Part shown: positions 1 to 64,000 of the stretch, piece by piece | Layout of the letters: each line of letters opens with the position of its first letter | Position numbering within the stretch: the first letter of the stretch is position 1 | From: Aliiroseovarius halocynthiae | Lineage (GTDB): Bacteria > Pseudomonadota > Alphaproteobacteria > Rhodobacterales > Rhodobacteraceae | Length of the DNA: 64,000 nucleotides | Direction of reading: 5' to 3' | NCBI RefSeq assembly: GCF_007004645.1 | Contig: NZ_ML660020.1 | Span: forward strand, 186,001 to 250,000 | Translations under genes and position numbers: made by a program | Notes under the pieces: generated by a model | What the model saw: the letters and a program-made list of their open reading frames with translations, nothing else | Database searches by the model: none | What the model was told of the DNA's origin: nothing

Positions 1-330
1 TGGAATGGTTGCGGTCGAGAACGCCTCGTAGATCGGGGCACCAGACAGGCCCAGAAAATGCAGGATGTACAGCAGATGCGCCAAGGCGAAGGCGGACAGG
101 CCGTACAGAAACGGGCCGTCCCCGTCGCGTGACAGGCCGAAATCGCCAAGGGCCGACAGAAACAATCCGGCGACCAAATAGGCGGATCCCCCCCCCAGAT
201 AGGCCGCCAGCGAGAAAGCCAGAAGCGGCAGGGTCTTGATGATCGAGCGCGGCCATGTGGGCGCGCGCGATGTCAGCGGGAAATAGGCCAGCGAGATCAG
301 CAGACCAAGGATAAGGGGCAGTTGGGCCAT
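1..330 (-). CDS. YhhN family protein (lysoplasmalogenase), 3' part cut by window edge
   Basis: A minus-strand reading frame starts at the ATG at 330 and stays open for 110 codons to the left edge, so the C-terminus is missing. The visible protein is a polytopic membrane protein. It carries the YhhN signature: GDFGLS at about residues 64-69, then FLYGLSAFALAHLLYI. YhhN proteins of this family hydrolyse the vinyl ether bond of lysoplasmalogens in membranes. It lies 110 bp behind the formate dehydrogenase beta gene on the same strand and may be transcribed from it. The family call is from motif recognition; the function is inferred from the family. Confidence 0.8.
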   Translation of the reverse strand, partial: MAQLPLILGLLISLAYFPLTSRAPTWPRSIIKTLPLLAFSLAAYLGGGSAYLVAGLFLSALGDFGLSRDGDGPFLYGLSAFALAHLLYILHFLGLSGAPIYEAFSTATIP

Positions 331-440
331 ATCTTTGCGTAGTCCAAGTCAGTTAACGACGCGTTGACCACCGCCAACACGCGCCCAGCCAACCCGCGCA
401 TGACGCGCGGGTCAAGCTTGACGTAACCGCAATTGGAAGA

Positions 441-2126
441 TCAGACTTCGTTCGGGAAGTGCTTCATGGTCAGTCGGATCGGGTTCGGCGCAGCCTGCCC
501 CAAACCACAGATCGACGCATCAACCATGGTCTGGCTTAGCTCTTCCAGCAGATCTTGATCCCACTTATCCGCCTGCATCAGCTTCACAGCTTTCTCGCAA
601 CCGACGCGGCAAGGGGTACACTGACCGCAGCTTTCATCCTCGAAGAAGCGCAACATGTTCAGCGCGGCCTCTTTCGCGCTGTCCTTGTCGGACAGGACCA
701 CAACGGCGGCCGAGCCGATAAAGGTGCCATGCGGCTGCAGCGTGTCGAAATCCAGCGGGATGTCGGCCATCGACGCAGGCAGAAGACCCGAGGAAGGACC
801 GCCCGGTTGATAGGCTTTGAAGCTGTGGCCCTCTGCCATGCCACCACAGGCTTCGATAATATCGGTGATGGTCGAGCCTGCGGGCAAAAGATGTACGCCC
901 GGATTGGCCACGCGGCCGGATACGGAATACGAGCGCAGACCTTTGCGGCCATTCTTCTCGACCGAGGTCAGAATTTCCGGCCCTTCGCGCATGATGCGCG
1001 CAACCCACAGCAAGGTTTCGACGTTGTGCACCAAGGTCGGGCGATTGAAGATACCGACCTGCGCCACAAAGGGCGGGCGGTGGCGTGGTTCGCCACGCTT
1101 GCCTTCAATCGATTCGATCATCGCGCTTTCTTCGCCGCAGATATAGGCACCCGCGCCCCGGCGCAGATCGATATAGCCGGGTTCCACGATGCCAGCGCCT
1201 TCCAGCGCCGCAATCTCGCAACGCAGAATTTCCAGCACAGCAGGGTATTCGTCGCGCATATAGATAAAGCAGGTCTCAGCCTCGACCGCCCAAGCGGCGA
1301 TCAGCATGCCTTCCAGCATCAAGTGCGGGGTACGCTCTAGATAGTAGCGGTCTTTGAAGGTGCCGGGCTCGCCTTCGTCGCCGTTCACGGCCAAATAGCG
1401 CGGACCTTCATTGGCGCGCACAAAACCCCATTTGGTGCCCGACGGGAAACCCGCACCACCAAGGCCACGCAGACCAGCACTCAGAACGGTTTCCTGCACG
1501 TCCTTCCAGTCACCACCATCGCGCAGCTCGGCCAGTTTGGCGTAGCCGCCTTCAGCTTGATAGGCTGCCAGATCCTGATAGTCGGGGATATGGGCGTGAG
1601 TGTCATCCGATTGGATCGCAGCTACGGTTTTGTCAAACGTGGCGTGATCAATGTGGTTGTGGCCCAGTTCCAGAACCGGCGCAGTATCGCAACGGCCCAT
1701 GCAGGGCGCACGCACGACGCGTACCTCTGAGGCATCCAATCCGTCTTCAAGTGCCTTTTGCAACGCCTCGGCACCGGCAAGCTCGCATGACAGGGAATCA
1801 CAGACCCGGATGATCAGCGCGGGCGGTGGGGTTTCGCCTTCTTTCACCACATCGAAATGGGCATAGAAGCTGGCGACTTCGTAAATCTCGGCCTGCCCAG
1901 TACCCATTTCCTGCGCCAGTGCGCGGATATGATCGGCCGACAGGTGGCCGTATTCATCCTGAATCAGGTGCAGGAACTCGATCAGCAGGTCCCGCCGACG
2001 CGGTCGGTCACCCAACAGCGCCTGCACACGCTCCAGCGCATCCATATTCAGCTGACGGCCCTTGGGCGTCCGGCGCCCTTTGCCTTTGCCCGATTTCCAG
2101 ATGCCTTTTTTCTCGTCCAGCGCCAT
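441..2126 (-). CDS. fdsB: NAD-dependent formate dehydrogenase beta subunit (NuoE-NuoF fusion)
   Basis: This 561-residue cytoplasmic iron-sulfur flavoprotein should pass electrons from the formate-oxidising Mo/W subunit to NAD+. Residues 1-25 are basic. Residues about 30-175 form a NuoE-like thioredoxin-fold [2Fe-2S] domain with Cys109, Cys114, Cys142 and Cys146. From about 205 follows a NuoF-like module with the FMN glycine-rich stretch GLGGAGFPSG (221-230) and the 4Fe-4S motif CGQCTPC (500-506) plus Cys540. The start at 2126 is chosen over the longer frame because AAGGGGAA sits just upstream and the family N-terminus begins near there. The fused architecture matches FdsB/Fdh1B rather than complex I. 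No alpha subunit is visible; it may lie beyond the left edge. Confidence 0.88.
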   Translation of the reverse strand: MALDEKKGIWKSGKGKGRRTPKGRQLNMDALERVQALLGDRPRRRDLLIEFLHLIQDEYGHLSADHIRALAQEMGTGQAEIYEVASFYAHFDVVKEGETPPPALIIRVCDSLSCELAGAEALQKALEDGLDASEVRVVRAPCMGRCDTAPVLELGHNHIDHATFDKTVAAIQSDDTHAHIPDYQDLAAYQAEGGYAKLAELRDGGDWKDVQETVLSAGLRGLGGAGFPSGTKWGFVRANEGPRYLAVNGDEGEPGTFKDRYYLERTPHLMLEGMLIAAWAVEAETCFIYMRDEYPAVLEILRCEIAALEGAGIVEPGYIDLRRGAGAYICGEESAMIESIEGKRGEPRHRPPFVAQVGIFNRPTLVHNVETLLWVARIMREGPEILTSVEKNGRKGLRSYSVSGRVANPGVHLLPAGSTITDIIEACGGMAEGHSFKAYQPGGPSSGLLPASMADIPLDFDTLQPHGTFIGSAAVVVLSDKDSAKEAALNMLRFFEDESCGQCTPCRVGCEKAVKLMQADKWDQDLLEELSQTMVDASICGLGQAAPNPIRLTMKHFPNEV

Positions 2127-2270
2127 GATGTTCCCCTTGAAGCACAAGAATATCATACCGTCCGCCTCAAAAGACGCGCCATTCAAAAACGACACACCCA
2201 CGACGGATTGCGCAGAACATGATTTTCAAGTTTACATGCAGTACCAAACATTAACCGTCCGAGGTGACAA

Positions 2271-3437
2271 GTGTCTCATCCACTTAGGCTTTTCGCCATC
2301 GCAACAGGAATTCCTGCAGCTCTAATCATCGCCGCCAGCTTTCTTGGCGGCTTTTTCTGTCTAATTTTAATACTTTACATGACAGTCATAGCCGCTGTTG
2401 CAGATCTGGCTCTACGTCGCACCGCCCCAGCGCTGACTGAAAGCAGCGTTGCCAAGGACGCCGATCGGCTGTCCCTCATCATTGCCGCGTCGCACACGAT
2501 CACGCTTGTCCTTGTAATTGTCGCATTTTCCGGCGTCACAGGCCTGTCGGGGTGGGAACGTCTGGGCCTGTTCCTAGGGGCCGGGATGTACTTCGGGAAG
2601 GTCTCAAATGCCAATGCGCATCTGTTAATCCACCATACCGACAGGCGAATGCGTTGGCTGGGAATCGGAATTTTCACCTCGTTTCTCGCTGGGCACCTCA
2701 ATTCGTCACACCTGAAAGTACATCATCATTTTGTTGCAACTAAGGATGACCCCAACACCGGACAGATCGACGAAAACTTCTATCACTTCCTCCAACGCGC
2801 GTGGGTTGGCGCATTTATTGCTGGATATGAGGTCGAAACACACGAGCTGGAGCGCGCCGGGCGTAGCACACTACGGAACCCGTATATCGTTTACGCAGCA
2901 GGCGGGCTGACTATGGTAATTCTGTCGATGATCCTAGGCGGCTTCTTTGGTTTCGTAGGGTATCTGTTCCTATGTGCCTATGTACAATTTCAGCAGTTAC
3001 AAATTGACTTTGTCCAGCATTACGGCCTGCAGCGCGCCGAGCTGGCGGATGGCACACTCGAGCCAGTTAGCCAACAACACAGCTGGAACTCGTGCCACTG
3101 GTTTACGTCCCATATGATGCTGAATGCACCTCGCGCCTCTGCCCACTATGCCCAACCGACACTTCGGCACCCGGCGCTGCAACCGCCTGAGGCGTCGTCG
3201 GTTCCGATGCTCCCATATTCACTGCCATTCATGACTTTCCTAGCTCTTTTCCCGCCAACATGGGACCGCATCATGGATCGGGCTTTGCTTAAATGGATTG
3301 AAATGAAGCCACAAACACCGTCACCGGAAACCACGAATAACCTGGTGACACCAGCACCAGTTAGGGACGCCGCAACGCCTGAAATAGAAATGTCTGATAT
3401 AGACAAGACGATATCGGACATGATGATGCGCCAGTAA
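2271..3437 (+). CDS. Divergent AlkB-type membrane di-iron hydroxylase/desaturase-like protein
   Basis: This 388-residue membrane protein resembles alkane 1-monooxygenase (AlkB) across its length. Visible matches are HLLIH (117-121), SSHLKVHHH (145-153) followed by VATKDDP, DFVQHYGL (247-253) and QHSWNSCH (269-276). AlkB proteins use membrane-embedded di-iron centres held by His boxes to hydroxylate alkyl chains. The last AlkB box, normally RHSDHH, reads RASAHY at 288-293, so two expected iron ligands are absent. The start is GTG at 2271 with GAGG seven bases upstream. A roughly 50-residue polar tail follows the catalytic region. Codon use looks more AT-rich than in neighbours (many CTA, GTA, TTA), suggesting transfer. 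Substrate and activity are unknown. Confidence 0.72.
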   Translation: MSHPLRLFAIATGIPAALIIAASFLGGFFCLILILYMTVIAAVADLALRRTAPALTESSVAKDADRLSLIIAASHTITLVLVIVAFSGVTGLSGWERLGLFLGAGMYFGKVSNANAHLLIHHTDRRMRWLGIGIFTSFLAGHLNSSHLKVHHHFVATKDDPNTGQIDENFYHFLQRAWVGAFIAGYEVETHELERAGRSTLRNPYIVYAAGGLTMVILSMILGGFFGFVGYLFLCAYVQFQQLQIDFVQHYGLQRAELADGTLEPVSQQHSWNSCHWFTSHMMLNAPRASAHYAQPTLRHPALQPPEASSVPMLPYSLPFMTFLALFPPTWDRIMDRALLKWIEMKPQTPSPETTNNLVTPAPVRDAATPEIEMSDIDKTISDMMMRQ

Positions 3438-3445
3438 TTACCCGC

Positions 3446-3477
3446 CAAGGGGGAGCCTTGAATAGCATTCCCCCTTG
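3446..3477 (+). terminator. Hairpin behind the AlkB-like gene, possible terminator
   Basis: CAAGGGGGA (3446-3454) is the exact reverse complement of TCCCCCTTG (3469-3477), with a 14-base loop, nine bases after the stop codon. No long T-run follows, so termination is only probable. Confidence 0.4.
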
Positions 3478-3609
3478 TTAATCAGCAATCCGGGCTTATT
3501 CTTCCAACTGACATAAAAGATGGAACATTGTGTTCTAATAGGCTGCTAGGCAAGTCAAAGGCACAGCGCTTTGGACACCACAGACAGCGAATTTTCAGGG
3601 GGCCTGAAC

Positions 3610-3693
3610 GTGTCAGAAAACGGATTGCAGAAAACTGCGTTCTTCATGCTGGTTGCGCTGATCCTCTATGTGTCGATCATGGGGGGCGCGTAA
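3610..3693 (+). CDS. 27-residue single-pass membrane peptide, first gene of the XpaC/TelA operon
   Basis: A short frame starts at GTG 3610, preceded by AGGGGG at good spacing, and ends with TAA at 3691-3693 that overlaps the xpaC start as TAATG. The product has a short polar N-terminus (MSENGLQKT) followed by one hydrophobic helix and a GGA end. The ribosome-binding site and the one-base overlap with the next gene make it more than a chance frame. I do not recognise a named family. It may be a small accessory subunit or a translational coupler for xpaC. Confidence 0.5.
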   Translation: MSENGLQKTAFFMLVALILYVSIMGGA

Positions 3694-4577
3694 TGGCACA
3701 GCGATTTGGGGGCGAATTCAGCCCCGGCGGACAGCCAAAGAAAGCCCCACCCGCGCGTGGCCCCTTTGATGGGCAAGAACCCGCGCGCAGCGCTGGGCGG
3801 GTGAACTTCCTGTTTCTGGCGCCCCTGCCCCTTGCCATCCGTGCGTTTTTTCAGCCACCGGCTGAAATGGCTCTGACGCTTGTTGCGTTCGGCCTTTTGA
3901 TCGCTTCGGCTTGGTTGACCCGCGACGGAGTCATTGCGCATCAAGCCTATGACGCGCGTAAGATCGCCCGCCGCCCGGCCATTCCCCGCAAGCTTTTCGG
4001 GGCTGCCCTGATGGGGGCGGGTTTGGCTCTGGTCGGGTTTGCCGGGGGCTCGGTTCTGAATGCCGTGATCTTTGGCGCGCTTGGCACCGGTCTGCACCTG
4101 GCTGCCTTTGGTCCCGACCCCATGCGCAACAAGGGTGCCGAGGGCGTTGACGAGTTTCAGACAGACCGTGTCGCCCGCGCCGTGGGCGAAGCAGAAAAGC
4201 ACTTGGACGCTATGCGTGACGCCGTGTCCCGCATTCGCGATCGCCGGGTCGAGGCGCGGCTGAACCAGTTCATCGCCACCGCCCGCGACATGTTCCGCAC
4301 CGTGGAAGACGACCCGCGTGACCTGACATCGGCCCGCAAGTATTTGGGTGTCTATCTGCTGGGTGCACGTGATGCGACGACCAAGTTCGTCGATATCCAC
4401 CTGCGCGACCCGCATGGCGGCGCTCTGACAGACTATGAAACCCTACTGGATGATCTCGAGGCGAATTTCGCCGCGAAAACCAAGCAATTCCTGAACGACG
4501 ACCGCAGCGACCTTGATGTCGAAATCGAGGTGCTACGCGAAAGACTGGCACGCGAAGGCGTGCGCACCGAAGAATAA
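3693..4577 (+). CDS. xpaC: XpaC-like protein (5-bromo-4-chloroindolyl phosphate hydrolysis family)
   Basis: The 294-residue product has a Pro-rich N-terminus, two pairs of hydrophobic segments (about residues 30-75 and 95-130), and a helical cytoplasmic domain of about 150 residues. That domain contains YLGVYLLGARDATTKFVDI and ends in a charged coiled region. This layout is that of the XpaC family (halogen-hydrolysis domain), whose biochemical role is not known. The start is ATG 3693, directly behind GGGGGG and overlapping the stop of the 27-codon gene. It lies 17 bp ahead of telA; the same xpaC-telA pairing is known in Bacillus (xpaC-yaaN), which supports the call. The family is well supported; the function is open. 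Confidence 0.8.
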   Translation: MAQRFGGEFSPGGQPKKAPPARGPFDGQEPARSAGRVNFLFLAPLPLAIRAFFQPPAEMALTLVAFGLLIASAWLTRDGVIAHQAYDARKIARRPAIPRKLFGAALMGAGLALVGFAGGSVLNAVIFGALGTGLHLAAFGPDPMRNKGAEGVDEFQTDRVARAVGEAEKHLDAMRDAVSRIRDRRVEARLNQFIATARDMFRTVEDDPRDLTSARKYLGVYLLGARDATTKFVDIHLRDPHGGALTDYETLLDDLEANFAAKTKQFLNDDRSDLDVEIEVLRERLAREGVRTEE

Positions 4578-4594
4578 GTGACGAGGACAATTTC

Positions 4595-5788
4595 ATGACC
4601 CAAACCACCCGCGAAAAAGCACAGGCCGTGCTGGCCGAAATCGAAGAAGCCACTGCCGTGGTCTTGCCCGAACCGTCGACTGCCCTGGTTCCGCTGACTG
4701 AAGCAGACAAGCCCACCAGCGCTGAAATTCAAAAGCGCATGGACGAGATTGACATGGCCAACAGCCAGTCGATCATCGAATTCGGCTCGGCCGCGCAGTC
4801 CGAGTTGCAGGTCATCAGCCAAGACATGCTGCAAGGTGTGCGCAACAAGGATGCGGGCCCGGCGGGCGACAGCCTGCGCAACATCGTCACCACCATCCGT
4901 GGGTTCTCGATCAGCGAGTTGGACATGCGCCGCAAGCGCAGCTGGTGGGAGAAACTACTGGGTCGCATGGCGCCAGCAGCCAAGTTCATGGCACGCTATG
5001 AAACTGTGCAGGGTCAGATTGACAAGATCACCGACAACCTGCTGAACCACGAGCATGTCCTGCTGAAAGACATCAAGTCCTTGGACAAACTCTACGAAAA
5101 AACACTCGATTTCTACGATGAGCTGGCGCTGTATATCGCGGCGGGCGAAGCCAAACTGGCCGAGCTGGACGACACCATCATCCCTGCCAAAGTGGCAGAG
5201 GTTGAAGCCGCCCCTGAAGATCAGGGCGTTGTCAAAGCGCAAGAACTGCGCGACCTGCGTGCCGCGCGTGACGATTTGGAACGCCGCGTACACGACTTGA
5301 AACTGACCCGTCAGGTAACAATGCAGTCGCTGCCCTCGATCCGTTTGGTACAGGAAAACGACAAGTCCCTGGTAACCAAGATCAACTCGACACTGGTGAA
5401 CACCGTACCGCTGTGGGAAACTCAGCTGGCGCAAGCCGTCACCATCCAGCGTTCGGCCGAGGCCGCGGCTGCGGTGAAAGACGCAACCGACCTGACCAAC
5501 GAACTGTTGACCGCCAACGCCGAAAACCTGCAAGAGGCCAACCGCATGGTCCGTCAGGAAATGGAGCGCGGCGTCTTCGACATCGAAGCCGTCAAGTCGG
5601 CCAACGCCACCCTGATCGCCACGATCGAGGAAAGCCTTGCCATCGCGGACGAAGGAAAGGCCAAACGTGCCGAAGCCGAAGAAGAGCTGGTGAAGATGGA
5701 GGCCGAGCTGAAAAACACGCTGGCCGCCGCCAGCGCACGCGGCACCGCATCTGGCCACAATCTGGCCGAAAGCGTGTCGGGCAGCTAA
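4595..5788 (+). CDS. telA: TelA-like toxic anion resistance protein
   Basis: This 397-residue soluble, mostly helical and highly charged protein matches the TelA (YaaN/KlaA) family across its length. Recognisable stretches include LGRMAPAAKFMARYE in the first third and QTQ-like heptads such as SLPSIRLVQENDKSLVTKI in the middle, followed by a long coiled C-terminal half. TelA proteins are linked to tellurite resistance and cell-envelope stress; the mechanism is unsettled. It is second of the core genes in an operon with XpaC upstream and a DUF2927 lipoprotein 25 bp downstream. No substrate specificity can be read from the sequence. Confidence 0.88.
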   Translation: MTQTTREKAQAVLAEIEEATAVVLPEPSTALVPLTEADKPTSAEIQKRMDEIDMANSQSIIEFGSAAQSELQVISQDMLQGVRNKDAGPAGDSLRNIVTTIRGFSISELDMRRKRSWWEKLLGRMAPAAKFMARYETVQGQIDKITDNLLNHEHVLLKDIKSLDKLYEKTLDFYDELALYIAAGEAKLAELDDTIIPAKVAEVEAAPEDQGVVKAQELRDLRAARDDLERRVHDLKLTRQVTMQSLPSIRLVQENDKSLVTKINSTLVNTVPLWETQLAQAVTIQRSAEAAAAVKDATDLTNELLTANAENLQEANRMVRQEMERGVFDIEAVKSANATLIATIEESLAIADEGKAKRAEAEEELVKMEAELKNTLAAASARGTASGHNLAESVSGS

Positions 5789-5813
5789 GGCCGGCACACC
5801 CCAGAAAGGCAAC

Positions 5814-6791
5814 GTGGTGAGCAGATCCGCATTCCAGAACCTTGTAAGGGCCGTCGTTGCATCGACGGCCCTGACTGCTGTGGCGGCCTGCACTCTGCAA
5901 CAGACTCCGCCTACGCCTGCGCCTCCTCCTGCGCCTGAAAAACCCATTCCGCAATTGGTGATCGACACTCCAAAAGACAGCAGCGCCTATCTGCGAAACT
6001 ATTACGCAAGAATTCAGGCCACCCGTCTGGTTCATGATCAATTGCGCGGCGATGGGGGGGGACCGGATACGCCCTTCACAGAAGCGATGTTGGCGCGCAA
6101 CTTTGAACGCATTGCCTTCAACAGCGAATACAGCAAAGTCGAAGAGCGCCGGATCACCAAGGAACATCCGGTGAAACTGACCCGCTGGTCCAAGCCGGTA
6201 CGCTTCGCACTTAGCTTCGGGGACGGCGTATCCGAAGAACAACGAGGCGTCGACCGACAGGTTTTTACGCCCTATATCGCTCGTTTATCGCGATTGACGA
6301 ACCACCCCATCAGTGCGGTGTCCGAAACCGTTCCGCTGGGGGTGAATTTCACTGTCTTCATCCTGACCGAGGATGACCGCCGCGCCATCGCACCCGCGTT
6401 GCGCCGCACAATGCCAGATATCAGCGACGCGGACCTGCATGACGTCATTAACATGCGCCGCGACACTCAATGCGCCGTGTTTGCACGCGATCGCGGCAAC
6501 GACAACCGCATTGACCGCGCCGTGGCCGTGATCCGGGCCGAGCTGCCAACCCTGATGCGCGCGGCTTGCCTGCACGAAGAGTTGGCGCAAGGACTGGGCC
6601 TGCCCAATGACAGCCCGTCCGCCCGCCCCTCGATCTTCAACGATTCCGACGAATTCGGGCTTTTGACAAACCATGACGAGCTCTTGCTTCAGATGCTCTA
6701 TGACCCGCGCCTTCAGCCCGGGATGGGCGCAGACGAAGCCCGCCCGATCTTTACCAAAATTGCAGCCGAACTTATGAGCGGCTCTGTGTGA
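5814..6791 (+). CDS. DUF2927 family lipoprotein
   Basis: The 325-residue protein has a lipoprotein signal peptide with the lipobox TAVAAC (Cys26), then a Pro-rich linker and a DUF2927 domain from about residue 50. The signature part reads HEELAQGLGLPND followed by SIFND and LLTNHDELLLQMLYDPRL near the C-terminus. The first of these looks like a metzincin HExxHxxGLxxD site in which the second His is Gln. Translation starts at GTG 5814 or 5817 behind AGAAAGG. It is expected in the periplasm, tethered to a membrane. Its position between TelA and the SPFH gene suggests a role in the same envelope-stress pathway. No enzymatic activity has been established for this family to my knowledge. Confidence 0.8.
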   Translation: MVSRSAFQNLVRAVVASTALTAVAACTLQQTPPTPAPPPAPEKPIPQLVIDTPKDSSAYLRNYYARIQATRLVHDQLRGDGGGPDTPFTEAMLARNFERIAFNSEYSKVEERRITKEHPVKLTRWSKPVRFALSFGDGVSEEQRGVDRQVFTPYIARLSRLTNHPISAVSETVPLGVNFTVFILTEDDRRAIAPALRRTMPDISDADLHDVINMRRDTQCAVFARDRGNDNRIDRAVAVIRAELPTLMRAACLHEELAQGLGLPNDSPSARPSIFNDSDEFGLLTNHDELLLQMLYDPRLQPGMGADEARPIFTKIAAELMSGSV

Positions 6792-6820
6792 CCCCATTTG
6801 CCCCCTAGGAGGATTTGACC

Positions 6821-7930
6821 ATGGGTATTCTTGATTTTCTGACCGGTGAATTCATCGACGTCATTCATTGGGTGGATGACAGCCGTGACACGATGGTCTG
6901 GCGGTTCGAACGCGAAGACCACGAGATCAAATATGGCGCGAAGCTGACTGTGCGCGAAGGTCAGGCGGCTGTGTTCGTGCATGAAGGTCAGCTGGCGGAC
7001 GTCTTCACGCCGGGCCTGTACATGTTGGAAACCAACAACATGCCGATCCTGACGACGATCAATCACTGGGACCACGGCTTCAAATCGCCCTTCAAATCCG
7101 AGATCTATTACGTCAACACGACCCGCTTCAATGATCTGAAATGGGGCACCAAAAACCCGATCATGCTGCGCGATCCCGAATTCGGCCCGACCCGTATCCG
7201 CGCATTTGGTTCGTATTCGGTGCGCGTCTCTGATCCGGCACGTTTCTTGGTTGAAATCGTCGGCACCGATGGCGAATTCACGATGGACGAGATCAGCTTC
7301 CAGATCCGCAACATCATCGTGCAGGCGTTCAGCCGCGTGATCGCAGGCGCTGGCATTCCCGTTCTGGACATGGCCGCCAATACCGCCGATCTGGGCAAGA
7401 TTGTCGCAGCCGAGATCACGGGCATTGTCGCTGAATACGGCTTGTCGATCCCCGAGTTTTATATCGAGAACATCTCGTTGCCGCCGGCTGTGGAAGAGGT
7501 CTTGGACAAACGCACCTCGATGGGCATCGCAGGCAATCTGGACAACTACATGAAGTTCAACGCAGCCGAAGCGATGGGTGCCGAGAACTCGGCCATGGCG
7601 TCGTCGATGGGTGCTGGCATGGGGGCAGCCATGGGTATGGGGATGGCAGGTCAGATGCAGTCTGGCCCGTGGGGCGCTGCCCTTGCCGCCCCGCGCGCAC
7701 AAACGCCACCGCCTCCCCCACCCGTTGAACATGTCTGGCATGTCGCCGAAAACGGCGAAACCAAAGGACCATTCTCAAAGGCCGCGATTGGCCGCATGGC
7801 CGCTGCAGGCAGCCTGACCCGCGACAGCCACGTTTGGACACCGGGCCAAGACGGCTGGATGCGGGCCGAGGATGTGGCCGAGCTGGCGCAGCTCTTCACC
7901 ATTCTGCCCCCGCCCCCGCCGGGTGCGTGA
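6821..7930 (+). CDS. SPFH-domain protein with C-terminal GYF_2 domain (YdjI-like)
   Basis: This 369-residue protein belongs to the SPFH group often annotated as 'virion core protein', related to Bacillus YdjI. Residues about 1-230 hold the SPFH-like domain. A Gly/Ala/Met-rich stretch of MGAGMG type follows (about 250-280), then a Pro linker and a GYF_2 domain at about 305-365 (GPFSKAAIGRM, VWTPGQDGWM). GYF_2 domains bind partner proteins or proline-rich segments. The ATG at 6821 follows a near-perfect AGGAGGA and is preferred over a TTG two codons earlier. It sits directly ahead of the zinc-ribbon membrane gene, the same partner type as in the Bacillus pspA-ydjGHI operon. A scaffold role at stressed membranes is inferred. 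Confidence 0.82.
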   Translation: MGILDFLTGEFIDVIHWVDDSRDTMVWRFEREDHEIKYGAKLTVREGQAAVFVHEGQLADVFTPGLYMLETNNMPILTTINHWDHGFKSPFKSEIYYVNTTRFNDLKWGTKNPIMLRDPEFGPTRIRAFGSYSVRVSDPARFLVEIVGTDGEFTMDEISFQIRNIIVQAFSRVIAGAGIPVLDMAANTADLGKIVAAEITGIVAEYGLSIPEFYIENISLPPAVEEVLDKRTSMGIAGNLDNYMKFNAAEAMGAENSAMASSMGAGMGAAMGMGMAGQMQSGPWGAALAAPRAQTPPPPPPVEHVWHVAENGETKGPFSKAAIGRMAAAGSLTRDSHVWTPGQDGWMRAEDVAELAQLFTILPPPPPGA

Positions 7931-8005
7931 TCTGGTTCAAGAACGAAAAGGGGCGGCCTGTCGGGTCGCCCTGCCCTACGCATATCTCTGACAAGGTTTC
8001 CCCGG

Positions 8006-9121
8006 ATGGCCTTTCCGCGCGAAGACACCCAGACACCGATCGAAGAACACCGCTTTCCCTGCGACCAGTGCGGGGCAGATCTGCGGTTCGACCCTGAACA
8101 CAACCAGCTGACCTGCGACCATTGCGGTTTCAAAGCTCCGATCGAGGATCGCCAGCCCCCGCAGACGGTCATCCGCGAGCTGGATTTGAAACGCGCACTG
8201 TCGGCTGATCTGCCTGATCACGAACTGGAAGAAACCCGCGTGGTGGCCTGCCCCAACTGCGCGGCTCAGTTTGAATTCGACGCGGCCACCCATGCCGCCG
8301 AATGCCCGTTCTGTGCCACGCCCGTGGTGGCGGACACGGGCACGCACCGGCATATCAAACCCAAAGGACTTGCCCCGTTCGAGATCGAAGAACGCGAGGC
8401 CCGCAAGGCCATGACCAATTGGTTGGGACGGCTTTGGTTTGCACCAAATGGGCTTCAGGACTATGCCCGCAAAGGGCGCAAGATGACGGGCATCTATGTG
8501 CCCTACTGGACCTTCGATGCGGACACGAAGACGCGATATGCAGGCCAACGTGGCACCGTACACGAGCGCACCCGCACCGTCACCGTGAACGGAAAACGCG
8601 AACAGCGCACCACGCGGCACGTTCGGTGGACATCCGTATCAGGCCGTGTTGCGCGCTTCTTTGATGATGTTTTGGTGTTGGCATCGAAAGGCCTGCCGAA
8701 GAAATATACAGACGCGCTGGAGCCATGGGATCTGTCGCGCCTTGAACCCTATCGCCCCGAGTTTCTGGCCGGTTTCCGCGCCGAGGGCTATACCGTCGAG
8801 CTGGATGAGGGCTTTACCGAGGCACGCGATTATATGAATCGTATCATCCAGCGGGATGTGAGATTTGATATTGGGGGGGATCGCCAGCGTATCACCTCGA
8901 TGGATACGGATATGTCCGGCCTGACCTTCAAACACATCCTGCTGCCGGTTTGGCTGGCGGCCTATAAATACCGCGGCAAGACCTATCGCTTCGTGGTGAA
9001 CGGGCAAAACGGCCGGGTGCAGGGGGAACGCCCCTATTCGGTCTGGAAAATTACCTTTGCCGTAATTTTGGGACTGATCGTGGCCGGCGTCATCGGCTAT
9101 CTGTCCGCCCAAAACCAATAG
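8006..9121 (+). CDS. Double zinc-ribbon, C-terminally anchored membrane protein (YdjG-like)
   Basis: The 371-residue protein begins with two CxxC...CxxC zinc ribbons: Cys19/22/37/40 and Cys82/85/100/103. A central domain of about 220 residues contains YVPYWTFDADTKTRY and KHILLPVWLAAYKY. One transmembrane helix lies at about 350-366 near the very C-terminus. Database entries for this type are often mislabelled as primosomal protein N'/helicase, but no helicase motif is present. Its partner in Bacillus is YdjG, which works with the SPFH protein YdjI at the membrane. It ends the XpaC-TelA-DUF2927-SPFH operon; the nitroreductase gene follows only nine bases later and may be read through. Confidence 0.78.
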   Translation: MAFPREDTQTPIEEHRFPCDQCGADLRFDPEHNQLTCDHCGFKAPIEDRQPPQTVIRELDLKRALSADLPDHELEETRVVACPNCAAQFEFDAATHAAECPFCATPVVADTGTHRHIKPKGLAPFEIEEREARKAMTNWLGRLWFAPNGLQDYARKGRKMTGIYVPYWTFDADTKTRYAGQRGTVHERTRTVTVNGKREQRTTRHVRWTSVSGRVARFFDDVLVLASKGLPKKYTDALEPWDLSRLEPYRPEFLAGFRAEGYTVELDEGFTEARDYMNRIIQRDVRFDIGGDRQRITSMDTDMSGLTFKHILLPVWLAAYKYRGKTYRFVVNGQNGRVQGERPYSVWKITFAVILGLIVAGVIGYLSAQNQ

Positions 9122-9130
9122 AGAGCATTC

Positions 9131-9811
9131 ATGGATCCCGATCAATTTGACGCACTGATGCGCGCGCGCCATTCATGCCGCGCGTTTCACCCGGATCCAA
9201 TTCCGTCGCCGGTGATTGAACAGATCCTGTGGTCAGCGCAAAAGGTACCAAGCTGGTGCAATGCGCAACCGTGGCAGGTCGACGTGACCACCGCGCCCGA
9301 GACTGACCGCCTGCGCGAAGCCTTCTATGCCCATGCGATGGACACCGCGCAGACACCAGATGTCGACTGGCCCAGCGCCTATACCGGACTGCATCAACGC
9401 CGCAGCAAGGCTTGTGGCTTACAACTTTATAGAAGCGTCGGTGTGACACCCGGGGATCGTGCGGCATCAGGTCAGCAGATGCTTGAGAACTTCCGCTTTT
9501 TCGGTGCGCCCCATATCGCCCTGATCACCGCGCCTGTCGAACTTGGCCCCTATGCCTATCTGGATTGCGGAGGTTTCGTGACCGGGTTCTGTCTGGCCGC
9601 AACCGCACAGGGCGTCGCGACGATTCCGCAAGCCGCCGTGGCCGCTTTCGCGCCCTTTCTGCGCGACTGGTTTGACCTGCCCGAAGATCGCGTGATCCTG
9701 TGCGGTATTGCGTTTGGGCGCAGTGACGACGACCACCCTGCCAACAGCTTCCGCACCAAACGGGCGGAGTTGGGTGAATGGGTCCATTGGCATGGAAAGG
9801 ACACCGAATGA
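9131..9811 (+). CDS. Nitroreductase family protein
   Basis: The 226-residue product is an FMN-dependent NAD(P)H oxidoreductase of the nitroreductase fold. The N-terminal FMN phosphate-binding signature is [14 protein letters not shown] (about 11-24), followed by a NAQPWQ motif (45-50). A C-terminal stretch with [17 protein letters not shown] resembles the usual 'vigyP.e' end of the fold. It is soluble and cytoplasmic; the natural substrate cannot be told. The stop codon overlaps the start of dtd (ATGA), so the two are translationally coupled. Confidence 0.85.
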
Positions 9812-10245
9812 GAGCTTTGATACAGCGCGCAAGCGAGGCTTCCGTCCGCGTTGACGGCGAGATCGTTGGAGAGATCGGCCCCGGCCTTCTGGTTCTGGTC
9901 TGCGCGATGGAAGGCGACACCGAGGCGAATGCAGACACGCTGGCGGCCAAGATTTCCAAGCTGCGGATTTTCAAGGATGACGCAGACAAGATGAACCGGT
10001 CTTTGCTGGACACGGGCGGCGCGGCTTTGGTGGTCAGCCAGTTCACGTTGGCGGCAGATACGTCACGCGGGAACCGTCCGGGGTTTTCAACCGCAGCCCG
10101 CCCGGATGAAGGCGAACGGCTGTATGCGTATTTCTCCGATCAACTGCGCGGGCATGGAATCGAGGTCGCACAAGGTCGTTTTGGTGCCGACATGAAGGTC
10201 TCTTTGGTGAACGACGGACCTGTCACGATTTGGATGGAATTTTAG
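9808..10245 (+). CDS. dtd: D-aminoacyl-tRNA deacylase
   Basis: The 145-residue enzyme removes D-amino acids (and glycine from tRNA-Ala) wrongly attached to tRNA. It starts with the typical MRALIQRAS. It carries the active-site motif [15 protein letters not shown] in the middle and an NDGPVT motif near the C-terminus, where the family usually has N(S/D)GPVT with the cross-subunit cis Gly-Pro. The length equals the family norm. The start at 9808 gives a four-base ATGA overlap with the nitroreductase gene and is preferred over an ATG ten codons earlier. Confidence 0.95.
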
Positions 10246-10252
10246 GCTGATG

Positions 10253-10343
10253 GTGGCTCACGTTGTGAGCCTTCGGGGGGCGTTGCCCCCACGCGAGGCC
10301 CATCTGGCCCTCGCGCTCCCCCAGGATACTTTCGACAAGAAAA
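10253..10343. repeat. Dispersed intergenic repeat, copy 1 (two hairpins plus conserved tail)
   Basis: Between the convergent dtd and ghrA genes lies GGTGGCTCACGTTGTGAGCC (perfect 7-bp inverted repeat), then GGGGGCGTTGCCCCC (second hairpin), a variable GC-rich middle, and a tail CCCAGGATACTTTCGACAAG. The same order in inverted orientation recurs at 63388-63468, and the tail alone at 48874-48900. The hairpins could end transcription from both sides. Confidence 0.75.
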
Positions 10344-10350
10344 TGAAGAC

Positions 10351-11283
10351 CTAGTATCCCGCCTTCTTATCGACCAGATGCAAATAGGGTTCCTTGGCTT
10401 CGCCGCGGCGGATATTTTCAGCAATGACTTTGGCGGCTGTATCAGGCCGAGTATCTGACGCGATATGCGGCGTGACGGTCACTTTCGGGTGAGCCCAATA
10501 GGGATCGTCATCCGGCAAAGGTTCAACCCGGAACACATCCAGTGTCGCATGACCGATATGGCCGCAATCCAGCGCATCCAGCAAGGCAGCGTCGTCGATC
10601 AAGGGGCCACGGCCCGGATTGATGATCACCGCGCCTTTCGGCAGCATGGAAATTCGTTCGGCATTCAGAACATTCTCGGTCGCTTTGGTGGCGGGCAGCA
10701 GAAGGACCAGGATGTCCGAGCTGCGCAGCACCTGCTCTAACCCGTCATCGCCGTGCAGGCAGGTCACGCCGTCGATGGACTTGGCACCTCGGCTCCAGCC
10801 TGAGACTTGGAAGTTCAGATGGGTCAGTGCTTTGGCGGCAACCCGCCCCAGCTCTCCCAACCCCAGAATGCCAACGCGACGATCCCGCGCCAGCGGCGGC
10901 GCCAGACGCCCCCAAGCGGGGATGGAGTTGTGAATATCCTGATCCATCTCCAGATGGTGACGCAGGACATGGCCGACCACCCATTCAGTCATGCCCTCGC
11001 TTAGCCCCTGATCCACCATGCGCGCATAGGGTTGGGTCAGCGTCGGATTATAGACGATCCGCTCGACCCCAGCCCAAAGGCCCAACACGGCCTTGGCGCG
11101 GGTGAAAGGCGTGAAATCCTGAAGCGCGCTATTGGGATCATAGACGATATAGTCCACCTGATCAGCGGGCAGATCACAGGTCAGGGTGGCTTCGATCTGG
11201 ATGGCGTTCAGCGCATTGGTGATTTCACGCTGATAGATCTCCCACCGTTTTGGGTTCCCTGCGTACAGGATATTGATGCTCAT
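10351..11283 (-). CDS. ghrA: Glyoxylate/hydroxypyruvate reductase A-type D-2-hydroxyacid dehydrogenase
   Basis: This 310-residue NAD(P)H-dependent oxidoreductase reduces glyoxylate or hydroxypyruvate, judged by family. The Rossmann motif is GILGLGELG (about 137-145). The catalytic triad follows in NPGRGPLIDD (Arg), DVFRVEPLP (Glu) and VTPHIASDT (His). The ATG at 11283 overlaps the rodA stop codon by one base (TGATG), so its translation is probably coupled to the elongation operon, an unusual place for a metabolic dehydrogenase. A GTG one codon earlier is possible. Soluble, cytoplasmic. Confidence 0.85.
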   Translation of the reverse strand: MSINILYAGNPKRWEIYQREITNALNAIQIEATLTCDLPADQVDYIVYDPNSALQDFTPFTRAKAVLGLWAGVERIVYNPTLTQPYARMVDQGLSEGMTEWVVGHVLRHHLEMDQDIHNSIPAWGRLAPPLARDRRVGILGLGELGRVAAKALTHLNFQVSGWSRGAKSIDGVTCLHGDDGLEQVLRSSDILVLLLPATKATENVLNAERISMLPKGAVIINPGRGPLIDDAALLDALDCGHIGHATLDVFRVEPLPDDDPYWAHPKVTVTPHIASDTRPDTAAKVIAENIRRGEAKEPYLHLVDKKAGY

Positions 11284-12428
11284 CACTTTTGTCTCGCTCT
11301 GTGCACATGCGCGCTTTGAACCAAGCCGAAACCGACCAGTAGAACCAGCATGGCAGATCCGCCATAGCTGACCATCGGCAAGGGCACCCCAACCACCGGG
11401 GCAAGGCCCATCACCATGGACATGTTCACCGCAAAGAACAAGAAAAAGGTGACCGCGACCCCAAGGATCAGAAGCGAGCTAAACCGGTCTTTGTTCTGGA
11501 AGGCCGAAATGGCGCAGAAGGCCAGGATCAACACATAAAGCGTCAGAAGCGACACACCGCCAAGAAAGCCAAACTCTTCCGCCAAAGTGGTGAAGATGAA
11601 GTCGGTATGCTTCTCTGGTAAGAAGTTCAGCCGAGACTGCGTGCCTTGCATGAAGCCCCGTCCGGTCCATCCGCCAGATCCCAAGGCGATCTTGGATTGG
11701 GTAATGTGATAGCCCGCCCCAAGCGGGTCTGATGACGGGTCAAGAAATGTGTCGATCCGGCGAAACTGATAGTCTTTCAAAAGCTGCCAATCCGTGCCAC
11801 GGGACATGAACACAGACGTCACCAGCCCAACACCCGAAGCGATGACCGCCGCGAAGTACCACAGGCTGACGCCTGCCAGAAACATGATGACGCCTCCGCC
11901 TGTGACCAGCAAAATCGAGGTCCCCAGATCCGGCTGACGCAGCACCAGAAAAGTGGGCAGCATGATCAGAATGACGGGCAGCAGTACCCAAAGTGGTCGC
12001 GAGACCTTCTTGACATCCAGCCAGTCGTAATAAGCAGCCAGCATCATCACCAAAGTGATCTTCATCAGCTCAGACGGCTGCAATCGCATGAAGCCAAGGT
12101 CGATCCAGCGCTGAGCGCCCATGCCGACCGATCCTATGACCTCGACCAAAACCAGCAGAACAAGCGAGATCAGGTATCCCAGCCCGGCCATGTTGCGCCA
12201 GAACCAAATGGGCACCATCGCGATAACAAACATCAGAAACATACCAAGGGCAAAGCGCTTCATCTGCGCCATTGCCCATGGATCCATCTTGCCCCCGGCA
12301 ACCGAGAACAGCATCAGGAAGCCGACGCTTGCAACAGCCGTCAACAGCAGCACCAAAGACCAATTCAGATACAGGACTTTCCGCAGACCGGACGGGACGT
12401 ATTTGACGTTGTATTCAAGATAGCTCAT
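11283..12428 (-). CDS. rodA: Rod-shape glycosyltransferase RodA (SEDS family)
   Basis: The 381-residue protein has about ten hydrophobic segments. SEDS signatures are AQRWIDLGFMRLQPSELMKI near the middle of the first half, GAGYHITQSKIALGSGG, LPEKHTDFIFTTLAEEFGF, and VVGVPLPMVSYGGSAML near the end. RodA polymerises lipid II glycan strands in the elongasome together with PBP2, whose gene precedes it with a four-base ATGA overlap. The start MSYLEYN is the only plausible one. Its end overlaps ghrA. Confidence 0.95.
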   Translation of the reverse strand: MSYLEYNVKYVPSGLRKVLYLNWSLVLLLTAVASVGFLMLFSVAGGKMDPWAMAQMKRFALGMFLMFVIAMVPIWFWRNMAGLGYLISLVLLVLVEVIGSVGMGAQRWIDLGFMRLQPSELMKITLVMMLAAYYDWLDVKKVSRPLWVLLPVILIMLPTFLVLRQPDLGTSILLVTGGGVIMFLAGVSLWYFAAVIASGVGLVTSVFMSRGTDWQLLKDYQFRRIDTFLDPSSDPLGAGYHITQSKIALGSGGWTGRGFMQGTQSRLNFLPEKHTDFIFTTLAEEFGFLGGVSLLTLYVLILAFCAISAFQNKDRFSSLLILGVAVTFFLFFAVNMSMVMGLAPVVGVPLPMVSYGGSAMLVLLVGFGLVQSAHVHRARQK

Positions 12429-14380
12429 GCGCGCCCCTCGGCGGCTTTTTCCCGCTCAGCATGGGGCATTTCCAACATTTCTTCGATATCGCGCTGGCGC
12501 GACCGGATCGTTCCACGCTGGTTTGAGGGATACGCTTCAAGCGGAGGCTGGCCCTGATAGGCCGCCTGCAACATCACGTCACGCGCGATGGGGGCAGCGG
12601 CCTTTGACCCGCCGCCGCCATGTTCCACAACGACCGTCACAGCATAGCGCGGGTTGTCGTGGGGCGCATAACCGACAAACAGCGCGTGATCGCGCCGTTC
12701 CCACGGTAAATCTTCGTTGCGGAACACACCCCGCGCGCGCTCGGCGGTGGTGATGTTACGCACCTGACTGGTGCCGGTTTTACCTGCCATACGCATATCA
12801 TCGCCGACGATCTTGGACCGTCCCGCCGTGCCGCGCCGGGCATTCACAACTTCGTACATGCCTTGGCGGATCGCTTCTAAATGACTGGTGCTAATATCCA
12901 GCGGACCATCATTGCGTACCGGAGTTTCAACCCCGTTGACCGACCGCACAAGTCGCGGATGGATCGCCTGCCCGGTCGCAAGGCGGGCCGTCATTACCGT
13001 CAGTTGCAGTGGTGATGCCAAGACAAACCCCTGCCCGATGCCGGCATTCAGACTGTCCCCCACGACCCAATCGGCCCCGCGTGCTTCGCGTTTCCAGGCT
13101 TTGGTCGGGATCAGCCCCTGCGCCACAGCGGACAGAGGAAGGTCATGACGCTCGCCCAATCCCAGCTTGCGTGCCATGGCCGAGATTTTCTCGATTCCAA
13201 CTCGTTGGGCGATTTCATAGTAATAGATATCACAGCTTTCACGCAGGCTTTTTGCCAGATCGACGGGCCCGTGCCCTGCACGTTTCCAGCAATGGAAGCG
13301 ACGCGAGTGAACTTCGACATGGCCATTGCAACGGATGGTTTCATTCAGGTCAATCACGCCATCCTCAAGCGCGGCAAGTGCCGTCACCATCTTGAAGGTC
13401 GAACCGGGCGGATAGGTGCCCTGCGCCGGTTTCGCGGCAAGCGGGCGGTAAATGTCGTTGATCAGCGTGTTGTAGTCCTTGCTGGAAATCCCACGCACAA
13501 ATTTGTTGGGGTCGAAGGTCGGTGCGGACCCGATCGCCAACACGTCCCCCGTTACCGTATCCATCACAACAGCGGCCGCACTTTCCCCGGCAAGACGCGC
13601 CTGAACATAGGCCTGCAGGTCTGCATCCACGGTCAGCTGGATGTTGTCGCCTGCGCGACCTTCCTCTCGGCCAAGCTCGCGCATCTCGCGACCGACCGCG
13701 TTCACTTCAACCTCGCGCGTGCCGGCAGATCCGCGCAGATCCAGCTCCATCTTTGCTTCAACGCCGCTTTTCCCAATCTGGAAGCGCGGGATTTGCAAAA
13801 GAGGATCCGGGTCAACCAGTTTAGAAAGATCATAGTCCGAAACCGGTCCGACATAGCCGATCACATGGGCAAAATCATTGGCCCGAGGGTAAAGCCGGGA
13901 CAAGCCGACTTCGGCAGTGACACCGGGCAGCGCAGGGGCGTTCACCGCGACCTCAGCGACGTCTTCCCACGCGATGCGGTCGGCGACTGTGACGGGAACA
14001 AATGGGCTGCGGCGGCGCATCTCGTCCAAAGCGCGCCTCACGTCTGCGTCGTCAATCCAGACGATCTTGCGCAGGCGGGTCAGCACGGCTTCGGGGTCGC
14101 CAGCATCTTCGCGCACCATCACGATGCGATAGTTCTGCTCGTTTCCTGCAATCAGCACCCCGTTTCGGTCATGGATCAAGCCACGCGCCGGCGGGATGAG
14201 CGAAAACTTCACGCGGTTTTCTTCCGCCAGATCACGATATTCGTCGGCCTGCTCGACCTGCATATAGCGCATCCGCCCGACAAGCATCGCCGCGAATGAG
14301 ACTTGCAGCCCGCCCAAAAGCAAGCCACGCCGTGTGATTTTTCGGGCGCTGGCTTCAGTATCTGCGGGGGAACGCTTCAC
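12425..14380 (-). CDS. mrdA: Penicillin-binding protein 2 (elongasome transpeptidase)
   Basis: The 651-residue class B PBP crosslinks new peptidoglycan during elongation. A basic N-terminus precedes one membrane anchor (about 20-40), then comes the dimerisation domain and the transpeptidase domain from about 250. Active-site motifs are STFKM (nucleophile Ser in PPGSTFKM), the SxN-like SCD in ESCDIYYYE, and KTGTSQ (K of KTG). The last 40 residues are charged and non-conserved. It lies between mreD (ATGA overlap) and rodA (ATGA overlap) in the elongation operon. Confidence 0.95.
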   Translation of the reverse strand: MKRSPADTEASARKITRRGLLLGGLQVSFAAMLVGRMRYMQVEQADEYRDLAEENRVKFSLIPPARGLIHDRNGVLIAGNEQNYRIVMVREDAGDPEAVLTRLRKIVWIDDADVRRALDEMRRRSPFVPVTVADRIAWEDVAEVAVNAPALPGVTAEVGLSRLYPRANDFAHVIGYVGPVSDYDLSKLVDPDPLLQIPRFQIGKSGVEAKMELDLRGSAGTREVEVNAVGREMRELGREEGRAGDNIQLTVDADLQAYVQARLAGESAAAVVMDTVTGDVLAIGSAPTFDPNKFVRGISSKDYNTLINDIYRPLAAKPAQGTYPPGSTFKMVTALAALEDGVIDLNETIRCNGHVEVHSRRFHCWKRAGHGPVDLAKSLRESCDIYYYEIAQRVGIEKISAMARKLGLGERHDLPLSAVAQGLIPTKAWKREARGADWVVGDSLNAGIGQGFVLASPLQLTVMTARLATGQAIHPRLVRSVNGVETPVRNDGPLDISTSHLEAIRQGMYEVVNARRGTAGRSKIVGDDMRMAGKTGTSQVRNITTAERARGVFRNEDLPWERRDHALFVGYAPHDNPRYAVTVVVEHGGGGSKAAAPIARDVMLQAAYQGQPPLEAYPSNQRGTIRSRQRDIEEMLEMPHAEREKAAEGRA

Positions 14381-14916
14381 GCGGCCTGTCTCCTTACCGG
14401 GTCGTCACCGGGTTGCAGCTTTTGCACCCCAAGCACGAAAACTGACAGGAACACCACCAACGGATAGATCGCAATAGTGGTCAGGAACTGTAGCAATGCG
14501 CGACCAACTGGGATCTGTTCGACAAAAAAGACCATCAGCAAGATCCGCTCGCCCAGAAGCATCCCCAGAAGAACAGCAGCAACTACGCCGAGTTCGATCA
14601 GGAAGGGTTGCTCGCGCAGGCCAGGTTCGCGACGGCGCAGCACCTCAAGCCCAATAACCGCCATCAGCGCGCCGACGGCTGGGATGTCCTGATACATCAG
14701 ATCCGTCAGGAAAATCAGCATGGCAACCAAAAAAATCGGAACGTAATCCGGGCGGCGCAGCATCCAGGCCATCACGAAAGCCATGAAAATGTCCGGGCCG
14801 GGAAAACGCCCCGCGCTGAGGTCCAGCGGCAAAAGTCGCACGAACAAAAGGCCGGCTGAGATCGCGACCAACAGCCCCCAAAAAGCCCAGCGCAAAAGCG
14901 TGACGCGGTCGGTCAT
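14377..14916 (-). CDS. mreD: Rod shape-determining protein MreD
   Basis: This 179-residue integral membrane protein has five hydrophobic stretches and the family feature of an acidic/Gly-Pro loop (SAGRFPGPDIFMAFVMAW) followed by a Tyr-Val-Pro segment. MreD works with MreC and MreB as part of the elongasome. It overlaps mreC upstream and mrdA downstream by four bases each, as usual for this operon. The sequence is poorly conserved in general, so the call leans on context as well as topology. Confidence 0.9.
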   Translation of the reverse strand: MTDRVTLLRWAFWGLLVAISAGLLFVRLLPLDLSAGRFPGPDIFMAFVMAWMLRRPDYVPIFLVAMLIFLTDLMYQDIPAVGALMAVIGLEVLRRREPGLREQPFLIELGVVAAVLLGMLLGERILLMVFFVEQIPVGRALLQFLTTIAIYPLVVFLSVFVLGVQKLQPGDDPVRRQAA

Positions 14917-15854
14917 TCACTACCTCCCTCCTCAGAGGTCGCGGAGGCGTCTGAAGCAAGTTCGTCTTCGACAACAGGGGTTGGCGGCGCAGCGGGCGTG
15001 GACACGATCAAACTGCCCTCGCCTTCAACCATCTCGCCGGGGTGGCTGCGCAACACGCGCAGGAACTCCATCCGTTCGTAATCCGCAGACAGCCGCACGC
15101 GCAGGCGACGGTCGCTGCCCAACGCCACATGGCCCACCAATAGACCCGCCGGGAACACCCCGCCATCGCCCGAGGACACAACGCGGTCACCGGGGCGAAC
15201 TTTTTCAGGGCTTTCCAGAAATTCGATGGGAGGGGCGGCGGAATTGTCGCCCACCAACAACGCGTTCTGCCCAGACGGCTGCACCATAATCGGAATGCGG
15301 CTGTTGCTGTCGGTCAGAAGGATCACACGGCTGGTGCGTTTGCCAACACCGGCGATCCGCCCGGCCAATCCCAGCCCATCCGTCGCGGCCCAGCCATCAA
15401 CCACACCATCCCGGGTGCCGATATTGAGCAGGACGGATTGACGGAAAGGTGATCCGCTATCTGCCAGAACAACGCCCGTGACAAAGCTGAGCTGCGCATC
15501 CAGCCGCACATTATTCAGGTTCAGAAGCTGAGCGTTCTCTTGCTCCAGCTGAAGCGCGGCTTCCTTCCACGCTTTCATCTGCTGAAGTTCGCGGCGCAGC
15601 TCTTGGTTCTGTTCGTAGATCCGGGTGTAGGACTGAAAATCCTCGACCATGCCGACCAGTTTGGTCACAGGCACAAGCGCCCAGTCGAAGCTGGGGACAA
15701 CCGTGTCGATCAAATTGGCACGAAAGCGTTCAACCCGAGGGCTGTCGATCCGCCAGATCAGAAAGATCAGAAACAGGACCAGCATCAACAGGCCGACAAG
15801 CAGCCTGCGCAGCGGAGCGCCGTATTCCTCGGTCTGGTTTGGTTTGCGTGCCAA
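14913..15854 (-). CDS. mreC: Rod shape-determining protein MreC
   Basis: The 313-residue protein has a short cytoplasmic start, one membrane helix (about residues 17-33), a coiled coil (about 75-115, QNQELRRELQQMKAWKEAALQLEQENAQL split by short turns), and two beta-barrel domains. These contain VVLADSGSPFRQSVLLNIGTRDGV and RPGDRVVSSGDGGVFPAGLLVG, both MreC hallmarks. An acidic Ser/Glu/Ala-rich tail of about 35 residues follows. MreC lines the periplasmic side of the elongasome and activates PBP2. It lies 51 bp behind mreB. Confidence 0.95.
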   Translation of the reverse strand: MARKPNQTEEYGAPLRRLLVGLLMLVLFLIFLIWRIDSPRVERFRANLIDTVVPSFDWALVPVTKLVGMVEDFQSYTRIYEQNQELRRELQQMKAWKEAALQLEQENAQLLNLNNVRLDAQLSFVTGVVLADSGSPFRQSVLLNIGTRDGVVDGWAATDGLGLAGRIAGVGKRTSRVILLTDSNSRIPIMVQPSGQNALLVGDNSAAPPIEFLESPEKVRPGDRVVSSGDGGVFPAGLLVGHVALGSDRRLRVRLSADYERMEFLRVLRSHPGEMVEGEGSLIVSTPAAPPTPVVEDELASDASATSEEGGSE

Positions 15855-15905
15855 TCTGGCCTCCGGTTACCCGACGGGCGCGCCCCACCGGCGGGGCAGA
15901 CCCGA

Positions 15906-17063
<1,158 letters not shown>

Positions 17064-17140
17064 TTATCGCCAAGAACGAAGGAAATTCGTACAATTGGCG
17101 AACGGCTCCCCATAGATGAAGCACCGGGCTTTCACTTCTC

Positions 17141-17180
17141 GAACAAAATGCTCATGCGGGCAATTTTCATCGCCCGCATG
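17141..17180 (-). terminator. Rho-independent terminator of leuA
   Basis: Just behind the leuA stop, CATGCGGGC (17153-17161) pairs perfectly with GCCCGCATG (17172-17180) over a 10-base loop. On the minus strand the stem is followed by AGCATTTTGTTC, a T-rich tract. Confidence 0.75.
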
Positions 17181-17191
17181 GGGATTTCTGA

Positions 17192-18730
17192 TCAAACGCC
17201 CTCGGGCTTGGTTTTATCGCGGCGCGTGATCAGGTTGTTCAGGGCGTTCACATAAGCCCGAACCGATGCCAGAATCGTATCCGTGTGCGAAGATTGGCCC
17301 GTTACGATCTTGCCGCTCTCTTCCATCCGCACAGACACAGTGGCCTGCGCATCCGTCCCTTCGGTTACGGCATGCACCTGATACAGCTGCAACTTGGCTT
17401 CATGCGGGAAGATCATTTTCACACAGTTGAACGCTGCGTCCACCGGACCATCCCCATCCGAAGTCACTTTGTGTTCGACCCCGTTTACGGTCATGGTCAG
17501 GTCAGCAGTGTTCTTTTCTTCACCGCCCGCAACCACACGCAGGGATTTCACCTGCAACTGGTCGTTGGCATCGTCGGTGCCGTCGGTCATCAGGGCGACC
17601 AGATCGTCGTCGAACACCTCTTTCTTCGTGTCGGCCAGATCCTTGAAGCGCACAAAGACGTCTTTCAATTGGTTGTCGCCCACCTCAAAACCCAGATCAT
17701 TCAGCTTGGCCTTCAACGCCGCGCGGCCCGAGTGCTTGCCCAAGGGCAAGGACGTCCCGGCCAGACCGATATCCTCGGGACGCATGATCTCGAAGTTTTC
17801 GGGGTTCTTCAGCATGCCGTCTTGGTGAATGCCGCTTTCATGCGCGAAAGCGTTCTTGCCGACGATGGCCTTGTTATATTGCACCGCAAAGCCCGACACC
17901 TGCGCCACGCGACGCGAGATGTTCATGATCTTCGTGGTGTCGATCTGTGTCTGGAAGGGCATGATGTCGTTGCGCACTTTCAAGGCCATCACGACTTCTT
18001 CCAGCGCGGTGTTGCCGGCCCGTTCGCCCAGACCATTGATGGTGCATTCGATCTGGCGCGCGCCAGCCTCGACAGCGGCCAAGGCGTTGGCGGTCGCCAT
18101 CCCCAAGTCGTTGTGACAATGGGTGGCAAACACGATTTCATCCGCGCCCGGCACACGTTCCAGCAACATACGGATCAGGTCAGCACTTTCACGCGGGGCG
18201 GTATAGCCCACGGTGTCGGGGATGTTGATCGTCGTGGCACCTGCTTTGATGGCAATCTCGATCACGCGGCACAAATAGTCATGCTCGGTCCGGGTTGCAT
18301 CCATTGGCGACCACTGCACGTCATCCACCAGATTGCGCGCGTGGCTGACGGTTTCGTGGATCAGGTCGGCCATTTCATCCTGCGTCAGGTTGGGAATGGC
18401 GCGGTGCAGAGGAGAGGTGCCGATAAACGTGTGAATGCGCGGCTTGGCTGCTTTGCGCACGGCCTCGGCACAGCGGTCGATATCTTTGAAGTTCGCGCGG
18501 CTCAGGCCGCAGATCACCGAATTTTTGGAGTTTTCCGAGATCTCGGAAACAGCCGCGAAATCGCCTTCAGACGCAATCGGAAAGCCAGCTTCGATAATAT
18601 CGACGCCCATTTCGTCCAGCATTTCAGCGATTTCCAGCTTCTCATCATGCGTCATGGTCGCGCCGGGACTTTGTTCGCCGTCACGCAAAGTTGTGTCGAA
18701 AATCAACACGTGATCCGAAGGATTGGTCAT
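17192..18730 (-). CDS. leuA: 2-isopropylmalate synthase
   Basis: The 512-residue enzyme condenses acetyl-CoA with 2-oxoisovalerate, the first step of leucine synthesis. Motifs: FDTTLRDGEQSPGATM (11-26) with the metal-binding Asp, the HCHNDLGMATANALAA metal-binding His pair near residue 205, NGLGERAGN, and GKNAFAHESGIHQDG. A C-terminal allosteric LeuA dimer domain starts near residue 390 and should bind leucine. It is a stand-alone gene with its own leader region: a leucine-rich leader peptide and alternative stems lie between 18731 and 18944, so expression is probably attenuated by leucyl-tRNA supply. Confidence 0.97.
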   Translation of the reverse strand: MTNPSDHVLIFDTTLRDGEQSPGATMTHDEKLEIAEMLDEMGVDIIEAGFPIASEGDFAAVSEISENSKNSVICGLSRANFKDIDRCAEAVRKAAKPRIHTFIGTSPLHRAIPNLTQDEMADLIHETVSHARNLVDDVQWSPMDATRTEHDYLCRVIEIAIKAGATTINIPDTVGYTAPRESADLIRMLLERVPGADEIVFATHCHNDLGMATANALAAVEAGARQIECTINGLGERAGNTALEEVVMALKVRNDIMPFQTQIDTTKIMNISRRVAQVSGFAVQYNKAIVGKNAFAHESGIHQDGMLKNPENFEIMRPEDIGLAGTSLPLGKHSGRAALKAKLNDLGFEVGDNQLKDVFVRFKDLADTKKEVFDDDLVALMTDGTDDANDQLQVKSLRVVAGGEEKNTADLTMTVNGVEHKVTSDGDGPVDAAFNCVKMIFPHEAKLQLYQVHAVTEGTDAQATVSVRMEESGKIVTGQSSHTDTILASVRAYVNALNNLITRRDKTKPEGV

Positions 18731-18840
18731 GGTCTTGGTCTCTTTAAATAGAAGTTCTTAGCCTTGGTGGCCCATAAGGTTCGGGCCGGTTCGTGGCGCG
18801 GTCGGCGTGTCCCCTGAGCGGTCGCGCCTAAACGGCACGC
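18731..18840 (-). promoter_or_regulatory. leuA attenuator region with competing stems
   Basis: On the minus strand the leader stop is embedded in a stem CCTCTGAGCG/CGCTCAGGGG (18838-18847 with 18811-18820, one G-U pair). A crossing alternative, 18823-18828 with 18795-18800 (GGCGCG/CGCGCC), cannot form at the same time. A third stem GGCCC/GGGCC (18783-18787 with 18769-18773) lies 39 bases before the leuA start. No strong T-run follows the third stem, so the final switch may act on termination or on leuA translation. Confidence 0.55.
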
Positions 18841-18909
18841 TCAGAGGCGGCTAAGTAGTAGCAGAAGGCCCACAGCAGGGCGGAACGTGATATGTTTCTG
18901 CGTATTCAT
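18841..18909 (-). CDS. leuL: Leucine-rich leader peptide upstream of leuA
   Basis: A 22-codon frame (MNTQKHITFRPAVG, then five leucines, then SRL and TGA) lies 110 bp ahead of leuA on the same strand. Six of the last eight residues are Leu, using CTT, CTG, CTA, CTA, CTT and CTC. Stalling at these codons when leucyl-tRNA is short would change folding of the following RNA. A -10-like TATAGT ends seven bases before the ATG, so the transcript probably begins at or next to the start codon, as known for trpL in Sinorhizobium. This is a direct reading plus a family-level analogy to amino-acid leader peptides. Confidence 0.75.
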   Translation of the reverse strand: MNTQKHITFRPAVGLLLLLSRL

Positions 18910-18916
18910 GGCCGCG

Positions 18917-18944
18917 ACTATACGGAGGTTTGATCCAAGTTAAA
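18917..18944 (-). promoter_or_regulatory. Putative promoter of leuL-leuA
   Basis: On the minus strand, TTTAAC (18944-18939) and TATAGT (18922-18917) are separated by 16 bases. The -10 box ends seven bases ahead of the leader ATG, which implies a leaderless or nearly leaderless leader peptide. Confidence 0.45.
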
Positions 18945-18993
18945 GCCCTTTTTTCGCGAACTCGCACGAATGGGCATACGGGATCGCGGGCAA

Positions 18994-20520
18994 TCACTCG
19001 CCCGCTGCCGTCTCTTCGGCGGGGTCCTCTGTTGCGGCGGTGTTGGTCCCAGCCGTCGACGCGGCCCCCGCTGCAGCGGCGGCCGCAGCCGCAGCTGCGC
19101 TGTCCAACGCCGGGGGGGGCGCGGCCGTGACGGCGTCGGCAAGCAAGCCATTCACCCAAGCGCCTTCGTCCCGGCTTCCGTCCGCGCGGATCACAACACC
19201 CTGGCCGTTGCGCTTGCCGTCCTTGAACGCACCTTCATAGCGGTCACCACCTGGATAGGTGGCAACGCCCTGCCCATCAAACAGACCCGCACGCCAGTCG
19301 CCTTCATATCGAAATCCATCCTGCGTCACGAACACGCCGCGCCCGTCGCGCTTGCCGTCCACAAATGAGCCCTCATATGTCGAGCCATCCGCCAATGTTG
19401 AAACGCCTTGCCCATGGAATTGGCCGGCTTTCCATCCGCCAGAGTAATTCGCTCCATCCAGGGTCACCAAGGCGCCCTCTCCGTCAAAGAGCGCATCTTT
19501 GAATGTCCCTTCATAACGGGAGCCATCGGTAAGTAGGGCTACGCCCTTGCCTTCGATCACACCACGGGCCCACGCGCCCTCAAAACTGCTACCGTCAGGA
19601 TAGGTGATCATGCCCTTACCATCGGCCAACCCAGAACGAAACTGACCTTTATAAATCGAACCGTCGGGATAAGTGACTGTGCCCTGACCTTCGATCACGC
19701 CAGCCACCCAGTTGCCTTCATAGCGATAACCATCCGTACCAGTAAAAACACCATGCCCGTGCCGCTGATCGGCATCAAAGCCGCCTTCGTAGCGATCTCC
19801 GTTCGCATAATTGACGGCCCCCGCACCCTGACGGGAACCGGCTTGGAACGCGCCGGAATAAACGTCTCCATTTGCTTGAGCCAGCGTGCCTGCACCATCC
19901 ATCTGGCCCTGCGCCCAACTGCCCTCATAGATCATGCCGTCAGGCTGGGTCAGCTTACCCTCACCGTCGCGCTCACCTCCGCGCATTTCGCCTTCATAGA
20001 CAGATCCGTCAGCATAAGTCGAGCGTCCCCTGCCCTCTTTCACACCAGCAACCCAGTCACCTTCGTAGACATAGCCCGAAGGGCTTTGCAGGCGGCCTTG
20101 TCCGTGATGCATCGCGTTGCGAAAGCCGCCCTCGTATTGAATGCCATTGGCGTAGATCGCCTGCCCCGACCCGTTGATCTTGCCATCCACCCAGTCGCCT
20201 TCGAAACTTGCACCGTCTGCAAAGGTAATCTTGCCGAACCCTTCGGGTTTGCCCTTCACAAAGCTGCCCTCATAAACCGAACCATTGGGAAAACGCGCGA
20301 TACCTTGGCCCAAGATTTCGCCGTCGATAAACTCGCCTGTGTATTGATAGCCCGAGGGCAGGGTCAGCTCGCCCATCCCGTGCTGCAACCCGCCCTTGAA
20401 CGTCCCCTCATAGACCGAACCGTCTTCGTATTGCCTGGTCTCAACCTGAGCCACAGCAGCTGCTGGCATCAAAAGCGCGAGGGTCAGCATTCTGCGAAGA
20501 CCGATCAGGGGACGTTGCAT
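18994..20520 (-). CDS. Exported MORN-repeat protein with 18 tandem repeats
   Basis: This 508-residue protein has a signal peptide (MQRPLIGLRRMLTLALL, cleavage probably after AVAQ) and then an unbroken array of 18 MORN units of exactly 23 residues each. The consensus is YEGxWxxGxxxGxGxxxxxDGxx, with a partial 19th unit. The tail is about 45 residues of Ala/Thr/Glu-rich low complexity, including two Ala runs. MORN arrays form an elongated beta-meander that binds lipids or proteins. The start at 20520 has GAGG upstream and gives the signal peptide; the longer frame is less likely. It is divergent from nadE and stands alone. Periplasmic or outer-membrane-associated location is inferred; the partner is unknown. 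Confidence 0.85.
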   Translation of the reverse strand: MQRPLIGLRRMLTLALLMPAAAVAQVETRQYEDGSVYEGTFKGGLQHGMGELTLPSGYQYTGEFIDGEILGQGIARFPNGSVYEGSFVKGKPEGFGKITFADGASFEGDWVDGKINGSGQAIYANGIQYEGGFRNAMHHGQGRLQSPSGYVYEGDWVAGVKEGRGRSTYADGSVYEGEMRGGERDGEGKLTQPDGMIYEGSWAQGQMDGAGTLAQANGDVYSGAFQAGSRQGAGAVNYANGDRYEGGFDADQRHGHGVFTGTDGYRYEGNWVAGVIEGQGTVTYPDGSIYKGQFRSGLADGKGMITYPDGSSFEGAWARGVIEGKGVALLTDGSRYEGTFKDALFDGEGALVTLDGANYSGGWKAGQFHGQGVSTLADGSTYEGSFVDGKRDGRGVFVTQDGFRYEGDWRAGLFDGQGVATYPGGDRYEGAFKDGKRNGQGVVIRADGSRDEGAWVNGLLADAVTAAPPPALDSAAAAAAAAAAGAASTAGTNTAATEDPAEETAAGE

Positions 20521-20701
20521 CTGAAACCTCGTGCAATTTCTGTGGTTTGTTCTTGGACGGCCGAAGCACGTTTGCGCACAGACTATGCCGTCCCCCAAGC
20601 CGAGACAACGCTTTTCCCGCGCCACCTCTTTAACCTGCGGCCAAACCTGCTACATCTGTCGCGAAGGATCCCCGGCCCGTTGTCGGGAAAAGGACTGCGC
20701 G

Positions 20702-22363
20702 ATGAGTGATACTTTCCGCCTGACACTGGCACAACTGAACCCGACCGTGGGTGCGATTGCAGCGAACTGCGACAAGGCGCGTGCGGCATGGCATCAAGCC
20801 AAAGAGGCTAGCAGCGAGATGTTGGCCCTGCCCGAGGCGTTTGTGACCGGTTATCAGACACAGGACCTGGTCATGCGCCCACAGTTCTTCCGTGACGCGA
20901 TGAGCGCGGTCGAGACGCTGGCAAAGGATTGTGCGGATGGGCCAGAAATCGGCATCGGCGCGCCCTATCACGATGGCGAAAATCTGTATAACGCCTATTA
21001 CATCCTGAAGGGCGGCAAGATCGCGACGCGCATTCTGAAACAGCGCCTGCCCAATTTCACCGTTTTCGACGAAGAACGCCAATTCGCTTCGGCCGACCCG
21101 CAAGGCCCGTATGCGCTGGGTCCAATCCGCATTGGCACCCCGATCTGCGAGGATGCCTGGTATGCCGAAGACGTCTGCGAAACGCTGGCCGAAAGCGGGG
21201 CCGAGTTCCTGCTGATCCCCAATGGCTCGCCCTATTACCGCAACAAGTTTGACGTGCGACTGAACCACATGGTGGGTCGCGTAGTCGAAACCGGCTTGCC
21301 GCTGATCTATCTGAACATGGTTGGCGGGCAGGATGATCAAGTCTTTGACGGCGCGTCCTTCGCGCTGAACCCGGGCGGCGAGCTGGCATTCTGCATGGCC
21401 GATTTCGACGAAGAGATCCGCCATGTTGATCTGATCCACACGGATGACGGCTGGCGCATCCAACCGGGACACATCACGCCTTCGATCGATGAGTGGGAGC
21501 TGGACTATCGCGCCATGGTCGAAAGCCTGCGCGATTATATGGGAAAAACCGGGTTCAAGCAGGTGCTGCTGGGCCTGTCCGGCGGGATCGACAGCGCCAT
21601 TGTGGCGACCATCGCGGCAGACGCGCTGGGACCAGAGAACGTGCGCTGCGTGATGCTGCCCTCGGAATACACCTCACAAGCCTCGCTGGATGACGCCAAG
21701 GACATCGCGACCCGTCTTGGCTGCACCTATGACTTTGTTCCGATCAAAGAGGGCCGCGACGCGATCACCAATACGCTTGCCCCTTTCTTCGAAGGCACCC
21801 AGCCTGACGTGACCGAAGAAAACATCCAGTCCCGCCTGCGCGGGCTGCTTTTGATGGCGCTGTCCAACAAGACCGGCGCGATGCTTTTGACCACCGGCAA
21901 CAAATCCGAGGTCGCCGTGGGTTATGCCACGATCTATGGTGACATGTCGGGCGGCTATAACCCGATCAAGGACCTGTATAAGACACGCGTGTTCGAACAA
22001 TGCCGCTGGCGCAACGCCAATCACCGCGATTGGATGAAAGGCCCGGAAGGCGAGGTCATCCCGGTCTCGATCATCGACAAGCCGCCCTCAGCCGAACTTC
22101 GCCCGGACCAAAAGGACGAGGACAGCCTGCCGCCATATGACGTGCTGGATGCAATCCTTGAAGGGCTGATTGATGTCGAAAAATCCGTGGCTGAATTGGT
22201 TGCGGAAGGGTTTGACAAGGCAACGGTCAAAAAGATCGAGCACCTTGTTTTCATCAGCGAATACAAACGCTTCCAGTCCGCACCCGGCACCCGCCTAACC
22301 ATGCGCAGCTTCTGGCTGGACCGCCGTTATCCCATTGTGAACCGCTGGCGGGACGACAGCTAG
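20702..22363 (+). CDS. nadE: Glutamine-dependent NAD+ synthetase
   Basis: The 553-residue cytoplasmic enzyme makes NAD+ from nicotinate adenine dinucleotide, ATP and glutamine. Residues 1-270 are a nitrilase-type glutaminase with Glu in ALPEAFVTGY, Lys in LKQRLPNFTVFDE and the nucleophile Cys in GTPICEDAWY. From about 290 the synthetase domain carries the P-loop LSGGIDSAIVA and TTGNKSEVAVGYATIYGDM. The start at 20702 is preceded by AAAAGGA and matches the family N-terminus. Confidence 0.96.
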   Translation: MSDTFRLTLAQLNPTVGAIAANCDKARAAWHQAKEASSEMLALPEAFVTGYQTQDLVMRPQFFRDAMSAVETLAKDCADGPEIGIGAPYHDGENLYNAYYILKGGKIATRILKQRLPNFTVFDEERQFASADPQGPYALGPIRIGTPICEDAWYAEDVCETLAESGAEFLLIPNGSPYYRNKFDVRLNHMVGRVVETGLPLIYLNMVGGQDDQVFDGASFALNPGGELAFCMADFDEEIRHVDLIHTDDGWRIQPGHITPSIDEWELDYRAMVESLRDYMGKTGFKQVLLGLSGGIDSAIVATIAADALGPENVRCVMLPSEYTSQASLDDAKDIATRLGCTYDFVPIKEGRDAITNTLAPFFEGTQPDVTEENIQSRLRGLLLMALSNKTGAMLLTTGNKSEVAVGYATIYGDMSGGYNPIKDLYKTRVFEQCRWRNANHRDWMKGPEGEVIPVSIIDKPPSAELRPDQKDEDSLPPYDVLDAILEGLIDVEKSVAELVAEGFDKATVKKIEHLVFISEYKRFQSAPGTRLTMRSFWLDRRYPIVNRWRDDS

Positions 22364-22380
22364 GACGTCCCTGCATGCAC

Positions 22381-23214
22381 TTACAAAATGTCGGCGAACT
22401 CGTCTGGAAGCTTCACGATCGAGTTCTTTCGTATGCTACCCGGCTTATTCCACGCATGAATCGGACGCAGGACTGACATTTTTCGGCGCGCGCGTGTGAA
22501 TGCGGCGTTGCCGTCTTCGGCTGGCTCTTTGCGAATCTGCTGAAATACTTTTTCGCGCCGCTCTTGATGCGCGCTCCAACCTTGGGACACACGATCGTCG
22601 CCCATCCCAATAACCTTTGCGATTTTAGCATCGATCATTCCGGTGTGGATCATGAAAAGATTCGGATCGATACGGAAGTTCCTGCCCTTAATCCGGTGCA
22701 TTCCACTGCCCCAATTGAGGGGTTTAAACGTGATACTTGGCTTCGTATACCGCGACGCAAGTTGCGCATATTTGCGTTGCGCCAACCAGTTGCTTTTCGG
22801 ATCAATCTCGCCTTCATTATCAAGATGTTGAATCACATCCAGACCAAGCGCCGACAAGCTTTCGACCCCATCCACAGCACTCAGATACTCGGCCAGCGAC
22901 ACATTCGCCCGTGGATCCACCACTATGAATTCGTCAATATCTGTAGCAATTACCGCGTCATACCCTTGCATGAATAAAGTCCGCGCCTGTGCTGAAAGAT
23001 AAGCAGCGCGGCGTTTTTCGCCAGGCACACGTGGCATCGGGCGATGAGGGATCGCAGTGAAATTCACATCCGTATCACGGGGGTGCGATTCATCAGCACC
23101 ATCCAGGGTCACAAACAGGTTTTGCTCACCGAACTGTTGGCCATAATAGTCAATCCATTTTGGCAGAAAGATCCCACCATTCCGAACCGTCGCAATTACC
23201 GCGATGTGTTTCAT
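22381..23214 (-). CDS. Glycosyltransferase family 2-type protein
   Basis: The 277-residue protein starts with a nucleotide-sugar fold, MKHIAVIATVRNGGIFLPKW, has VTLDGADESHP and the metal-binding DxD in ATDIDEFIVVDPR (about 95-107). The C-terminal half is rich in basic residues and contains HRIKGRNFRIDPNLFMIHTG. It is of the type seen in 'glycosyl transferase family 2' proteins of roseobacters acting on surface polysaccharides; donor and acceptor are unknown. The start at 23214 aligns with the fold start. It converges with nadE and is more AT-rich than its neighbours, suggesting an accessory gene. Confidence 0.7.
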   Translation of the reverse strand: MKHIAVIATVRNGGIFLPKWIDYYGQQFGEQNLFVTLDGADESHPRDTDVNFTAIPHRPMPRVPGEKRRAAYLSAQARTLFMQGYDAVIATDIDEFIVVDPRANVSLAEYLSAVDGVESLSALGLDVIQHLDNEGEIDPKSNWLAQRKYAQLASRYTKPSITFKPLNWGSGMHRIKGRNFRIDPNLFMIHTGMIDAKIAKVIGMGDDRVSQGWSAHQERREKVFQQIRKEPAEDGNAAFTRARRKMSVLRPIHAWNKPGSIRKNSIVKLPDEFADIL

Positions 23215-23363
23215 GTCAAACCAGCCCCCAAGGCGATTTAGGTCGCTTGCGTTTTCAGATAATTCCACTTCGCCTGCAACCCTAGACTTCAAAATACGCT
23301 AGGGATGGTGTCTTCGAAGTCATAAACTGGACCATTTCGGCAGATTTGAGCTAGAATTCCCCT

Positions 23364-23792
23364 ATGTCAGGAAACAAAACCCAACCAAATGACGCCGATG
23401 TCTCGCGCTTCATATGTGGCGTAGAACCCGCCGCGAAACGCTACGACGCTGAAAAACTCGACCAGCTTTTTCGCGACATCACCGGGTATCAGCCCGTGAT
23501 GTGGGGACCGTCCATCATCGGCTATGGGCAGTATCATTACACCTATGACAGCGGGCGCAAGGGTGACTTTCTGGCCACAGGATTCTCACCCCGCAAGGCG
23601 CGCCACTCGATCTATATTATGCCGGGATATGCAGATTACGGCGACGTCCTATCGCGTCTGGGCAAACACAAAATGGGCAAGTCCTGCCTTTACGTGAATA
23701 AGCTGTCCGATGTTGATTTGGACGTTTTGGCCGAACTGATCCGCACGGGACTGTCGGACCTGAACAAGAAATGGCCCGTCCAACCGACCTGA
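23364..23792 (+). CDS. DUF1801 family protein
   Basis: This 142-residue soluble protein matches DUF1801 (YdhG-like). Typical features are the PVMWGPSIIGYGQYHY block (about 48-63), FSPRKARHSIYI and GKSCLYVNKLSDVD, with a C-terminal helix. No catalytic role is established for the family. It is a single plus-strand gene that converges on the zincin-like gene eight bases later. Confidence 0.82.
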   Translation: MSGNKTQPNDADVSRFICGVEPAAKRYDAEKLDQLFRDITGYQPVMWGPSIIGYGQYHYTYDSGRKGDFLATGFSPRKARHSIYIMPGYADYGDVLSRLGKHKMGKSCLYVNKLSDVDLDVLAELIRTGLSDLNKKWPVQPT

Positions 23793-23799
23793 TTGGCGA

Positions 23800-24198
23800 C
23801 TATTGCCACCAGTGATCAATGGCCGAGACGTCCGCTGTCGACCAACCGAAATGATGTGCAAACTCGCGCACAACAATATGGGTCACGAACTCGGACAGCG
23901 TGACGTCACCGCGCACAGAGTATTCATCCAAGATGGGCCGCCTAAACAGCCAGATCGCATCCGTTCCCATCTGCTGATCACTGGCGGTTTTTTGGGCCAA
24001 AGGCACACCAACATACGCACCCGTCAGCCCATAACTATCCGCGACATCCAGATCGGCCAGCACGCGCGCATCCGGGATCTCGGCCACGTGGATTGAAACC
24101 CGAAGGGCCGCCTCGGCAAATTGGTCAGGCAGATGGGCACGGGCCTCAAGCGCCAAGTGCTCGATCTGCGCCAAACTGGGGGCAGAAAATGTCACCAT
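23800..24198 (-). CDS. Zincin-like metallopeptidase family protein with altered HExxH motif
   Basis: The 132-residue protein resembles the small 'metallopeptidase family' (Zincin_1) proteins, including LFRRPILDEY and a C-terminal HIVVREFAHHFGWSTADVSAIDHWW. The family motif is HExxHHFG; here the first His is Arg (Arg111, Glu112, His115, His116), confirmed in the bases. One zinc ligand is therefore missing and peptidase activity is doubtful. The ATG at 24198 is used; a TTG at 24216 is also possible. It is divergent from gltX with a 60-bp gap. Confidence 0.75.
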   Translation of the reverse strand: MVTFSAPSLAQIEHLALEARAHLPDQFAEAALRVSIHVAEIPDARVLADLDVADSYGLTGAYVGVPLAQKTASDQQMGTDAIWLFRRPILDEYSVRGDVTLSEFVTHIVVREFAHHFGWSTADVSAIDHWWQ

Positions 24199-24258
24199 AG
24201 GGAATATTATGGACAATTATCCGCCAATATGAAAGAGGGACCGGCAAGGAGATCAACC

Positions 24259-25584
24259 ATGACCACCACCCGTTTCGCCCCCTCGCCCACCGGCTATATC
24301 CACGTGGGCAACCTGCGCACCGCGCTGTTCAACTATCTGATCGCTGCCAAATCGGGTGGCCAATTCATCCTGCGCTTGGATGACACAGACCCTGAACGCT
24401 CGAAGCAGGAATATGCAGACGCGATCATGGAAGATCTGGAATGGTTGGGCCTAACTTGGGACCGCGTCGAGAAGCAATCGGACCGTCTGGGCCGGTACGA
24501 GGCCGCCGCGCAAGAGCTGCGCGACATGGGCCGGTTCTATGAGTGTTTCGAGACCCCGACCGAGCTGGACCTGAAGCGTAAGAAACAACTGAACATGGGC
24601 AAGCCGCCGGTCTACGACCGCTCGGCGCTGGCCCTGTCGGAGGATGAAAAGGCCAAGCTGCGCGAAGAGCGCGGTCAGGGCCACTGGCGTTTCATGTTGG
24701 ATCACGAGCGGATCAACTGGACCGACGGCATTCTGGGCGACATCTCAATCGACGCGGCATCTGTGTCGGACCCGGTGTTGATCCGCGGTGACGGGCAGTT
24801 TTTGTACACGCTGGCCTCGGTCTGTGATGACATCGACTTCGGCATCACCAACGTGGTGCGCGGGTCCGATCACGTGACCAACACTGCAACGCAAATCCAG
24901 ATCATTCAGGCACTTGGCGGAGCCCTGCCAAGCTTCGCGCACCACTCGCTTTTGACCGGACCACAGGGTGAAGCCCTGTCCAAACGTCTTGGCACGCTGG
25001 CCATCCGCGATCTGCGCGAGCAAGGCGTGCAGCCGATGGCACTGCTCAGCCTTCTGGCCCGTCTGGGATCGTCACAACCTGTCGAGCTGCGCAGCTCTCT
25101 GGAAGAAATCATCGAGGGTTTCGACCTGTCGACCTTCGGCGCGGCCCCGACCAAGTTTGACGTGCAAGACCTGTTCCCACTGACCGCCCGCCACTTGGCT
25201 TCTCTGCCGGTTGAGGCCGTGGCCGATAAGCTGGATGCGATTGGTGTTCCCGCTGATATGGCCGAGGCCTTCTGGTCCGTCGCCCGCGAGAACATCACCA
25301 CGCTGGGTGATCTGGAGGGCTGGTGGGTCCTGTGCCGCGACGGCGCCGAGCCACTGATCGACGAAGAAGATCACGAGTTCATCGCGCAGGCCATGATGTT
25401 GCTTCCCGACGGCCCCTATGATGGCGATAGCTGGTCGAACTGGACCAAGGACGTGAAAGAAGCCACAGGCCGCAAAGGCAAAGGCCTGTTCATGCCGCTG
25501 CGCAAAGCCGTCACCGGCATGGAACGCGGCCCGGACATGTCATCCCTGATGCCGCTGTTGCAAGTGGTGCGTGCCAAAGGCTGA
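24259..25584 (+). CDS. gltX: Glutamate--tRNA ligase
   Basis: The 441-residue class I synthetase charges tRNA-Glu. The HIGH-type motif is in RFAPSPTGYIHVGNLRTAL (5-23) and the KMSKS-type motif is LSKRLG near residue 243. The C-terminal anticodon-binding region is present and complete. AAGGAG lies eight bases before the ATG at 24259. Many alphaproteobacteria carry two gltX paralogues, and I cannot tell which one this is from sequence alone. A clear terminator follows. Confidence 0.95.
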   Translation: MTTTRFAPSPTGYIHVGNLRTALFNYLIAAKSGGQFILRLDDTDPERSKQEYADAIMEDLEWLGLTWDRVEKQSDRLGRYEAAAQELRDMGRFYECFETPTELDLKRKKQLNMGKPPVYDRSALALSEDEKAKLREERGQGHWRFMLDHERINWTDGILGDISIDAASVSDPVLIRGDGQFLYTLASVCDDIDFGITNVVRGSDHVTNTATQIQIIQALGGALPSFAHHSLLTGPQGEALSKRLGTLAIRDLREQGVQPMALLSLLARLGSSQPVELRSSLEEIIEGFDLSTFGAAPTKFDVQDLFPLTARHLASLPVEAVADKLDAIGVPADMAEAFWSVARENITTLGDLEGWWVLCRDGAEPLIDEEDHEFIAQAMMLLPDGPYDGDSWSNWTKDVKEATGRKGKGLFMPLRKAVTGMERGPDMSSLMPLLQVVRAKG

Positions 25585-25608
25585 TCGCACAATCGAACCC
25601 AAAGAATT

Positions 25609-25639
25609 CGCCGCGCCTTGTGTGCGGCGTTTCTTTTTT
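25609..25639 (+). terminator. Rho-independent terminator of gltX
   Basis: CGCCGC (25609-25614) and GCGGCG (25624-25629) form a stem, followed by TTTCTTTTTT, 25 bases after the gltX stop. Confidence 0.85.
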
Positions 25640-25755
25640 GCGGATCAATGTTAATCCTTTTAAGATTCACCTTGATTGCGCTAACAAATCTCGCTTAGGA
25701 TGTGTCCAGAACAAAGCCGACACCCATTGATCACCTCTTAGAAGAAGAAAACGCG

Positions 25756-26406
25756 ATGAATCAGACTGCGTCAAACTTGCCCCGCCTTGGCAGCATCGCT
25801 GCCTTCATTTGCGCCGCGACCTACATCTATGGCTTCGCAGTTTTCCTTGCCGTGCTCGAACCTGCCGGGTTCTCTGCACCCGAAACGAATGCCGAGCAGT
25901 TGATCGCGATTCTAACCCAAAATGCCGCGCTGATTTCGTCGTGGTACCTTATTATCTACGTCCTGAACGCCATCGCGCTGACCGTGCTTGTCGTCGCGCT
26001 TTACGCCACAAGCCATGCAACTCAGCCTGACTTGGCCAAGCTGTCCGGCGCGTTTGGATTGATCTGGTGCGTTCTGATCCTTGGGGCGGGCATGATGGCG
26101 AATGTTGGGCTAAGCACCACGCTTGGCATAGAAGACCCGGTTGAAGCCGCGCGCATGTGGCGCGTCGTCACGACCGTCGAGAACGGGATTGGCGGCGGCA
26201 ATGAAATCGCCGGGGGCGTTTGGATCATCGTGACCAGTCTGGCAGCGCGCGCTTTTATCTCGCCTGCTCTTCGCTGGACCGGAATTGTTATCGGCGCTTG
26301 CGGTTTGATGACCATGATCCCACTGCTCGAACCCGCTGGCATGGTCTTTGGCCTTGGTTTCATCGCATGGTTTGTCTGGATGGGATTTGCCTTGCGCCGT
26401 ATCTAA
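25756..26406 (+). CDS. Integral membrane protein, DUF4386-like
   Basis: The 216-residue protein has about six hydrophobic segments and begins LGSIAAFICAATYIYGF. I do not recognise a named function; the arrangement is similar to DUF4386-type membrane proteins. The ATG at 25756 is used because the hydrophobic domain starts right behind it; SD-like GAAGAAGAAA precedes it. A weak promoter TTGATT-18-TAGGAT is visible at about 25673-25702. It stands alone between gltX and the MATE gene. Confidence 0.6.
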   Translation: MNQTASNLPRLGSIAAFICAATYIYGFAVFLAVLEPAGFSAPETNAEQLIAILTQNAALISSWYLIIYVLNAIALTVLVVALYATSHATQPDLAKLSGAFGLIWCVLILGAGMMANVGLSTTLGIEDPVEAARMWRVVTTVENGIGGGNEIAGGVWIIVTSLAARAFISPALRWTGIVIGACGLMTMIPLLEPAGMVFGLGFIAWFVWMGFALRRI

Positions 26407-26548
26407 AGCGTTCTTAGGCACGTATACGCGCCGCTGCTGGTACGGCTAAGAAGGTGCACAGCCGCACAATTCCTGTGCGCTCTTCTCTCTGGTACCCATC
26501 GTCTATCTGCGTCATGCTGGCCGACAGCAAACAGGTAAGGTGACGATC

Positions 26549-27949
26549 ATGGCTGAAGCACAGGCGAAATTTCTGGAAGGCAGCCTGCTGAGGCACATCA
26601 CCGTGATGTCTCTGACATCCTCGGTCGGGCTGATGGCCATTTTTTTGGTCGATCTGGTCGACATGATTTTCATCTCGATGCTGGGTCGGGACGAGCTGGC
26701 CGCAGCGGTTGGCTATGCGGGCGCGCTCTTGTTCTTCACCTCATCCTTCGGGATTGGCATGTCCATCGCAGCGGGCGCATTGGTGGCGCGGGCCTTGGGT
26801 GAAGGAGAACCACATACAGCGCGTCGTCGGGCCGCAACTGCGCTGTTCTATGGCATGATCATCGGGGCGGTCTTCGCGGCCGCAGTCTGGTATTACACCC
26901 CCAACCTCGTGGCTCTTCTGGGCGCATCTGGGGACACGCTGGAACTTGCAACATCCTATCTGCGGATCATTCTGCCAAGCCTGCCCATCTTGATTGCAGG
27001 TATGGTCGGTGGCGCAATCCTGCGTGCGCATGGCGACGCAAGGCGCGCCATGATGGCCACCATCGGCGCAGGCGTTGTGAATGCGATCCTAGATCCCATC
27101 CTGATTTTTGGCCTTAACCTGGATCTGACAGGGGCCGCACTGGCGTCTGTGGCCGCACGCCTGACGATGGCAGCAATGTCGATTTATCCGATTTTCAAGT
27201 TCTACGGCGGGCTGGATCGCCCCACACAGGCCGAGTTCCGTGTGGATTTTCCCGCCATCGCCACCATCGCCCTGCCTGCCATCTTGACCCAGTTCGCCAC
27301 ACCTGTGGGACAAGCTTACGTCACCAGATCCATGGCCGAGTTCGGGGAAGATGCCGTGGCAGGGATGGCGATCATCGGGCGTCTGGTTCCCGTTGCTTTC
27401 GGGACCATCTTTGCGCTGTCCGGGGCAATCGGCCCGATCGTTGGGCAAAACTACGGCGCGGGAAAAATGGATCGGGTGCGTGGGTCGATCCGCGACGGGC
27501 TGCTGTTTGTCTTGGTGGTCACGCTGGTCGTCACGGCGATCCTCTATTTGGCGCGTGGCCCGATTGCGGATCTTTTCAACGCAGAAGGCCTAAGCCGAGA
27601 GCTGGTCTTCTTGTTTTGCGGTCCGCTGGCGCTGGCATGGTACTTCAACGGCGTGATTTTCGTCACCAACGCGAGCTTTAACAACCTTGGACACCCTTTC
27701 TATTCGACGTGGGTAAACTGGGGTCGCCAGACCCTTGGCACCATCCCATTGGTGATGATCGGTGCGGCCTATTGGGGTGCACCCGGCGTGTTGATCGGGC
27801 AAGCCATTGGCGGCGTGGCCTTCGCGGGGATTGCGATGATCCTGTCAGCCCGTGTCCTGCGCAAAGCCGAGGCCGGTCTATACTCCGGCACCGCGCATCC
27901 GTACCAGCGACAGACCCGCCTAATCTCGCTGTTTCACAACCGCCGATAA
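26549..27949 (+). CDS. MATE family efflux transporter
   Basis: The 466-residue protein has about twelve transmembrane segments in two similar halves. MATE features are visible: FLVDLVDMIFISMLGRDELAA in helix 1-2, GMSIAAGALVARALGEG, and in the second half SGAIGPIVGQNYGAG. These transporters export cationic drugs or metabolites using Na+ or H+. AAGGTGA lies before the ATG at 26549, which is preferred over the GTG three codons earlier. Its 3' end overlaps the convergent gamma-glutamylcyclotransferase gene by 30 bp. Substrate is unknown. Confidence 0.9.
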   Translation: MAEAQAKFLEGSLLRHITVMSLTSSVGLMAIFLVDLVDMIFISMLGRDELAAAVGYAGALLFFTSSFGIGMSIAAGALVARALGEGEPHTARRRAATALFYGMIIGAVFAAAVWYYTPNLVALLGASGDTLELATSYLRIILPSLPILIAGMVGGAILRAHGDARRAMMATIGAGVVNAILDPILIFGLNLDLTGAALASVAARLTMAAMSIYPIFKFYGGLDRPTQAEFRVDFPAIATIALPAILTQFATPVGQAYVTRSMAEFGEDAVAGMAIIGRLVPVAFGTIFALSGAIGPIVGQNYGAGKMDRVRGSIRDGLLFVLVVTLVVTAILYLARGPIADLFNAEGLSRELVFLFCGPLALAWYFNGVIFVTNASFNNLGHPFYSTWVNWGRQTLGTIPLVMIGAAYWGAPGVLIGQAIGGVAFAGIAMILSARVLRKAEAGLYSGTAHPYQRQTRLISLFHNRR

Positions 27950-28498
27950 GCGCGACAGGCCCGCGTCCACCAAGGCAGTTTCCTCGGCGCTTAACACCTG
28001 CGCGCGCGGATAAACCGGGTCCGTCCGGTCGTTCAGGATGGGCGCATGCCATCCCTCGGTCGTTTCGAAGAAATGGGTAACGCCATCCAGACCAAATTCG
28101 CGAAAATAGCCCTGCACCACCACATCCAGATAGGACAGCAATACCGGATTATCATCGGTCGGCGCGTGGTGTTCGCCGGGTGCAATGGCATAGATCGCCA
28201 CGTCCAGATCCCCGCCATCATGGCGTATCTCTGATCCCAACGGCACCCGTGCATAGGCCCGTTCGCGTTCGTCCAATGCCGTCCAATCCGCGTTTGGAAC
28301 CGACGCGATCAACCCCTCGATATACTCGGCACTGTCCGGCACCGCCGTCAGATAGCACAGCGCCCGATGCGGCGACCTGCGCCACGCCCGATGCCAACCC
28401 GTCACCTTGGCGGCACGCGCATTCGAATAGCCATGCGTCTGCCGGTTCACCAACGAACCATAGCCAAAGAAATGCGGGTCAGCGGAAACGTCTTTCAT
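27920..28498 (-). CDS. Gamma-glutamylcyclotransferase-like protein
   Basis: The 192-residue protein starts with the family motif FFGYGSLVN (about 10-18), the substrate-binding loop of the AIG2/GGCT fold. The likely catalytic acid lies in LDERERAY (about 88-95). Such enzymes release 5-oxoproline from gamma-glutamyl peptides. The start at 28498 leaves the motif near the N-terminus as usual. It overlaps the MATE gene tail-to-tail by 30 bp. Soluble, cytoplasmic; the exact substrate is not predictable. Confidence 0.82.
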   Translation of the reverse strand: MKDVSADPHFFGYGSLVNRQTHGYSNARAAKVTGWHRAWRRSPHRALCYLTAVPDSAEYIEGLIASVPNADWTALDERERAYARVPLGSEIRHDGGDLDVAIYAIAPGEHHAPTDDNPVLLSYLDVVVQGYFREFGLDGVTHFFETTEGWHAPILNDRTDPVYPRAQVLSAEETALVDAGLSRLSAVVKQRD

Positions 28499-28596
28499 TC
28501 CGACACCATGGCACCCGCATGCCACGGAATACAAGCACTTGCCGCCCCGGCAGCGCGGCGATACGTTTAGACCAAATTCCCTGAGGAGGCCCCCAA

Positions 28597-28956
28597 ATGA
28601 AATTCACCGAAGAACATGAATGGCTGCGCGAAGAAGACGGTCTGTACGTTGTTGGCATCACCGCCCACGCGGCCGAGCAGCTGGGCGATGTTGTCTTTGT
28701 CGAACTGCCCGAGGCGGGTGACACTGTCTCTAAGGATGACGAGGTTGTGGTGATCGAAAGCGTCAAAGCCGCATCCGACATTCTGGCCCCGCTGGACGGC
28801 GAAATCGTCGAAGTGAACGAAGCCATCGTGGACGAGCCCGGCAAGGTGAACGATGATCCAGAAAACGACGCGTGGTTCTTCAAGATCAAAGCCTCGGACA
28901 CCAGCCCGCTGGACGACTACATGGATGAAGCGGCCTATAAGGACTTCATCAGCTAA
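28597..28956 (+). CDS. gcvH: Glycine cleavage system H protein
   Basis: The 119-residue lipoyl carrier shuttles the aminomethyl group between P and T proteins. The lipoylation site is Lys57 in ESVKAASD. Length and ends match the family. A strong GAGGAGG precedes the ATG. Unusually, neither gcvT nor gcvP is next to it: it stands as a single gene, with a divergent cyclotransferase upstream and a terminator downstream. The T and P proteins must be elsewhere. Confidence 0.96.
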
Positions 28957-28973
28957 ATCCGGCAGCTAGACGG

Positions 28974-29009
28974 AAAAAGGCGCGAACCAGATCGGTCCGC
29001 GCCTTTTTT
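28974..29009. terminator. Bidirectional rho-independent terminator between gcvH and ocd
   Basis: AAAAAGGCGCG on the left and CGCGCCTTTTTT on the right enclose a stem with one mismatch and an AGATC loop. A-run and T-run at the two ends allow use by both convergent genes. Confidence 0.88.
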
Positions 29010-29013
29010 CATG

Positions 29014-30063
29014 TCAGCTTTTCGAGCGTTCCAGCATTCCAAACAGATCGCGAGGATCATCAGGGTCTGCCAGCATATCAAGGCGGGTGAAAAACGCCGT
29101 TCCTTCGATCGCTTTCGAGATATAGCGCAGGGCCGAGAAATCCTCGATCGCGAAGCCCACGCTATCAAACAGCGTGATTTGCTTGTCACTGGTGCGTCCT
29201 TTGACCTGCCCCGTGATAACCTGCCACATCTCGGTGACGGGATGGCCCGCATCCAGCTGCTGAATCTCGCCCTCGACCCATGTCTGTTCCGGGTACTCCA
29301 CGAAAATGTCCGAGCGCAAAAGGATATCGCGGTGCAGTTCCGTCTTGCCGGGGCAGTCGCCGCCAATCGCGTTGATATGCACCCCCTCGCCGACCATGTT
29401 GTCGGTCAGGATCATGGCGTTTTGCTTGTCTGCGGTGCAGGTCGTGATGATCTGCGCGCCCTCCATGCTTTCCTCGCCGCTTTTGCAGGGCACGACATTC
29501 AGGCCCAGCCCCGCCAGATTCCGCGCGCATTTCTCGGTCGCAGCAGGGTCGATGTCATACAGCCGGACCGTGTCGATGCCGCAGATCGCCTTGAAGGCCA
29601 GACACTGGAATTCCGACTGCGCCCCATTGCCGATCATCGCCATCGTGGTTGCGCCCTTGGGGGCCAGATGCTTGGCCACCATTGCGCTGGTCGCTGCCGT
29701 GCGCAATGCGGTCAGCACTGTCATCTCGGTCAACAGTTTCGGATAACCCGTATCCACATCCGCCAGCAGCCCGAACGCCGTCACGGTCTGCAACCCTTCC
29801 TTAGTATTCTTGGGGTGTCCGTTGACATATTTAAACCCATACATCTCGCCGTCCGAGGTCGGCATCAGCTCGATCACACCCACATCCGAGTGGCTGGCCA
29901 CGCGCGGCGTCTTGTCAAACAGCTCCCACCGTTTGAAGTCATTTTCGATCTCGGTCGCGATGTCACGCAGAACCGTTTCGATCCCGATATGATGAACAAG
30001 GCCCATCATGTGCTCGACAGACACGAAAGGAACATAGGCAAGTTCGGAAGGAAGAGGCGGCAT
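29014..30063 (-). CDS. ocd: Ornithine cyclodeaminase
   Basis: The 349-residue NAD-dependent enzyme converts ornithine to proline and ammonia. Rossmann motif MIGNGAQSEFQ lies near residue 136; the family signatures TALRTAATSAM and FDSVGFAIEDFSAL are present. It is last in a minus-strand operon after ctlX and arginase, ten bases behind the arginase stop, with AAGGAGC as ribosome-binding site. Together the operon turns arginine and citrulline into proline. The start at 30063 follows from the ribosome-binding site. Confidence 0.93.
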   Translation of the reverse strand: MPPLPSELAYVPFVSVEHMMGLVHHIGIETVLRDIATEIENDFKRWELFDKTPRVASHSDVGVIELMPTSDGEMYGFKYVNGHPKNTKEGLQTVTAFGLLADVDTGYPKLLTEMTVLTALRTAATSAMVAKHLAPKGATTMAMIGNGAQSEFQCLAFKAICGIDTVRLYDIDPAATEKCARNLAGLGLNVVPCKSGEESMEGAQIITTCTADKQNAMILTDNMVGEGVHINAIGGDCPGKTELHRDILLRSDIFVEYPEQTWVEGEIQQLDAGHPVTEMWQVITGQVKGRTSDKQITLFDSVGFAIEDFSALRYISKAIEGTAFFTRLDMLADPDDPRDLFGMLERSKS

Positions 30064-30073
30064 TGGGCGCTCC

Positions 30074-31003
30074 TTAATAGCTGGTTGTGAAACGGTCGAG
30101 CACCCGGCGGCCAAACAGGCTTGCCGTCAGATCGACCATCAGGCGCGCGGTGCGGCCACGTTCGTCAAGAAAGGGGTTCAGCTCGACCAGATCGAGCGAG
30201 GTGACAAGGCCGCTGTCATGGAGCATCTCCATGATCAGATGCGCCTCGCGGAAGGTGGCGCCGCCGGGGACGGTGGTGCCGACGGCGGGCGCGATTTCTG
30301 GCTCGATGAAATCAACATCCAGACTGACGTGAAGCAGCCCGTTTGCCTGCGAGACCTCGTCAAGGAATGGACGTAAGATCCGCGCCACGCCATGTTCGTC
30401 AATCGCGCGCATATCATGGGCTTGTACGCCCGAGCTTTGCAAAAGCTCGCGCTCTTCGCGGTCGACGGATCGCAGCCCCATCATGCACAGTTTCTGCGGA
30501 TCCAGTACGGCAGGCAGCGGCTTACCCAGAAGATCAGGGAATCCGTCCAGCCCACAGGCAAACGCCATGGGCATCCCGTGGATATTCCCGCTGGGCGAGC
30601 TGGCAGGCGTGTTAAAATCGGAATGCGCGTCCAGCCACAGTACATATTGCGGACGCCCCATCTGGGCCGCTGCGGCCACATGTCCCGTTACCGTACCAAG
30701 GGCCAGCGCATGATCGCCACCCAGATAGATCGGCAGCGTATCCGCCCCCGCCAACGCAAAGGCATGATCATGCAGGCTTCTGGTCCAGCCGGCGACCTCG
30801 GGCAGGAATTTCAGGTGGTTATGCTCGGTCTCGATCGGGCCGGTGTCCACCCGTTGCGCATCACCTAAATCGGTGACGTTGTGCCCCAGCGCGGCCAGCT
30901 CTTCTGCCAGCCCTGCGGTGCGATAGGCGTCTGGCCCCATGATACATCCGCGTCGCCCGGCGCCTTCCTCAAGCGGGACGCCAAGAAGGTGAATATTGGT
31001 CAT
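30074..31003 (-). CDS. rocF: Arginase
   Basis: The 309-residue Mn enzyme hydrolyses arginine to ornithine and urea. Mn-binding motifs are GGDHALALG, DAHSDFNTPA and SLDVDFIEP. The N-terminus MTNIHLLGVPLEEGAGRRG is typical. It overlaps ctlX by four bases (ATGA) and is followed after ten bases by ornithine cyclodeaminase, so ornithine formed here goes on to proline. Regulation is likely by the divergent Lrp-type gene at 32073. Confidence 0.94.
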   Translation of the reverse strand: MTNIHLLGVPLEEGAGRRGCIMGPDAYRTAGLAEELAALGHNVTDLGDAQRVDTGPIETEHNHLKFLPEVAGWTRSLHDHAFALAGADTLPIYLGGDHALALGTVTGHVAAAAQMGRPQYVLWLDAHSDFNTPASSPSGNIHGMPMAFACGLDGFPDLLGKPLPAVLDPQKLCMMGLRSVDREERELLQSSGVQAHDMRAIDEHGVARILRPFLDEVSQANGLLHVSLDVDFIEPEIAPAVGTTVPGGATFREAHLIMEMLHDSGLVTSLDLVELNPFLDERGRTARLMVDLTASLFGRRVLDRFTTSY

Positions 31004-31944
31004 GCGGTGGCTCCTTCAGGTCTGGGGCTAAGATGAATACCGGCAATGGTGCAGCGCACGGATCCCCCAGCCATTTCAAGGGTGGGGATATCCAAGGGCA
31101 GGATTTTCAGGCTGGCTTCGATCCGCCAGCGTTGCTCGGGCTCAAGGGCTGCCAGCGCACGCGAGGACATGGCCAAGATACGGCCATCCTTGCCCTGCAA
31201 CTCAATCGCATTGCCCGCAAATTCCGCGATCTGCTTTTGCGTCAAAGCAATCACGTCGCGACCGCCCCGCGCCAACCGCTCGTGCACCACGTCGCGCCGG
31301 GCGGGATCAAGGATTGTGTCCAAGCCAATCAGTGCAACCTCGGTGCCAATGCACATCAAAACGTTGGTGTGATAGATCGGCAGGCCATCCCCGTCATAGG
31401 CGTCAAACACCATAGGTTCATAGTTGAAATGCGTGCAGAACCGTTCCAACAGAACTTCGCTGGTGCGCTTGGACCGCGCGGCATAGGCGACGCGTTCCAC
31501 GTGATCCAGCACCATTGCGCCAGTACCTTCCAGAAACAACTCGTCCTGTTCCAGCCCGGAATAGTCGATGATATCTTGCACCCGGAAGCGCGTCTTGAGC
31601 ATCTCAAGCACGTCCTGCCGCCGCTCGATCCGTCGGTTTTGCGAATACATTGGATAGACAGCAACATGTCCGCCGGGATGGGTCGAAAACCAGTTGTTGG
31701 GGAAGACCGCATCGGGGCGATCATCGCGCGGGTCTTCAAACAGGTTCACCTCGATCCCTTCTTGACGCAGGGCTTCGACCATACTGGTCACTTCATCATA
31801 GCCACGTTTGACAAGATCCTTTGACGCGACATCACTCGGCGCGGTCTGAAACCCATTATCCTGCGCCGTTTCCGCATTGGGCTGGAAATGGTGCGGGCGG
31901 ATCATGATGACGGCACTTGGGGCCTGAAGCGATGTCTGAGGCAT
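31000..31944 (-). CDS. ctlX: Amidinotransferase-fold hydrolase (CtlX-like, citrulline/arginine-related)
   Basis: The 314-residue protein belongs to the guanidino-group-modifying superfamily. Visible motifs are RPDAVFPNNWFSTHPGG (substrate-binding Asp), GLPIYHTNVLM (catalytic His) and GGSVRCTIAGIHL (nucleophile Cys) close to the C-terminus. The architecture matches CtlX, a citrulline ureidase that yields ornithine, ammonia and CO2; dimethylarginine or arginine hydrolase activity cannot be excluded. It is first in the operon with arginase and ornithine cyclodeaminase. The ATG at 31944 is chosen because the conserved region starts there. The AT-rich 128-bp gap to lrp holds the shared control region. 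Confidence 0.85.
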   Translation of the reverse strand: MPQTSLQAPSAVIMIRPHHFQPNAETAQDNGFQTAPSDVASKDLVKRGYDEVTSMVEALRQEGIEVNLFEDPRDDRPDAVFPNNWFSTHPGGHVAVYPMYSQNRRIERRQDVLEMLKTRFRVQDIIDYSGLEQDELFLEGTGAMVLDHVERVAYAARSKRTSEVLLERFCTHFNYEPMVFDAYDGDGLPIYHTNVLMCIGTEVALIGLDTILDPARRDVVHERLARGGRDVIALTQKQIAEFAGNAIELQGKDGRILAMSSRALAALEPEQRWRIEASLKILPLDIPTLEMAGGSVRCTIAGIHLSPRPEGATA

Positions 31945-32037
31945 TATGGTCTCTGTTCGCGGAAGAGGTTGTGAACAGTCTAGCAACCGATAATTTTTCA
32001 GAGATATGTCACTAATGTTCTTTTGAAGCGTATATTT

Positions 32038-32074
32038 TTGACAATTTGCTATTACCAACTTAACAATTTGTTAT
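32038..32074 (+). promoter_or_regulatory. lrp promoter with direct repeat, likely leaderless
   Basis: TTGACA (32038-32043), a 17-base spacer and TAACAA (32061-32066) lie so close to the lrp ATG (32073) that transcription should start at or within a base of it. ACAATTTGCTAT (32041-32052) is repeated as ACAATTTGTTAT (32063-32074), 22 bp apart, overlapping both promoter boxes: a candidate autoregulatory Lrp operator. Confidence 0.6.
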
Positions 32075-32498
32075 GCATATCTTTGATGACCTCGACCGTG
32101 ACCTGATCTCGATCCTACGTGAAGACGGGCGTGCCCCGATCTCAAAACTTGCAACCATCCTTGGCGTATCCCGCGCAACGGTTCAGTCACGTCTGGATCG
32201 ACTGCTCGACAGCGGCGCGGTGCTGGGCTTCACCATCCGCGCGCGTCAGGATCATGGGCCAGATGGGGTGCATGCGATTATGATGATCGAGGTTTCAGGT
32301 CGATCCACAACCGCCGTGATCAAGCGCCTGCGTGGGCTGCCCGAACTTCGGTCTCTGCATTCAACCAATGGAAAGTGGGATCTGGTGGCGCAATTGACCG
32401 CTGACAGCCTGACCGACTTCGACCGCGTCCTGCGCGACGTCCGTGTGGTCGAAGGGATCACCAACAGTGAAACCAGCATCTTGCTGAGCACCGTGTGA
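32073..32498 (+). CDS. Lrp/AsnC family transcriptional regulator
   Basis: The 141-residue regulator has an N-terminal winged helix (ISKLATILGVSRATVQSRLDRL split across about residues 23-45) and a C-terminal RAM ligand-binding domain. It is divergent from the ctlX-arginase-ocd operon, so it probably senses arginine, ornithine or proline and controls that operon, as is common for Lrp-type proteins next to amino-acid catabolic genes. The start is fixed by the promoter: the -10 box ends six bases upstream and no ribosome-binding site is visible. Confidence 0.92.
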   Translation: MHIFDDLDRDLISILREDGRAPISKLATILGVSRATVQSRLDRLLDSGAVLGFTIRARQDHGPDGVHAIMMIEVSGRSTTAVIKRLRGLPELRSLHSTNGKWDLVAQLTADSLTDFDRVLRDVRVVEGITNSETSILLSTV

Positions 32499-32558
32499 CC
32501 TTGACCTGCCCGTCTGCAATAATCATATGCGTATAGCGGAATATGAATGGAGCCCAAG

Positions 32559-32999
32559 ATGTCCAACGCTTTGAAAATGACCTGTCTGGAATGTGGCGCG
32601 GTGAATCGCGTGCCGAAAGACAAACTGTCGGCAGGGCCAAAATGCGGAACCTGCGGGGCCAAACTGAATGACGGCAAGGTCAGGCAGCTGGATCCAGCGA
32701 CACTGGTCAAGGCTCAGCGCAATGACGATACGCCGCTTTTGGTGGACTTTTGGGCACCGTGGTGCGGGCCGTGCCGGATGATGGCGCCCGCGTTCGAGCA
32801 GGCTGCGCGGGCGGTCGCGCCTCATGCCCGGTTTGCCAAGATCAACACGGAAGACCACCCAAATGCCTCGCGCAAGTTTGGCATTCGCGGAATCCCCGCG
32901 CTGATCTTATTCCAGAACGGCAAGGAAATCGCCCGCCAAGCTGGCGCTGTCCCCGCCCCAGCGATCGAGCAGTTCGTACGCAATAAGGCACGATTCTGA
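32559..32999 (+). CDS. trxC: Thioredoxin 2 (TrxC) with zinc finger
   Basis: The 146-residue protein has an N-terminal zinc ribbon with Cys9, Cys12, Cys29 and Cys32, then a thioredoxin domain with the active site WCGPC (Cys69, Cys72) and the cis-proline in RGIPALILF. TrxC is a cytoplasmic disulfide reductase used under oxidative stress. The ATG at 32559 follows GGAG; an in-frame ATG four codons earlier is weaker. It is transcribed alone or from the lrp promoter. Confidence 0.94.
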   Translation: MSNALKMTCLECGAVNRVPKDKLSAGPKCGTCGAKLNDGKVRQLDPATLVKAQRNDDTPLLVDFWAPWCGPCRMMAPAFEQAARAVAPHARFAKINTEDHPNASRKFGIRGIPALILFQNGKEIARQAGAVPAPAIEQFVRNKARF

Positions 33000-33143
33000 C
33001 CAGCGCCATCGCGGACATCACTCTACTGGATTTGTGCGGTTGGGAGCTATAAAGCTGCCGCAGCACTTATCAGAGTATTTCTGTCAGCTACCTTTACCTT
33101 ACCCGGCCCACGCCCTACAACGCCGGGAAACAGGAGCCGCCAG

Positions 33144-34628
33144 ATGCGCAAAACATCTTTCCTGATGGCCCTTGCCGCCGTCACATCGCCATGTCTCGCC
33201 GAGGATCTTGGCCCGTGGGGCGAACCGCATTTGACACCCGCACCGCGGACCCAGGCTGAACGTGAGCGCATTCAGGCGGCCACAGCTTCACCGACCGACT
33301 TTTCAGCCCCGAACAGCTTCGAGGTCCGAAGCGCAGGGGCAGCGACGCAGATGGATCCGCAGCCGCGTGCGCTGTTTTCGACCCCCTTCCCAAATTTGCC
33401 AGCCGATCAGAAGCTCGACTTCACCTTGGGCGAGGCGATGTTTGAGAAGCTTTGGGTTCAGGCACCTGCCTCGACTATTTCATCCGACGGGCTTGGCCCG
33501 CTGTACAACACCCGCGCCTGTTCGGCATGTCACGTGCAGGACGGGCGCGGTTTTGTGGCAGATCCTCAGGATCACAAGGGGCTGGTTCTGCGTCTTTCTG
33601 TCCCGGGTAAGGGCATGCAGCCCGAACCAAATTATGGCTTTCAGCTGCAAACCCGTGCCATTTCGGGCCACCACGCCGAAGGGCAGCTTTCCATCACCTA
33701 TCAGGAAACGCCTATCACGCTGGGTGACGGCACAATCGTGATGCTTCGCGCCCCACATTATGCGGTGCACGATGGTGCGCATGGGGATCTTGCCCCGGAC
33801 GCTATGACATCGCCCCGGATCGCACCACAAATGATCGGGCTGGGCCTTCTTGAAGCCATTCCCGAAGCTGACATTCTGGCACAGGCCGATCCCGATGACG
33901 CGGACGGAGACGGCATCTCGGGGCGTCCAAATGTTGTCTGGTCACACATATTTGACCAACCGATGCTGGGCCGCTTTGGTCACAAGGCTGGCAACCCAAC
34001 CCTGCGCCAGCAATCTGCCGATGCAGCAAACGGGGACATCGGCTTGTCCTCGACGTTGTTCCCCAATCATTGGGGCGATTGCACGCAGGCACAGGTGGAT
34101 TGCCGCACCGAGCGTCACGGTGGAACGGAAGCGCAAAACGGTGTCGAGCTGGGGGACAAAGCGCTTGACGTTCTAACCACCTATGTCGCCGCATTGGCAC
34201 CGCCTGCGCGACGAAACGCAAGCAACCCCGACGTCCTGCGTGGCAAAGAGCAGTTCCACGTCGCTGGTTGCGCGGCGTGCCACACTCCGGCTTTCGTCAC
34301 CCATCGCCTGCCCGACGATCCGGCACGATCCTTTCAACTGATTTGGCCCTATAGCGACATGTTGTTGCATGACATGGGAGAGGGGCTGGCAGATCACCGC
34401 CCAGAATGGCAAGCTAGCGGGCAAGAGTGGCGCACGCCGCCTTTGTGGGGAATCGGCCTGACGGGCCAGGTGAGCGAGCACTCGACCTTTCTTCACGATG
34501 GGCGCGCGCGCTCACTGCTTGAAGCCATCCTGTGGCATGGCGGCGAAGCGAAGGCCGCGCGGGACACCGTGCGCTTTATGGACCCGTCTGACCGTGCTGC
34601 GCTGATCACATTTCTGGAGTCGCTCTGA
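33144..34628 (+). CDS. Di-heme oxidoreductase family protein (DUF1111)
   Basis: The 494-residue exported protein has a signal peptide ending in CLAE (about residue 20) and two c-type heme sites: CSACH (126-130) and CAACH (376-380). It belongs to the DUF1111 'thiol oxidoreductase'/diheme family found with imelysin genes in iron-regulated operons. A DADGDGISGRPN stretch in the middle resembles a calcium-binding loop. GGAGCC lies before the ATG; TATAAA at about 33049 is a possible -10. Its stop overlaps the imelysin start (TGATG). An electron-transfer role in iron uptake is inferred. Confidence 0.87.
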   Translation: MRKTSFLMALAAVTSPCLAEDLGPWGEPHLTPAPRTQAERERIQAATASPTDFSAPNSFEVRSAGAATQMDPQPRALFSTPFPNLPADQKLDFTLGEAMFEKLWVQAPASTISSDGLGPLYNTRACSACHVQDGRGFVADPQDHKGLVLRLSVPGKGMQPEPNYGFQLQTRAISGHHAEGQLSITYQETPITLGDGTIVMLRAPHYAVHDGAHGDLAPDAMTSPRIAPQMIGLGLLEAIPEADILAQADPDDADGDGISGRPNVVWSHIFDQPMLGRFGHKAGNPTLRQQSADAANGDIGLSSTLFPNHWGDCTQAQVDCRTERHGGTEAQNGVELGDKALDVLTTYVAALAPPARRNASNPDVLRGKEQFHVAGCAACHTPAFVTHRLPDDPARSFQLIWPYSDMLLHDMGEGLADHRPEWQASGQEWRTPPLWGIGLTGQVSEHSTFLHDGRARSLLEAILWHGGEAKAARDTVRFMDPSDRAALITFLESL

Positions 34629-35650
34629 TGCGCCTGCTTTCCATCGTTGCTGCCTGCATTTTGCCCGCACAGATATTGACCGCTCAGGTCGCCCCCCGTG
34701 TAGACCATTCCGAAATCGCGGATCGCGTATTGACGGTGTTCGACCGCCAGTTCGGCGCGTTTCGTGATGAAAGCGCGGCGCTAGCCGACACTGCTGTGAC
34801 CTATTGTGACGGTGGCGCACGTGAACCGGTTCTAGACGCCTTCGATGCCACATGGTTGGCTTGGGCCCCGCTGGATGCCTATCAGTTCGGCCCGATCGAA
34901 CAGCAGGCCGCCGCCCTTACCGTTAACTTCTTTCCAGACAAGAAGAATTTCACCGGCCGCGCGCTGCGTCAGCATCTGAAACGGCCCGAGGCCGAGCAGG
35001 GCGATGCAGCCATCGTGGCAGGATCAAGTGCAGCATTGCAGGGGCTACCTGCAATCGAACGTCTGCTGTTTGAGGATCTGCCAACGTGCCCTTCTTTGGT
35101 TGGTGTGACCGGCAATCTGGCCCGGATCGCGCAAGACCTCCATGACGGGTGGTTCGCATCCGAAGGCTGGGCAGAGCTGGTGCGCGCTGCGGGGCCTGAA
35201 AACCCTGTCTATTTGTCAAATACCGAGTTCACCAAACAGATCTACACCGCACTCGGCTTCTCGATCCAGCGACTGCGCGAGCACCGTTTAGGCCGCCCGC
35301 TTGGCACCTATCAACGTGCTTTCCCAAAACGGGCTGAAGCTTGGCGTTCCGGGCTGACCAACCAGATCATGATTGCCCAATTGGACGGTATGATCGAGGT
35401 GATCAATCTTGGCTTCGCGGGCGCGGTTTTCAATCCGTCGCGCGCATGGGTGGTGAAGGTCATCAAAGACACGCAGACCCGCGTGGACGCCATCGGCGCG
35501 CCTTTGCTCGACGCTGTTGAGGATCCGCAAATGCGCGTGCGCATCGAGGGCATCATGTCCAAGCTGGAATACCTGCGCCTTCAGATGGACGAGGATATCG
35601 GACCCGGCCTTGGGGTCGAAACCGGCTTCAGCGCAGGCGATGGGGACTGA
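34628..35650 (+). CDS. Imelysin family protein (GxHxxE His replaced)
   Basis: The 340-residue protein has a signal peptide (MRLLSIVAACILPAQILTA) and the helical imelysin fold, with WLAWAPLDAYQFGPIE and an LQGLPAIERLLF segment. In the family motif GxHxxE this gives GLPAIE (139-144), so the metal-binding His is Pro, as in the second-type imelysin of these operons. Imelysin-like proteins are periplasmic and linked to iron uptake. It is translationally coupled to the diheme gene and is followed three bases later by DUF1513. Confidence 0.85.
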   Translation: MRLLSIVAACILPAQILTAQVAPRVDHSEIADRVLTVFDRQFGAFRDESAALADTAVTYCDGGAREPVLDAFDATWLAWAPLDAYQFGPIEQQAAALTVNFFPDKKNFTGRALRQHLKRPEAEQGDAAIVAGSSAALQGLPAIERLLFEDLPTCPSLVGVTGNLARIAQDLHDGWFASEGWAELVRAAGPENPVYLSNTEFTKQIYTALGFSIQRLREHRLGRPLGTYQRAFPKRAEAWRSGLTNQIMIAQLDGMIEVINLGFAGAVFNPSRAWVVKVIKDTQTRVDAIGAPLLDAVEDPQMRVRIEGIMSKLEYLRLQMDEDIGPGLGVETGFSAGDGD

Positions 35651-35653
35651 TCC

Positions 35654-36733
35654 ATGGATCGCCGTAATTTCTTTCGCAGCGTGGTGGCAGGGCTTGGCAC
35701 CGCCGCCCTGCCCTTGCCCGGCTGGGCCGACGCAGGCGCACCCGATTTCGTGACCGCCGGGAATAAACCCGACAACTCGACTTGGTTGGTTGGGCTGACT
35801 GCCACGGGAGATGTACGTTTCCAGATCCCAATCCCCGGACGCGGCCATGCCGCTGCACTGCATCCAACCGGCCCCCAAGCGGTTGCCTTCGCCCGGCGCC
35901 CTGGGCGTTTCGCCGTTATTATTGATTGCGCTGAGGGGACCGAGGTCGCACGCCTGAACAGCCTTGATGGGCGGCATTTCTATGGCCACGGCGCGTTCTC
36001 ATCCGATGGGTCTTTGCTGTTCACGACCGAGAACGACTTTGATGCACCTGCTGGTGTGTTGGGCATCTGGGACACGACCGACGGGTATAAACGGATCGGA
36101 GAGGTGCCATCCGGTGGCATCGGGCCGCATGAAATTCTGGCTCTGCCGACTGGCGGCTTCGTGGTTGCCAATGGCGGCATTCAAACCCATCCCGACATGG
36201 GGCGCGCGAAGCTGAACCTGCCCCAAATGCGCACCAACCTGACCTATCTGGATGCGGCAGGTAAGATCACGGCACAAGCAGAATTGGCGGGCGAATTGCA
36301 CCAGAATTCAATCCGTCACATCGCCTTGGATCAGGACGGTGATGTGGTCGCAGCGCTGCAATGGCAAGGACTGCCCACCAAGAATGTGCCCTTGGTCCTG
36401 CGCCACACACGCGGCGAAGACTTGAAGCTGCTCACGCACCCGGACGAACGTCAGTTGAAGCACTATGCAGGATCAATCGCGACCTGTGCCGAGACGGGCG
36501 AAATCGCTGTGACTGGTCCGAAAGGCAGCCATGTGCTATTTTTCAACAAGGATGGCACGCCCAACGGATCGTCACAGCACGGTACAGCAGCCGGCGTCGC
36601 GCAATCCCGAACCGGCGGTCTAATGATCACCCGTGATGGCGGGTTGGTACTTCGCATGAACGGCACGGAAACGCTGATCCCCGTCGGGGGCGACTGGGCG
36701 TGGGACAATCATCTGGTGCCCATATCCGTCTAG
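35654..36733 (+). CDS. DUF1513 family protein with Tat signal
   Basis: The 359-residue protein starts with a twin-arginine signal (DRRNFFRSVVAGLG) and a cleavage region near GWADA, so it should be exported folded. The body looks like a beta-propeller, with repeats containing FYGHGAFSSDGSLLFTTEND and GIGPHEILALPTGGFVVANGG, which are DUF1513 hallmarks. It ends the diheme-imelysin-DUF1513 operon, probably acting in periplasmic iron acquisition. Enzymatic activity is not known. Confidence 0.87.
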   Translation: MDRRNFFRSVVAGLGTAALPLPGWADAGAPDFVTAGNKPDNSTWLVGLTATGDVRFQIPIPGRGHAAALHPTGPQAVAFARRPGRFAVIIDCAEGTEVARLNSLDGRHFYGHGAFSSDGSLLFTTENDFDAPAGVLGIWDTTDGYKRIGEVPSGGIGPHEILALPTGGFVVANGGIQTHPDMGRAKLNLPQMRTNLTYLDAAGKITAQAELAGELHQNSIRHIALDQDGDVVAALQWQGLPTKNVPLVLRHTRGEDLKLLTHPDERQLKHYAGSIATCAETGEIAVTGPKGSHVLFFNKDGTPNGSSQHGTAAGVAQSRTGGLMITRDGGLVLRMNGTETLIPVGGDWAWDNHLVPISV

Positions 36734-36827
36734 CAAAACGGCGCGTGGGTACGAAATCGCCCGCATTCCCCTTATGTGGCGACCACCGATGCATCATCTT
36801 GACCACAACTCAAATAAGGAGAACACC

Positions 36828-37424
36828 ATGTCCCTTCTACAATTGCTGCAACAAGCGCAAAACGGTCAGGGCCTGTCGGCACTGGCAGAACAGGTTGGTC
36901 TGGATCAGACACAGGCCGGGGATCTTACCAGCCTTTTGGCACCTGTGATCGGCAAAGCTGCCAAACAGCAAGCCGAAAGCGGCGGGCTGGACAGCATTCT
37001 GGGTGCGCTGAAAGGTGAAGCACAGGCAGGAATGTTTGACGATGTTGCACAAGCTGCCAGTCCCGAAGGTGCTGCGCAGGGTGCAAATTTCCTGAACGGT
37101 CTGTTGGGCGACAACGGCACCAATGCGCTGGCCGAACAAGCAGCTGAACGCACTGGTATTGGTATGGAACAGATCATGGCCTTCCTGCCTGCACTGGGTG
37201 CGATGGCACAGGGTGGTCTGCAAAAACAGATGCCCGATGCGTCGATCGACGCGCTGCAAGCGGCGCAATCTCAGGGCTCGAGCGGCGGCTTGATGGGGCT
37301 TGTCGGCGGTCTGCTTGGTGGAAACCAGCAGGGCGGTCCTGACCTGTCTGCTTTAACATCGCTTCTGGATGCTGATGGCGACGGGTCCGTCGTCGACGAC
37401 ATCATGGCAAAGCTGTCAAAGTAA
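36828..37424 (+). CDS. DUF937 family protein
   Basis: The 198-residue protein has the helical DUF937 fold (QGLSALAEQVGLDQTQAGDLT near the N-terminus, FLPALGAMAQGGL in the middle), a Gly-rich linker, and a C-terminal DADGDGSVVDDI that looks like a calcium-binding loop (EF-hand/dockerin type). AAGGAG precedes the ATG at 36828. No signal peptide is seen. The molecular role is not established. It converges on the GFA gene three bases later. Confidence 0.78.
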   Translation: MSLLQLLQQAQNGQGLSALAEQVGLDQTQAGDLTSLLAPVIGKAAKQQAESGGLDSILGALKGEAQAGMFDDVAQAASPEGAAQGANFLNGLLGDNGTNALAEQAAERTGIGMEQIMAFLPALGAMAQGGLQKQMPDASIDALQAAQSQGSSGGLMGLVGGLLGGNQQGGPDLSALTSLLDADGDGSVVDDIMAKLSK

Positions 37425-37427
37425 CCG

Positions 37428-37793
37428 CTAGTCCAGAAACTCCCAACTGTCTGCCCCGTCAAAGTGGCGGACAGTTAGCGCGTTCATGACCTCAAGCGGG
37501 GCCATGCGCAAATTGACCGCGATCCGGTCCTGATCGGTGTTCTTGCCCGGCCCCCAATGGGTAATGCACCCACATGTTTTACAGGCATGGAAGTCGATCA
37601 TGTGATCGCCCCAGCTGTAGGTTTTCGTGTGGTTCTGCCCAGATAGGATGGCACCTTCATTTGGAGGGCAATGCGCCCACAATGCGCCATATCGGCGGCA
37701 CATCGAACAATTGCACGAAACGACAAATTTAGGCGCGCTAACCTCGAATGTGACCGCACCACAATGACATGACCCACTGATTTTCTCCTCCAT
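37428..37793 (-). CDS. GFA family protein (glutathione-dependent formaldehyde-activating-like)
   Basis: The 121-residue protein has the zinc-binding Cys pattern of the GFA fold: SCHCGAV (8-14), CNCSMCRR (27-34) and CKTCGC (about 70-75). Most small GFA proteins are not proven enzymes. The gene and its neighbour at 37876 are more AT-rich than the surroundings, which suggests an accessory patch. Confidence 0.85.
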   Translation of the reverse strand: MEEKISGSCHCGAVTFEVSAPKFVVSCNCSMCRRYGALWAHCPPNEGAILSGQNHTKTYSWGDHMIDFHACKTCGCITHWGPGKNTDQDRIAVNLRMAPLEVMNALTVRHFDGADSWEFLD

Positions 37794-37875
37794 CTTTGTC
37801 TCCTCAAAATGTCAACGGGACGGTCGCAAAAAAGAGAACAAAAGACAAACAAATAATTGGGTGGCCGTCTCGCCA

Positions 37876-38157
37876 TCAGTGTTTCGACAGCAACAAACGC
37901 GCTTCCAGATCGCTGATAAGATAGCTGTCGTCAGCACTGAATCTTTCAATCAACAAGCGATGCAGATCTTCGAAATTTGCGGGATCAATCCAACCGATAT
38001 GCCAATTCGTTTCATGATCTTCGCCCTCTTCAATCGCGCTGACAAAACGCCAATAGTCAGCAACGACCGCTTCAGGAACGCCCAGCACAATTAACGCACG
38101 CTTGTGTGTTTCCAACCATTTTTCGCGTTCTGTCGGGGCTGACCTTCGATAGCTCAT
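37876..38157 (-). CDS. Hypothetical protein
   Basis: A 93-residue charged, probably helical soluble protein (MSYRRSAPTEREKWLETHKR at its start, W- and E-rich middle). I do not recognise a family. No strong ribosome-binding site is visible, but the frame is open, the composition is protein-like, and no better frame exists here. It lies between the GFA gene and the terminator of the dehydrogenase gene. Confidence 0.5.
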   Translation of the reverse strand: MSYRRSAPTEREKWLETHKRALIVLGVPEAVVADYWRFVSAIEEGEDHETNWHIGWIDPANFEDLHRLLIERFSADDSYLISDLEARLLLSKH

Positions 38158-38224
38158 AGTGGTTCTGTTTTTTCAGTTATCGGGCATGGCTCATCCGATC
38201 ACAGCCCCGCAACGAGGGCAAACA

Positions 38225-38252
38225 AAAAACGGCCCCACTTGGGGGCCGTTCT
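38225..38252 (-). terminator. Rho-independent terminator of the DMGDH/SarDH gene
   Basis: On the minus strand AACGGCCCC pairs with GGGGCCGTT (38252-38244 and 38238-38230) and is followed by TTTTTTG. It lies 19 bases behind the stop codon. Confidence 0.9.
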
Positions 38253-38271
38253 CATCCAGTTTTCAAAGCGA

Positions 38272-40776
38272 TCAGCCGTTGACGCGGATCGTTTCGTTTT
38301 TCGGGTCATAGGGGCTGTCTACGGTGACTTCAGCGTCATACAGTTCGCCCATGATTTTCACCTTCAGCTTCTGTCCCGAAACTGCCAGCTCGGGCGAGAC
38401 ATAGCCCATTCCGATCGACTTCTCGAAAGCCACCGAATAGCCACCCGAGGTCAGACGGCCCACTTTGACGCCATCCAGGAACAGCGCTTCGCTGCCCCAC
38501 GGATCCGCATCATCCGGCCCATCGATCAACAGCGTGCAGCATTTGAAACGCACACCGGTTTCGACCATGGCTTCTTTGCCGTGGAAGTCTTTTTCCAGAT
38601 CGATAAAGCGCGGCAGGTCGGCTTCGGCGGGGGTCGCATCGCGGCCCAGTTCGTTGCCGAATGCACGATAGGATTTTTCCTGACGCAGCCAGTTCTGGGC
38701 GCGGGCACCAACCAGCTTCATGCCGTGCTTTTCGCCTGCTTTGTTCAGCAGGTCCCACAGATAGTTCTGCATCTCAATCGGGTGGTGAAGTTCCCAACCC
38801 AGCTCGCCGGTATAGGCCACACGGATCGCGTTCACCGGGCACATGCCCAGTTCGATCTGCTTGGCGGACAGCCATGGGAACGCTTTGTTGGTCAAAGCGT
38901 TTTCAGGGTCTGCATCGACGATAACCTCTTTCAGAACGTCACGCGATTTCGGACCGGCGATGGCGAAGACGCCCCACTGGGTCGTCACGTCCTGAATCTC
39001 GATGTAGCCAAACTCGTCCATCTTGTCCTCGGCCGCCTTGCGCAGGAAGTCGGCGTCGTACTCGGTCCATGCACCGGCCGAGACGAGGTAGTAGTTGTTC
39101 TCGCCGTTGCGCACGATGGTGTATTCGGTGCGGGTGGTGCCTGCCGATGTCAGCGCATAGGTCAGGTTGATGCGACCAATACGCGGCAGTTTGTTACAGG
39201 TGAACCAGTCAAGGAACTGGGTTGCACCGGGGCCTTTGACAACGTGCTTGGTGAAGGCAGTTGCGTCGATCAGACCAACGCCTTCACGGATCGCTTTCGC
39301 CTCGTCCACAGCGTGCTGCCACCAGCCACCGCGACGGAAGCTGCGGCTTTCTTCATCATAGTTCGCAGGCGCGTCAACCGGGCCGTAATAGTTGGGGCGT
39401 TCCCAGCCGTTGACCCAACCGAACTGAGCACCTTTTGCTTTTTGGCGGTCATAGGCGGGCGCGGTCCGCAGCGGACGACAGGCAGCACGTTCTTCATCCG
39501 GGTGGTGCAGGATATAGACGTGCTCATAGCATTCTTCGTTCTTGCGCGCTGCGAACTCGGTGGTCATCCAGTTCGACGAATAGCGCTTGGGGTCAAGCGA
39601 CGCCATGTCGATTTCGGCTTCGCCATCGACCATCATCTGGGCCAGATAATAGCCAGTGCCGCCAGCCGCGGTGATACCAAAGCTGAAGCCTTCAGCCAGC
39701 CACATGTTGCGCAGACCCGGTGCCGGACCCACCAGCGGGTTGCCGTCAGGGGTATAGCAGATCGGTCCGTTGAAATCGTCTTTCAACCCGCTTTCCGCAC
39801 AGGACGGCACGCGTTCGGCCATCGCCATGTACTGATCCGCGATCCGGTCCAGATCCAGTGGGAACAGGTCCGCACGGAAGCTGTCTGGCACGCCATGTTC
39901 AAAACGAGCCGGCGCGCCGTGTTCATAGATGCCAAGGATCCAGCCGCCGCGTTCCTCACGGGCATAGCTTTCGTTGTCGGCGTCGCGCACAACAGGGTGC
40001 TCGGGGTTGCCAGCTTCGCGCCACTTCACCAGCTCGGGATCGGTGTCCATAACGATGAACGTGTGCTCAACCGGGATGGCGGGCATCTTGATGCCCAGCA
40101 TCTTCGCGGTGCGCTGTGCGTGGTTGCCCGAAGCGGTCACGACATGCTCGGCAGTGATCACGACCTTCTCGTCGCTTTCGATCAGATTGCCACCTTTTTC
40201 GACCATCTTGGTGCAGGTGACTTCCCAGTGCGTGCCGTTCCAGTGGAAATCATCGGCCTGCATCTTGCGCACGATTTCAACGCCACGCTGACGGGCACCT
40301 TTGGCCATCGCCTGCGTCACGTCTGCCGGGTTAATGTATCCGTCTTCGGTGTGATACAGCGCACCCTTCAGGTCGCCGGTTTCGATCAGCGGCCAGCGCT
40401 CTTTGATCTGATCCGGGGTCAAGAATTCGTAGTTGATGCCAACCGTATCTGCGGTCGAGGCATAAAGCTTGAACTCGTCCATACGATCTTCGGTTTGCGC
40501 CATACGCAGGTTGCCCACAACGGCAAAACCAGCATTCAGGCCTGTCTCGGCTTCCAGCTCCTTATAGAACTTGACCGAGTAGTCGTGGATGTGGGTCGTC
40601 GCATAGGACATGTTGAACAGCGGAAGCAAACCGGCGGCATGCCAAGTCGAGCCCGACGTCAGTTCGTCACGTTCGATCAGCATCACATCGTCCCAGCCAG
40701 CTTTGGCCAGGTGGTAGGCAATCGCCGTGCCAACGGCACCACCGCCGACGACAAGCGCTTTTACATTGGTTTTCAT
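38272..40776 (-). CDS. FAD-dependent dimethylglycine/sarcosine dehydrogenase (DAO-GcvT fusion)
   Basis: The 834-residue enzyme demethylates N-methylglycines. Residues about 1-400 form the FAD-binding oxidase domain with VVGGGAVGTAIAYHL (9-23) and SGSTWHAAGLLP, whose His is the covalent FAD site in this family. The second half is a GcvT-like folate-binding domain that would capture the methylene group (RNGENNYYLVSAGAWTEYD region, then VNAIRVAYTGELGWELH). AAGGGAG precedes the ATG at 40776. Roseobacters use such enzymes for glycine betaine/choline breakdown. Whether dimethylglycine or sarcosine is the substrate cannot be decided here. Confidence 0.9.
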   Translation of the reverse strand: MKTNVKALVVGGGAVGTAIAYHLAKAGWDDVMLIERDELTSGSTWHAAGLLPLFNMSYATTHIHDYSVKFYKELEAETGLNAGFAVVGNLRMAQTEDRMDEFKLYASTADTVGINYEFLTPDQIKERWPLIETGDLKGALYHTEDGYINPADVTQAMAKGARQRGVEIVRKMQADDFHWNGTHWEVTCTKMVEKGGNLIESDEKVVITAEHVVTASGNHAQRTAKMLGIKMPAIPVEHTFIVMDTDPELVKWREAGNPEHPVVRDADNESYAREERGGWILGIYEHGAPARFEHGVPDSFRADLFPLDLDRIADQYMAMAERVPSCAESGLKDDFNGPICYTPDGNPLVGPAPGLRNMWLAEGFSFGITAAGGTGYYLAQMMVDGEAEIDMASLDPKRYSSNWMTTEFAARKNEECYEHVYILHHPDEERAACRPLRTAPAYDRQKAKGAQFGWVNGWERPNYYGPVDAPANYDEESRSFRRGGWWQHAVDEAKAIREGVGLIDATAFTKHVVKGPGATQFLDWFTCNKLPRIGRINLTYALTSAGTTRTEYTIVRNGENNYYLVSAGAWTEYDADFLRKAAEDKMDEFGYIEIQDVTTQWGVFAIAGPKSRDVLKEVIVDADPENALTNKAFPWLSAKQIELGMCPVNAIRVAYTGELGWELHHPIEMQNYLWDLLNKAGEKHGMKLVGARAQNWLRQEKSYRAFGNELGRDATPAEADLPRFIDLEKDFHGKEAMVETGVRFKCCTLLIDGPDDADPWGSEALFLDGVKVGRLTSGGYSVAFEKSIGMGYVSPELAVSGQKLKVKIMGELYDAEVTVDSPYDPKNETIRVNG

Positions 40777-40885
40777 GGGGCGACTCCCTTGGGAAAAATC
40801 TGTTGCATTATAGATGCCGAAAGGTGGGGCCAAGGTCCGAACCTGCCCGACCTTACACAGAATGAAAACGACATGAGCGGCGGAT

Positions 40886-41542
40886 TCAACGCTTTAGGGC
40901 GTCGGCCAACTGGTCCACCGGGATCACGGGGGTGATCAACGCCTCGATTTCCTTTCGCCGTGGATGGTCCGGCACGAACAGCGTCATACAGATATAATCC
41001 TCGACCAGCGCGGCCTGCCCTTCGAAATTGTAAGACAGATAAGCGCCGGGTTCGCGTCCCGGCCAATAATAGGGGTCCCCCGGCTGGAAGCTTTCAGCAC
41101 CTGATTTGAAGGGCGTATAGCCAGTGCGCTCGCGGTTTTGCCATTGCCAGACATGGACCAGTTCATGCGCCATCAAAAGCGCATGTGGCATCGGCAGGCT
41201 TTTCGGCCAGCCTTCGAACATGTCGTCACGGTAAAAGTCGCGTTTCAGATAGATCTGATTCCACAACACGAACCCCGCCGGGAATGTCCATTTCCGATCG
41301 GGTTGCGCCACGCGGTCACAGATCGTTTTCGGCAGCTTGCGCGGATCGGCTTTGGGCGCACTTGCCGGAATGGGTTCTGGCTTGGGAAGCGGCAGAACCC
41401 CGATCCCCGCACGGACGCGCACCTTGCTGGTGTCCAAAGATTCGCCGAACAGGACACGAGACATCTCGACCTCGTTCTCAGATAACGGGCGCGAGCAGGC
41501 CGCCAAGCAGACAAACGCGACAAGAATGACGTATCTGATCAT
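40886..41542 (-). CDS. Lipoprotein with zincin-like HELVH motif
   Basis: The 218-residue protein has a lipobox CLAAC (Cys16) and the motif HELVHVWQWQN (from His126), a zinc-peptidase HExxH similar to DUF4157-type proteins. EDYICMTL near residue 190 might supply another ligand but this is not clear. Periplasmic or outer-membrane attachment is expected. It is third in a minus-strand gene set (43070-40886) with one-base spacing to the membrane gene upstream. Peptidase activity is inferred only from the motif. Confidence 0.65.
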   Translation of the reverse strand: MIRYVILVAFVCLAACSRPLSENEVEMSRVLFGESLDTSKVRVRAGIGVLPLPKPEPIPASAPKADPRKLPKTICDRVAQPDRKWTFPAGFVLWNQIYLKRDFYRDDMFEGWPKSLPMPHALLMAHELVHVWQWQNRERTGYTPFKSGAESFQPGDPYYWPGREPGAYLSYNFEGQAALVEDYICMTLFVPDHPRRKEIEALITPVIPVDQLADALKR

Positions 41543-41543
41543 C

Positions 41544-42077
41544 TCAACGCCCCTCTGACTGGGGTTTCAATGCGTTCCGACGGGCGGCGCGCACCTTGGC
41601 GCCAGTATAGATCAACCCAATGACCAGCCCGATCATCCCACCCAGATACGAAGTGTCGTGCAACATCGCCGCGCGCCCGTATCCGATGGGATCCTTGGCA
41701 GCGGTTGGCACCGGGATATGGTCCATTGGTGGGTCAAATGCCAAGCTGACCAGGCCAAGCGCAAAGGTGATCGCAACAACAAGCATGGCAGCACGAAGAA
41801 AGACGCGCCGTGTTTGCGCAGACGACGGGATTCCCAGCGACATGACCGCAATCGGAATGCCGATCACCAGGCCCATCCACCAGCTGGCCTGCCATCCAAC
41901 ATAGGCGGCACCCACGCGACTTTGCAGCAAGTCAGGGATACGGAACTGCGGAAATTTCAGCGCATAGAAATAGTCAGGTCCGATCGTAAAACTGATCTGG
42001 TTGTGCACGATGCCATAGGCCCCAGCCAGCACGCAGGCAAAGCCAACCATCAGGGGAATGACCAGAAGGCGGCGCAT
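41544..42077 (-). CDS. Hypothetical integral membrane protein
   Basis: A 177-residue protein with four hydrophobic segments (about 5-22, 65-85, 95-115, 145-162) and polar loops containing TIGPDYFYALKFPQF and MDHIPVP. I do not assign a family with confidence. It starts six bases behind the hydroxyacid dehydrogenase stop and is followed after one base by the zincin-like lipoprotein, so all three are likely cotranscribed. Confidence 0.65.
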   Translation of the reverse strand: MRRLLVIPLMVGFACVLAGAYGIVHNQISFTIGPDYFYALKFPQFRIPDLLQSRVGAAYVGWQASWWMGLVIGIPIAVMSLGIPSSAQTRRVFLRAAMLVVAITFALGLVSLAFDPPMDHIPVPTAAKDPIGYGRAAMLHDTSYLGGMIGLVIGLIYTGAKVRAARRNALKPQSEGR

Positions 42078-42083
42078 GGCGGA

Positions 42084-43070
42084 TTACAGCGTCCCCGGCA
42101 CGACCTGATCGGGTGGACGGTGGCCGTCGGCGAAGGTTTTGATGTTGATCAGAACCTTCTCGCCCATCTCGACGCGCCCTTCGACGGTGGCGGATCCCAT
42201 ATGCGGCAAGGCCACCACGTTGGGCAGGTCGCGCAGACGGGGGTTGATCTCGTTCCCGTGCTCGTACACGTCCAGACCAGCGCCTGCGATCTCGCCCGCG
42301 CGCAGCATCCGGGTCAATGCGTTCTCGTCTATCACTTCCCCGCGCGACGTGTTCACAATCACAGCCTCTGGCTTCATCAGCTTAAGTCGGCGTGCGTTCA
42401 TAAGATGGAAGGTCGAGGGCGTGTGCGGGCAGTTGATGGAAATCACATCCATCCGCGCCACCATCTGATCAAGGCTTTCCCAATAGGTCGCCTCGAACTG
42501 CTCTTCGATCTGCGGATGCAGGCGACGTCGATTGTGGTAATGCACCTGCATACCAAAAGCACGCGCGCGGGTTGCGACGGCCTGACCGATGCGGCCCATG
42601 CCCAGAATGCCGACGCGGCGTCCCTGGATACGGTGGCCCAACATGGCGGTTGGAGACCATCCGGCCCATTCGCCGGACGCCATGGTGCGAATGCCTTCCG
42701 GAAAGCGGCGCGTGACCGCAAGAATCAGCGCAATGGCCATATCCGCCGTGTCATCTGCCGACACGCCGGGCGTATTTGACACCAGAATGCCGCGCTGTCG
42801 GGCTGACCCGACATCAATATGATCGACACCAGCACCGTAATTGGCGATCAGACGCAGCTGTTCGCCAGCCCCGGCCAGCATGTTTGCGTCGATGCGATCA
42901 TTGATAGTCGGTACCAACACATCGCACCGTTTCATCGCCTCTGCCAGCTCGGCTTGGCTCATCGGTTGATCATCATCCCGAAGCTCGACATTGAAGAGTT
43001 CCATCATCCGGGTCTCGACAACCTCGGGCAACCGTCGCGTCACAACAACACTTAGACGTTCAGCACTCAT
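42084..43070 (-). CDS. D-2-hydroxyacid dehydrogenase (glyoxylate reductase type)
   Basis: The 328-residue NAD(P)-dependent enzyme has a Rossmann motif GILGMGRIGQA (about 153-163). Catalytic residues are in NTSRGEVIDE (Arg), GLDVYEHGNEINP (Glu) and ALPHMGSAT (His). Overall it resembles GyaR-type glyoxylate/hydroxypyruvate reductase. GGAGGG precedes the ATG at 43070. It leads a small operon with the membrane protein and lipoprotein genes. The exact substrate is inferred from family only. Confidence 0.88.
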   Translation of the reverse strand: MSAERLSVVVTRRLPEVVETRMMELFNVELRDDDQPMSQAELAEAMKRCDVLVPTINDRIDANMLAGAGEQLRLIANYGAGVDHIDVGSARQRGILVSNTPGVSADDTADMAIALILAVTRRFPEGIRTMASGEWAGWSPTAMLGHRIQGRRVGILGMGRIGQAVATRARAFGMQVHYHNRRRLHPQIEEQFEATYWESLDQMVARMDVISINCPHTPSTFHLMNARRLKLMKPEAVIVNTSRGEVIDENALTRMLRAGEIAGAGLDVYEHGNEINPRLRDLPNVVALPHMGSATVEGRVEMGEKVLINIKTFADGHRPPDQVVPGTL

Positions 43071-43203
43071 GCAAGCCCTCCCTACGGCTTTTCTTTTGCG
43101 CGTGTCCCTGCCAAAGTGACAAGGAACGAGGCAAGGTACAAGCTCTCTCCGGATCGCAGACGAAATAAAATTGCGCGAACGGGGTAGGCAGCAGGAGATC
43201 AGC

Positions 43204-43725
43204 GTGAGACTTCGAATAGGCATCCGTTTTGCGGCCCCTGTTTTGGCTGTGTGTATGGCTGTGCAGGCCGGATTTGCGCAGTCAAACGCGACGGATGAAC
43301 GCGGCGCGGTCACCAACCTGCCAATCCCCCGTTTCGTGTCCCTGAAAGGGGGCGAAGGCAATGTCCGGCGCGGCCCATCGCTGCGCCACCGGATCGACTG
43401 GGTGTACAAACAGCGCGGCATGCCGCTGCGCGTCATCGGCGAATACGAACATTGGCGACAGGTGCAAGATCGCGACGGCGTCGGCGGATGGGTGCATTAT
43501 TCGCTTTTGTCGGGCGCACGTACGGCGATTGTGGATCAAGATCTTATGCCGCTTTACAGCCGTGCTGACCCTGAAAGCCAGATTAATGCCTATCTCGAGG
43601 CGGGCGTCATTGCGCGGATCGAAAGCTGCGGGCCGGTTTGGTGCCGCCTGAAGGCAGATGGCATTCGGGGATGGACCACCAAAGAAACGATCTGGGGCGT
43701 CGGCCCGGATGAAGAGATCAAATAA
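43204..43725 (+). CDS. Exported SH3-domain protein
   Basis: The 173-residue protein has a signal peptide (about 1-25, ending near GFAQ) and two bacterial SH3-like units: GNVRRGPSLRHRIDWVY and, later, PLYSRADPES with CGPVWCRLKADGIRGW. It probably binds cell-wall material in the periplasm. GTG at 43204 follows AGGAG; no earlier start gives a signal peptide. It is divergent from the hydroxyacid dehydrogenase gene and 45 bp ahead of the cation transporter gene. Confidence 0.83.
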   Translation: MRLRIGIRFAAPVLAVCMAVQAGFAQSNATDERGAVTNLPIPRFVSLKGGEGNVRRGPSLRHRIDWVYKQRGMPLRVIGEYEHWRQVQDRDGVGGWVHYSLLSGARTAIVDQDLMPLYSRADPESQINAYLEAGVIARIESCGPVWCRLKADGIRGWTTKETIWGVGPDEEIK

Positions 43726-43770
43726 CCGCCAAAGCTTGCACCCCCTGCCCCTGTAAGCTAGCCCAGAGCA

Positions 43771-44682
43771 ATGAGCAGACCCGAGAACACCAAACTGAAC
43801 CTGTCCGCAGGTGCCGCATCTGCGCTTGTTGCGGTCACGCTTGTGGCGTTGAAGCTGTGGGCGCTAGGCGAAACGCAAGCGTTGTCCGTCGCCGCGTCGC
43901 TGGCCGACAGCGCAATGGATCTGATGGTGTCTTTGGGGGCGCTCACCGCGATTTGGTACGCCGCGCGCCCGGCGGATGAGGATCACGCCTTCGGCCATTC
44001 TTCAGCCGAGGATCTTGCAGCACTGGGGCAAAGCCTTTTCATCATGGTTTCTGCCGGGATCATTGCTTGGGCGGCCGTCGCGCGCCTGCTGTCGGGCGAG
44101 CCCGCCCCGATCATGTCCCATGAAAGCGGCATTGTTGTCATGGTGATATCCATCGTGCTGACGCTGGCCTTGGTCTTGTGGCAGCGCCATGTGGCGACAC
44201 GCACCGGGTCTGCGGTGGTCAAGGCGGATAGCCTGCACTATCTGGGCGACCTTATTCCCAATATCGGCGCGATCCTGTCCTTATGGGCCGCCGCCTGGTT
44301 CGGGATGGAACAGATTGACAGCGTCGTGGCCATCGGCGCAGCCCTCATGTTGGCGGTTGGCGCGTTGCGTATCTTCAAGACCGCATGGGATGGGCTGATG
44401 GACCGCGCCGCCGATCCCGCCGTGATCGAAGGGGTCGAGGCCATTGCCCGCGACCACCCCGGCATCCACGGCTTTCACGATCTAAAGACGCGCCGGTCGG
44501 GCTCGATCACCTTTATCAACATGCATATCGAGCTGGATGGCAAGCAAACGCTGGACGAGGCGCATTCCATCGGCGCCAGCCTGCGTCGCGCCATCCTGCG
44601 CGCTTATCCGAATACGGATGTGCTGATCCACAAGGATCCGGTGGGGGTCGAAACGCATCCGGACGACCCCCAAAAAGGTTAA
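43771..44682 (+). CDS. Cation diffusion facilitator (FieF-like metal exporter)
   Basis: The 303-residue transporter has six membrane segments and a C-terminal cytoplasmic domain. The intramembrane metal site is given by SLADSAMDL (Asp pair) in helix 2 and HYLGDLIPN (His, Asp) in helix 5; DEDHAFGHSSAEDL follows helix 2. The family exports Zn2+, Fe2+ or similar ions in exchange for protons. The DxxxD/HxxxD set fits Zn/Fe rather than Mn transporters. It overlaps the M3 peptidase tail-to-tail by four bases. Confidence 0.92.
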   Translation: MSRPENTKLNLSAGAASALVAVTLVALKLWALGETQALSVAASLADSAMDLMVSLGALTAIWYAARPADEDHAFGHSSAEDLAALGQSLFIMVSAGIIAWAAVARLLSGEPAPIMSHESGIVVMVISIVLTLALVLWQRHVATRTGSAVVKADSLHYLGDLIPNIGAILSLWAAAWFGMEQIDSVVAIGAALMLAVGALRIFKTAWDGLMDRAADPAVIEGVEAIARDHPGIHGFHDLKTRRSGSITFINMHIELDGKQTLDEAHSIGASLRRAILRAYPNTDVLIHKDPVGVETHPDDPQKG

Positions 44683-46697
44683 GCCAACCCGCGACCTTTC
44701 AGAAGCGGTTCAACACCGGGCAAACGACCCCGGAACGCAGTGTACAAGTCCGCCGCATCCACCGACCCACCTTTCGACAGGATATGGTTTTCCAGCTTTT
44801 CGGCCATCGCCGGATCGAAGGCATCACCGGTTTCGGTAAAGGCATCAAAGGCGTCTGCGTCCATCACTTCGGACCACATATAGCTGTAATAGCCCGACGA
44901 ATATCCGTCGCCTGCAAAGACATGGGCGAAATGCGGCGTGGCATGGCGCATACGGATGGCAGACGGCATGCCAATGCGTTCCAACGTCTCTGCCTGTGCC
45001 TGCATTGGGTCAGCGGGCGCTTTACCGTCATGGAAATCCAGATCCACGATGGCCGAGGACAGGAACTCGACCGTCTGGAACCCGGTATCATGGGTCGACG
45101 CCGACAGCAGCTTATCCAATAGTACTTTCGGCATCGCCTCGCCCGTCTTGGAATGGGTCGCGAACTTGCCCAACACCTCGGGGACTTCCAACCAGTGTTC
45201 GTAAAGCTGGCTAGGCAGCTCGACAAAATCACGCGCAACCGAGGTGCCCGAGATCGACGGATAGGTCACATCCGACAGCATCTGGTGCAGCGCATGGCCG
45301 AACTCGTGAAACAGCGTCCGCGCGTCGTCCCAAGACAGAAGCCCGGGCTGGCCATCCTCGGGCTTCGCGAAGTTGCAGACATTCACCACGATGGGGCGGA
45401 TATCACCCGCCAGTTTCTGCTGGCTGCGCATCGCCGAACACCACGCACCCGAGCGCTTCGACCCACGGGCAAAATAGTCACCCACGAAAACCGCGATATG
45501 CTGGCCATTCCGCGTCACGTCCCAAGCGCGGGCGTCCGGGTGATAAAGCGTCACGTCCAAGGGCGCGAACTCCAATCCGAACAGGCGGTTGGCGGTGTCA
45601 AACGACGCCTCGATCATCCGGTCAAGCTGCAAGAACGGCTTGATCTCGGCTTCGTCCAGATCATGCTCTGCCTCGCGCCTACGTTCCGCGTAAAAGTGCC
45701 AGTCCCATGGCTCCAGATCGCCGTTATGGCCATCTGCATGCAGCATGTCTGTCATTCGCGCCGCGTCTTTGTTCGCGGCATCCCGTGCTGGCTCCCACAC
45801 CTGCATCAACAAATCACGCACCCGGTCGGGCGTACCTGCCATCTCGGTTTCCAACTTGAACGCCGCGAAACTGTCATACCCCAGCAGGTGCGCCCGTTCC
45901 TCGCGCAGTTTCAGCGTTTCCGCCGCAATCGCACGGTTATCGGTGTCGCCTCCATTCGCACCGCGGGCGGTATATGCCTCGTACGCTTTCTGACGCAGAT
46001 CACGGCGCGTAGAGTGCTGCAAAAACGGGGTGATGACCGAACGCGAGAGCGTCACAGCAGGCCCATCAACGCCCTTCTCCGCACCAGCGGCACGGGCCGC
46101 GTCCAGCACGAACTTAGGCAATCCGTCCAAGTCGCCTTCGCCCAAGGGCATGAACCAACTGCGTTCATCTGCCAGAAGATTCTGCGTGAACTCGGTTCCC
46201 AAGGTCGCAAGGCGCTCCAACACCTCTTTCAACCGATCGCGATCCGCCCCTTCCAAAAGCGCGCCCGAGCGCACAAAACGGCGGCGAGTCAGCATGAGCA
46301 CACGGGCCTGTTCATCCGTCAGACCCAACGTCTCGCGCGATTGCCACAAGGCTTCGATCCGCTGAAACAAATCCGCATTCATCGTCACCTCGGACGAAAA
46401 CACCGCGAGCAGCGGGGAAAACGTGCGCTGCAACTCTTCCCGTTCGGGCGTGCTGTCGGACCCCGCCACATTGTAAAACACTCCCAACACCCGATCGAGC
46501 GGCGCGTCTGCAAGTTCCAACGCTTCAATTGTGTTACCGAATGTCGGCGCTTCCGGATTGTCTGCAATCGCAGCAATCGCCCCGCGGGTTTCGTCCAATG
46601 CGGCATGAAACGCCGGTTCAAAATCGGCATCCGAGATCAGATCAAACGGCGGCAGCTCAAAGGGCGTGTCCCAAGCGGACAGAAGCGGATTGGTCAT
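44679..46697 (-). CDS. M3 family oligopeptidase (oligopeptidase A/Dcp type)
   Basis: The 672-residue zinc peptidase has HEFGHALH (from residue 464) with the third ligand downstream in the ELPSQLYEHW region, and GYSSGYYSYMWSEVMDADAFDAF near the C-terminus, which shapes the peptide site. No signal peptide: it acts on short peptides in the cytoplasm. AAGGAG precedes the ATG at 46697. The longer frame upstream lacks family sequence. Confidence 0.92.
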   Translation of the reverse strand: MTNPLLSAWDTPFELPPFDLISDADFEPAFHAALDETRGAIAAIADNPEAPTFGNTIEALELADAPLDRVLGVFYNVAGSDSTPEREELQRTFSPLLAVFSSEVTMNADLFQRIEALWQSRETLGLTDEQARVLMLTRRRFVRSGALLEGADRDRLKEVLERLATLGTEFTQNLLADERSWFMPLGEGDLDGLPKFVLDAARAAGAEKGVDGPAVTLSRSVITPFLQHSTRRDLRQKAYEAYTARGANGGDTDNRAIAAETLKLREERAHLLGYDSFAAFKLETEMAGTPDRVRDLLMQVWEPARDAANKDAARMTDMLHADGHNGDLEPWDWHFYAERRREAEHDLDEAEIKPFLQLDRMIEASFDTANRLFGLEFAPLDVTLYHPDARAWDVTRNGQHIAVFVGDYFARGSKRSGAWCSAMRSQQKLAGDIRPIVVNVCNFAKPEDGQPGLLSWDDARTLFHEFGHALHQMLSDVTYPSISGTSVARDFVELPSQLYEHWLEVPEVLGKFATHSKTGEAMPKVLLDKLLSASTHDTGFQTVEFLSSAIVDLDFHDGKAPADPMQAQAETLERIGMPSAIRMRHATPHFAHVFAGDGYSSGYYSYMWSEVMDADAFDAFTETGDAFDPAMAEKLENHILSKGGSVDAADLYTAFRGRLPGVEPLLKGRGLA

Positions 46698-46835
46698 AAG
46701 TGTCTCCTTTGAGGGGAAGCTAGTGGGAGCAGCTGGGGATTGGAAGGGGGGGCTGGCTTGAACGATGTTTCGAAAACGCCGCCCTCTCGATAGCTTGTCC
46801 GAAATGCGATCCATGATCCATAAATCAAAATCACG

Positions 46836-47378
46836 CTAGCTTGGATGGACACCCTTACGCTCAAGCTCCGCTTCCCACCTATCCAATCGGCGCTGCGCAA
46901 AATCGCGAACCGCAGAGTTCTCGGATCGGGCAAGCCGTTCAAGTGCAGCCAGTGCGTCAGTCGTTCCAATATCCGCAAGCGCCCATGTGCATTTACGCGA
47001 GAACGAAAAACCGTCATCCCATTGAAGGTGCTCCGGGATATCGATGGCCCGTTTTTCAAGCACAGCCACCGCATCGCAGCAGCGCAATTCCTGAATATAC
47101 TGAACTATGTCCTCATGCGGAAAGAACCAGTCTTCTTCAAGCGCGCGTGTCAGCAGGGCACAGACTCTGTCTCTTGGCTCAAATGTTGGCGCATCTACCA
47201 AGGCTTCCTCGAAAGCTAAAGGATTCTTGTCTGCAAACGCCGCTTCCAGGGCTTCGATCTTTGTACGCACGACCACATCTGGCTGTGTTGCGCAATCAAG
47301 GACCCCAGTTGTCACATCCCGGCCCGGAAGCCGCCCGAACTTTTTCCGTTGTTTTTTGAGCCAATTCACCCACAGCAT
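46836..47378 (-). CDS. Hypothetical protein with HEAT-like repeats
   Basis: The 180-residue protein has a basic N-terminus and two C-terminal helical repeats (CTWALADIGTTDALAALERLA, split by a short turn) resembling HEAT/PBS-lyase repeats, used for protein binding. The ATG at 47378 lies within the last codons of moeB (13-base overlap). A GTG at 47384 is also possible. Codon use is more AT-rich than in moeB. No specific function can be assigned. Confidence 0.6.
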   Translation of the reverse strand: MLWVNWLKKQRKKFGRLPGRDVTTGVLDCATQPDVVVRTKIEALEAAFADKNPLAFEEALVDAPTFEPRDRVCALLTRALEEDWFFPHEDIVQYIQELRCCDAVAVLEKRAIDIPEHLQWDDGFSFSRKCTWALADIGTTDALAALERLARSENSAVRDFAQRRLDRWEAELERKGVHPS

Positions 47379-48397
47379 ACGCACCCATCCCGCCGCTTCG
47401 TCTTGATCACCCGCGTTTCCGCATACATCGCATCATAGATCAGCATCCGGCCGCGCAGTCCTTCGCCCGCGCCGGTGATCTCTTTCACCGCTTCCGTCGC
47501 CATGATCCCGCCGATGATAGCGGGCAGCGGGCCAACAACGCCAGCTTCGGAACAGCTGGGGGCCAGACCCGGCGCGGGGGCTTCGGGGAAGATGCATTGA
47601 TAGCACGGGGCACCATGGGTCGGATCGAAGGTGGACACCTGCCCTTCCCACTGGCTGAGCGCACCGCCAATGACGGGTTTTCCCAGTTTCGCGGCCACGC
47701 GGTTCACCAAATAGCGTGTCTCGAAATTGTCCGAGCCTTCAAGGATCAGGTCATACTCGGCCAATAGTTCAACTGCGATGTCTTCCGTCAGGCGGCGGTT
47801 ATAGGGGCGGACCTTGATCGCGGGGTTTTGGGCCTTCATTGCGGCTTCGGCCGAGAAGACCTTTGGCGTGCCAATATCGGCATCGCGGTGGATGACCTGC
47901 CGTTGCAGGTTGGAATTGTCGACCACATCGTCGTCGATCAGACCAATGGTTCCCACGCCCGCCGCGGCCAGATACAACAGCACTGGCGAGCCAAGACCCC
48001 CGGCTCCAATGACCAGCACGCGGGCCTCTTTCAGCGCAACCTGCCCCGGCCCTCCGATCTCGCGCAGGACGATATGGCGGGCATAGCGGTCCAGCTCGGT
48101 ATCGGTGAAGGGCCCATCATCTGTGCCTGCCGTTGGTGCAGCGGGCACACGGGATTTCAACCACGCCAAACCGCGCCCATACAGTGCAGCCAGACCAATG
48201 GCCGCGAAGAACACGGCCCAGATTGTGAAGTTCCCCCCCAACCCGGCTGTGATCGGGTTGCCCTCGGGCAGAACCGAGAAGCTCAGCAGAATGACCGCGG
48301 CCAGCAACCCAGTCAAATACCAGCGCTGCGACTTGGTGAACCGCAAATATGCGCCGCCAAGCCAAATCAACGCCAGTGTCAACAGCACCCAAGCCAT
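47366..48397 (-). CDS. moeB: MoeB/ThiF family adenylyltransferase with N-terminal membrane segments
   Basis: The 343-residue protein has three hydrophobic segments (about 1-70) followed by an E1-like domain from about 95: RYARHIVLREIGGPGQ, the ATP-binding VLVIGAGGLGSPV, NLQRQVIHRDADIG, and zinc Cys pairs CYQC and the C-terminal CVCC. The family adenylates the C-terminus of MoaD or ThiS. The membrane part is unusual for E. coli MoeB but is seen in roseobacter homologues. The ATG at 48397 lies one base behind the dut stop, so translation is coupled. Confidence 0.88.
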   Translation of the reverse strand: MAWVLLTLALIWLGGAYLRFTKSQRWYLTGLLAAVILLSFSVLPEGNPITAGLGGNFTIWAVFFAAIGLAALYGRGLAWLKSRVPAAPTAGTDDGPFTDTELDRYARHIVLREIGGPGQVALKEARVLVIGAGGLGSPVLLYLAAAGVGTIGLIDDDVVDNSNLQRQVIHRDADIGTPKVFSAEAAMKAQNPAIKVRPYNRRLTEDIAVELLAEYDLILEGSDNFETRYLVNRVAAKLGKPVIGGALSQWEGQVSTFDPTHGAPCYQCIFPEAPAPGLAPSCSEAGVVGPLPAIIGGIMATEAVKEITGAGEGLRGRMLIYDAMYAETRVIKTKRRDGCVCCG

Positions 48398-48398
48398 A

Positions 48399-48863
48399 TC
48401 AGCCGCGCCCTGTGGACCCAAATCCACCTGCACCGCGCTGGGTGTCACCCAAAGCGTCAACCAACGCATAGTCCGCCTGCACGACGGGCGCGACGACGGC
48501 CTGCGCGATGCGATCACCATGACCGATTGTAAAGGGATCGGCACCCAGATTGATCAAGATCACCCCAAGCGGCCCGCGATAGTCGCTGTCGATCGTGCCC
48601 GGCGCATTGGCCAGCGTCACGCCATGTTTCGCAGCCAAGCCGGACCTCGGGCGGATTTGCATCTCGAACCCATCGGGAATTTCCACGCGAAGACCCGTGG
48701 GCACGATGCGGCGCTCCATCGGGGCCAAGACCCAGCCAGCGGCGCGGTCCGTTTCAGGAAGATTGGCACGAAGATCGGCACCTGCGGCCCCAGCGGTTTC
48801 ATAGGACGGCAGCGCGATGGATACATCCGCTCCCTCGTCACGAACTAAATTGATCTGTGGCAT
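48399..48863 (-). CDS. dut: dUTP diphosphatase
   Basis: The 154-residue trimeric enzyme hydrolyses dUTP to dUMP and PPi. Motifs: [11 protein letters not shown] (1), [10 protein letters not shown] (2), [17 protein letters not shown] (3), [10 protein letters not shown] (4), and the C-terminal GGFGSTGR (5). GAGGGG precedes the ATG. It lies between coaBC and moeB on the same strand; the gap to coaBC contains a fragment of the dispersed repeat. Confidence 0.96.
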
Positions 48864-48873
48864 CAGCCCCTCG

Positions 48874-48900
48874 TTTTTCTTGTCTCAAATATCCCCGCCG
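48874..48900. repeat. Dispersed intergenic repeat, copy 3 (tail fragment)
   Basis: TTTTTCTTGTCTCAAATATC followed by CCCGCCG lies between coaBC and dut. It matches the tail of the two longer copies (10253-10343 and 63388-63468) with a few changes; the two hairpins of those copies are absent. Confidence 0.6.
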
Positions 48901-48911
48901 GAGGCACAGAC

Positions 48912-50111
48912 CTAACCCGCTAACGCATCCGCAATGCGCGCGGCCAACTGGCGGGCGACATCATCTTTGCCCATGCGCGGCCACACATCAGCACCATCGT
49001 CCGAAATCAACGTCACCGCATTTTCCGACCCGCCCATGATCCCCGTCTCGGGACTGACGTCATTGGCCACAATCCAGTCACAGCCCTTGCGCACCCGCTT
49101 CGCTGTGGCATTGGCCATCACATCATCCGTTTCAGCAGCGAAACCCACCACCAGCGGCGGGCGCCCTTTTTTCATTTGGCTGACAGTGGCCAAGATGTCC
49201 GGGTTTTCAGCGAACTCCAACACGGGCAGGCTGCCTTTTGCATCTTTCTTGATCTTGCTGTCGGATGCAGACACCACGCGCCAATCAGCGACGGCTGCTG
49301 CAAATACGGCTGCATCCGCTGGCAAAGCGGTCTGAACTGCCTCCAGCATCTGTTGCGCAGATTGCACTTTGACCACATTCACGCCGTCGGGTGGCGGTAC
49401 ATCCGCCGGACCAGTCACAAAGGTCACGTCCGCACCCAACGCCGACAATGCACGCGCCAAGGCGGTGCCCTGCGCCCCGGATGAACGGTTGGCGATATAG
49501 CGCACCGGATCAATCGGCTCGTGCGTCGGGCCCGAGGTCACAAGCACATGCTTACCCCTCAAGGGACCATCCATCAGCGCGGCCTCGACAGCCGCCACGA
49601 TTTCCAGCGGCTCGGACATGCGGCCCGGGCCGAACTCGCCACAGGCCATCGCGCCTTCATTTGGGCCAACGAACAGCACGCCGTCACCTTTCAGCAAGTC
49701 AACATTGCGCTGGCACGCAGGGTGTTCCCACATCCGCACATTCATCGCAGGCGCAACCAACACGCGTTTATCGGTCGCCATCAACAGGGTCGAGGCCAGA
49801 TCATTCGCCAGCCCCCCGGCCATCTTGCCCAGAAGATCCGCCGTCGCCGGGGCAACTACCACCAGATCGGCCGCGCGGGACAGTTCGATGTGGCCCATCT
49901 CGGCCTCGTCCGTCAGATCAAACAGATCCGTATAGACCTTGTTCGCCGCCAACCCGGATGCAGATAGCGGCGTCACGAATTCCTGCCCTGCCTTGGTGAT
50001 AACTGGGGTCACCTCGGCCCCGCGTTCACGCAGACGCCGGATCAGGTCCAGAGATTTGAAGGCCGCAATGCCGCCGCCAATAATCAGAAGGATGTGTTTG
50101 CCTGCCAGCAT
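48912..50111 (-). CDS. coaBC: Bifunctional phosphopantothenoylcysteine decarboxylase/synthetase
   Basis: The 399-residue enzyme makes 4'-phosphopantetheine for coenzyme A. The FMN-dependent CoaC half (1-190) has GGGIAAFKSLDLIRRL, a catalytic His in GHIELSRAADL, and APAMNVRMWEHPACQRN. The CoaB half has the typical VLVTSGPTHEPIDPVRYIAN near 192-211 and the KGCDWIVANDVS motif. AAGGGG precedes the ATG. It is first of the coaBC-dut-moeB set. Confidence 0.96.
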   Translation of the reverse strand: MLAGKHILLIIGGGIAAFKSLDLIRRLRERGAEVTPVITKAGQEFVTPLSASGLAANKVYTDLFDLTDEAEMGHIELSRAADLVVVAPATADLLGKMAGGLANDLASTLLMATDKRVLVAPAMNVRMWEHPACQRNVDLLKGDGVLFVGPNEGAMACGEFGPGRMSEPLEIVAAVEAALMDGPLRGKHVLVTSGPTHEPIDPVRYIANRSSGAQGTALARALSALGADVTFVTGPADVPPPDGVNVVKVQSAQQMLEAVQTALPADAAVFAAAVADWRVVSASDSKIKKDAKGSLPVLEFAENPDILATVSQMKKGRPPLVVGFAAETDDVMANATAKRVRKGCDWIVANDVSPETGIMGGSENAVTLISDDGADVWPRMGKDDVARQLAARIADALAG

Positions 50112-50176
50112 GAGGATCCCCTTTGAAGTACATCCAAACAGTTACGGGAGCACGGCCCGCCTTTCAATGGGCGGTT

Positions 50177-50962
50177 TTATTTGAACTGCGCGCATGGGTC
50201 GTCGCGTTCGGGCGCAAGGGCGTCCAGAATGATGTCAAACCCGCCCTCTGGTGCAACGTCATCTTCGCCCTGTCCAACCACAGCCACTGTCACATCCGGT
50301 GCAACCCGCGCCAGATAGCTTGGCACACCCCAATCCCTTCGTGCGTGGCCGTTGCCGGTGATGACCACGACAGGCCCGCCAGTGTCGCCCAGCGCCCGCA
50401 CCACACCCGCTGCCAATGTGGCATCACGCAGGCGCTGCACCTCGATCATGCCACCCATCATCTCGCGCGGCATGGCTTCGCAATGGGCTTGGAATTGAAG
50501 TTCGATTCGTTGGGCCTGCTGCGCCTCTGGCAACGCCTCGGTCAGGCCATAGGCCATAGCATCCCCTTGAAAATGCGCCTCAACCCCGTCGGAATAGGTT
50601 GCGCGGGCTGCATCGCGATCCACACCAGCCCCGACAATCGGACCGGCATGGGCCCGAAAAACCGGCAGATACATCTGATAATCCGGCCAACCGCTCTCGG
50701 CCCAGGCATCCGCATAGCCCGCCGGATCTGCTGCCAGCTTATCGGCCTCGTCCTGCCCCAGCATTTCGACCACAAGCGCATTCGGGACCAATGCCTGCAC
50801 GATCTGCGCCTGCACCTGATGATGCGTCGGGTTGTCATGCACCTCACCCACGATCACCACGTCAGCCCCTTTCAGGCGCGACAGATCATCGGCGGACAGG
50901 GTCGCATCTTGGGCGAAAACTGGGGCGGCAAGCGGGATCAAAGCGACGAAAGCGTATTTCAT
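50177..50962 (-). CDS. ChaN family heme-binding-type protein
   Basis: The 261-residue protein has a signal peptide (cleavage after PVFAQ, no lipobox) and the family start DVVIVGEVHDNPTHHQVQ, with VVVITGNGHARRDWGVP in the second half, where ChaN proteins have heme-contacting residues. ChaN-type proteins are periplasmic and linked to heme or iron handling. It is transcribed on the minus strand 65 bp ahead of coaBC. Heme binding here is inferred from the family. Confidence 0.87.
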   Translation of the reverse strand: MKYAFVALIPLAAPVFAQDATLSADDLSRLKGADVVIVGEVHDNPTHHQVQAQIVQALVPNALVVEMLGQDEADKLAADPAGYADAWAESGWPDYQMYLPVFRAHAGPIVGAGVDRDAARATYSDGVEAHFQGDAMAYGLTEALPEAQQAQRIELQFQAHCEAMPREMMGGMIEVQRLRDATLAAGVVRALGDTGGPVVVITGNGHARRDWGVPSYLARVAPDVTVAVVGQGEDDVAPEGGFDIILDALAPERDDPCAQFK

Positions 50963-51044
50963 GAGGCGACGCTAGAACGACCCGCCACATGTCTCAAGCG
51001 CTTTCACCTTGACGCAGTATGGGTCGCGATGTCACGTCAGATGG

Positions 51045-51587
51045 ATGAGCATGACACTTCCTCCATTGACCCTTGTTCTGGGCGGCGCAGCATCCGGCAA
51101 ATCGGACTATGCCGAGCAGTTGGTCGCGGCCACGGACCGCCCCATGTTGTATATCGCGACGGCGCAATCCTTTGACGCCGAGATGGACGACAAGATCGCC
51201 CTTCATCAAGCGCGGCGCGGCGCGGGCTGGCGCACGATCGAGGCTCCGCTGAACGCGGCTGACGCCTTTGCCTGCGCCGAAGAATCCGAGGTTGTTTTGT
51301 TTGATTGCGCAACCATGTGGCTGTCCAATCAGCTATTCGCCGAGAGTAATTTAGGTGACGCAGAAGTCGCTTTGTTCAGCGCAATTTCGGATTGCAAGGC
51401 CCCTGTCGTCATCGTCTCGAACGAGGTCGGCGCGGGCATCGTGCCCGAAAACGCCTTGGCGCGACGCTTTCGTCAGACGCAGGGCGAGCTGAACCAGCGC
51501 ATCGCCCAGCGTGCGGATCTGGTCGTGACCGTGATGGCCGGGCTGCCCTTGGCTCTGAAGGGTACCATGCCCAGCGGTGCATCATGA
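51045..51587 (+). CDS. cobU: Bifunctional adenosylcobinamide kinase/guanylyltransferase
   Basis: The 180-residue enzyme phosphorylates and guanylates adenosylcobinamide in cobalamin nucleotide-loop assembly. The P-loop is GGAASGKSDYAE, followed by YIATAQSFDAEM (guanylation region with HQARRG, whose His is the GMP-accepting site) and FDCATMWLSN. The start could be ATG 51045 or 51051. It overlaps the histidine phosphatase gene by four bases. Confidence 0.93.
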   Translation: MSMTLPPLTLVLGGAASGKSDYAEQLVAATDRPMLYIATAQSFDAEMDDKIALHQARRGAGWRTIEAPLNAADAFACAEESEVVLFDCATMWLSNQLFAESNLGDAEVALFSAISDCKAPVVIVSNEVGAGIVPENALARRFRQTQGELNQRIAQRADLVVTVMAGLPLALKGTMPSGAS

Positions 51588-52168
51588 GCACGCCGGTCAC
51601 ATGGTGGTGGGTGCGCCACGGTCCGACGCATGCCAAAAACATGGTGGGTTGGCGCGATCTACCGGCAGATCTGTCCGACACGGAGGCTTTGGCGCGTTTG
51701 TCAGGTCACCTGCCCGACGGTGCGGCTGTGGTCTCAAGCGACCTCATCCGCGCGGTGGCGACAGCTGATGCCATCGACACAGGGCGCACACGCCTGCCGC
51801 ACACCCCGGACCTGCGCGAGTTTCACTTTGGCGACTGGGACGGGCTGGGCTGGAAAGAGGTCGCGGACCGCGACCCCGAATTGTCACGCGCCTTTTGGGA
51901 AACGCCGGGCGATCACGTCGCACCGGGGGGGGAAAGCTGGAACCAGCTGGCCGCGCGGGTGTCGGGCGTCGTGGACGGGATGAACCGCGCAGGCCACGCA
52001 AACATTGTTGCGGTGGCCCATTTTGGCGTGATCCTGACCCAGATTGCACGGGCGGGTGGGATGACCGCCTATCAGGCGCTGGGGCATAAAATCGACAACC
52101 TGTCCGTGACGCGTTTGCACTGGGATGGGGCTGATTGGTCAATCGGGGCAATCAATCACCTGCCGTGA
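51584..52168 (+). CDS. Histidine phosphatase family protein (possible alpha-ribazole phosphatase)
   Basis: The 194-residue phosphatase has the catalytic RHG motif in WWWVRHGPTHAKN (about 8-20), a second core element REFHFGDWDG, and the second His in VAVAHFGVIL. The ATG at 51584 overlaps the cobU stop (ATGA). Because of this coupling it may be the CobC-type phosphatase acting on alpha-ribazole-5'-phosphate or cobalamin-5'-phosphate, but other phosphoesters cannot be excluded. Confidence 0.82.
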   Translation: MSTPVTWWWVRHGPTHAKNMVGWRDLPADLSDTEALARLSGHLPDGAAVVSSDLIRAVATADAIDTGRTRLPHTPDLREFHFGDWDGLGWKEVADRDPELSRAFWETPGDHVAPGGESWNQLAARVSGVVDGMNRAGHANIVAVAHFGVILTQIARAGGMTAYQALGHKIDNLSVTRLHWDGADWSIGAINHLP

Positions 52169-52225
52169 AGACGCACGTCACAAATTTGAAATTGCGCACT
52201 GCAGTCATCACGCTAGGTTAAGCGT

Positions 52226-53107
52226 ATGCGTTATGACCTTTATATTGGCGACCAGACATTTTCCAGTTGGTCGCTTCGCGGATGGCTGATGTTCGAAGCG
52301 TTCAACATCCCCTTCCGCACCCATATGGCAGGCCTGTATAGCGGCTCGTTGAAAGAAGATTTGGCCGAACTGGCCCCGGCGCGGTTTGTCCCCGCCATGC
52401 AGACGCCCGAAGGTTTTCCAGTGGGCGACACGTTGGCCATGGCCGAAACATTGGCCGAGAACCACCCCGAGGCGGGCCTGTGGCCCAAAGATCCTGAGGC
52501 CCGCGCCTTAGCGCGATGGTTGGTGGCCGAGATGCATTCGGGTTTTGGCGCGTTGCGCGGCGATTGCCCGATGCAACTTTTGGGCTTCGTTGACGGCTTC
52601 AAACCATCGGACGCCGTGATGGCAGATCTTGCGCGGATCGAGGAACTTTGGTCGATCGCCCGCAAAAAATTTGGTCGCGAGGACAGTCCGTGGCTGTTCG
52701 GAGACTATTCGCTGGCGGATGTGTTCTATGCGCCGGTCGCAGCGCGGATCGCAGGGTTTGGCCTGCCGGTCAGCGCGGATGCACAAACGTATGTGGCAGC
52801 ACATCTGGCCGACCCGGTGTTCCGGCGCTGGCGGGCGGTGGGGCTTTTGAAATCCTATGATCCCGTTCCGTATATCGATGGTATGGCTGTCTCGGCGTGG
52901 CCCGGCCCGACCCCGCTTGCCGCCAAAGCCTGTGACGGTCCATCGATCAACGACATCTGCCCTTATTCGGGCGATCCGGTTACGGACTTTATGGAACTTG
53001 ACGAGCAGGTATGGGGCTTTTGCAACCCCGGATGCCGCGACAAGACCGTGAATGATCCCGCAGCCTGGCCTGCCTTTATGGACATGGTGTCTGCACACAA
53101 CAGTTAG
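52226..53107 (+). CDS. Glutathione S-transferase with YHS-like C-terminal extension
   Basis: The 293-residue protein begins with a thioredoxin-fold GST domain (YIGDQTFSSWSLRGWL, with the Ser/Trp pocket, and VGDTLAMAETLAENHP) and a helical domain to about 215. The last 50 residues are different: CPYSGDPVTDF (Cys245) and GFCNPGCRDK (Cys266, Cys270), then NDPAAWPAF, which resembles the metal-binding YHS module. Normal GSTs end near residue 210-220. The combination suggests a GST tied to metal or metal-stress. Function is inferred. Confidence 0.85.
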   Translation: MRYDLYIGDQTFSSWSLRGWLMFEAFNIPFRTHMAGLYSGSLKEDLAELAPARFVPAMQTPEGFPVGDTLAMAETLAENHPEAGLWPKDPEARALARWLVAEMHSGFGALRGDCPMQLLGFVDGFKPSDAVMADLARIEELWSIARKKFGREDSPWLFGDYSLADVFYAPVAARIAGFGLPVSADAQTYVAAHLADPVFRRWRAVGLLKSYDPVPYIDGMAVSAWPGPTPLAAKACDGPSINDICPYSGDPVTDFMELDEQVWGFCNPGCRDKTVNDPAAWPAFMDMVSAHNS

Positions 53108-53170
53108 CCGACGGTTAACCTTTTGCTAACCATGCCGATCTAGCCTGCCTGAAAAAGGGCAGGTTGGATC

Positions 53171-54682
53171 ATGGTGGCACGCATCAGCACGGTGGCGTTT
53201 GAAGGGATCGACGCCAAGATTGTCGAAGTCGAATGCGCCCTGTCACCGGGTCTGCCCAGCTTCGCCATCGTAGGGCTGCCAGACAAGGCAGTGTCTGAAG
53301 CCCGCGAACGGGTCCGGGCGGCACTGGCGGCAATGTCAGTCGCCCTGCCCCCCCGCAAGATCACCATTAACATGTCGCCCGCAGACATGCCCAAGGAAGG
53401 CTCGCATTTTGACCTTCCGATAGCGTTGGCCCTGTTAGCCGAAGCGGGATTGGTCCCACGCGAAGAATTGTCGGGCACGTTGGCCATCGGAGAATTGTCG
53501 CTGGACGGATCCTTGATCCCGGTCTTAGGGGCACTTCCAGCCGCTTTGACGGCTGCTGAGAACGAGCTGGACCTGATCTGCCCCAAAGCCTGCGGGGCAG
53601 AAGCCGCGTGGATTGACGCCACCAAGGTTCTGGCTGCCGACAGCCTTGCGGGCGTTTTGCAGCACTTTACCGGGCAATCTCCCATCGCACCTGCATCGGC
53701 CGGACACGTTACGACGTCTGTGACATCAAAAGACCTGTCTGAAGTCAAAGGACAAGAACGGGCCAAAAGGGCGCTCGAGATCGCCGCCGCAGGACGTCAT
53801 CACCTGCTCATGGTTGGGCCACCGGGTTCGGGCAAGTCAATGTTGGCGGCACGGCTTTCCGGTATCCTGCCGCCTTTATCCGCGCGCGAAGCGCTTGAGA
53901 CCTCGATGATTCACTCTGTATCGGGCCTGTTGGATGCAGGCGGCATTTCGCGGACGCGCCCCTTCCGTGCGCCGCATCATACGGCGTCAATGGCGGCAAT
54001 TGTCGGCGGGGGGCGTGGCGCAAAACCCGGCGAGATCAGTCTGGCCCATAACGGCGTCTTGTTCATGGATGAGTTCCCCGAGTTCAACCGCCAGACACTG
54101 GAAACGCTGCGCCAACCGTTGGAAACCGGAGATGTCACGGTTGCACGGGCCAATGCGCATCTGCGCTATCCCAGTCGGTTCCTTCTGGTGGCCGCCGCCA
54201 ACCCCTGCAAATGCGGGTATCTGACCGATGCTGGCCGTGCCTGCAATCGCGCCCCCAATTGCGGCGCGGATTATATGAATAAGATATCAGGGCCGTTATT
54301 GGATCGGTTCGACCTGCGGCTTGAAGTGCCCCCAGTCAGCTTTCAGGATCTTGATCTGCCCGCAACCGGCGAGCCATCCGCCACCATCGCCGCCCGCGTC
54401 GCCGAGGCACGGATGCGACAGACCGAACGCTATGCCGACCAGCCCGATGTCACGACAAATTGCGATATCGAGGGGGATCTTCTGGCGCAGGTTGCGACAC
54501 CTGATCAGGATGGGCGCGAAATTTTGAACAAAGCGGCTGATCGCTTTGGCCTATCGGCGCGTGGATATCACCGCGTGCTTCGCGTGGCGCGTACGGTTGC
54601 GGATCTGGACGGGGCGGATCATGTGGGTCGCAGCCATGTCGCCGAAGCCTTGGGCTATCGTTTGGTCGGTCCAGCCGTGTGA
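53171..54682 (+). CDS. comM: YifB/ComM family Mg chelatase-like AAA ATPase
   Basis: The 503-residue protein has an N-terminal Lon-like S5 domain (KIVEVECALSPGLPSFAIVG), a Walker A GPPGSGKSM, a Walker B LFMDEFPEF, and a C-terminal Mg_chelatase_C domain with two Cys pairs (CKCGYL and CNRAPNCG). ComM in Haemophilus and Vibrio is a helicase that promotes branch migration during transformation. The gene overlaps the alpha/beta hydrolase tail-to-tail by 28 bases. Confidence 0.92.
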   Translation: MVARISTVAFEGIDAKIVEVECALSPGLPSFAIVGLPDKAVSEARERVRAALAAMSVALPPRKITINMSPADMPKEGSHFDLPIALALLAEAGLVPREELSGTLAIGELSLDGSLIPVLGALPAALTAAENELDLICPKACGAEAAWIDATKVLAADSLAGVLQHFTGQSPIAPASAGHVTTSVTSKDLSEVKGQERAKRALEIAAAGRHHLLMVGPPGSGKSMLAARLSGILPPLSAREALETSMIHSVSGLLDAGGISRTRPFRAPHHTASMAAIVGGGRGAKPGEISLAHNGVLFMDEFPEFNRQTLETLRQPLETGDVTVARANAHLRYPSRFLLVAAANPCKCGYLTDAGRACNRAPNCGADYMNKISGPLLDRFDLRLEVPPVSFQDLDLPATGEPSATIAARVAEARMRQTERYADQPDVTTNCDIEGDLLAQVATPDQDGREILNKAADRFGLSARGYHRVLRVARTVADLDGADHVGRSHVAEALGYRLVGPAV

Positions 54683-55581
54683 TCGTCAATGGCCGCTTTG
54701 ATGGCCTGCGCGATGGATTGAATGGATTTATTGGCCTCGGGTAACTGCCCCGCAAACATCTGCCAAACATGAGGCAGACCGTCGGCTTCTTGCAGATCAA
54801 CGCGCACGCCCTGTTCTTCAAGGACGTTTGCCATGCGGCGGGCATCGTCCAGAAAAATCTCGGATCGGCTGACTGTGATCAGCACCGGCGGCGCCCCCGT
54901 GAAATCCGCAAACAAAGGGCTGGCACGAGGATCGCGGGGATCGGCACCATCCAGATAGAAGGCGGCCAATTCCTCCATCCGCTCGGCCGGCAAGACAACC
55001 TCGGTGGCGTCATTATCGCGGATGGATGCACCACTTGTGGTCAAATCCGTCAATGGCGACAAAGCTATCGTCAGCAACGGCTTCGGCAGGCCCAGCGCCA
55101 TGATCTGCGACAGCAGAACAAGTGCTAGACCGCCACCGGCGCTGTCTCCACCCAGCACAATCGCGCGATCGGGATGGGCTTCAATCACGTCACGATAGAT
55201 TGCAAGCGCATCGTCGGGTGCTGCGGGGAACGGATGTTCCGGGGCCAGTCGATAGGCGGGCAAAAGCGCGCGCAGCCCGGCAGAGCGGGCCATTCGCGCG
55301 ACCAGGTTGCGCACGGTTCTGGGTGACCCGAAGAAATAACCACCGCCGTGGAAGTACAGCAAGATCGGCGCATTATCGGGTGCTCGGGAGCCGATCTCCA
55401 TGACCGGGCGGGACATATCATGCCACGTGTATTTTGTACCGCGTGGCGGATGAAGGGAAAGCCGCGCCACACGTTCGAACCGTTTCCGTACCCGGCCAAC
55501 GTTATCGGGCGAGGCACGGGTCAACGCCGGGCGTTCCGTCAGGCGCAGCCAAAAGTTCAGGGGGCGACGTAACCAGCTCAT
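54655..55581 (-). CDS. Alpha/beta hydrolase of the hormone-sensitive lipase family
   Basis: The 308-residue esterase has the oxyanion motif [11 protein letters not shown] (about 76-86), the nucleophile elbow GGDSAGGG (Ser about 148), an Asp in the LPHVWQMF region's partner segment [11 protein letters not shown], and the catalytic His in LPHVWQ. HSL-type enzymes hydrolyse short acyl esters. It overlaps gshB by four bases upstream (ATGA) and comM at the 3' end. Substrate unknown. Confidence 0.88.
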
Positions 55582-56519
55582 GCGCAGCGCGCTTCAATAG
55601 CCTGCCAAATCTTCTCGGCAACATTTGTGCCGTCGAAACGTTCAAGCTCTTGAATGCCGGTCGGCGAGGTCACGTTGATTTCGGTCAGATAATCGCCAAT
55701 CACGTCGATGCCGACGAAAATCTGGCCTTTCTCGCGCAGAAGCGGACCAATGGCGGCGCAGATTTCAAGGTCGCGTTCGGTCAGGCCGATCTTCTCGGGC
55801 CGTCCGCCCACATGCATGTTCGAGCGCGTCTCGCCCGCCGCAGGCACCCGGTTGATCGCGCCGACGGGTTCGCCATCCACAAGGATCACACGTTTGTCGC
55901 CATTCGACACGTCAGGCAGAAATTTCTGTGCAATCAGCGGCTCGCGGTTGATGCCAGCGAACAGTTCGTGCAGCGACGCAAGGTTGCGGTCGCTTTCATC
56001 CAGACGAAAAACGCCCGCGCCGCCGTTGCCGTAGAGCGGCTTCAGGATGATGTCGCCATGCTGCGCTTTGAAGGACTTCAGCGTCTCGTAATCACGGGCG
56101 ATCATGGTGGGGGGCGTCAGGTCGGGGAACTGAAGCACCAGCAGTTTTTCGGGATAGTTGCGCACCCAGAACGGGTCATTCACCACCAGCGTCTCTGGGT
56201 GGATCATATCAAGGATATGTGTCGTGGTGATATAACCCATGTCGAAGGGCGGATCTTGGCGCAACCAGACCACGTCCATCTCGGCCAAATCCATGTCTTG
56301 CAATTCGCCCAAGGTGAAATGATTGCCCTGCTCGCGGCGAACCGTCAGCGGCCAGCCACGCGCGATCACGCGACCCTCGCGATAGGACAGCTGATCGGGC
56401 GTATAGTAAAACAGCGAATGCCCGCGTGCCTGTGCCTCTTCCGCGATGCGAAACGAGCTGTCGGCATTGATGTCGACATGGTCGATCGGGTCCATTTGAA
56501 TGGCAATTTTAAGCGACAT
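55578..56519 (-). CDS. gshB: Glutathione synthase
   Basis: The 313-residue ATP-grasp enzyme adds glycine to gamma-glutamylcysteine. It begins [20 protein letters not shown], typical for bacterial GshB, has [16 protein letters not shown] in the ATP-grasp site, and the metal/ATP motif [21 protein letters not shown] near the end. It is the second gene of the yraN-gshB-hydrolase set, 87 bp behind yraN. Soluble, cytoplasmic. Confidence 0.95.
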
Positions 56520-56606
56520 GGGCGGGCTCCGTCAAAATTCAGTCCCCCATAAATGGGGCAGAGCGCCCTGTGGTGCAATGGGCTTCCCGCCCGAAACTTT
56601 TTTAGA

Positions 56607-56960
56607 TCAATGTCCCAATGCGTTCTCTAGGATTTGAACTTCGCCCGCGCCGTTCACAAGGGCCACGTCAAACCGACTGGGGGTCAGATCGCCCTTGGGT
56701 TCGTCGCACAGGAATTCAGCCGCTGTCTGATACAACCTTTTGATCTGGGCCGCAGACAATGCTTCTGCAGCGCGCAGGAAGTCACGGGATTTCTTGACCT
56801 CGACAAAGATCACTTCGTCGCGGTTGCGCACGATCAGATCAATCTCACCCCGCTTACCACGCCAACGTCGACCAACTACTTGCTGCCCACGCCCCTTGTA
56901 GATACGCGCCACACTGTCTTCGGCAGCAATGCCAGACAGATATGAGACCTTTCCGCTCAT
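56607..56960 (-). CDS. yraN: YraN family protein (UPF0102)
   Basis: The 117-residue protein has the restriction-endonuclease-like core GRRWRGKRGEIDLIVRN and FVEVKKS, where Glu, Asp and Glu-x-Lys form the putative metal site. Proteins of this family are of unsettled function, possibly Holliday-junction related. It overlaps rsmI by four bases (ATGA), the conserved neighbourhood in proteobacteria. Confidence 0.93.
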   Translation of the reverse strand: MSGKVSYLSGIAAEDSVARIYKGRGQQVVGRRWRGKRGEIDLIVRNRDEVIFVEVKKSRDFLRAAEALSAAQIKRLYQTAAEFLCDEPKGDLTPSRFDVALVNGAGEVQILENALGH

Positions 56961-57814
56961 CCATCCCGGCCCATGGTCAGGGCGGTCTGATAGACTGTGC
57001 GTCGCGGTAAGCCGGTGGCCTGAGTCACCATCGCGACGGCATCTTTCATGCTCATCTCTTTCAACGCAGTCCCCAGCATTTGTTCCAGATCCACATCTTC
57101 CGTATTCTCTTCTGCCTGCCCCAGCACCAACGCAATTTCGCCCTTCAGGGTCATGTCAGAAATCTGGTCGCTTAGTTCCTGCACGGTTCCGCGCCGAATT
57201 TCTTCGAACTTCTTGGTCAGTTCCCGGCACACAGCAGCGGGGCGTAGTTTGGCGTCAGTCGAACATAAATCGGTTAGCAGCCGGTTAATGCGCTTGGGGC
57301 TTTCATAAAGGATAAGCGTTGCGGGGATGGCCAGCAGATCGGCCAGCCATTTCTGGCGTGCGCCTTTGGCGGCAGGCGGAAATCCCGCAAAGCAGAACCG
57401 GTCCGAAGGCAATCCCGACAGGCTGAGTGCCGTAATGGCAGCCGTTGCCCCCGGAAGCGCCGTTACAAGAGCGCCGCCTTGCGCCACGTCGCGCGCCAAG
57501 GCAAAGCCGGGATCCGCCACAAGCGGGCTGCCCGCTTCGCTGGCATAGGCAACAGATTTCCCCTGCGCGATCAGCTTCATTATCCCATCACGCCCCGCTT
57601 GCCCAGAATGATCGTGATAGGCAATCAACATGCGGTCGCCCAAAGCAATTCCATGGATTTCCATCAGCTTACGCGTGGTCCGCGTATCCTCGGCCGCGAT
57701 CACATCTGCCGAGGCCAGCACATCCAACGCCCTAAGCGTGATATCGCGCGCATTTCCGATTGGGGTCGCCACCAGATAAAGTCCGGGCTCAAGGGGAGTT
57801 CTGTCGGGTTTCAC
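56957..57814 (-). CDS. rsmI: 16S rRNA (cytidine1402-2'-O)-methyltransferase
   Basis: The 285-residue SAM-dependent enzyme methylates the ribose of C1402 in the ribosomal decoding centre. It starts LYLVATPIGNARDITLRAL, followed by AEDTRTTRKLM and SEAGSPLVADPG, all RsmI signatures, and the C-terminal DAVAMVTQATGLPRRTVYQ. It is divergent from the LpoA-like lipoprotein gene (80-bp gap), the same arrangement as rsmI/lpoA in E. coli. Confidence 0.96.
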   Translation of the reverse strand: MKPDRTPLEPGLYLVATPIGNARDITLRALDVLASADVIAAEDTRTTRKLMEIHGIALGDRMLIAYHDHSGQAGRDGIMKLIAQGKSVAYASEAGSPLVADPGFALARDVAQGGALVTALPGATAAITALSLSGLPSDRFCFAGFPPAAKGARQKWLADLLAIPATLILYESPKRINRLLTDLCSTDAKLRPAAVCRELTKKFEEIRRGTVQELSDQISDMTLKGEIALVLGQAEENTEDVDLEQMLGTALKEMSMKDAVAMVTQATGLPRRTVYQTALTMGRDG

Positions 57815-57893
57815 ACTGGACCTGTCTGTTCTGAGGGTTATTATGTCACTGTCTGTCGGGGTGCGAAATGCCTCGCCCGGGAAAGGAATTTAT

Positions 57894-59066
57894 ATGTTCG
57901 CTGTTTTCGCACGCACCCGCAAGGCGCTGGGTGCATTTACCATCTTTGCATCACTCACTGCCCTTGCTGCCTGTAACGTTCCAAATTCGACAGGCGGTCC
58001 AAGCATTAACACCAATAAGCCCGTGCCAGTGGCCCTTCTGGTGCCGTCAGGGTCCGGATCCGCCAACGATGCCAGCCTTGCCAAATCGCTTGAAAACGCG
58101 GCCCGTCTTGCCATGTCCGAACTGTCCGGCGTGACCATTGATCTGCGCGTATACAGCACAGCAGGGAACGCGAATCAGGCAGCTTCGATGGCGACCAAAG
58201 CGGTTAATGACGGGGCAAAAATCATTCTTGGCCCGGTCTTTGCACAAAGCGCCAACGCAGCAGGTGTCGCGGTCTCGCGTCGCAATGTGAATGTGCTGAG
58301 CTTTTCGAACAATCCCAGCATTGCAGGTGGCAACGTCTTTATTCTGGGCAACACGTTCCAGAACACCGCCAATCGCCTGACACGCTATGCTGCCCGTCAG
58401 GGTAAAGGGAAAATCCTGGTAGTGAACGGCAATGATCAGGCCGAAGCACAAGGCCGTGCCGCCATCCAAGCTGCGATCCAGAATTCGGGCGCCTCGCTGG
58501 CAGGTACAACGTCATTCGAGCTGTCGCAAAACGGTATCGTGAACGCCCTTCCAAAGATCAGCGCACAGGTGCGCAGCTCGGGCGCTCAGTCGATCTTCCT
58601 GACCTCGGGCACGTCTGGTGCACTGCCATTCTTGGCAGGACTTCTGCCAGAAAACGGTGTGAACCCTGCAAACATCCAATATATCGGCCTGCAACGCTGG
58701 GACATTCCCGCCAATGCGCTGTCACTGCCCGGCCTTCAGGGTGGCTGGTTCGCAATCCCGGATCCCGCGCTTAGCGGTCGTTTCTCGGGCCGTTACCAAG
58801 CCCGCTATGGCGCTGCGCCGCATCCGATCGCCGGGTTGGCCTATGACGGCATCGCTGCAATTGGTGCGCTGGTCAAAGCAGGCAAAGCCAACGCGCTGAC
58901 CACGACCGCACTGACACAACCGCAGGGCTTTGTGGGCGTGAACGGGATCTTCCGTCTGCGTGGCAATGGCACCAACGAACGTGGCTTGGCCATCGCTCAG
59001 ATCCAAAACGGTTCTGTTGTGATCATTGACCCTGCGCCCAGAAGCTTCTCCGGTGCCGGATTCTAA
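57894..59066 (+). CDS. LpoA-like penicillin-binding protein activator lipoprotein
   Basis: The 390-residue lipoprotein has a lipobox LTALAAC (Cys27) and a periplasmic-binding-protein type I fold (VPVALLVPSGSG at the start, ILGPVFAQSANAAGVAVS, LAYDGIAAIGAL near the end). In E. coli the C-terminal domain of LpoA has this fold and activates PBP1A; the N-terminal TPR part is missing here. GAAAGGAA precedes the ATG at 57894. Divergence from rsmI supports the LpoA relationship. Outer-membrane attachment is inferred. Confidence 0.85.
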   Translation: MFAVFARTRKALGAFTIFASLTALAACNVPNSTGGPSINTNKPVPVALLVPSGSGSANDASLAKSLENAARLAMSELSGVTIDLRVYSTAGNANQAASMATKAVNDGAKIILGPVFAQSANAAGVAVSRRNVNVLSFSNNPSIAGGNVFILGNTFQNTANRLTRYAARQGKGKILVVNGNDQAEAQGRAAIQAAIQNSGASLAGTTSFELSQNGIVNALPKISAQVRSSGAQSIFLTSGTSGALPFLAGLLPENGVNPANIQYIGLQRWDIPANALSLPGLQGGWFAIPDPALSGRFSGRYQARYGAAPHPIAGLAYDGIAAIGALVKAGKANALTTTALTQPQGFVGVNGIFRLRGNGTNERGLAIAQIQNGSVVIIDPAPRSFSGAGF

Positions 59067-61836
59067 GGCCGACCGGATACATCCGGACCAAACGGTGGGG
59101 CGGCTTATCTGCCCTGCCGATGACATTCTGAACGAAGCTGCCCTGTGGCAACGTCTTGACGGCGCATTCGAAGATGCCAAGGACGCGGCCGCAATCCGCA
59201 AGTTGACCGTGGCCGAGCTGCGCGCCTGCATCAAAGCAGGCCGCACCCGGATCGCAGAATCCCTTGCCGAAGCGCCCCTTAACGCCCATCCGGCCACAGC
59301 AGCTTATAGCCATCTAACCGATTGCATCGTGCGCTGCGTCCACCGTGTCGCGACCGAGCGTTTGCACCCCCTGCCCGTCCCGACCAAATCTGAACGGATC
59401 GCCGTGATTGCTGTGGGCGGCTATGGGCGCGGCGAAATGGCGCCGCAGTCCGATGTCGATCTGTTGTTCCTGACGCCCTACAAAATCACGCCTTGGGCCG
59501 AAAGCGTAATCGAAAGCATGCTTTACATGCTGTGGGACCTTCGACTGAAAGTGGGGCACGCTTCGCGCACGATCGACGATTGCCTGCGGCTGGGGCGCGA
59601 AGACTACACCATCCGCACAGCGCTGTTGGAACAACGCCCTGTTTGCGGTGACGCCGAACTTGCCCATGATCTGGATGATCGTCTGTGGAAAGACCTGTTT
59701 GACGGCACCTTGGCCGAGTTCATCGAAGCCAAACTGGCAGAGCGGGATGCGCGTCACGTCAAGCAGGGACAGCGCTATGTGGTTGAACCCAACGTGAAAG
59801 AGGGCAAAGGCGGGCTGCGCGATCTGCAGACGCTTTTCTGGGTTGCAAAGTATCAATACCGCGTCGCACACCAGTCCGAGCTTGTCTCGAAAGGTGTGTT
59901 CACCGAGGACGAGTTTGAAACTTTCCGCGACGCTGAAAGCTTCCTGTGGGCGGTGCGTTGCCAATTGCACCTTCTGACCAATCGCCCTTCTGACCAATTG
60001 TCATTCGATCTGCAGGTCGAGGTCGCCGACCGGCTGGGCTTCAGAGACACGGAAGGCCGCCGCGCGGTAGAACATTTCATGCAGGCCTATTTCCGGCACG
60101 CCACTCAAGTCGGCGATCTGACCCGGATCGTGCTGACCGCGCTGGAAGCGCAGCATCTTAAGAAAGAGCCGCGCCTGCTGCGCATTCTCAAACGGCGTCG
60201 CAAGCTGAAACACGGCTTTGTTGAACGACAGGGGCGCTTGGATGTAGCGGACGAGGCCGCGTTTCTGTCAGACGGCTTGAACCTTTTGCGTGTGTTCGAG
60301 GAGGCCTTGCGCACCGGAATGCTGATCCATTCGCATGCGATGCGCCTAGTCTCACATAATCTACACCTGATTGATGACGAGACGCGGCAAAACAAAGAAG
60401 CCATCCGCATCTTCCTTGACCTGCTTCTGAAGCACGGCAACCCGGAACGCGCGCTCAGACGGATGAACGAGCTGGGCGTTCTGGCCGCGTTCATCCCTGA
60501 ATTCGAACCCATCGTCGCGATGATGCAGTTCAACATGTATCATTCCTACACTGTGGACGAGCATACGATTCAGGTGATCTCGAACTTCGCGCAAATCGAA
60601 CGGCACGAGCTGGATGATGAGCTGCCAATCAGCTCGGAGATCCTCGACAAAGGCGTCAATCGTAAGACCCTGATGGTTGCGATGCTGCTGCATGATATTG
60701 GCAAGGGCAGGTCGCAGGATCACTCAGTTTTGGGCGCCAAGATTGCCCGCAAAGTCGCCCCGCGTCTGGGGATGACACAAAGAGAGTGTGAGACGGTCGA
60801 ATGGCTGGTGCGCTATCACCTGTTGATGTCCGATATGGCGCAAAAACGCGACATTGCCGATCCGCGCACAGTGCAAGATTTTGCTAAGGCGGTACGCTCG
60901 GTCCGGCGGCTGGATCTGCTGACCGTGCTCACCGTCTGTGACATTCGCGGGGTCGGTCCAGACACATGGAACAACTGGAAAGCTACGCTGATCCGCACGC
61001 TCTACAACCAAACGCGTCGCGTTCTGGAAGACGGAACTGAAGCGCTGAACCGCGAAAGCCGCGGGGCTGACAGCAAACGTGCATTGCGTAAAGCGCTGGC
61101 CGACTGGAAGCCAAAGGATCTGAAGACAGAAACCGCCCGGCACTATGACGCCTATTGGCAAGGTCTGCACGTTTCGGCACATATCGTCTTTGCCCGTCTT
61201 CTGCGCGACATTCCGGACAACGAAGTCCGGATCGAACTGGAACCGGATCAGGATCGCGACGTGACTCGCGCCTATTTCGTTCTGGCCGACCACCCGGGCA
61301 TCTTCTCGCGCCTTTCGGGCGCGCTGTCATTGGTCGGCGCAAACATCGTGGATGCACGCACGTATACATCGAAAGACGGCTATGCGACCGCCTGTTTCTG
61401 GGTGCAGGATGCCGATGGCAATCCGTTCGACGTGGCAAAGCAAAAGCGCCTGACCCAGATGACCCATAAAATCTTGAAGGGCGAGGTCGTCGCCCGCGAG
61501 GCCATCGCAGGGCGCGACAAGATCAAGAAACGCGAACGCGCCTTCAAAGTGCCAACGACCATCACTTTCGACAATGACGGGTCCGAGATCTATACGATCA
61601 TCGAGGTCGACACCCGCGATCGCCCCGGCCTGCTGTATGATCTGACCCGAACGCTGGCCGATGCGAATGTCTATATTGCTTCGGCCGTGGTTGCGACCTA
61701 TGGCGAACAGGTGGTCGACAGCTTCTATGTCAAAGATATGTTCGGCCTGAAATACTATGCCGAGCACAAGCAAGACCTGCTGGCAGGCAAGCTGCGCACA
61801 GCAATTGAAAAAGGTGTAGAAAGGGCGACCGCATAA
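59053..61836 (+). CDS. glnD: Bifunctional [protein-PII] uridylyltransferase/uridylyl-removing enzyme
   Basis: GlnD senses glutamine and modifies PII proteins. In order: a nucleotidyltransferase domain with GGYGRGEMAPQSDVDLLFL (about residue 120-140), an HD domain with LLHDIGKGRSQDH (about 550), and two C-terminal ACT domains (FFSRL-like and DRPGLLYDLTRTLADANV). The exact start is unclear: GTG 59053 is used, a TTG at 59026 is also in frame, and both lie inside the end of the LpoA-like gene. The stop overlaps murJ (TAATG). About 927 residues, normal for the family. Confidence 0.93.
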   Translation: MPDSKADRIHPDQTVGRLICPADDILNEAALWQRLDGAFEDAKDAAAIRKLTVAELRACIKAGRTRIAESLAEAPLNAHPATAAYSHLTDCIVRCVHRVATERLHPLPVPTKSERIAVIAVGGYGRGEMAPQSDVDLLFLTPYKITPWAESVIESMLYMLWDLRLKVGHASRTIDDCLRLGREDYTIRTALLEQRPVCGDAELAHDLDDRLWKDLFDGTLAEFIEAKLAERDARHVKQGQRYVVEPNVKEGKGGLRDLQTLFWVAKYQYRVAHQSELVSKGVFTEDEFETFRDAESFLWAVRCQLHLLTNRPSDQLSFDLQVEVADRLGFRDTEGRRAVEHFMQAYFRHATQVGDLTRIVLTALEAQHLKKEPRLLRILKRRRKLKHGFVERQGRLDVADEAAFLSDGLNLLRVFEEALRTGMLIHSHAMRLVSHNLHLIDDETRQNKEAIRIFLDLLLKHGNPERALRRMNELGVLAAFIPEFEPIVAMMQFNMYHSYTVDEHTIQVISNFAQIERHELDDELPISSEILDKGVNRKTLMVAMLLHDIGKGRSQDHSVLGAKIARKVAPRLGMTQRECETVEWLVRYHLLMSDMAQKRDIADPRTVQDFAKAVRSVRRLDLLTVLTVCDIRGVGPDTWNNWKATLIRTLYNQTRRVLEDGTEALNRESRGADSKRALRKALADWKPKDLKTETARHYDAYWQGLHVSAHIVFARLLRDIPDNEVRIELEPDQDRDVTRAYFVLADHPGIFSRLSGALSLVGANIVDARTYTSKDGYATACFWVQDADGNPFDVAKQKRLTQMTHKILKGEVVAREAIAGRDKIKKRERAFKVPTTITFDNDGSEIYTIIEVDTRDRPGLLYDLTRTLADANVYIASAVVATYGEQVVDSFYVKDMFGLKYYAEHKQDLLAGKLRTAIEKGVERATA

Positions 61837-63374
61837 TGGCATCACGACTGGCGCGCGGGTTTATGACGGTCGGTGGCTGGACCATGGCCAGCCGCATCCT
61901 TGGCTTCGTGCGCGACATCATGATCGGCGCATTTCTGGGATCGTCCGCAGTGGCCGAGGCCTTCCTGATTGCCTTCTCGCTGCCCAACATGTTTCGCCGC
62001 TTCTTTGCCGAGGGCACGTTGAACGTGGCCTTCGTGCCGATGTTCGCCAAGAAACACGAAGGCAATGACGGCGCGCTGGAGTTCGCGCGTGATGCCTTCG
62101 CTGGACTGGCCTTCATTCTGGTGATCTTTTCCATCGTGGCCCAGATCTTCATGCCCGCATTGGTCTATGCCATGGCCTCGGGCTTCACAGTGGATGACCG
62201 CTTTGATTTGGCGGTCACCTATGGGCGCATCGCCTTTCCTTATATCCTGTTCATCTCGCTCGCGGCCCTTCTGTCGGGCGTCTTGAACGCCACGGGGCGC
62301 TTCGTGGCGGCAGCCGCCGCGCCGGTGCTTCTGAACGTGATCTTCATCGCCGCCATGCTGGTTGCAGATCTTGCTGGGTTCGACATTGGCACCGCTCTGG
62401 CGTGGACCGTCCCCGTCGCAGGGATTGCCCAAGTGGCGCTGGTCTGGATCGCCGCCAGCCGCGCCGGATACCGCTTGATCCCGCGTATGCCGCATATGAC
62501 GCCCGAGCTGAAACGACTGGCCATCATCGCCGCCCCCGCAGCGCTGGCGGGTGGCGTTACCCAGATCAACCTTCTGGTGGGCCGTCAGGTCGCCAGCTTC
62601 TTCGAGGGCGCGGTTGCGTGGCTTTATTATGCAGACCGCCTGTATCAACTGCCCTTAGGCGTGGTGGGCATCGCCATCGGCATCGTGTTGCTGCCAGAGC
62701 TTTCGCGCAACCTGCGCGCGGGCGACATGGCCGCCAGCCGCGAAGCCCTGAGCCGCGCGGGCGAGATGTCGCTCGCGCTAACTATTCCTGCCGCTGTGGC
62801 CCTGATTGTGGTCCCGACCCAATTGATCGAAGTGCTGTTCCAACGCGGCGCTTTCACTGCAGACGACACTGCCCGCACCGCATTAGCCACCGCCATCTAT
62901 GGCGTCGGCCTTCCCGCCTTCGTGCTTCAAAAGGTGCTGGCCTCTACTTATTTCGCACGCGAAAACACCCGCACACCCTTCCATTTTGCGCTGGTCGGCA
63001 TGGTGGTCAACGCTGTACTCGCCATTGGTCTAAGCTATCATCTGGGCTTCATCGCCGCCGCCATCGCGACGACGGTCGCGGGATGGACCATCACAGGCCT
63101 GACATGGGTCGGATCCGCCCGCATGGGCGAAGACACCCGCTTTGACGCCCGCTTCTGGTCACGCTTCTGGCGCATCATTGCGGCCAGTTGGGCCATGGGG
63201 GCCGCGCTGTGGGGATTGCTGATCCTAACGGGTCCCATGTTCGGAATCGCGGGCCTGAAATTCGCCGCACTTGCCATCCTCGTCTTAGGCGGCATCGCGC
63301 TTTACGGTCTGTTCGGTCAGTTGTTCGGAGCTTTCCGCTTGTCGGAAATCAAAGCTGCATTCCGCAAAGACTGA
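61836..63374 (+). CDS. murJ: Lipid II flippase MurJ
   Basis: The 512-residue MOP-family protein has about 14 membrane segments. It carries the family start GGWTMASRILGFVRDIMIGAFLG (in two blocks), FRRFFAEGTLNVAFVPMFA, and YYADRLYQLPLGVVGIAIG. MurJ moves lipid II to the periplasm for peptidoglycan synthesis. It is coupled to glnD through a one-base TAATG overlap, an order common in alphaproteobacteria. The dispersed repeat copy 2 follows the stop. Confidence 0.96.
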   Translation: MASRLARGFMTVGGWTMASRILGFVRDIMIGAFLGSSAVAEAFLIAFSLPNMFRRFFAEGTLNVAFVPMFAKKHEGNDGALEFARDAFAGLAFILVIFSIVAQIFMPALVYAMASGFTVDDRFDLAVTYGRIAFPYILFISLAALLSGVLNATGRFVAAAAAPVLLNVIFIAAMLVADLAGFDIGTALAWTVPVAGIAQVALVWIAASRAGYRLIPRMPHMTPELKRLAIIAAPAALAGGVTQINLLVGRQVASFFEGAVAWLYYADRLYQLPLGVVGIAIGIVLLPELSRNLRAGDMAASREALSRAGEMSLALTIPAAVALIVVPTQLIEVLFQRGAFTADDTARTALATAIYGVGLPAFVLQKVLASTYFARENTRTPFHFALVGMVVNAVLAIGLSYHLGFIAAAIATTVAGWTITGLTWVGSARMGEDTRFDARFWSRFWRIIAASWAMGAALWGLLILTGPMFGIAGLKFAALAILVLGGIALYGLFGQLFGAFRLSEIKAAFRKD

Positions 63375-63387
63375 ACCAACGTCGCAT

Positions 63388-63468
63388 TTTCTTGTCGTAA
63401 ATATCCTGGGGTGAGCGCCAGCGGCGTGAGGGGCAAAGCCCCTTAAAGGCTCACAACGTGAGCCACCT
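63388..63468. repeat. Dispersed intergenic repeat, copy 2
   Basis: TTTTCTTGTCGTAAATATCC, then GGGGTGAGC, a GGGGCAAAGCCCC hairpin, and GGCTCACAACGTGAGCC form the inverted counterpart of the copy at 10253-10343. It lies between the convergent murJ and rhomboid-like genes, again at a point where both transcripts should end. Confidence 0.75.
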
Positions 63469-63474
63469 TAAGCC

Positions 63475-64000
63475 CTATCGCTGACGTAACCGCTGTACAA
63501 CCCGCGCCCAGCCCCCGGGACTGACCAGAAAGCTCAGACCAAATCCCGAGACAAACCCAGCAACCTCAGAAACCCAGTTCAAACCGGCACCAAACAGCAG
63601 GCTAAAGATCAGCTGTATGCCCAGCAAAAATGCGATCAAACGAAAGGCTGACACCTGACTGGCCCCACGCGCGCCAAGCTCGGCCCACAAAATAAACGTG
63701 TACGCCCCGATCAATCCATAAACCGCTGGATAGCCGCCAAACAGGACGACACCGGTGTCCCAGACCAGCCAATAGGCCAGCGCGCCCGCAATGGCCGATC
63801 CAAAGAAGACGACCAGAAACGCAAAGGCCGAAAACACCTCGCCCACCATTTTTCCCAAGGCCAGCAGGAACACGAGCACAAACAGAAGATGGGTAAAGCT
63901 GAGATGCAGGAAAGGATAGGTGACAAAGCGCACAAGCTCGCCGGGCAGAAAGCGTCCGTTTTCAATCATCCATGCAAAAAGCGGCTCGCGAAATCCCCAG
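63475..64000 (-). CDS. Rhomboid-like membrane protein, 5' part cut by window edge
   Basis: The minus-strand frame is open from the right edge to 63475; upstream of the internal ATG at 63969 it continues as WGFREPLFAW, so the start is outside the window. The visible part has about five membrane segments and the rhomboid order: an L1-like region, FLHLSFTHLLFVLVFLLALG, then GGYPAVYGLIGAY where active rhomboids have GASGAVFGLLG, and NWVSEVAGFVSGF where they have a His. The catalytic Ser and His are both absent, so this is probably an inactive relative. Confidence 0.75.
   Translation of the reverse strand, partial: WGFREPLFAWMIENGRFLPGELVRFVTYPFLHLSFTHLLFVLVFLLALGKMVGEVFSAFAFLVVFFGSAIAGALAYWLVWDTGVVLFGGYPAVYGLIGAYTFILWAELGARGASQVSAFRLIAFLLGIQLIFSLLFGAGLNWVSEVAGFVSGFGLSFLVSPGGWARVVQRLRQR

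Follow-up and report, generated by a model that had tools for sequence, protein, structure and literature searches.

A six-gene cluster conserved in roseobacters joins protein modules that mostly stand apart elsewhere. In the window (the whole 64,000-nucleotide stretch of Aliiroseovarius halocynthiae DNA that was analyzed) the six plus-strand genes follow one another in series at 3610-9121, as an earlier note on this DNA had stated, and all of their positions were confirmed (Table 1). Its probable role is to protect the cell membrane during stress. We tentatively favor, at a little short of an even chance, the reading that its products form one membrane-maintenance system across the inner membrane, in which a scaffold and a periplasmic pseudo-protease lipoprotein guard membrane integrity.

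Table 1. Positions of the cluster genes, the altered motif and two downstream neighbors in the window.
Feature	Position	Strand	Basis
27-residue membrane peptide, single span, GTG start	3610..3693	+	start-site count, pN/pS
XpaC	3693..4577	+	PF10112, Pfam E 7e-29
TelA	4595..5788	+	PF05816, Pfam E 5e-108
DUF2927 lipoprotein	5814..6791	+	PF11150, Pfam E 3e-60
Codons of EELAQGLGLPND, DUF2927 residues 255-266, place of the metzincin zinc motif	6576..6611	+	
SPFH (Band_7_1) with C-terminal GYF_2 and PPP tail	6821..7930	+	PF13421 E 9e-100, PF14237 E 3e-20
Four-CxxC zinc-ribbon membrane protein	8006..9121	+	conserved Cys pairs, hydropathy, sub-threshold Pfam
Nitroreductase, accessory, not core	9131..9811	+	PF00881 E 4e-26
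D-aminoacyl-tRNA deacylase, frequent downstream neighbor	9808..10245	+	PF02580 E 1e-56

Conservation was assessed in 121 genomes (58 genera) of a single, mostly marine family, the roseobacters, and in 67 regions from 66 genomes (58 genera) among which exceptions were deliberately included. The co-occurrence that the earlier note had proposed as a check proved near-universal across the sampled family genomes, with DUF2927 present in 120/121, TelA in 119/121 and SPFH in 118/121 (117 above the cut-off). The five large genes have identical order and strand in 51 of the 67 regions, one of which (L096) contains an 11-kb gap. When strand and distance were scored, they were found on one strand and close together at 68 of the 69 named loci whose flanks were long enough, these loci being drawn from 80 chosen by SPFH similarity. 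This five-gene arrangement is far beyond chance.

Genes that have left the cluster were traced by genome-wide searches in chosen genomes, nine for XpaC and ten for the zinc-ribbon protein. The zinc-ribbon gene is retained elsewhere in all five genomes in which it is separated from the SPFH gene, and xpaC is retained elsewhere in 6/6 genomes of genus g7, accompanied by the peptide in each of the four of these six that were fetched. Three genomes (G011, G085 and G106) are without SPFH, XpaC and zinc ribbon, their TelA being missing or a remnant, and DUF2927 remains in G011 and G106. In G081 both SPFH and zinc ribbon are gone and XpaC, TelA and DUF2927 remain, while in G008, G020 and G023 TelA and SPFH are present but DUF2927 is missing from between them. 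That the genes co-occur in nearly all genomes, are largely lost together and are retained after relocation speaks for a single functional unit. Unrelated genes have been inserted among the core genes in many genera, and these inserts differ by genus while the core is constant; in two of the regions scanned (L034 and L089), cytochrome b561 genes separate SPFH from zinc ribbon. By eye, further inserts in other genera resemble cytochrome b561.

The small membrane peptide of the earlier note is a real coding gene, as supported by start-site counts and by pN/pS. It lies directly upstream of the xpaC start in 60/61 cases, compared with 0/65, 0/64, 0/61 and 5/54 at four control gene starts, and its pN/pS is 0.18 in frame, whereas the other two frames give 1.7 and 2.3. 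Its stop overlaps the xpaC start (TAATG). As searches of Pfam and NCBIfam gave no match, this conserved peptide is a further gene, one that neither collection recognizes. A motif seemingly common to some Aliiroseovarius loci was seen by eye upstream of the peptide and seems absent from the window.

At the other end, the gap between the zinc-ribbon and nitroreductase genes is nine bases and the deacylase gene overlaps that for the nitroreductase, so that the transcription unit may extend past the six genes. The nitroreductase is found near the cluster at 43, and the deacylase at 49, of the 69 named loci. The promoter scan was at chance (3 found, 2.9 expected) and the terminator scan gave 12 against 8.6 expected. 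PADLOC anti-phage models matched the five large core proteins only at chance level (E 0.015 and 0.048).

The SPFH-GYF_2 protein has no membrane segment by hydropathy and carries a PPP tail in 61/61 sequences; in the alignment, GYF_2 goes with the PPP tail (11/11 versus 0/10). Compared by sequence with solved structures, it gave only a GYF match, to the gliding protein AgmX (E 0.001). The zinc-ribbon protein has conserved cysteines at 19/22, 37/40, 82/85 and 100/103, forming four CxxC pairs, and one C-terminal hydrophobic segment (residues 343-370); its zinc-ribbon Pfam matches are all below the cut-off and the assignment rests also on the CxxC pairs. Because the SPFH protein is without a membrane segment of its own, the zinc-ribbon protein is its likely anchor.

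XpaC is hydrophobic at two segments, residues 55-81 and residues 100-139, beyond which comes a conserved, cytosolic-looking part; its N-terminus is also conserved (MAxRFGGxxSP). A proline-rich XpaC N-terminus as ligand of GYF_2 is unsupported, with a median of four prolines in the first 40 residues; the proline motif occurs in 38/62 XpaC proteins, and the median proline counts for TelA and the zinc-ribbon protein are 3.5 and 4. TelA scores 361 bits on its profile, PF05816 (cut-off 30), has no membrane segment and is predicted to be all-helical, with two very long helices. Its AF2 model (pLDDT 74, pTM 0.63) gives no support for a PspA/ESCRT-III look-alike, as Foldseek returned nothing at E <= 0.001. 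The best VIA scores of this model (Z 14.0 for an alpha-pore toxin subunit, 12.8 for ClyA and about 11 for BAR domains) are, for predicted helical models of this kind, background. PspA is not among the best 50 VIA matches listed, which excludes nothing, and no credible solved relative of TelA was found by sequence.

The DUF2927 protein has a lipobox (VAAC, residues 23-26), the pattern being present in 56/64 relatives; the residue after the lipobox cysteine, which would bear on membrane sorting, is mixed (Asp in 13/56). Its AF2 model (pLDDT 89.6) points to a metzincin-like, matrixin fold, based on a VIA match to MMP-7 (Z 11.6, rmsd 2.7, 148 residues) and on the fact that the best 50 VIA matches listed are all matrixin entries. 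With the same model, nothing passed E 0.001 in Foldseek (best E 5.9e-3), and an HHalign comparison of DUF2927 with matrixins was not significant (E 0.2). No credible solved relative was found by sequence. An LTxxDxxxLxxLY helix aligns with bacterial matrixins, and this alignment sets the register of the motif that follows.

Metzincins are marked by the zinc motif HExxHxxGxxH and by the methionine of the Met-turn. DUF2927 reads EExxQxxGxxND where the zinc motif is expected, with E255, E256, Q259 and D266 in 64/64 sequences, G262 in 63/64 and N265 in 62/64, and the same pattern is present in the three members fetched from 31 matches outside the family. Phe275 (64/64) presumably lies near the place of the Met-turn. 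In comparison with matrixins such as MMPs and karilysin, the predicted fold is shared but the zinc motif is replaced. As the zinc-site residues are replaced, DUF2927 is probably no canonical zinc protease, and a Pfam scan of 43 DUF2927 sequences at E up to 10 found no peptidase family; it is probably a binding protein instead. No mention of DUF2927 was found in the open-access papers searched.

The earlier note had reported no pspA here and had suggested that the cluster possibly replaces a Psp-type response. The former holds for the neighborhood, as no PspA is among the Pfam matches of the cluster, but not for the genome, whose sole PF04012 match is some 75 kb distant (G000:C2:115346-116017). 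The latter is unsupported: a PspA/IM30 homolog is present in 41/121 genomes, that of the window included, so the cluster is found both with and without PspA, and no anti-phase of the two was seen across the 121 genomes.

What we infer from these data is a complex, the placement of its parts at the membrane, a role in stress and the way in which any signal would run. SPFH-GYF_2 and the zinc-ribbon protein would together build a scaffold on the inner face of the membrane, anchored by the zinc-ribbon protein, and the GYF_2 domain of one SPFH subunit may grip the PPP tail of its neighbor. XpaC and its companion peptide would bring the long helical TelA to the scaffold site, while the DUF2927 lipoprotein would act on the periplasmic face of the inner membrane, probably binding a partner or ligand without cutting it. 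Under envelope stress the scaffold may then stabilize or remodel the membrane, as in YdjGHI-PspA, with TelA in the place of PspA. A more elaborate trans-envelope repair machine, in which the lipidated pseudo-metzincin detects or binds damaged envelope and passes a signal via XpaC and the peptide to a self-polymerizing SPFH-GYF/PPP-tail lattice, TelA being the remodeling element as PspA/ESCRT-III is elsewhere, seems to us unlikely.

The losses and insertions also bear on the possibility that the cluster is a gene string and not one machine, its modules (TelA-XpaC-peptide, SPFH-zinc ribbon and DUF2927) sharing a promoter and a stress without contact. Such a string is consistent with modules that live apart outside the family, with the unrelated genes between core genes in many genera, and with the retention of one module after loss of another in G081 and, for DUF2927, in G011 and G106. 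We consider it a rather weak possibility, as G011, G085 and G106 lost the SPFH-zinc-ribbon and XpaC parts with TelA absent or remnant, relocated genes were retained, and XpaC-TelA-SPFH/GYF_2 arose in another class as well.

An SPFH-centered platform for quality control or respiratory assembly of membrane redox proteins would account for the cytochrome b561 inserts and the frequent nitroreductase, and would fit a study that reportedly deals with aerobic respiration and the HflK-HflC SPFH complex (PMC12005517); we think such a platform improbable, since the inserted genes vary among genera while the core stays, and the core is without an active protease gene. Slightly more doubtful still is an operon for resistance to tellurite or toxic anions, as the family name of TelA implies. 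A review counts R. sphaeroides telA among chromosomal tellurite resistance elements (PMC6955997), and a Listeria TelA mutant is reportedly two-fold more sensitive to tellurite, but the effect for nisin is larger, at four-fold (PMC12791056). The conserved core also has no oxyanion transporter or reductase, and the near-universal presence of TelA suggests a general role.

To our knowledge, TelA, XpaC and DUF2927 are widespread proteins whose function is unsettled. A family-wide joined set gives all three a shared context, testable in tractable marine bacteria, and for DUF2927 a metzincin fold, predicted and with its zinc site missing, is a new structural hypothesis.

Outside the family the two pairs occur separately, as the earlier note had held. 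A zinc-ribbon neighbor was strong at 8 and weak at 7 of the 17 SPFH places fetched (of 21 strong ones), an XpaC-like match was found at 7/20 TelA places, and most SPFH and TelA places are without the other module; one genome of another class (L101) has an XpaC-TelA-SPFH/GYF_2 run. Among the open-access papers searched, none names TelA, XpaC and SPFH together, and 19 name XpaC with TelA. In Bacillus and Listeria the xpaC-telA (yaaN) pair, lmo1966-lmo1967 in the latter, has the same two families adjacent (PMC12791056), whereas here the peptide precedes them and DUF2927, SPFH and zinc ribbon come after. In other Pseudomonadota, SPFH proteins that end in SHOCT or HTH_17 share the SPFH domain and mostly a zinc-ribbon-like neighbor but have other C-terminal domains, and TelA, XpaC and DUF2927 are absent in the 17 neighborhoods examined; the SHOCT-band 7 combination is known (PMC3581485).

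Also close in kind is the Psp-type pspA-ydjGHI system of B. subtilis, in which a Band_7_1 SPFH protein, likewise lacking a membrane segment, adjoins a zinc-ribbon membrane protein in a membrane-stress setting (PMC8581546 and PMC9239133). The same SPFH Pfam family matches in B. subtilis, and the zinc-ribbon protein is likened to YdjG by type. According to PMC8581546, membrane placement of YdjI needs YdjG and YdjH, YdjI recruits PspA, its loss rigidifies the membrane, and it ends in a zinc finger, in contrast to GYF_2 and the PPP tail here. The roseobacter cluster is without pspA or a ydjH-like gene and has TelA, XpaC, the peptide and DUF2927 in addition. It also suggests that TelA, like PspA, can be the partner of an SPFH scaffold.

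The cluster at window 3610–9121 is a real and deeply conserved gene set. The six plus-strand genes that the earlier note placed there are all present at those positions, and its family names were borne out by Pfam: XpaC (PF10112), TelA (PF05816), DUF2927 (PF11150) and an SPFH protein carrying both Band_7_1 (PF13421) and GYF_2 (PF14237). The last protein, the zinc ribbon, contains four CxxC pairs that are conserved and a single membrane segment at its C-terminus, and its Pfam zinc-ribbon matches all fall under the cut-offs. A nitroreductase gene begins 9 bases downstream of this gene and is itself overlapped by a gene for D-aminoacyl-tRNA deacylase. On the upstream side there is a fatty acid desaturase gene, a relative of which was found nearby in just 10 of the 69 named loci. 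The closest named relatives of the cluster are in species of Aliiroseovarius, a genus of Rhodobacterales, with an SPFH identity of 96% (records of the window's own genome were possibly omitted from this comparison).

To describe conservation we used a sample of 121 genomes from the order, which all proved to belong to one family (58 genera). DUF2927 is present in 120 of these, TelA in 119 and Band_7_1 in 118 (117 over the cut-off). Sixty-seven regions, covering every genus at least once and deliberately including odd cases, were fetched from 66 of the genomes and scanned with profiles built from the core proteins. All five large genes were found in 51 regions, with order and strand identical every time, although one of these (L096) has an 11-kb gap. 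The 16 incomplete regions comprise four cut by contig ends (L047, L053, L080, and L092), two places of a single genome (L042 and L043) and ten real changes. Similarly, among 80 named loci chosen by SPFH similarity, the other four core genes were close by and on the same strand in 68 of the 69 with sufficient flank. Unrelated genes interrupt the core genes in many genera (see examples in the table).

Coordinates of features in the window and in fetched regions
Location	Feature	Remarks
Window 2271-3437	Fatty acid desaturase gene	Precedes the cluster
L034:6297-6896	Cytochrome b561	Insert between core genes
L089:2972-3538	Cytochrome b561	Insert between core genes
L050:3731-5209	Lactate permease	Insert between core genes
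L056:5064-5687	DUF6338	Insert between core genes
L125:7110-8225	SPFH with HTH_17 C-terminus	In place of GYF_2 or SHOCT
L127:7093-8238	SPFH with HTH_17 C-terminus	In place of GYF_2 or SHOCT
L101:3149-8314	XpaC-TelA-SPFH/GYF_2, then one unknown and two lytic transglycosylase genes	Genome of 2 Mb from a different class
L229:5344-6045	PspA/IM30	Window's own genome, contig C2; 233 aa; 48.5 bits by Pfam
L230:5592-7007	Second DUF2927 protein	Window's own genome, contig C1; 471 aa

Relocated genes are retained. In genera g8 and g18 the zinc-ribbon gene is away from the SPFH gene, yet it was found elsewhere in 5/5 genomes tested, and in genus g7 xpaC no longer adjoins telA, yet is kept elsewhere in 6/6 genomes. 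Losses also tend to coincide: three genomes (G011, G085, and G106) are without strong matches to SPFH, XpaC and the zinc ribbon, and TelA is also absent from G011 and G106, while that of G085 is a weak, partial match only. A fourth genome, G081, has lost SPFH and the zinc ribbon but retains XpaC, TelA, and DUF2927. For both TelA-less genomes to be among the four without SPFH by chance, the probability is 6/7260 (~0.0008), kinship being ignored. Against a strict unit, however, G008, G020, and G023 have TelA and SPFH without DUF2927 between them, and DUF2927 is retained in G011 and G106 after loss of the rest.

A sample of the phylum (299 genomes, 15 from the window's family) contained TelA in 50, DUF2927 in 45, and Band_7_1 in 102 (60 over the cut-off), and we fetched neighborhoods outside the family for 20 TelA, 17 SPFH, and three DUF2927 places. 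The SPFH places had a zinc-ribbon match that was strong (>300 bits) in eight and weak (13–31 bits) in seven; of the remaining two, one was truncated at the end of its contig and the other lacked a zinc ribbon. The three weak neighbors scanned with Pfam carry DUF4178 plus sub-threshold zinc ribbons. TelA, XpaC, and DUF2927 were found near none of the 17. Of the 20 TelA places, 16 gave a TelA match with the family profile and seven had an XpaC-like protein (two confirmed by Pfam); only L101 had a run of XpaC, TelA, and SPFH/GYF_2, the SPFH part being weak (Band_7_1 17.8 bits, cut-off 24; GYF_2 38.7 bits).

Beside the gene set there are two smaller findings, the membrane peptide and a predicted pseudo-metzincin fold of DUF2927. 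A hydrophobic ORF of 18–60 codons ending within 10 bases of the gene start precedes 60 of 61 xpaC starts (62/62 with looser settings), compared to 0/65 for TelA, 0/64 for DUF2927, 0/61 for SPFH, and 5/54 for the zinc ribbon. The peptides are evidently similar to one another, and pN/pS among 12 close relatives is 0.18 in frame, compared with values of 1.7 and 2.3 for the two alternative frames. Four of the six relocated xpaC genes were fetched and all have the peptide directly upstream again (L226–L228 by script, L225 by inspection of the frames). Searches of Pfam and NCBIfam with the peptide gave no match.

The AF2 model of DUF2927 (43 sequences) was good, with a pLDDT of 89.6 and pTM of 0.80. 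Matrix metalloprotease (MMP) catalytic domains were most of its best Foldseek matches (best E 5.9e-3, probability 0.99), none at E 0.001 or better. VIA-align superimposed it on MMP-7 with Z 11.6 and rmsd 2.7 over 148 residues; the best 50 matches listed were all matrixin entries with Z of at least 10.6, exceeding the 7 to 8 that the tool gives as its usual best Z. A non-significant HHalign comparison with five bacterial matrixin domains (E 0.2) aligned E255-E256-x-x-Q259-x-x-G262-x-x-N265 with HExxHxxGxxH and set LTxxDELLLxMLY on the last matrixin helix. E255, E256, Q259, D266, C220, and C252 are invariant in 64/64 sequences, G262 is found in 63 and N265 in 62, and the motif in the three members from outside the family reads CVVEEITQTLGLPND, CIVEEITQLLGLPND, and CAYEELLQSLGPIND. 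Because DUF2927 lacks the metzincin zinc motif HExxHxxGxxH, we do not class it as a metzincin peptidase; based on the model and the altered motif, we read it as a conserved pseudo-metzincin, which may have an unusual metal site and likely has a Cys220-Cys252 bridge. The window's genome has a second, longer DUF2927 protein, whose gene follows a MoxR-like AAA gene at a distance of ~1 kb and immediately precedes a VWA_CoxE gene; this long form was found in many genomes of the family sample.

The C-terminal domain of the SPFH protein varies by lineage (GYF_2, HTH_17, or SHOCT). A PPP tail ends 61/61 SPFH sequences of the family and the three GYF_2-bearing members outside it, and none of the ten other SPFH proteins in the alignment, six of which were covered by the Pfam scan. 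Since GYF_2 and the PPP tail go together, we infer from sequence that GYF_2 would bind the tail of the adjacent subunit.

The earlier note also proposed that the cluster possibly replaces a Psp response. This was not borne out, since PspA is present in 41/121 family genomes, including the window's own. The only PspA/IM30 match of that genome lies ~75 kb from the cluster, beyond the window. By analogy with known systems, the cluster products would form a stress-related complex, an inner-membrane scaffold with TelA in the position of PspA, to which a periplasmic pseudo-protease would be added. In Bacillus subtilis, PMC8581546 describes the SPFH protein YdjI as requiring the membrane proteins YdjG and YdjH for membrane localization and as taking PspA to the membrane, which rigidifies upon YdjI loss. 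PMC10936438 notes that some PspA loci include YdjI, which it regards as connecting ESCRT-III-type proteins with SPFH, and PMC12791056 reports that sensitivity of a Listeria TelA mutant increases 4-fold to nisin and 2-fold to tellurite. The cluster represents a novel version of the SPFH membrane scaffold, with a putative function.
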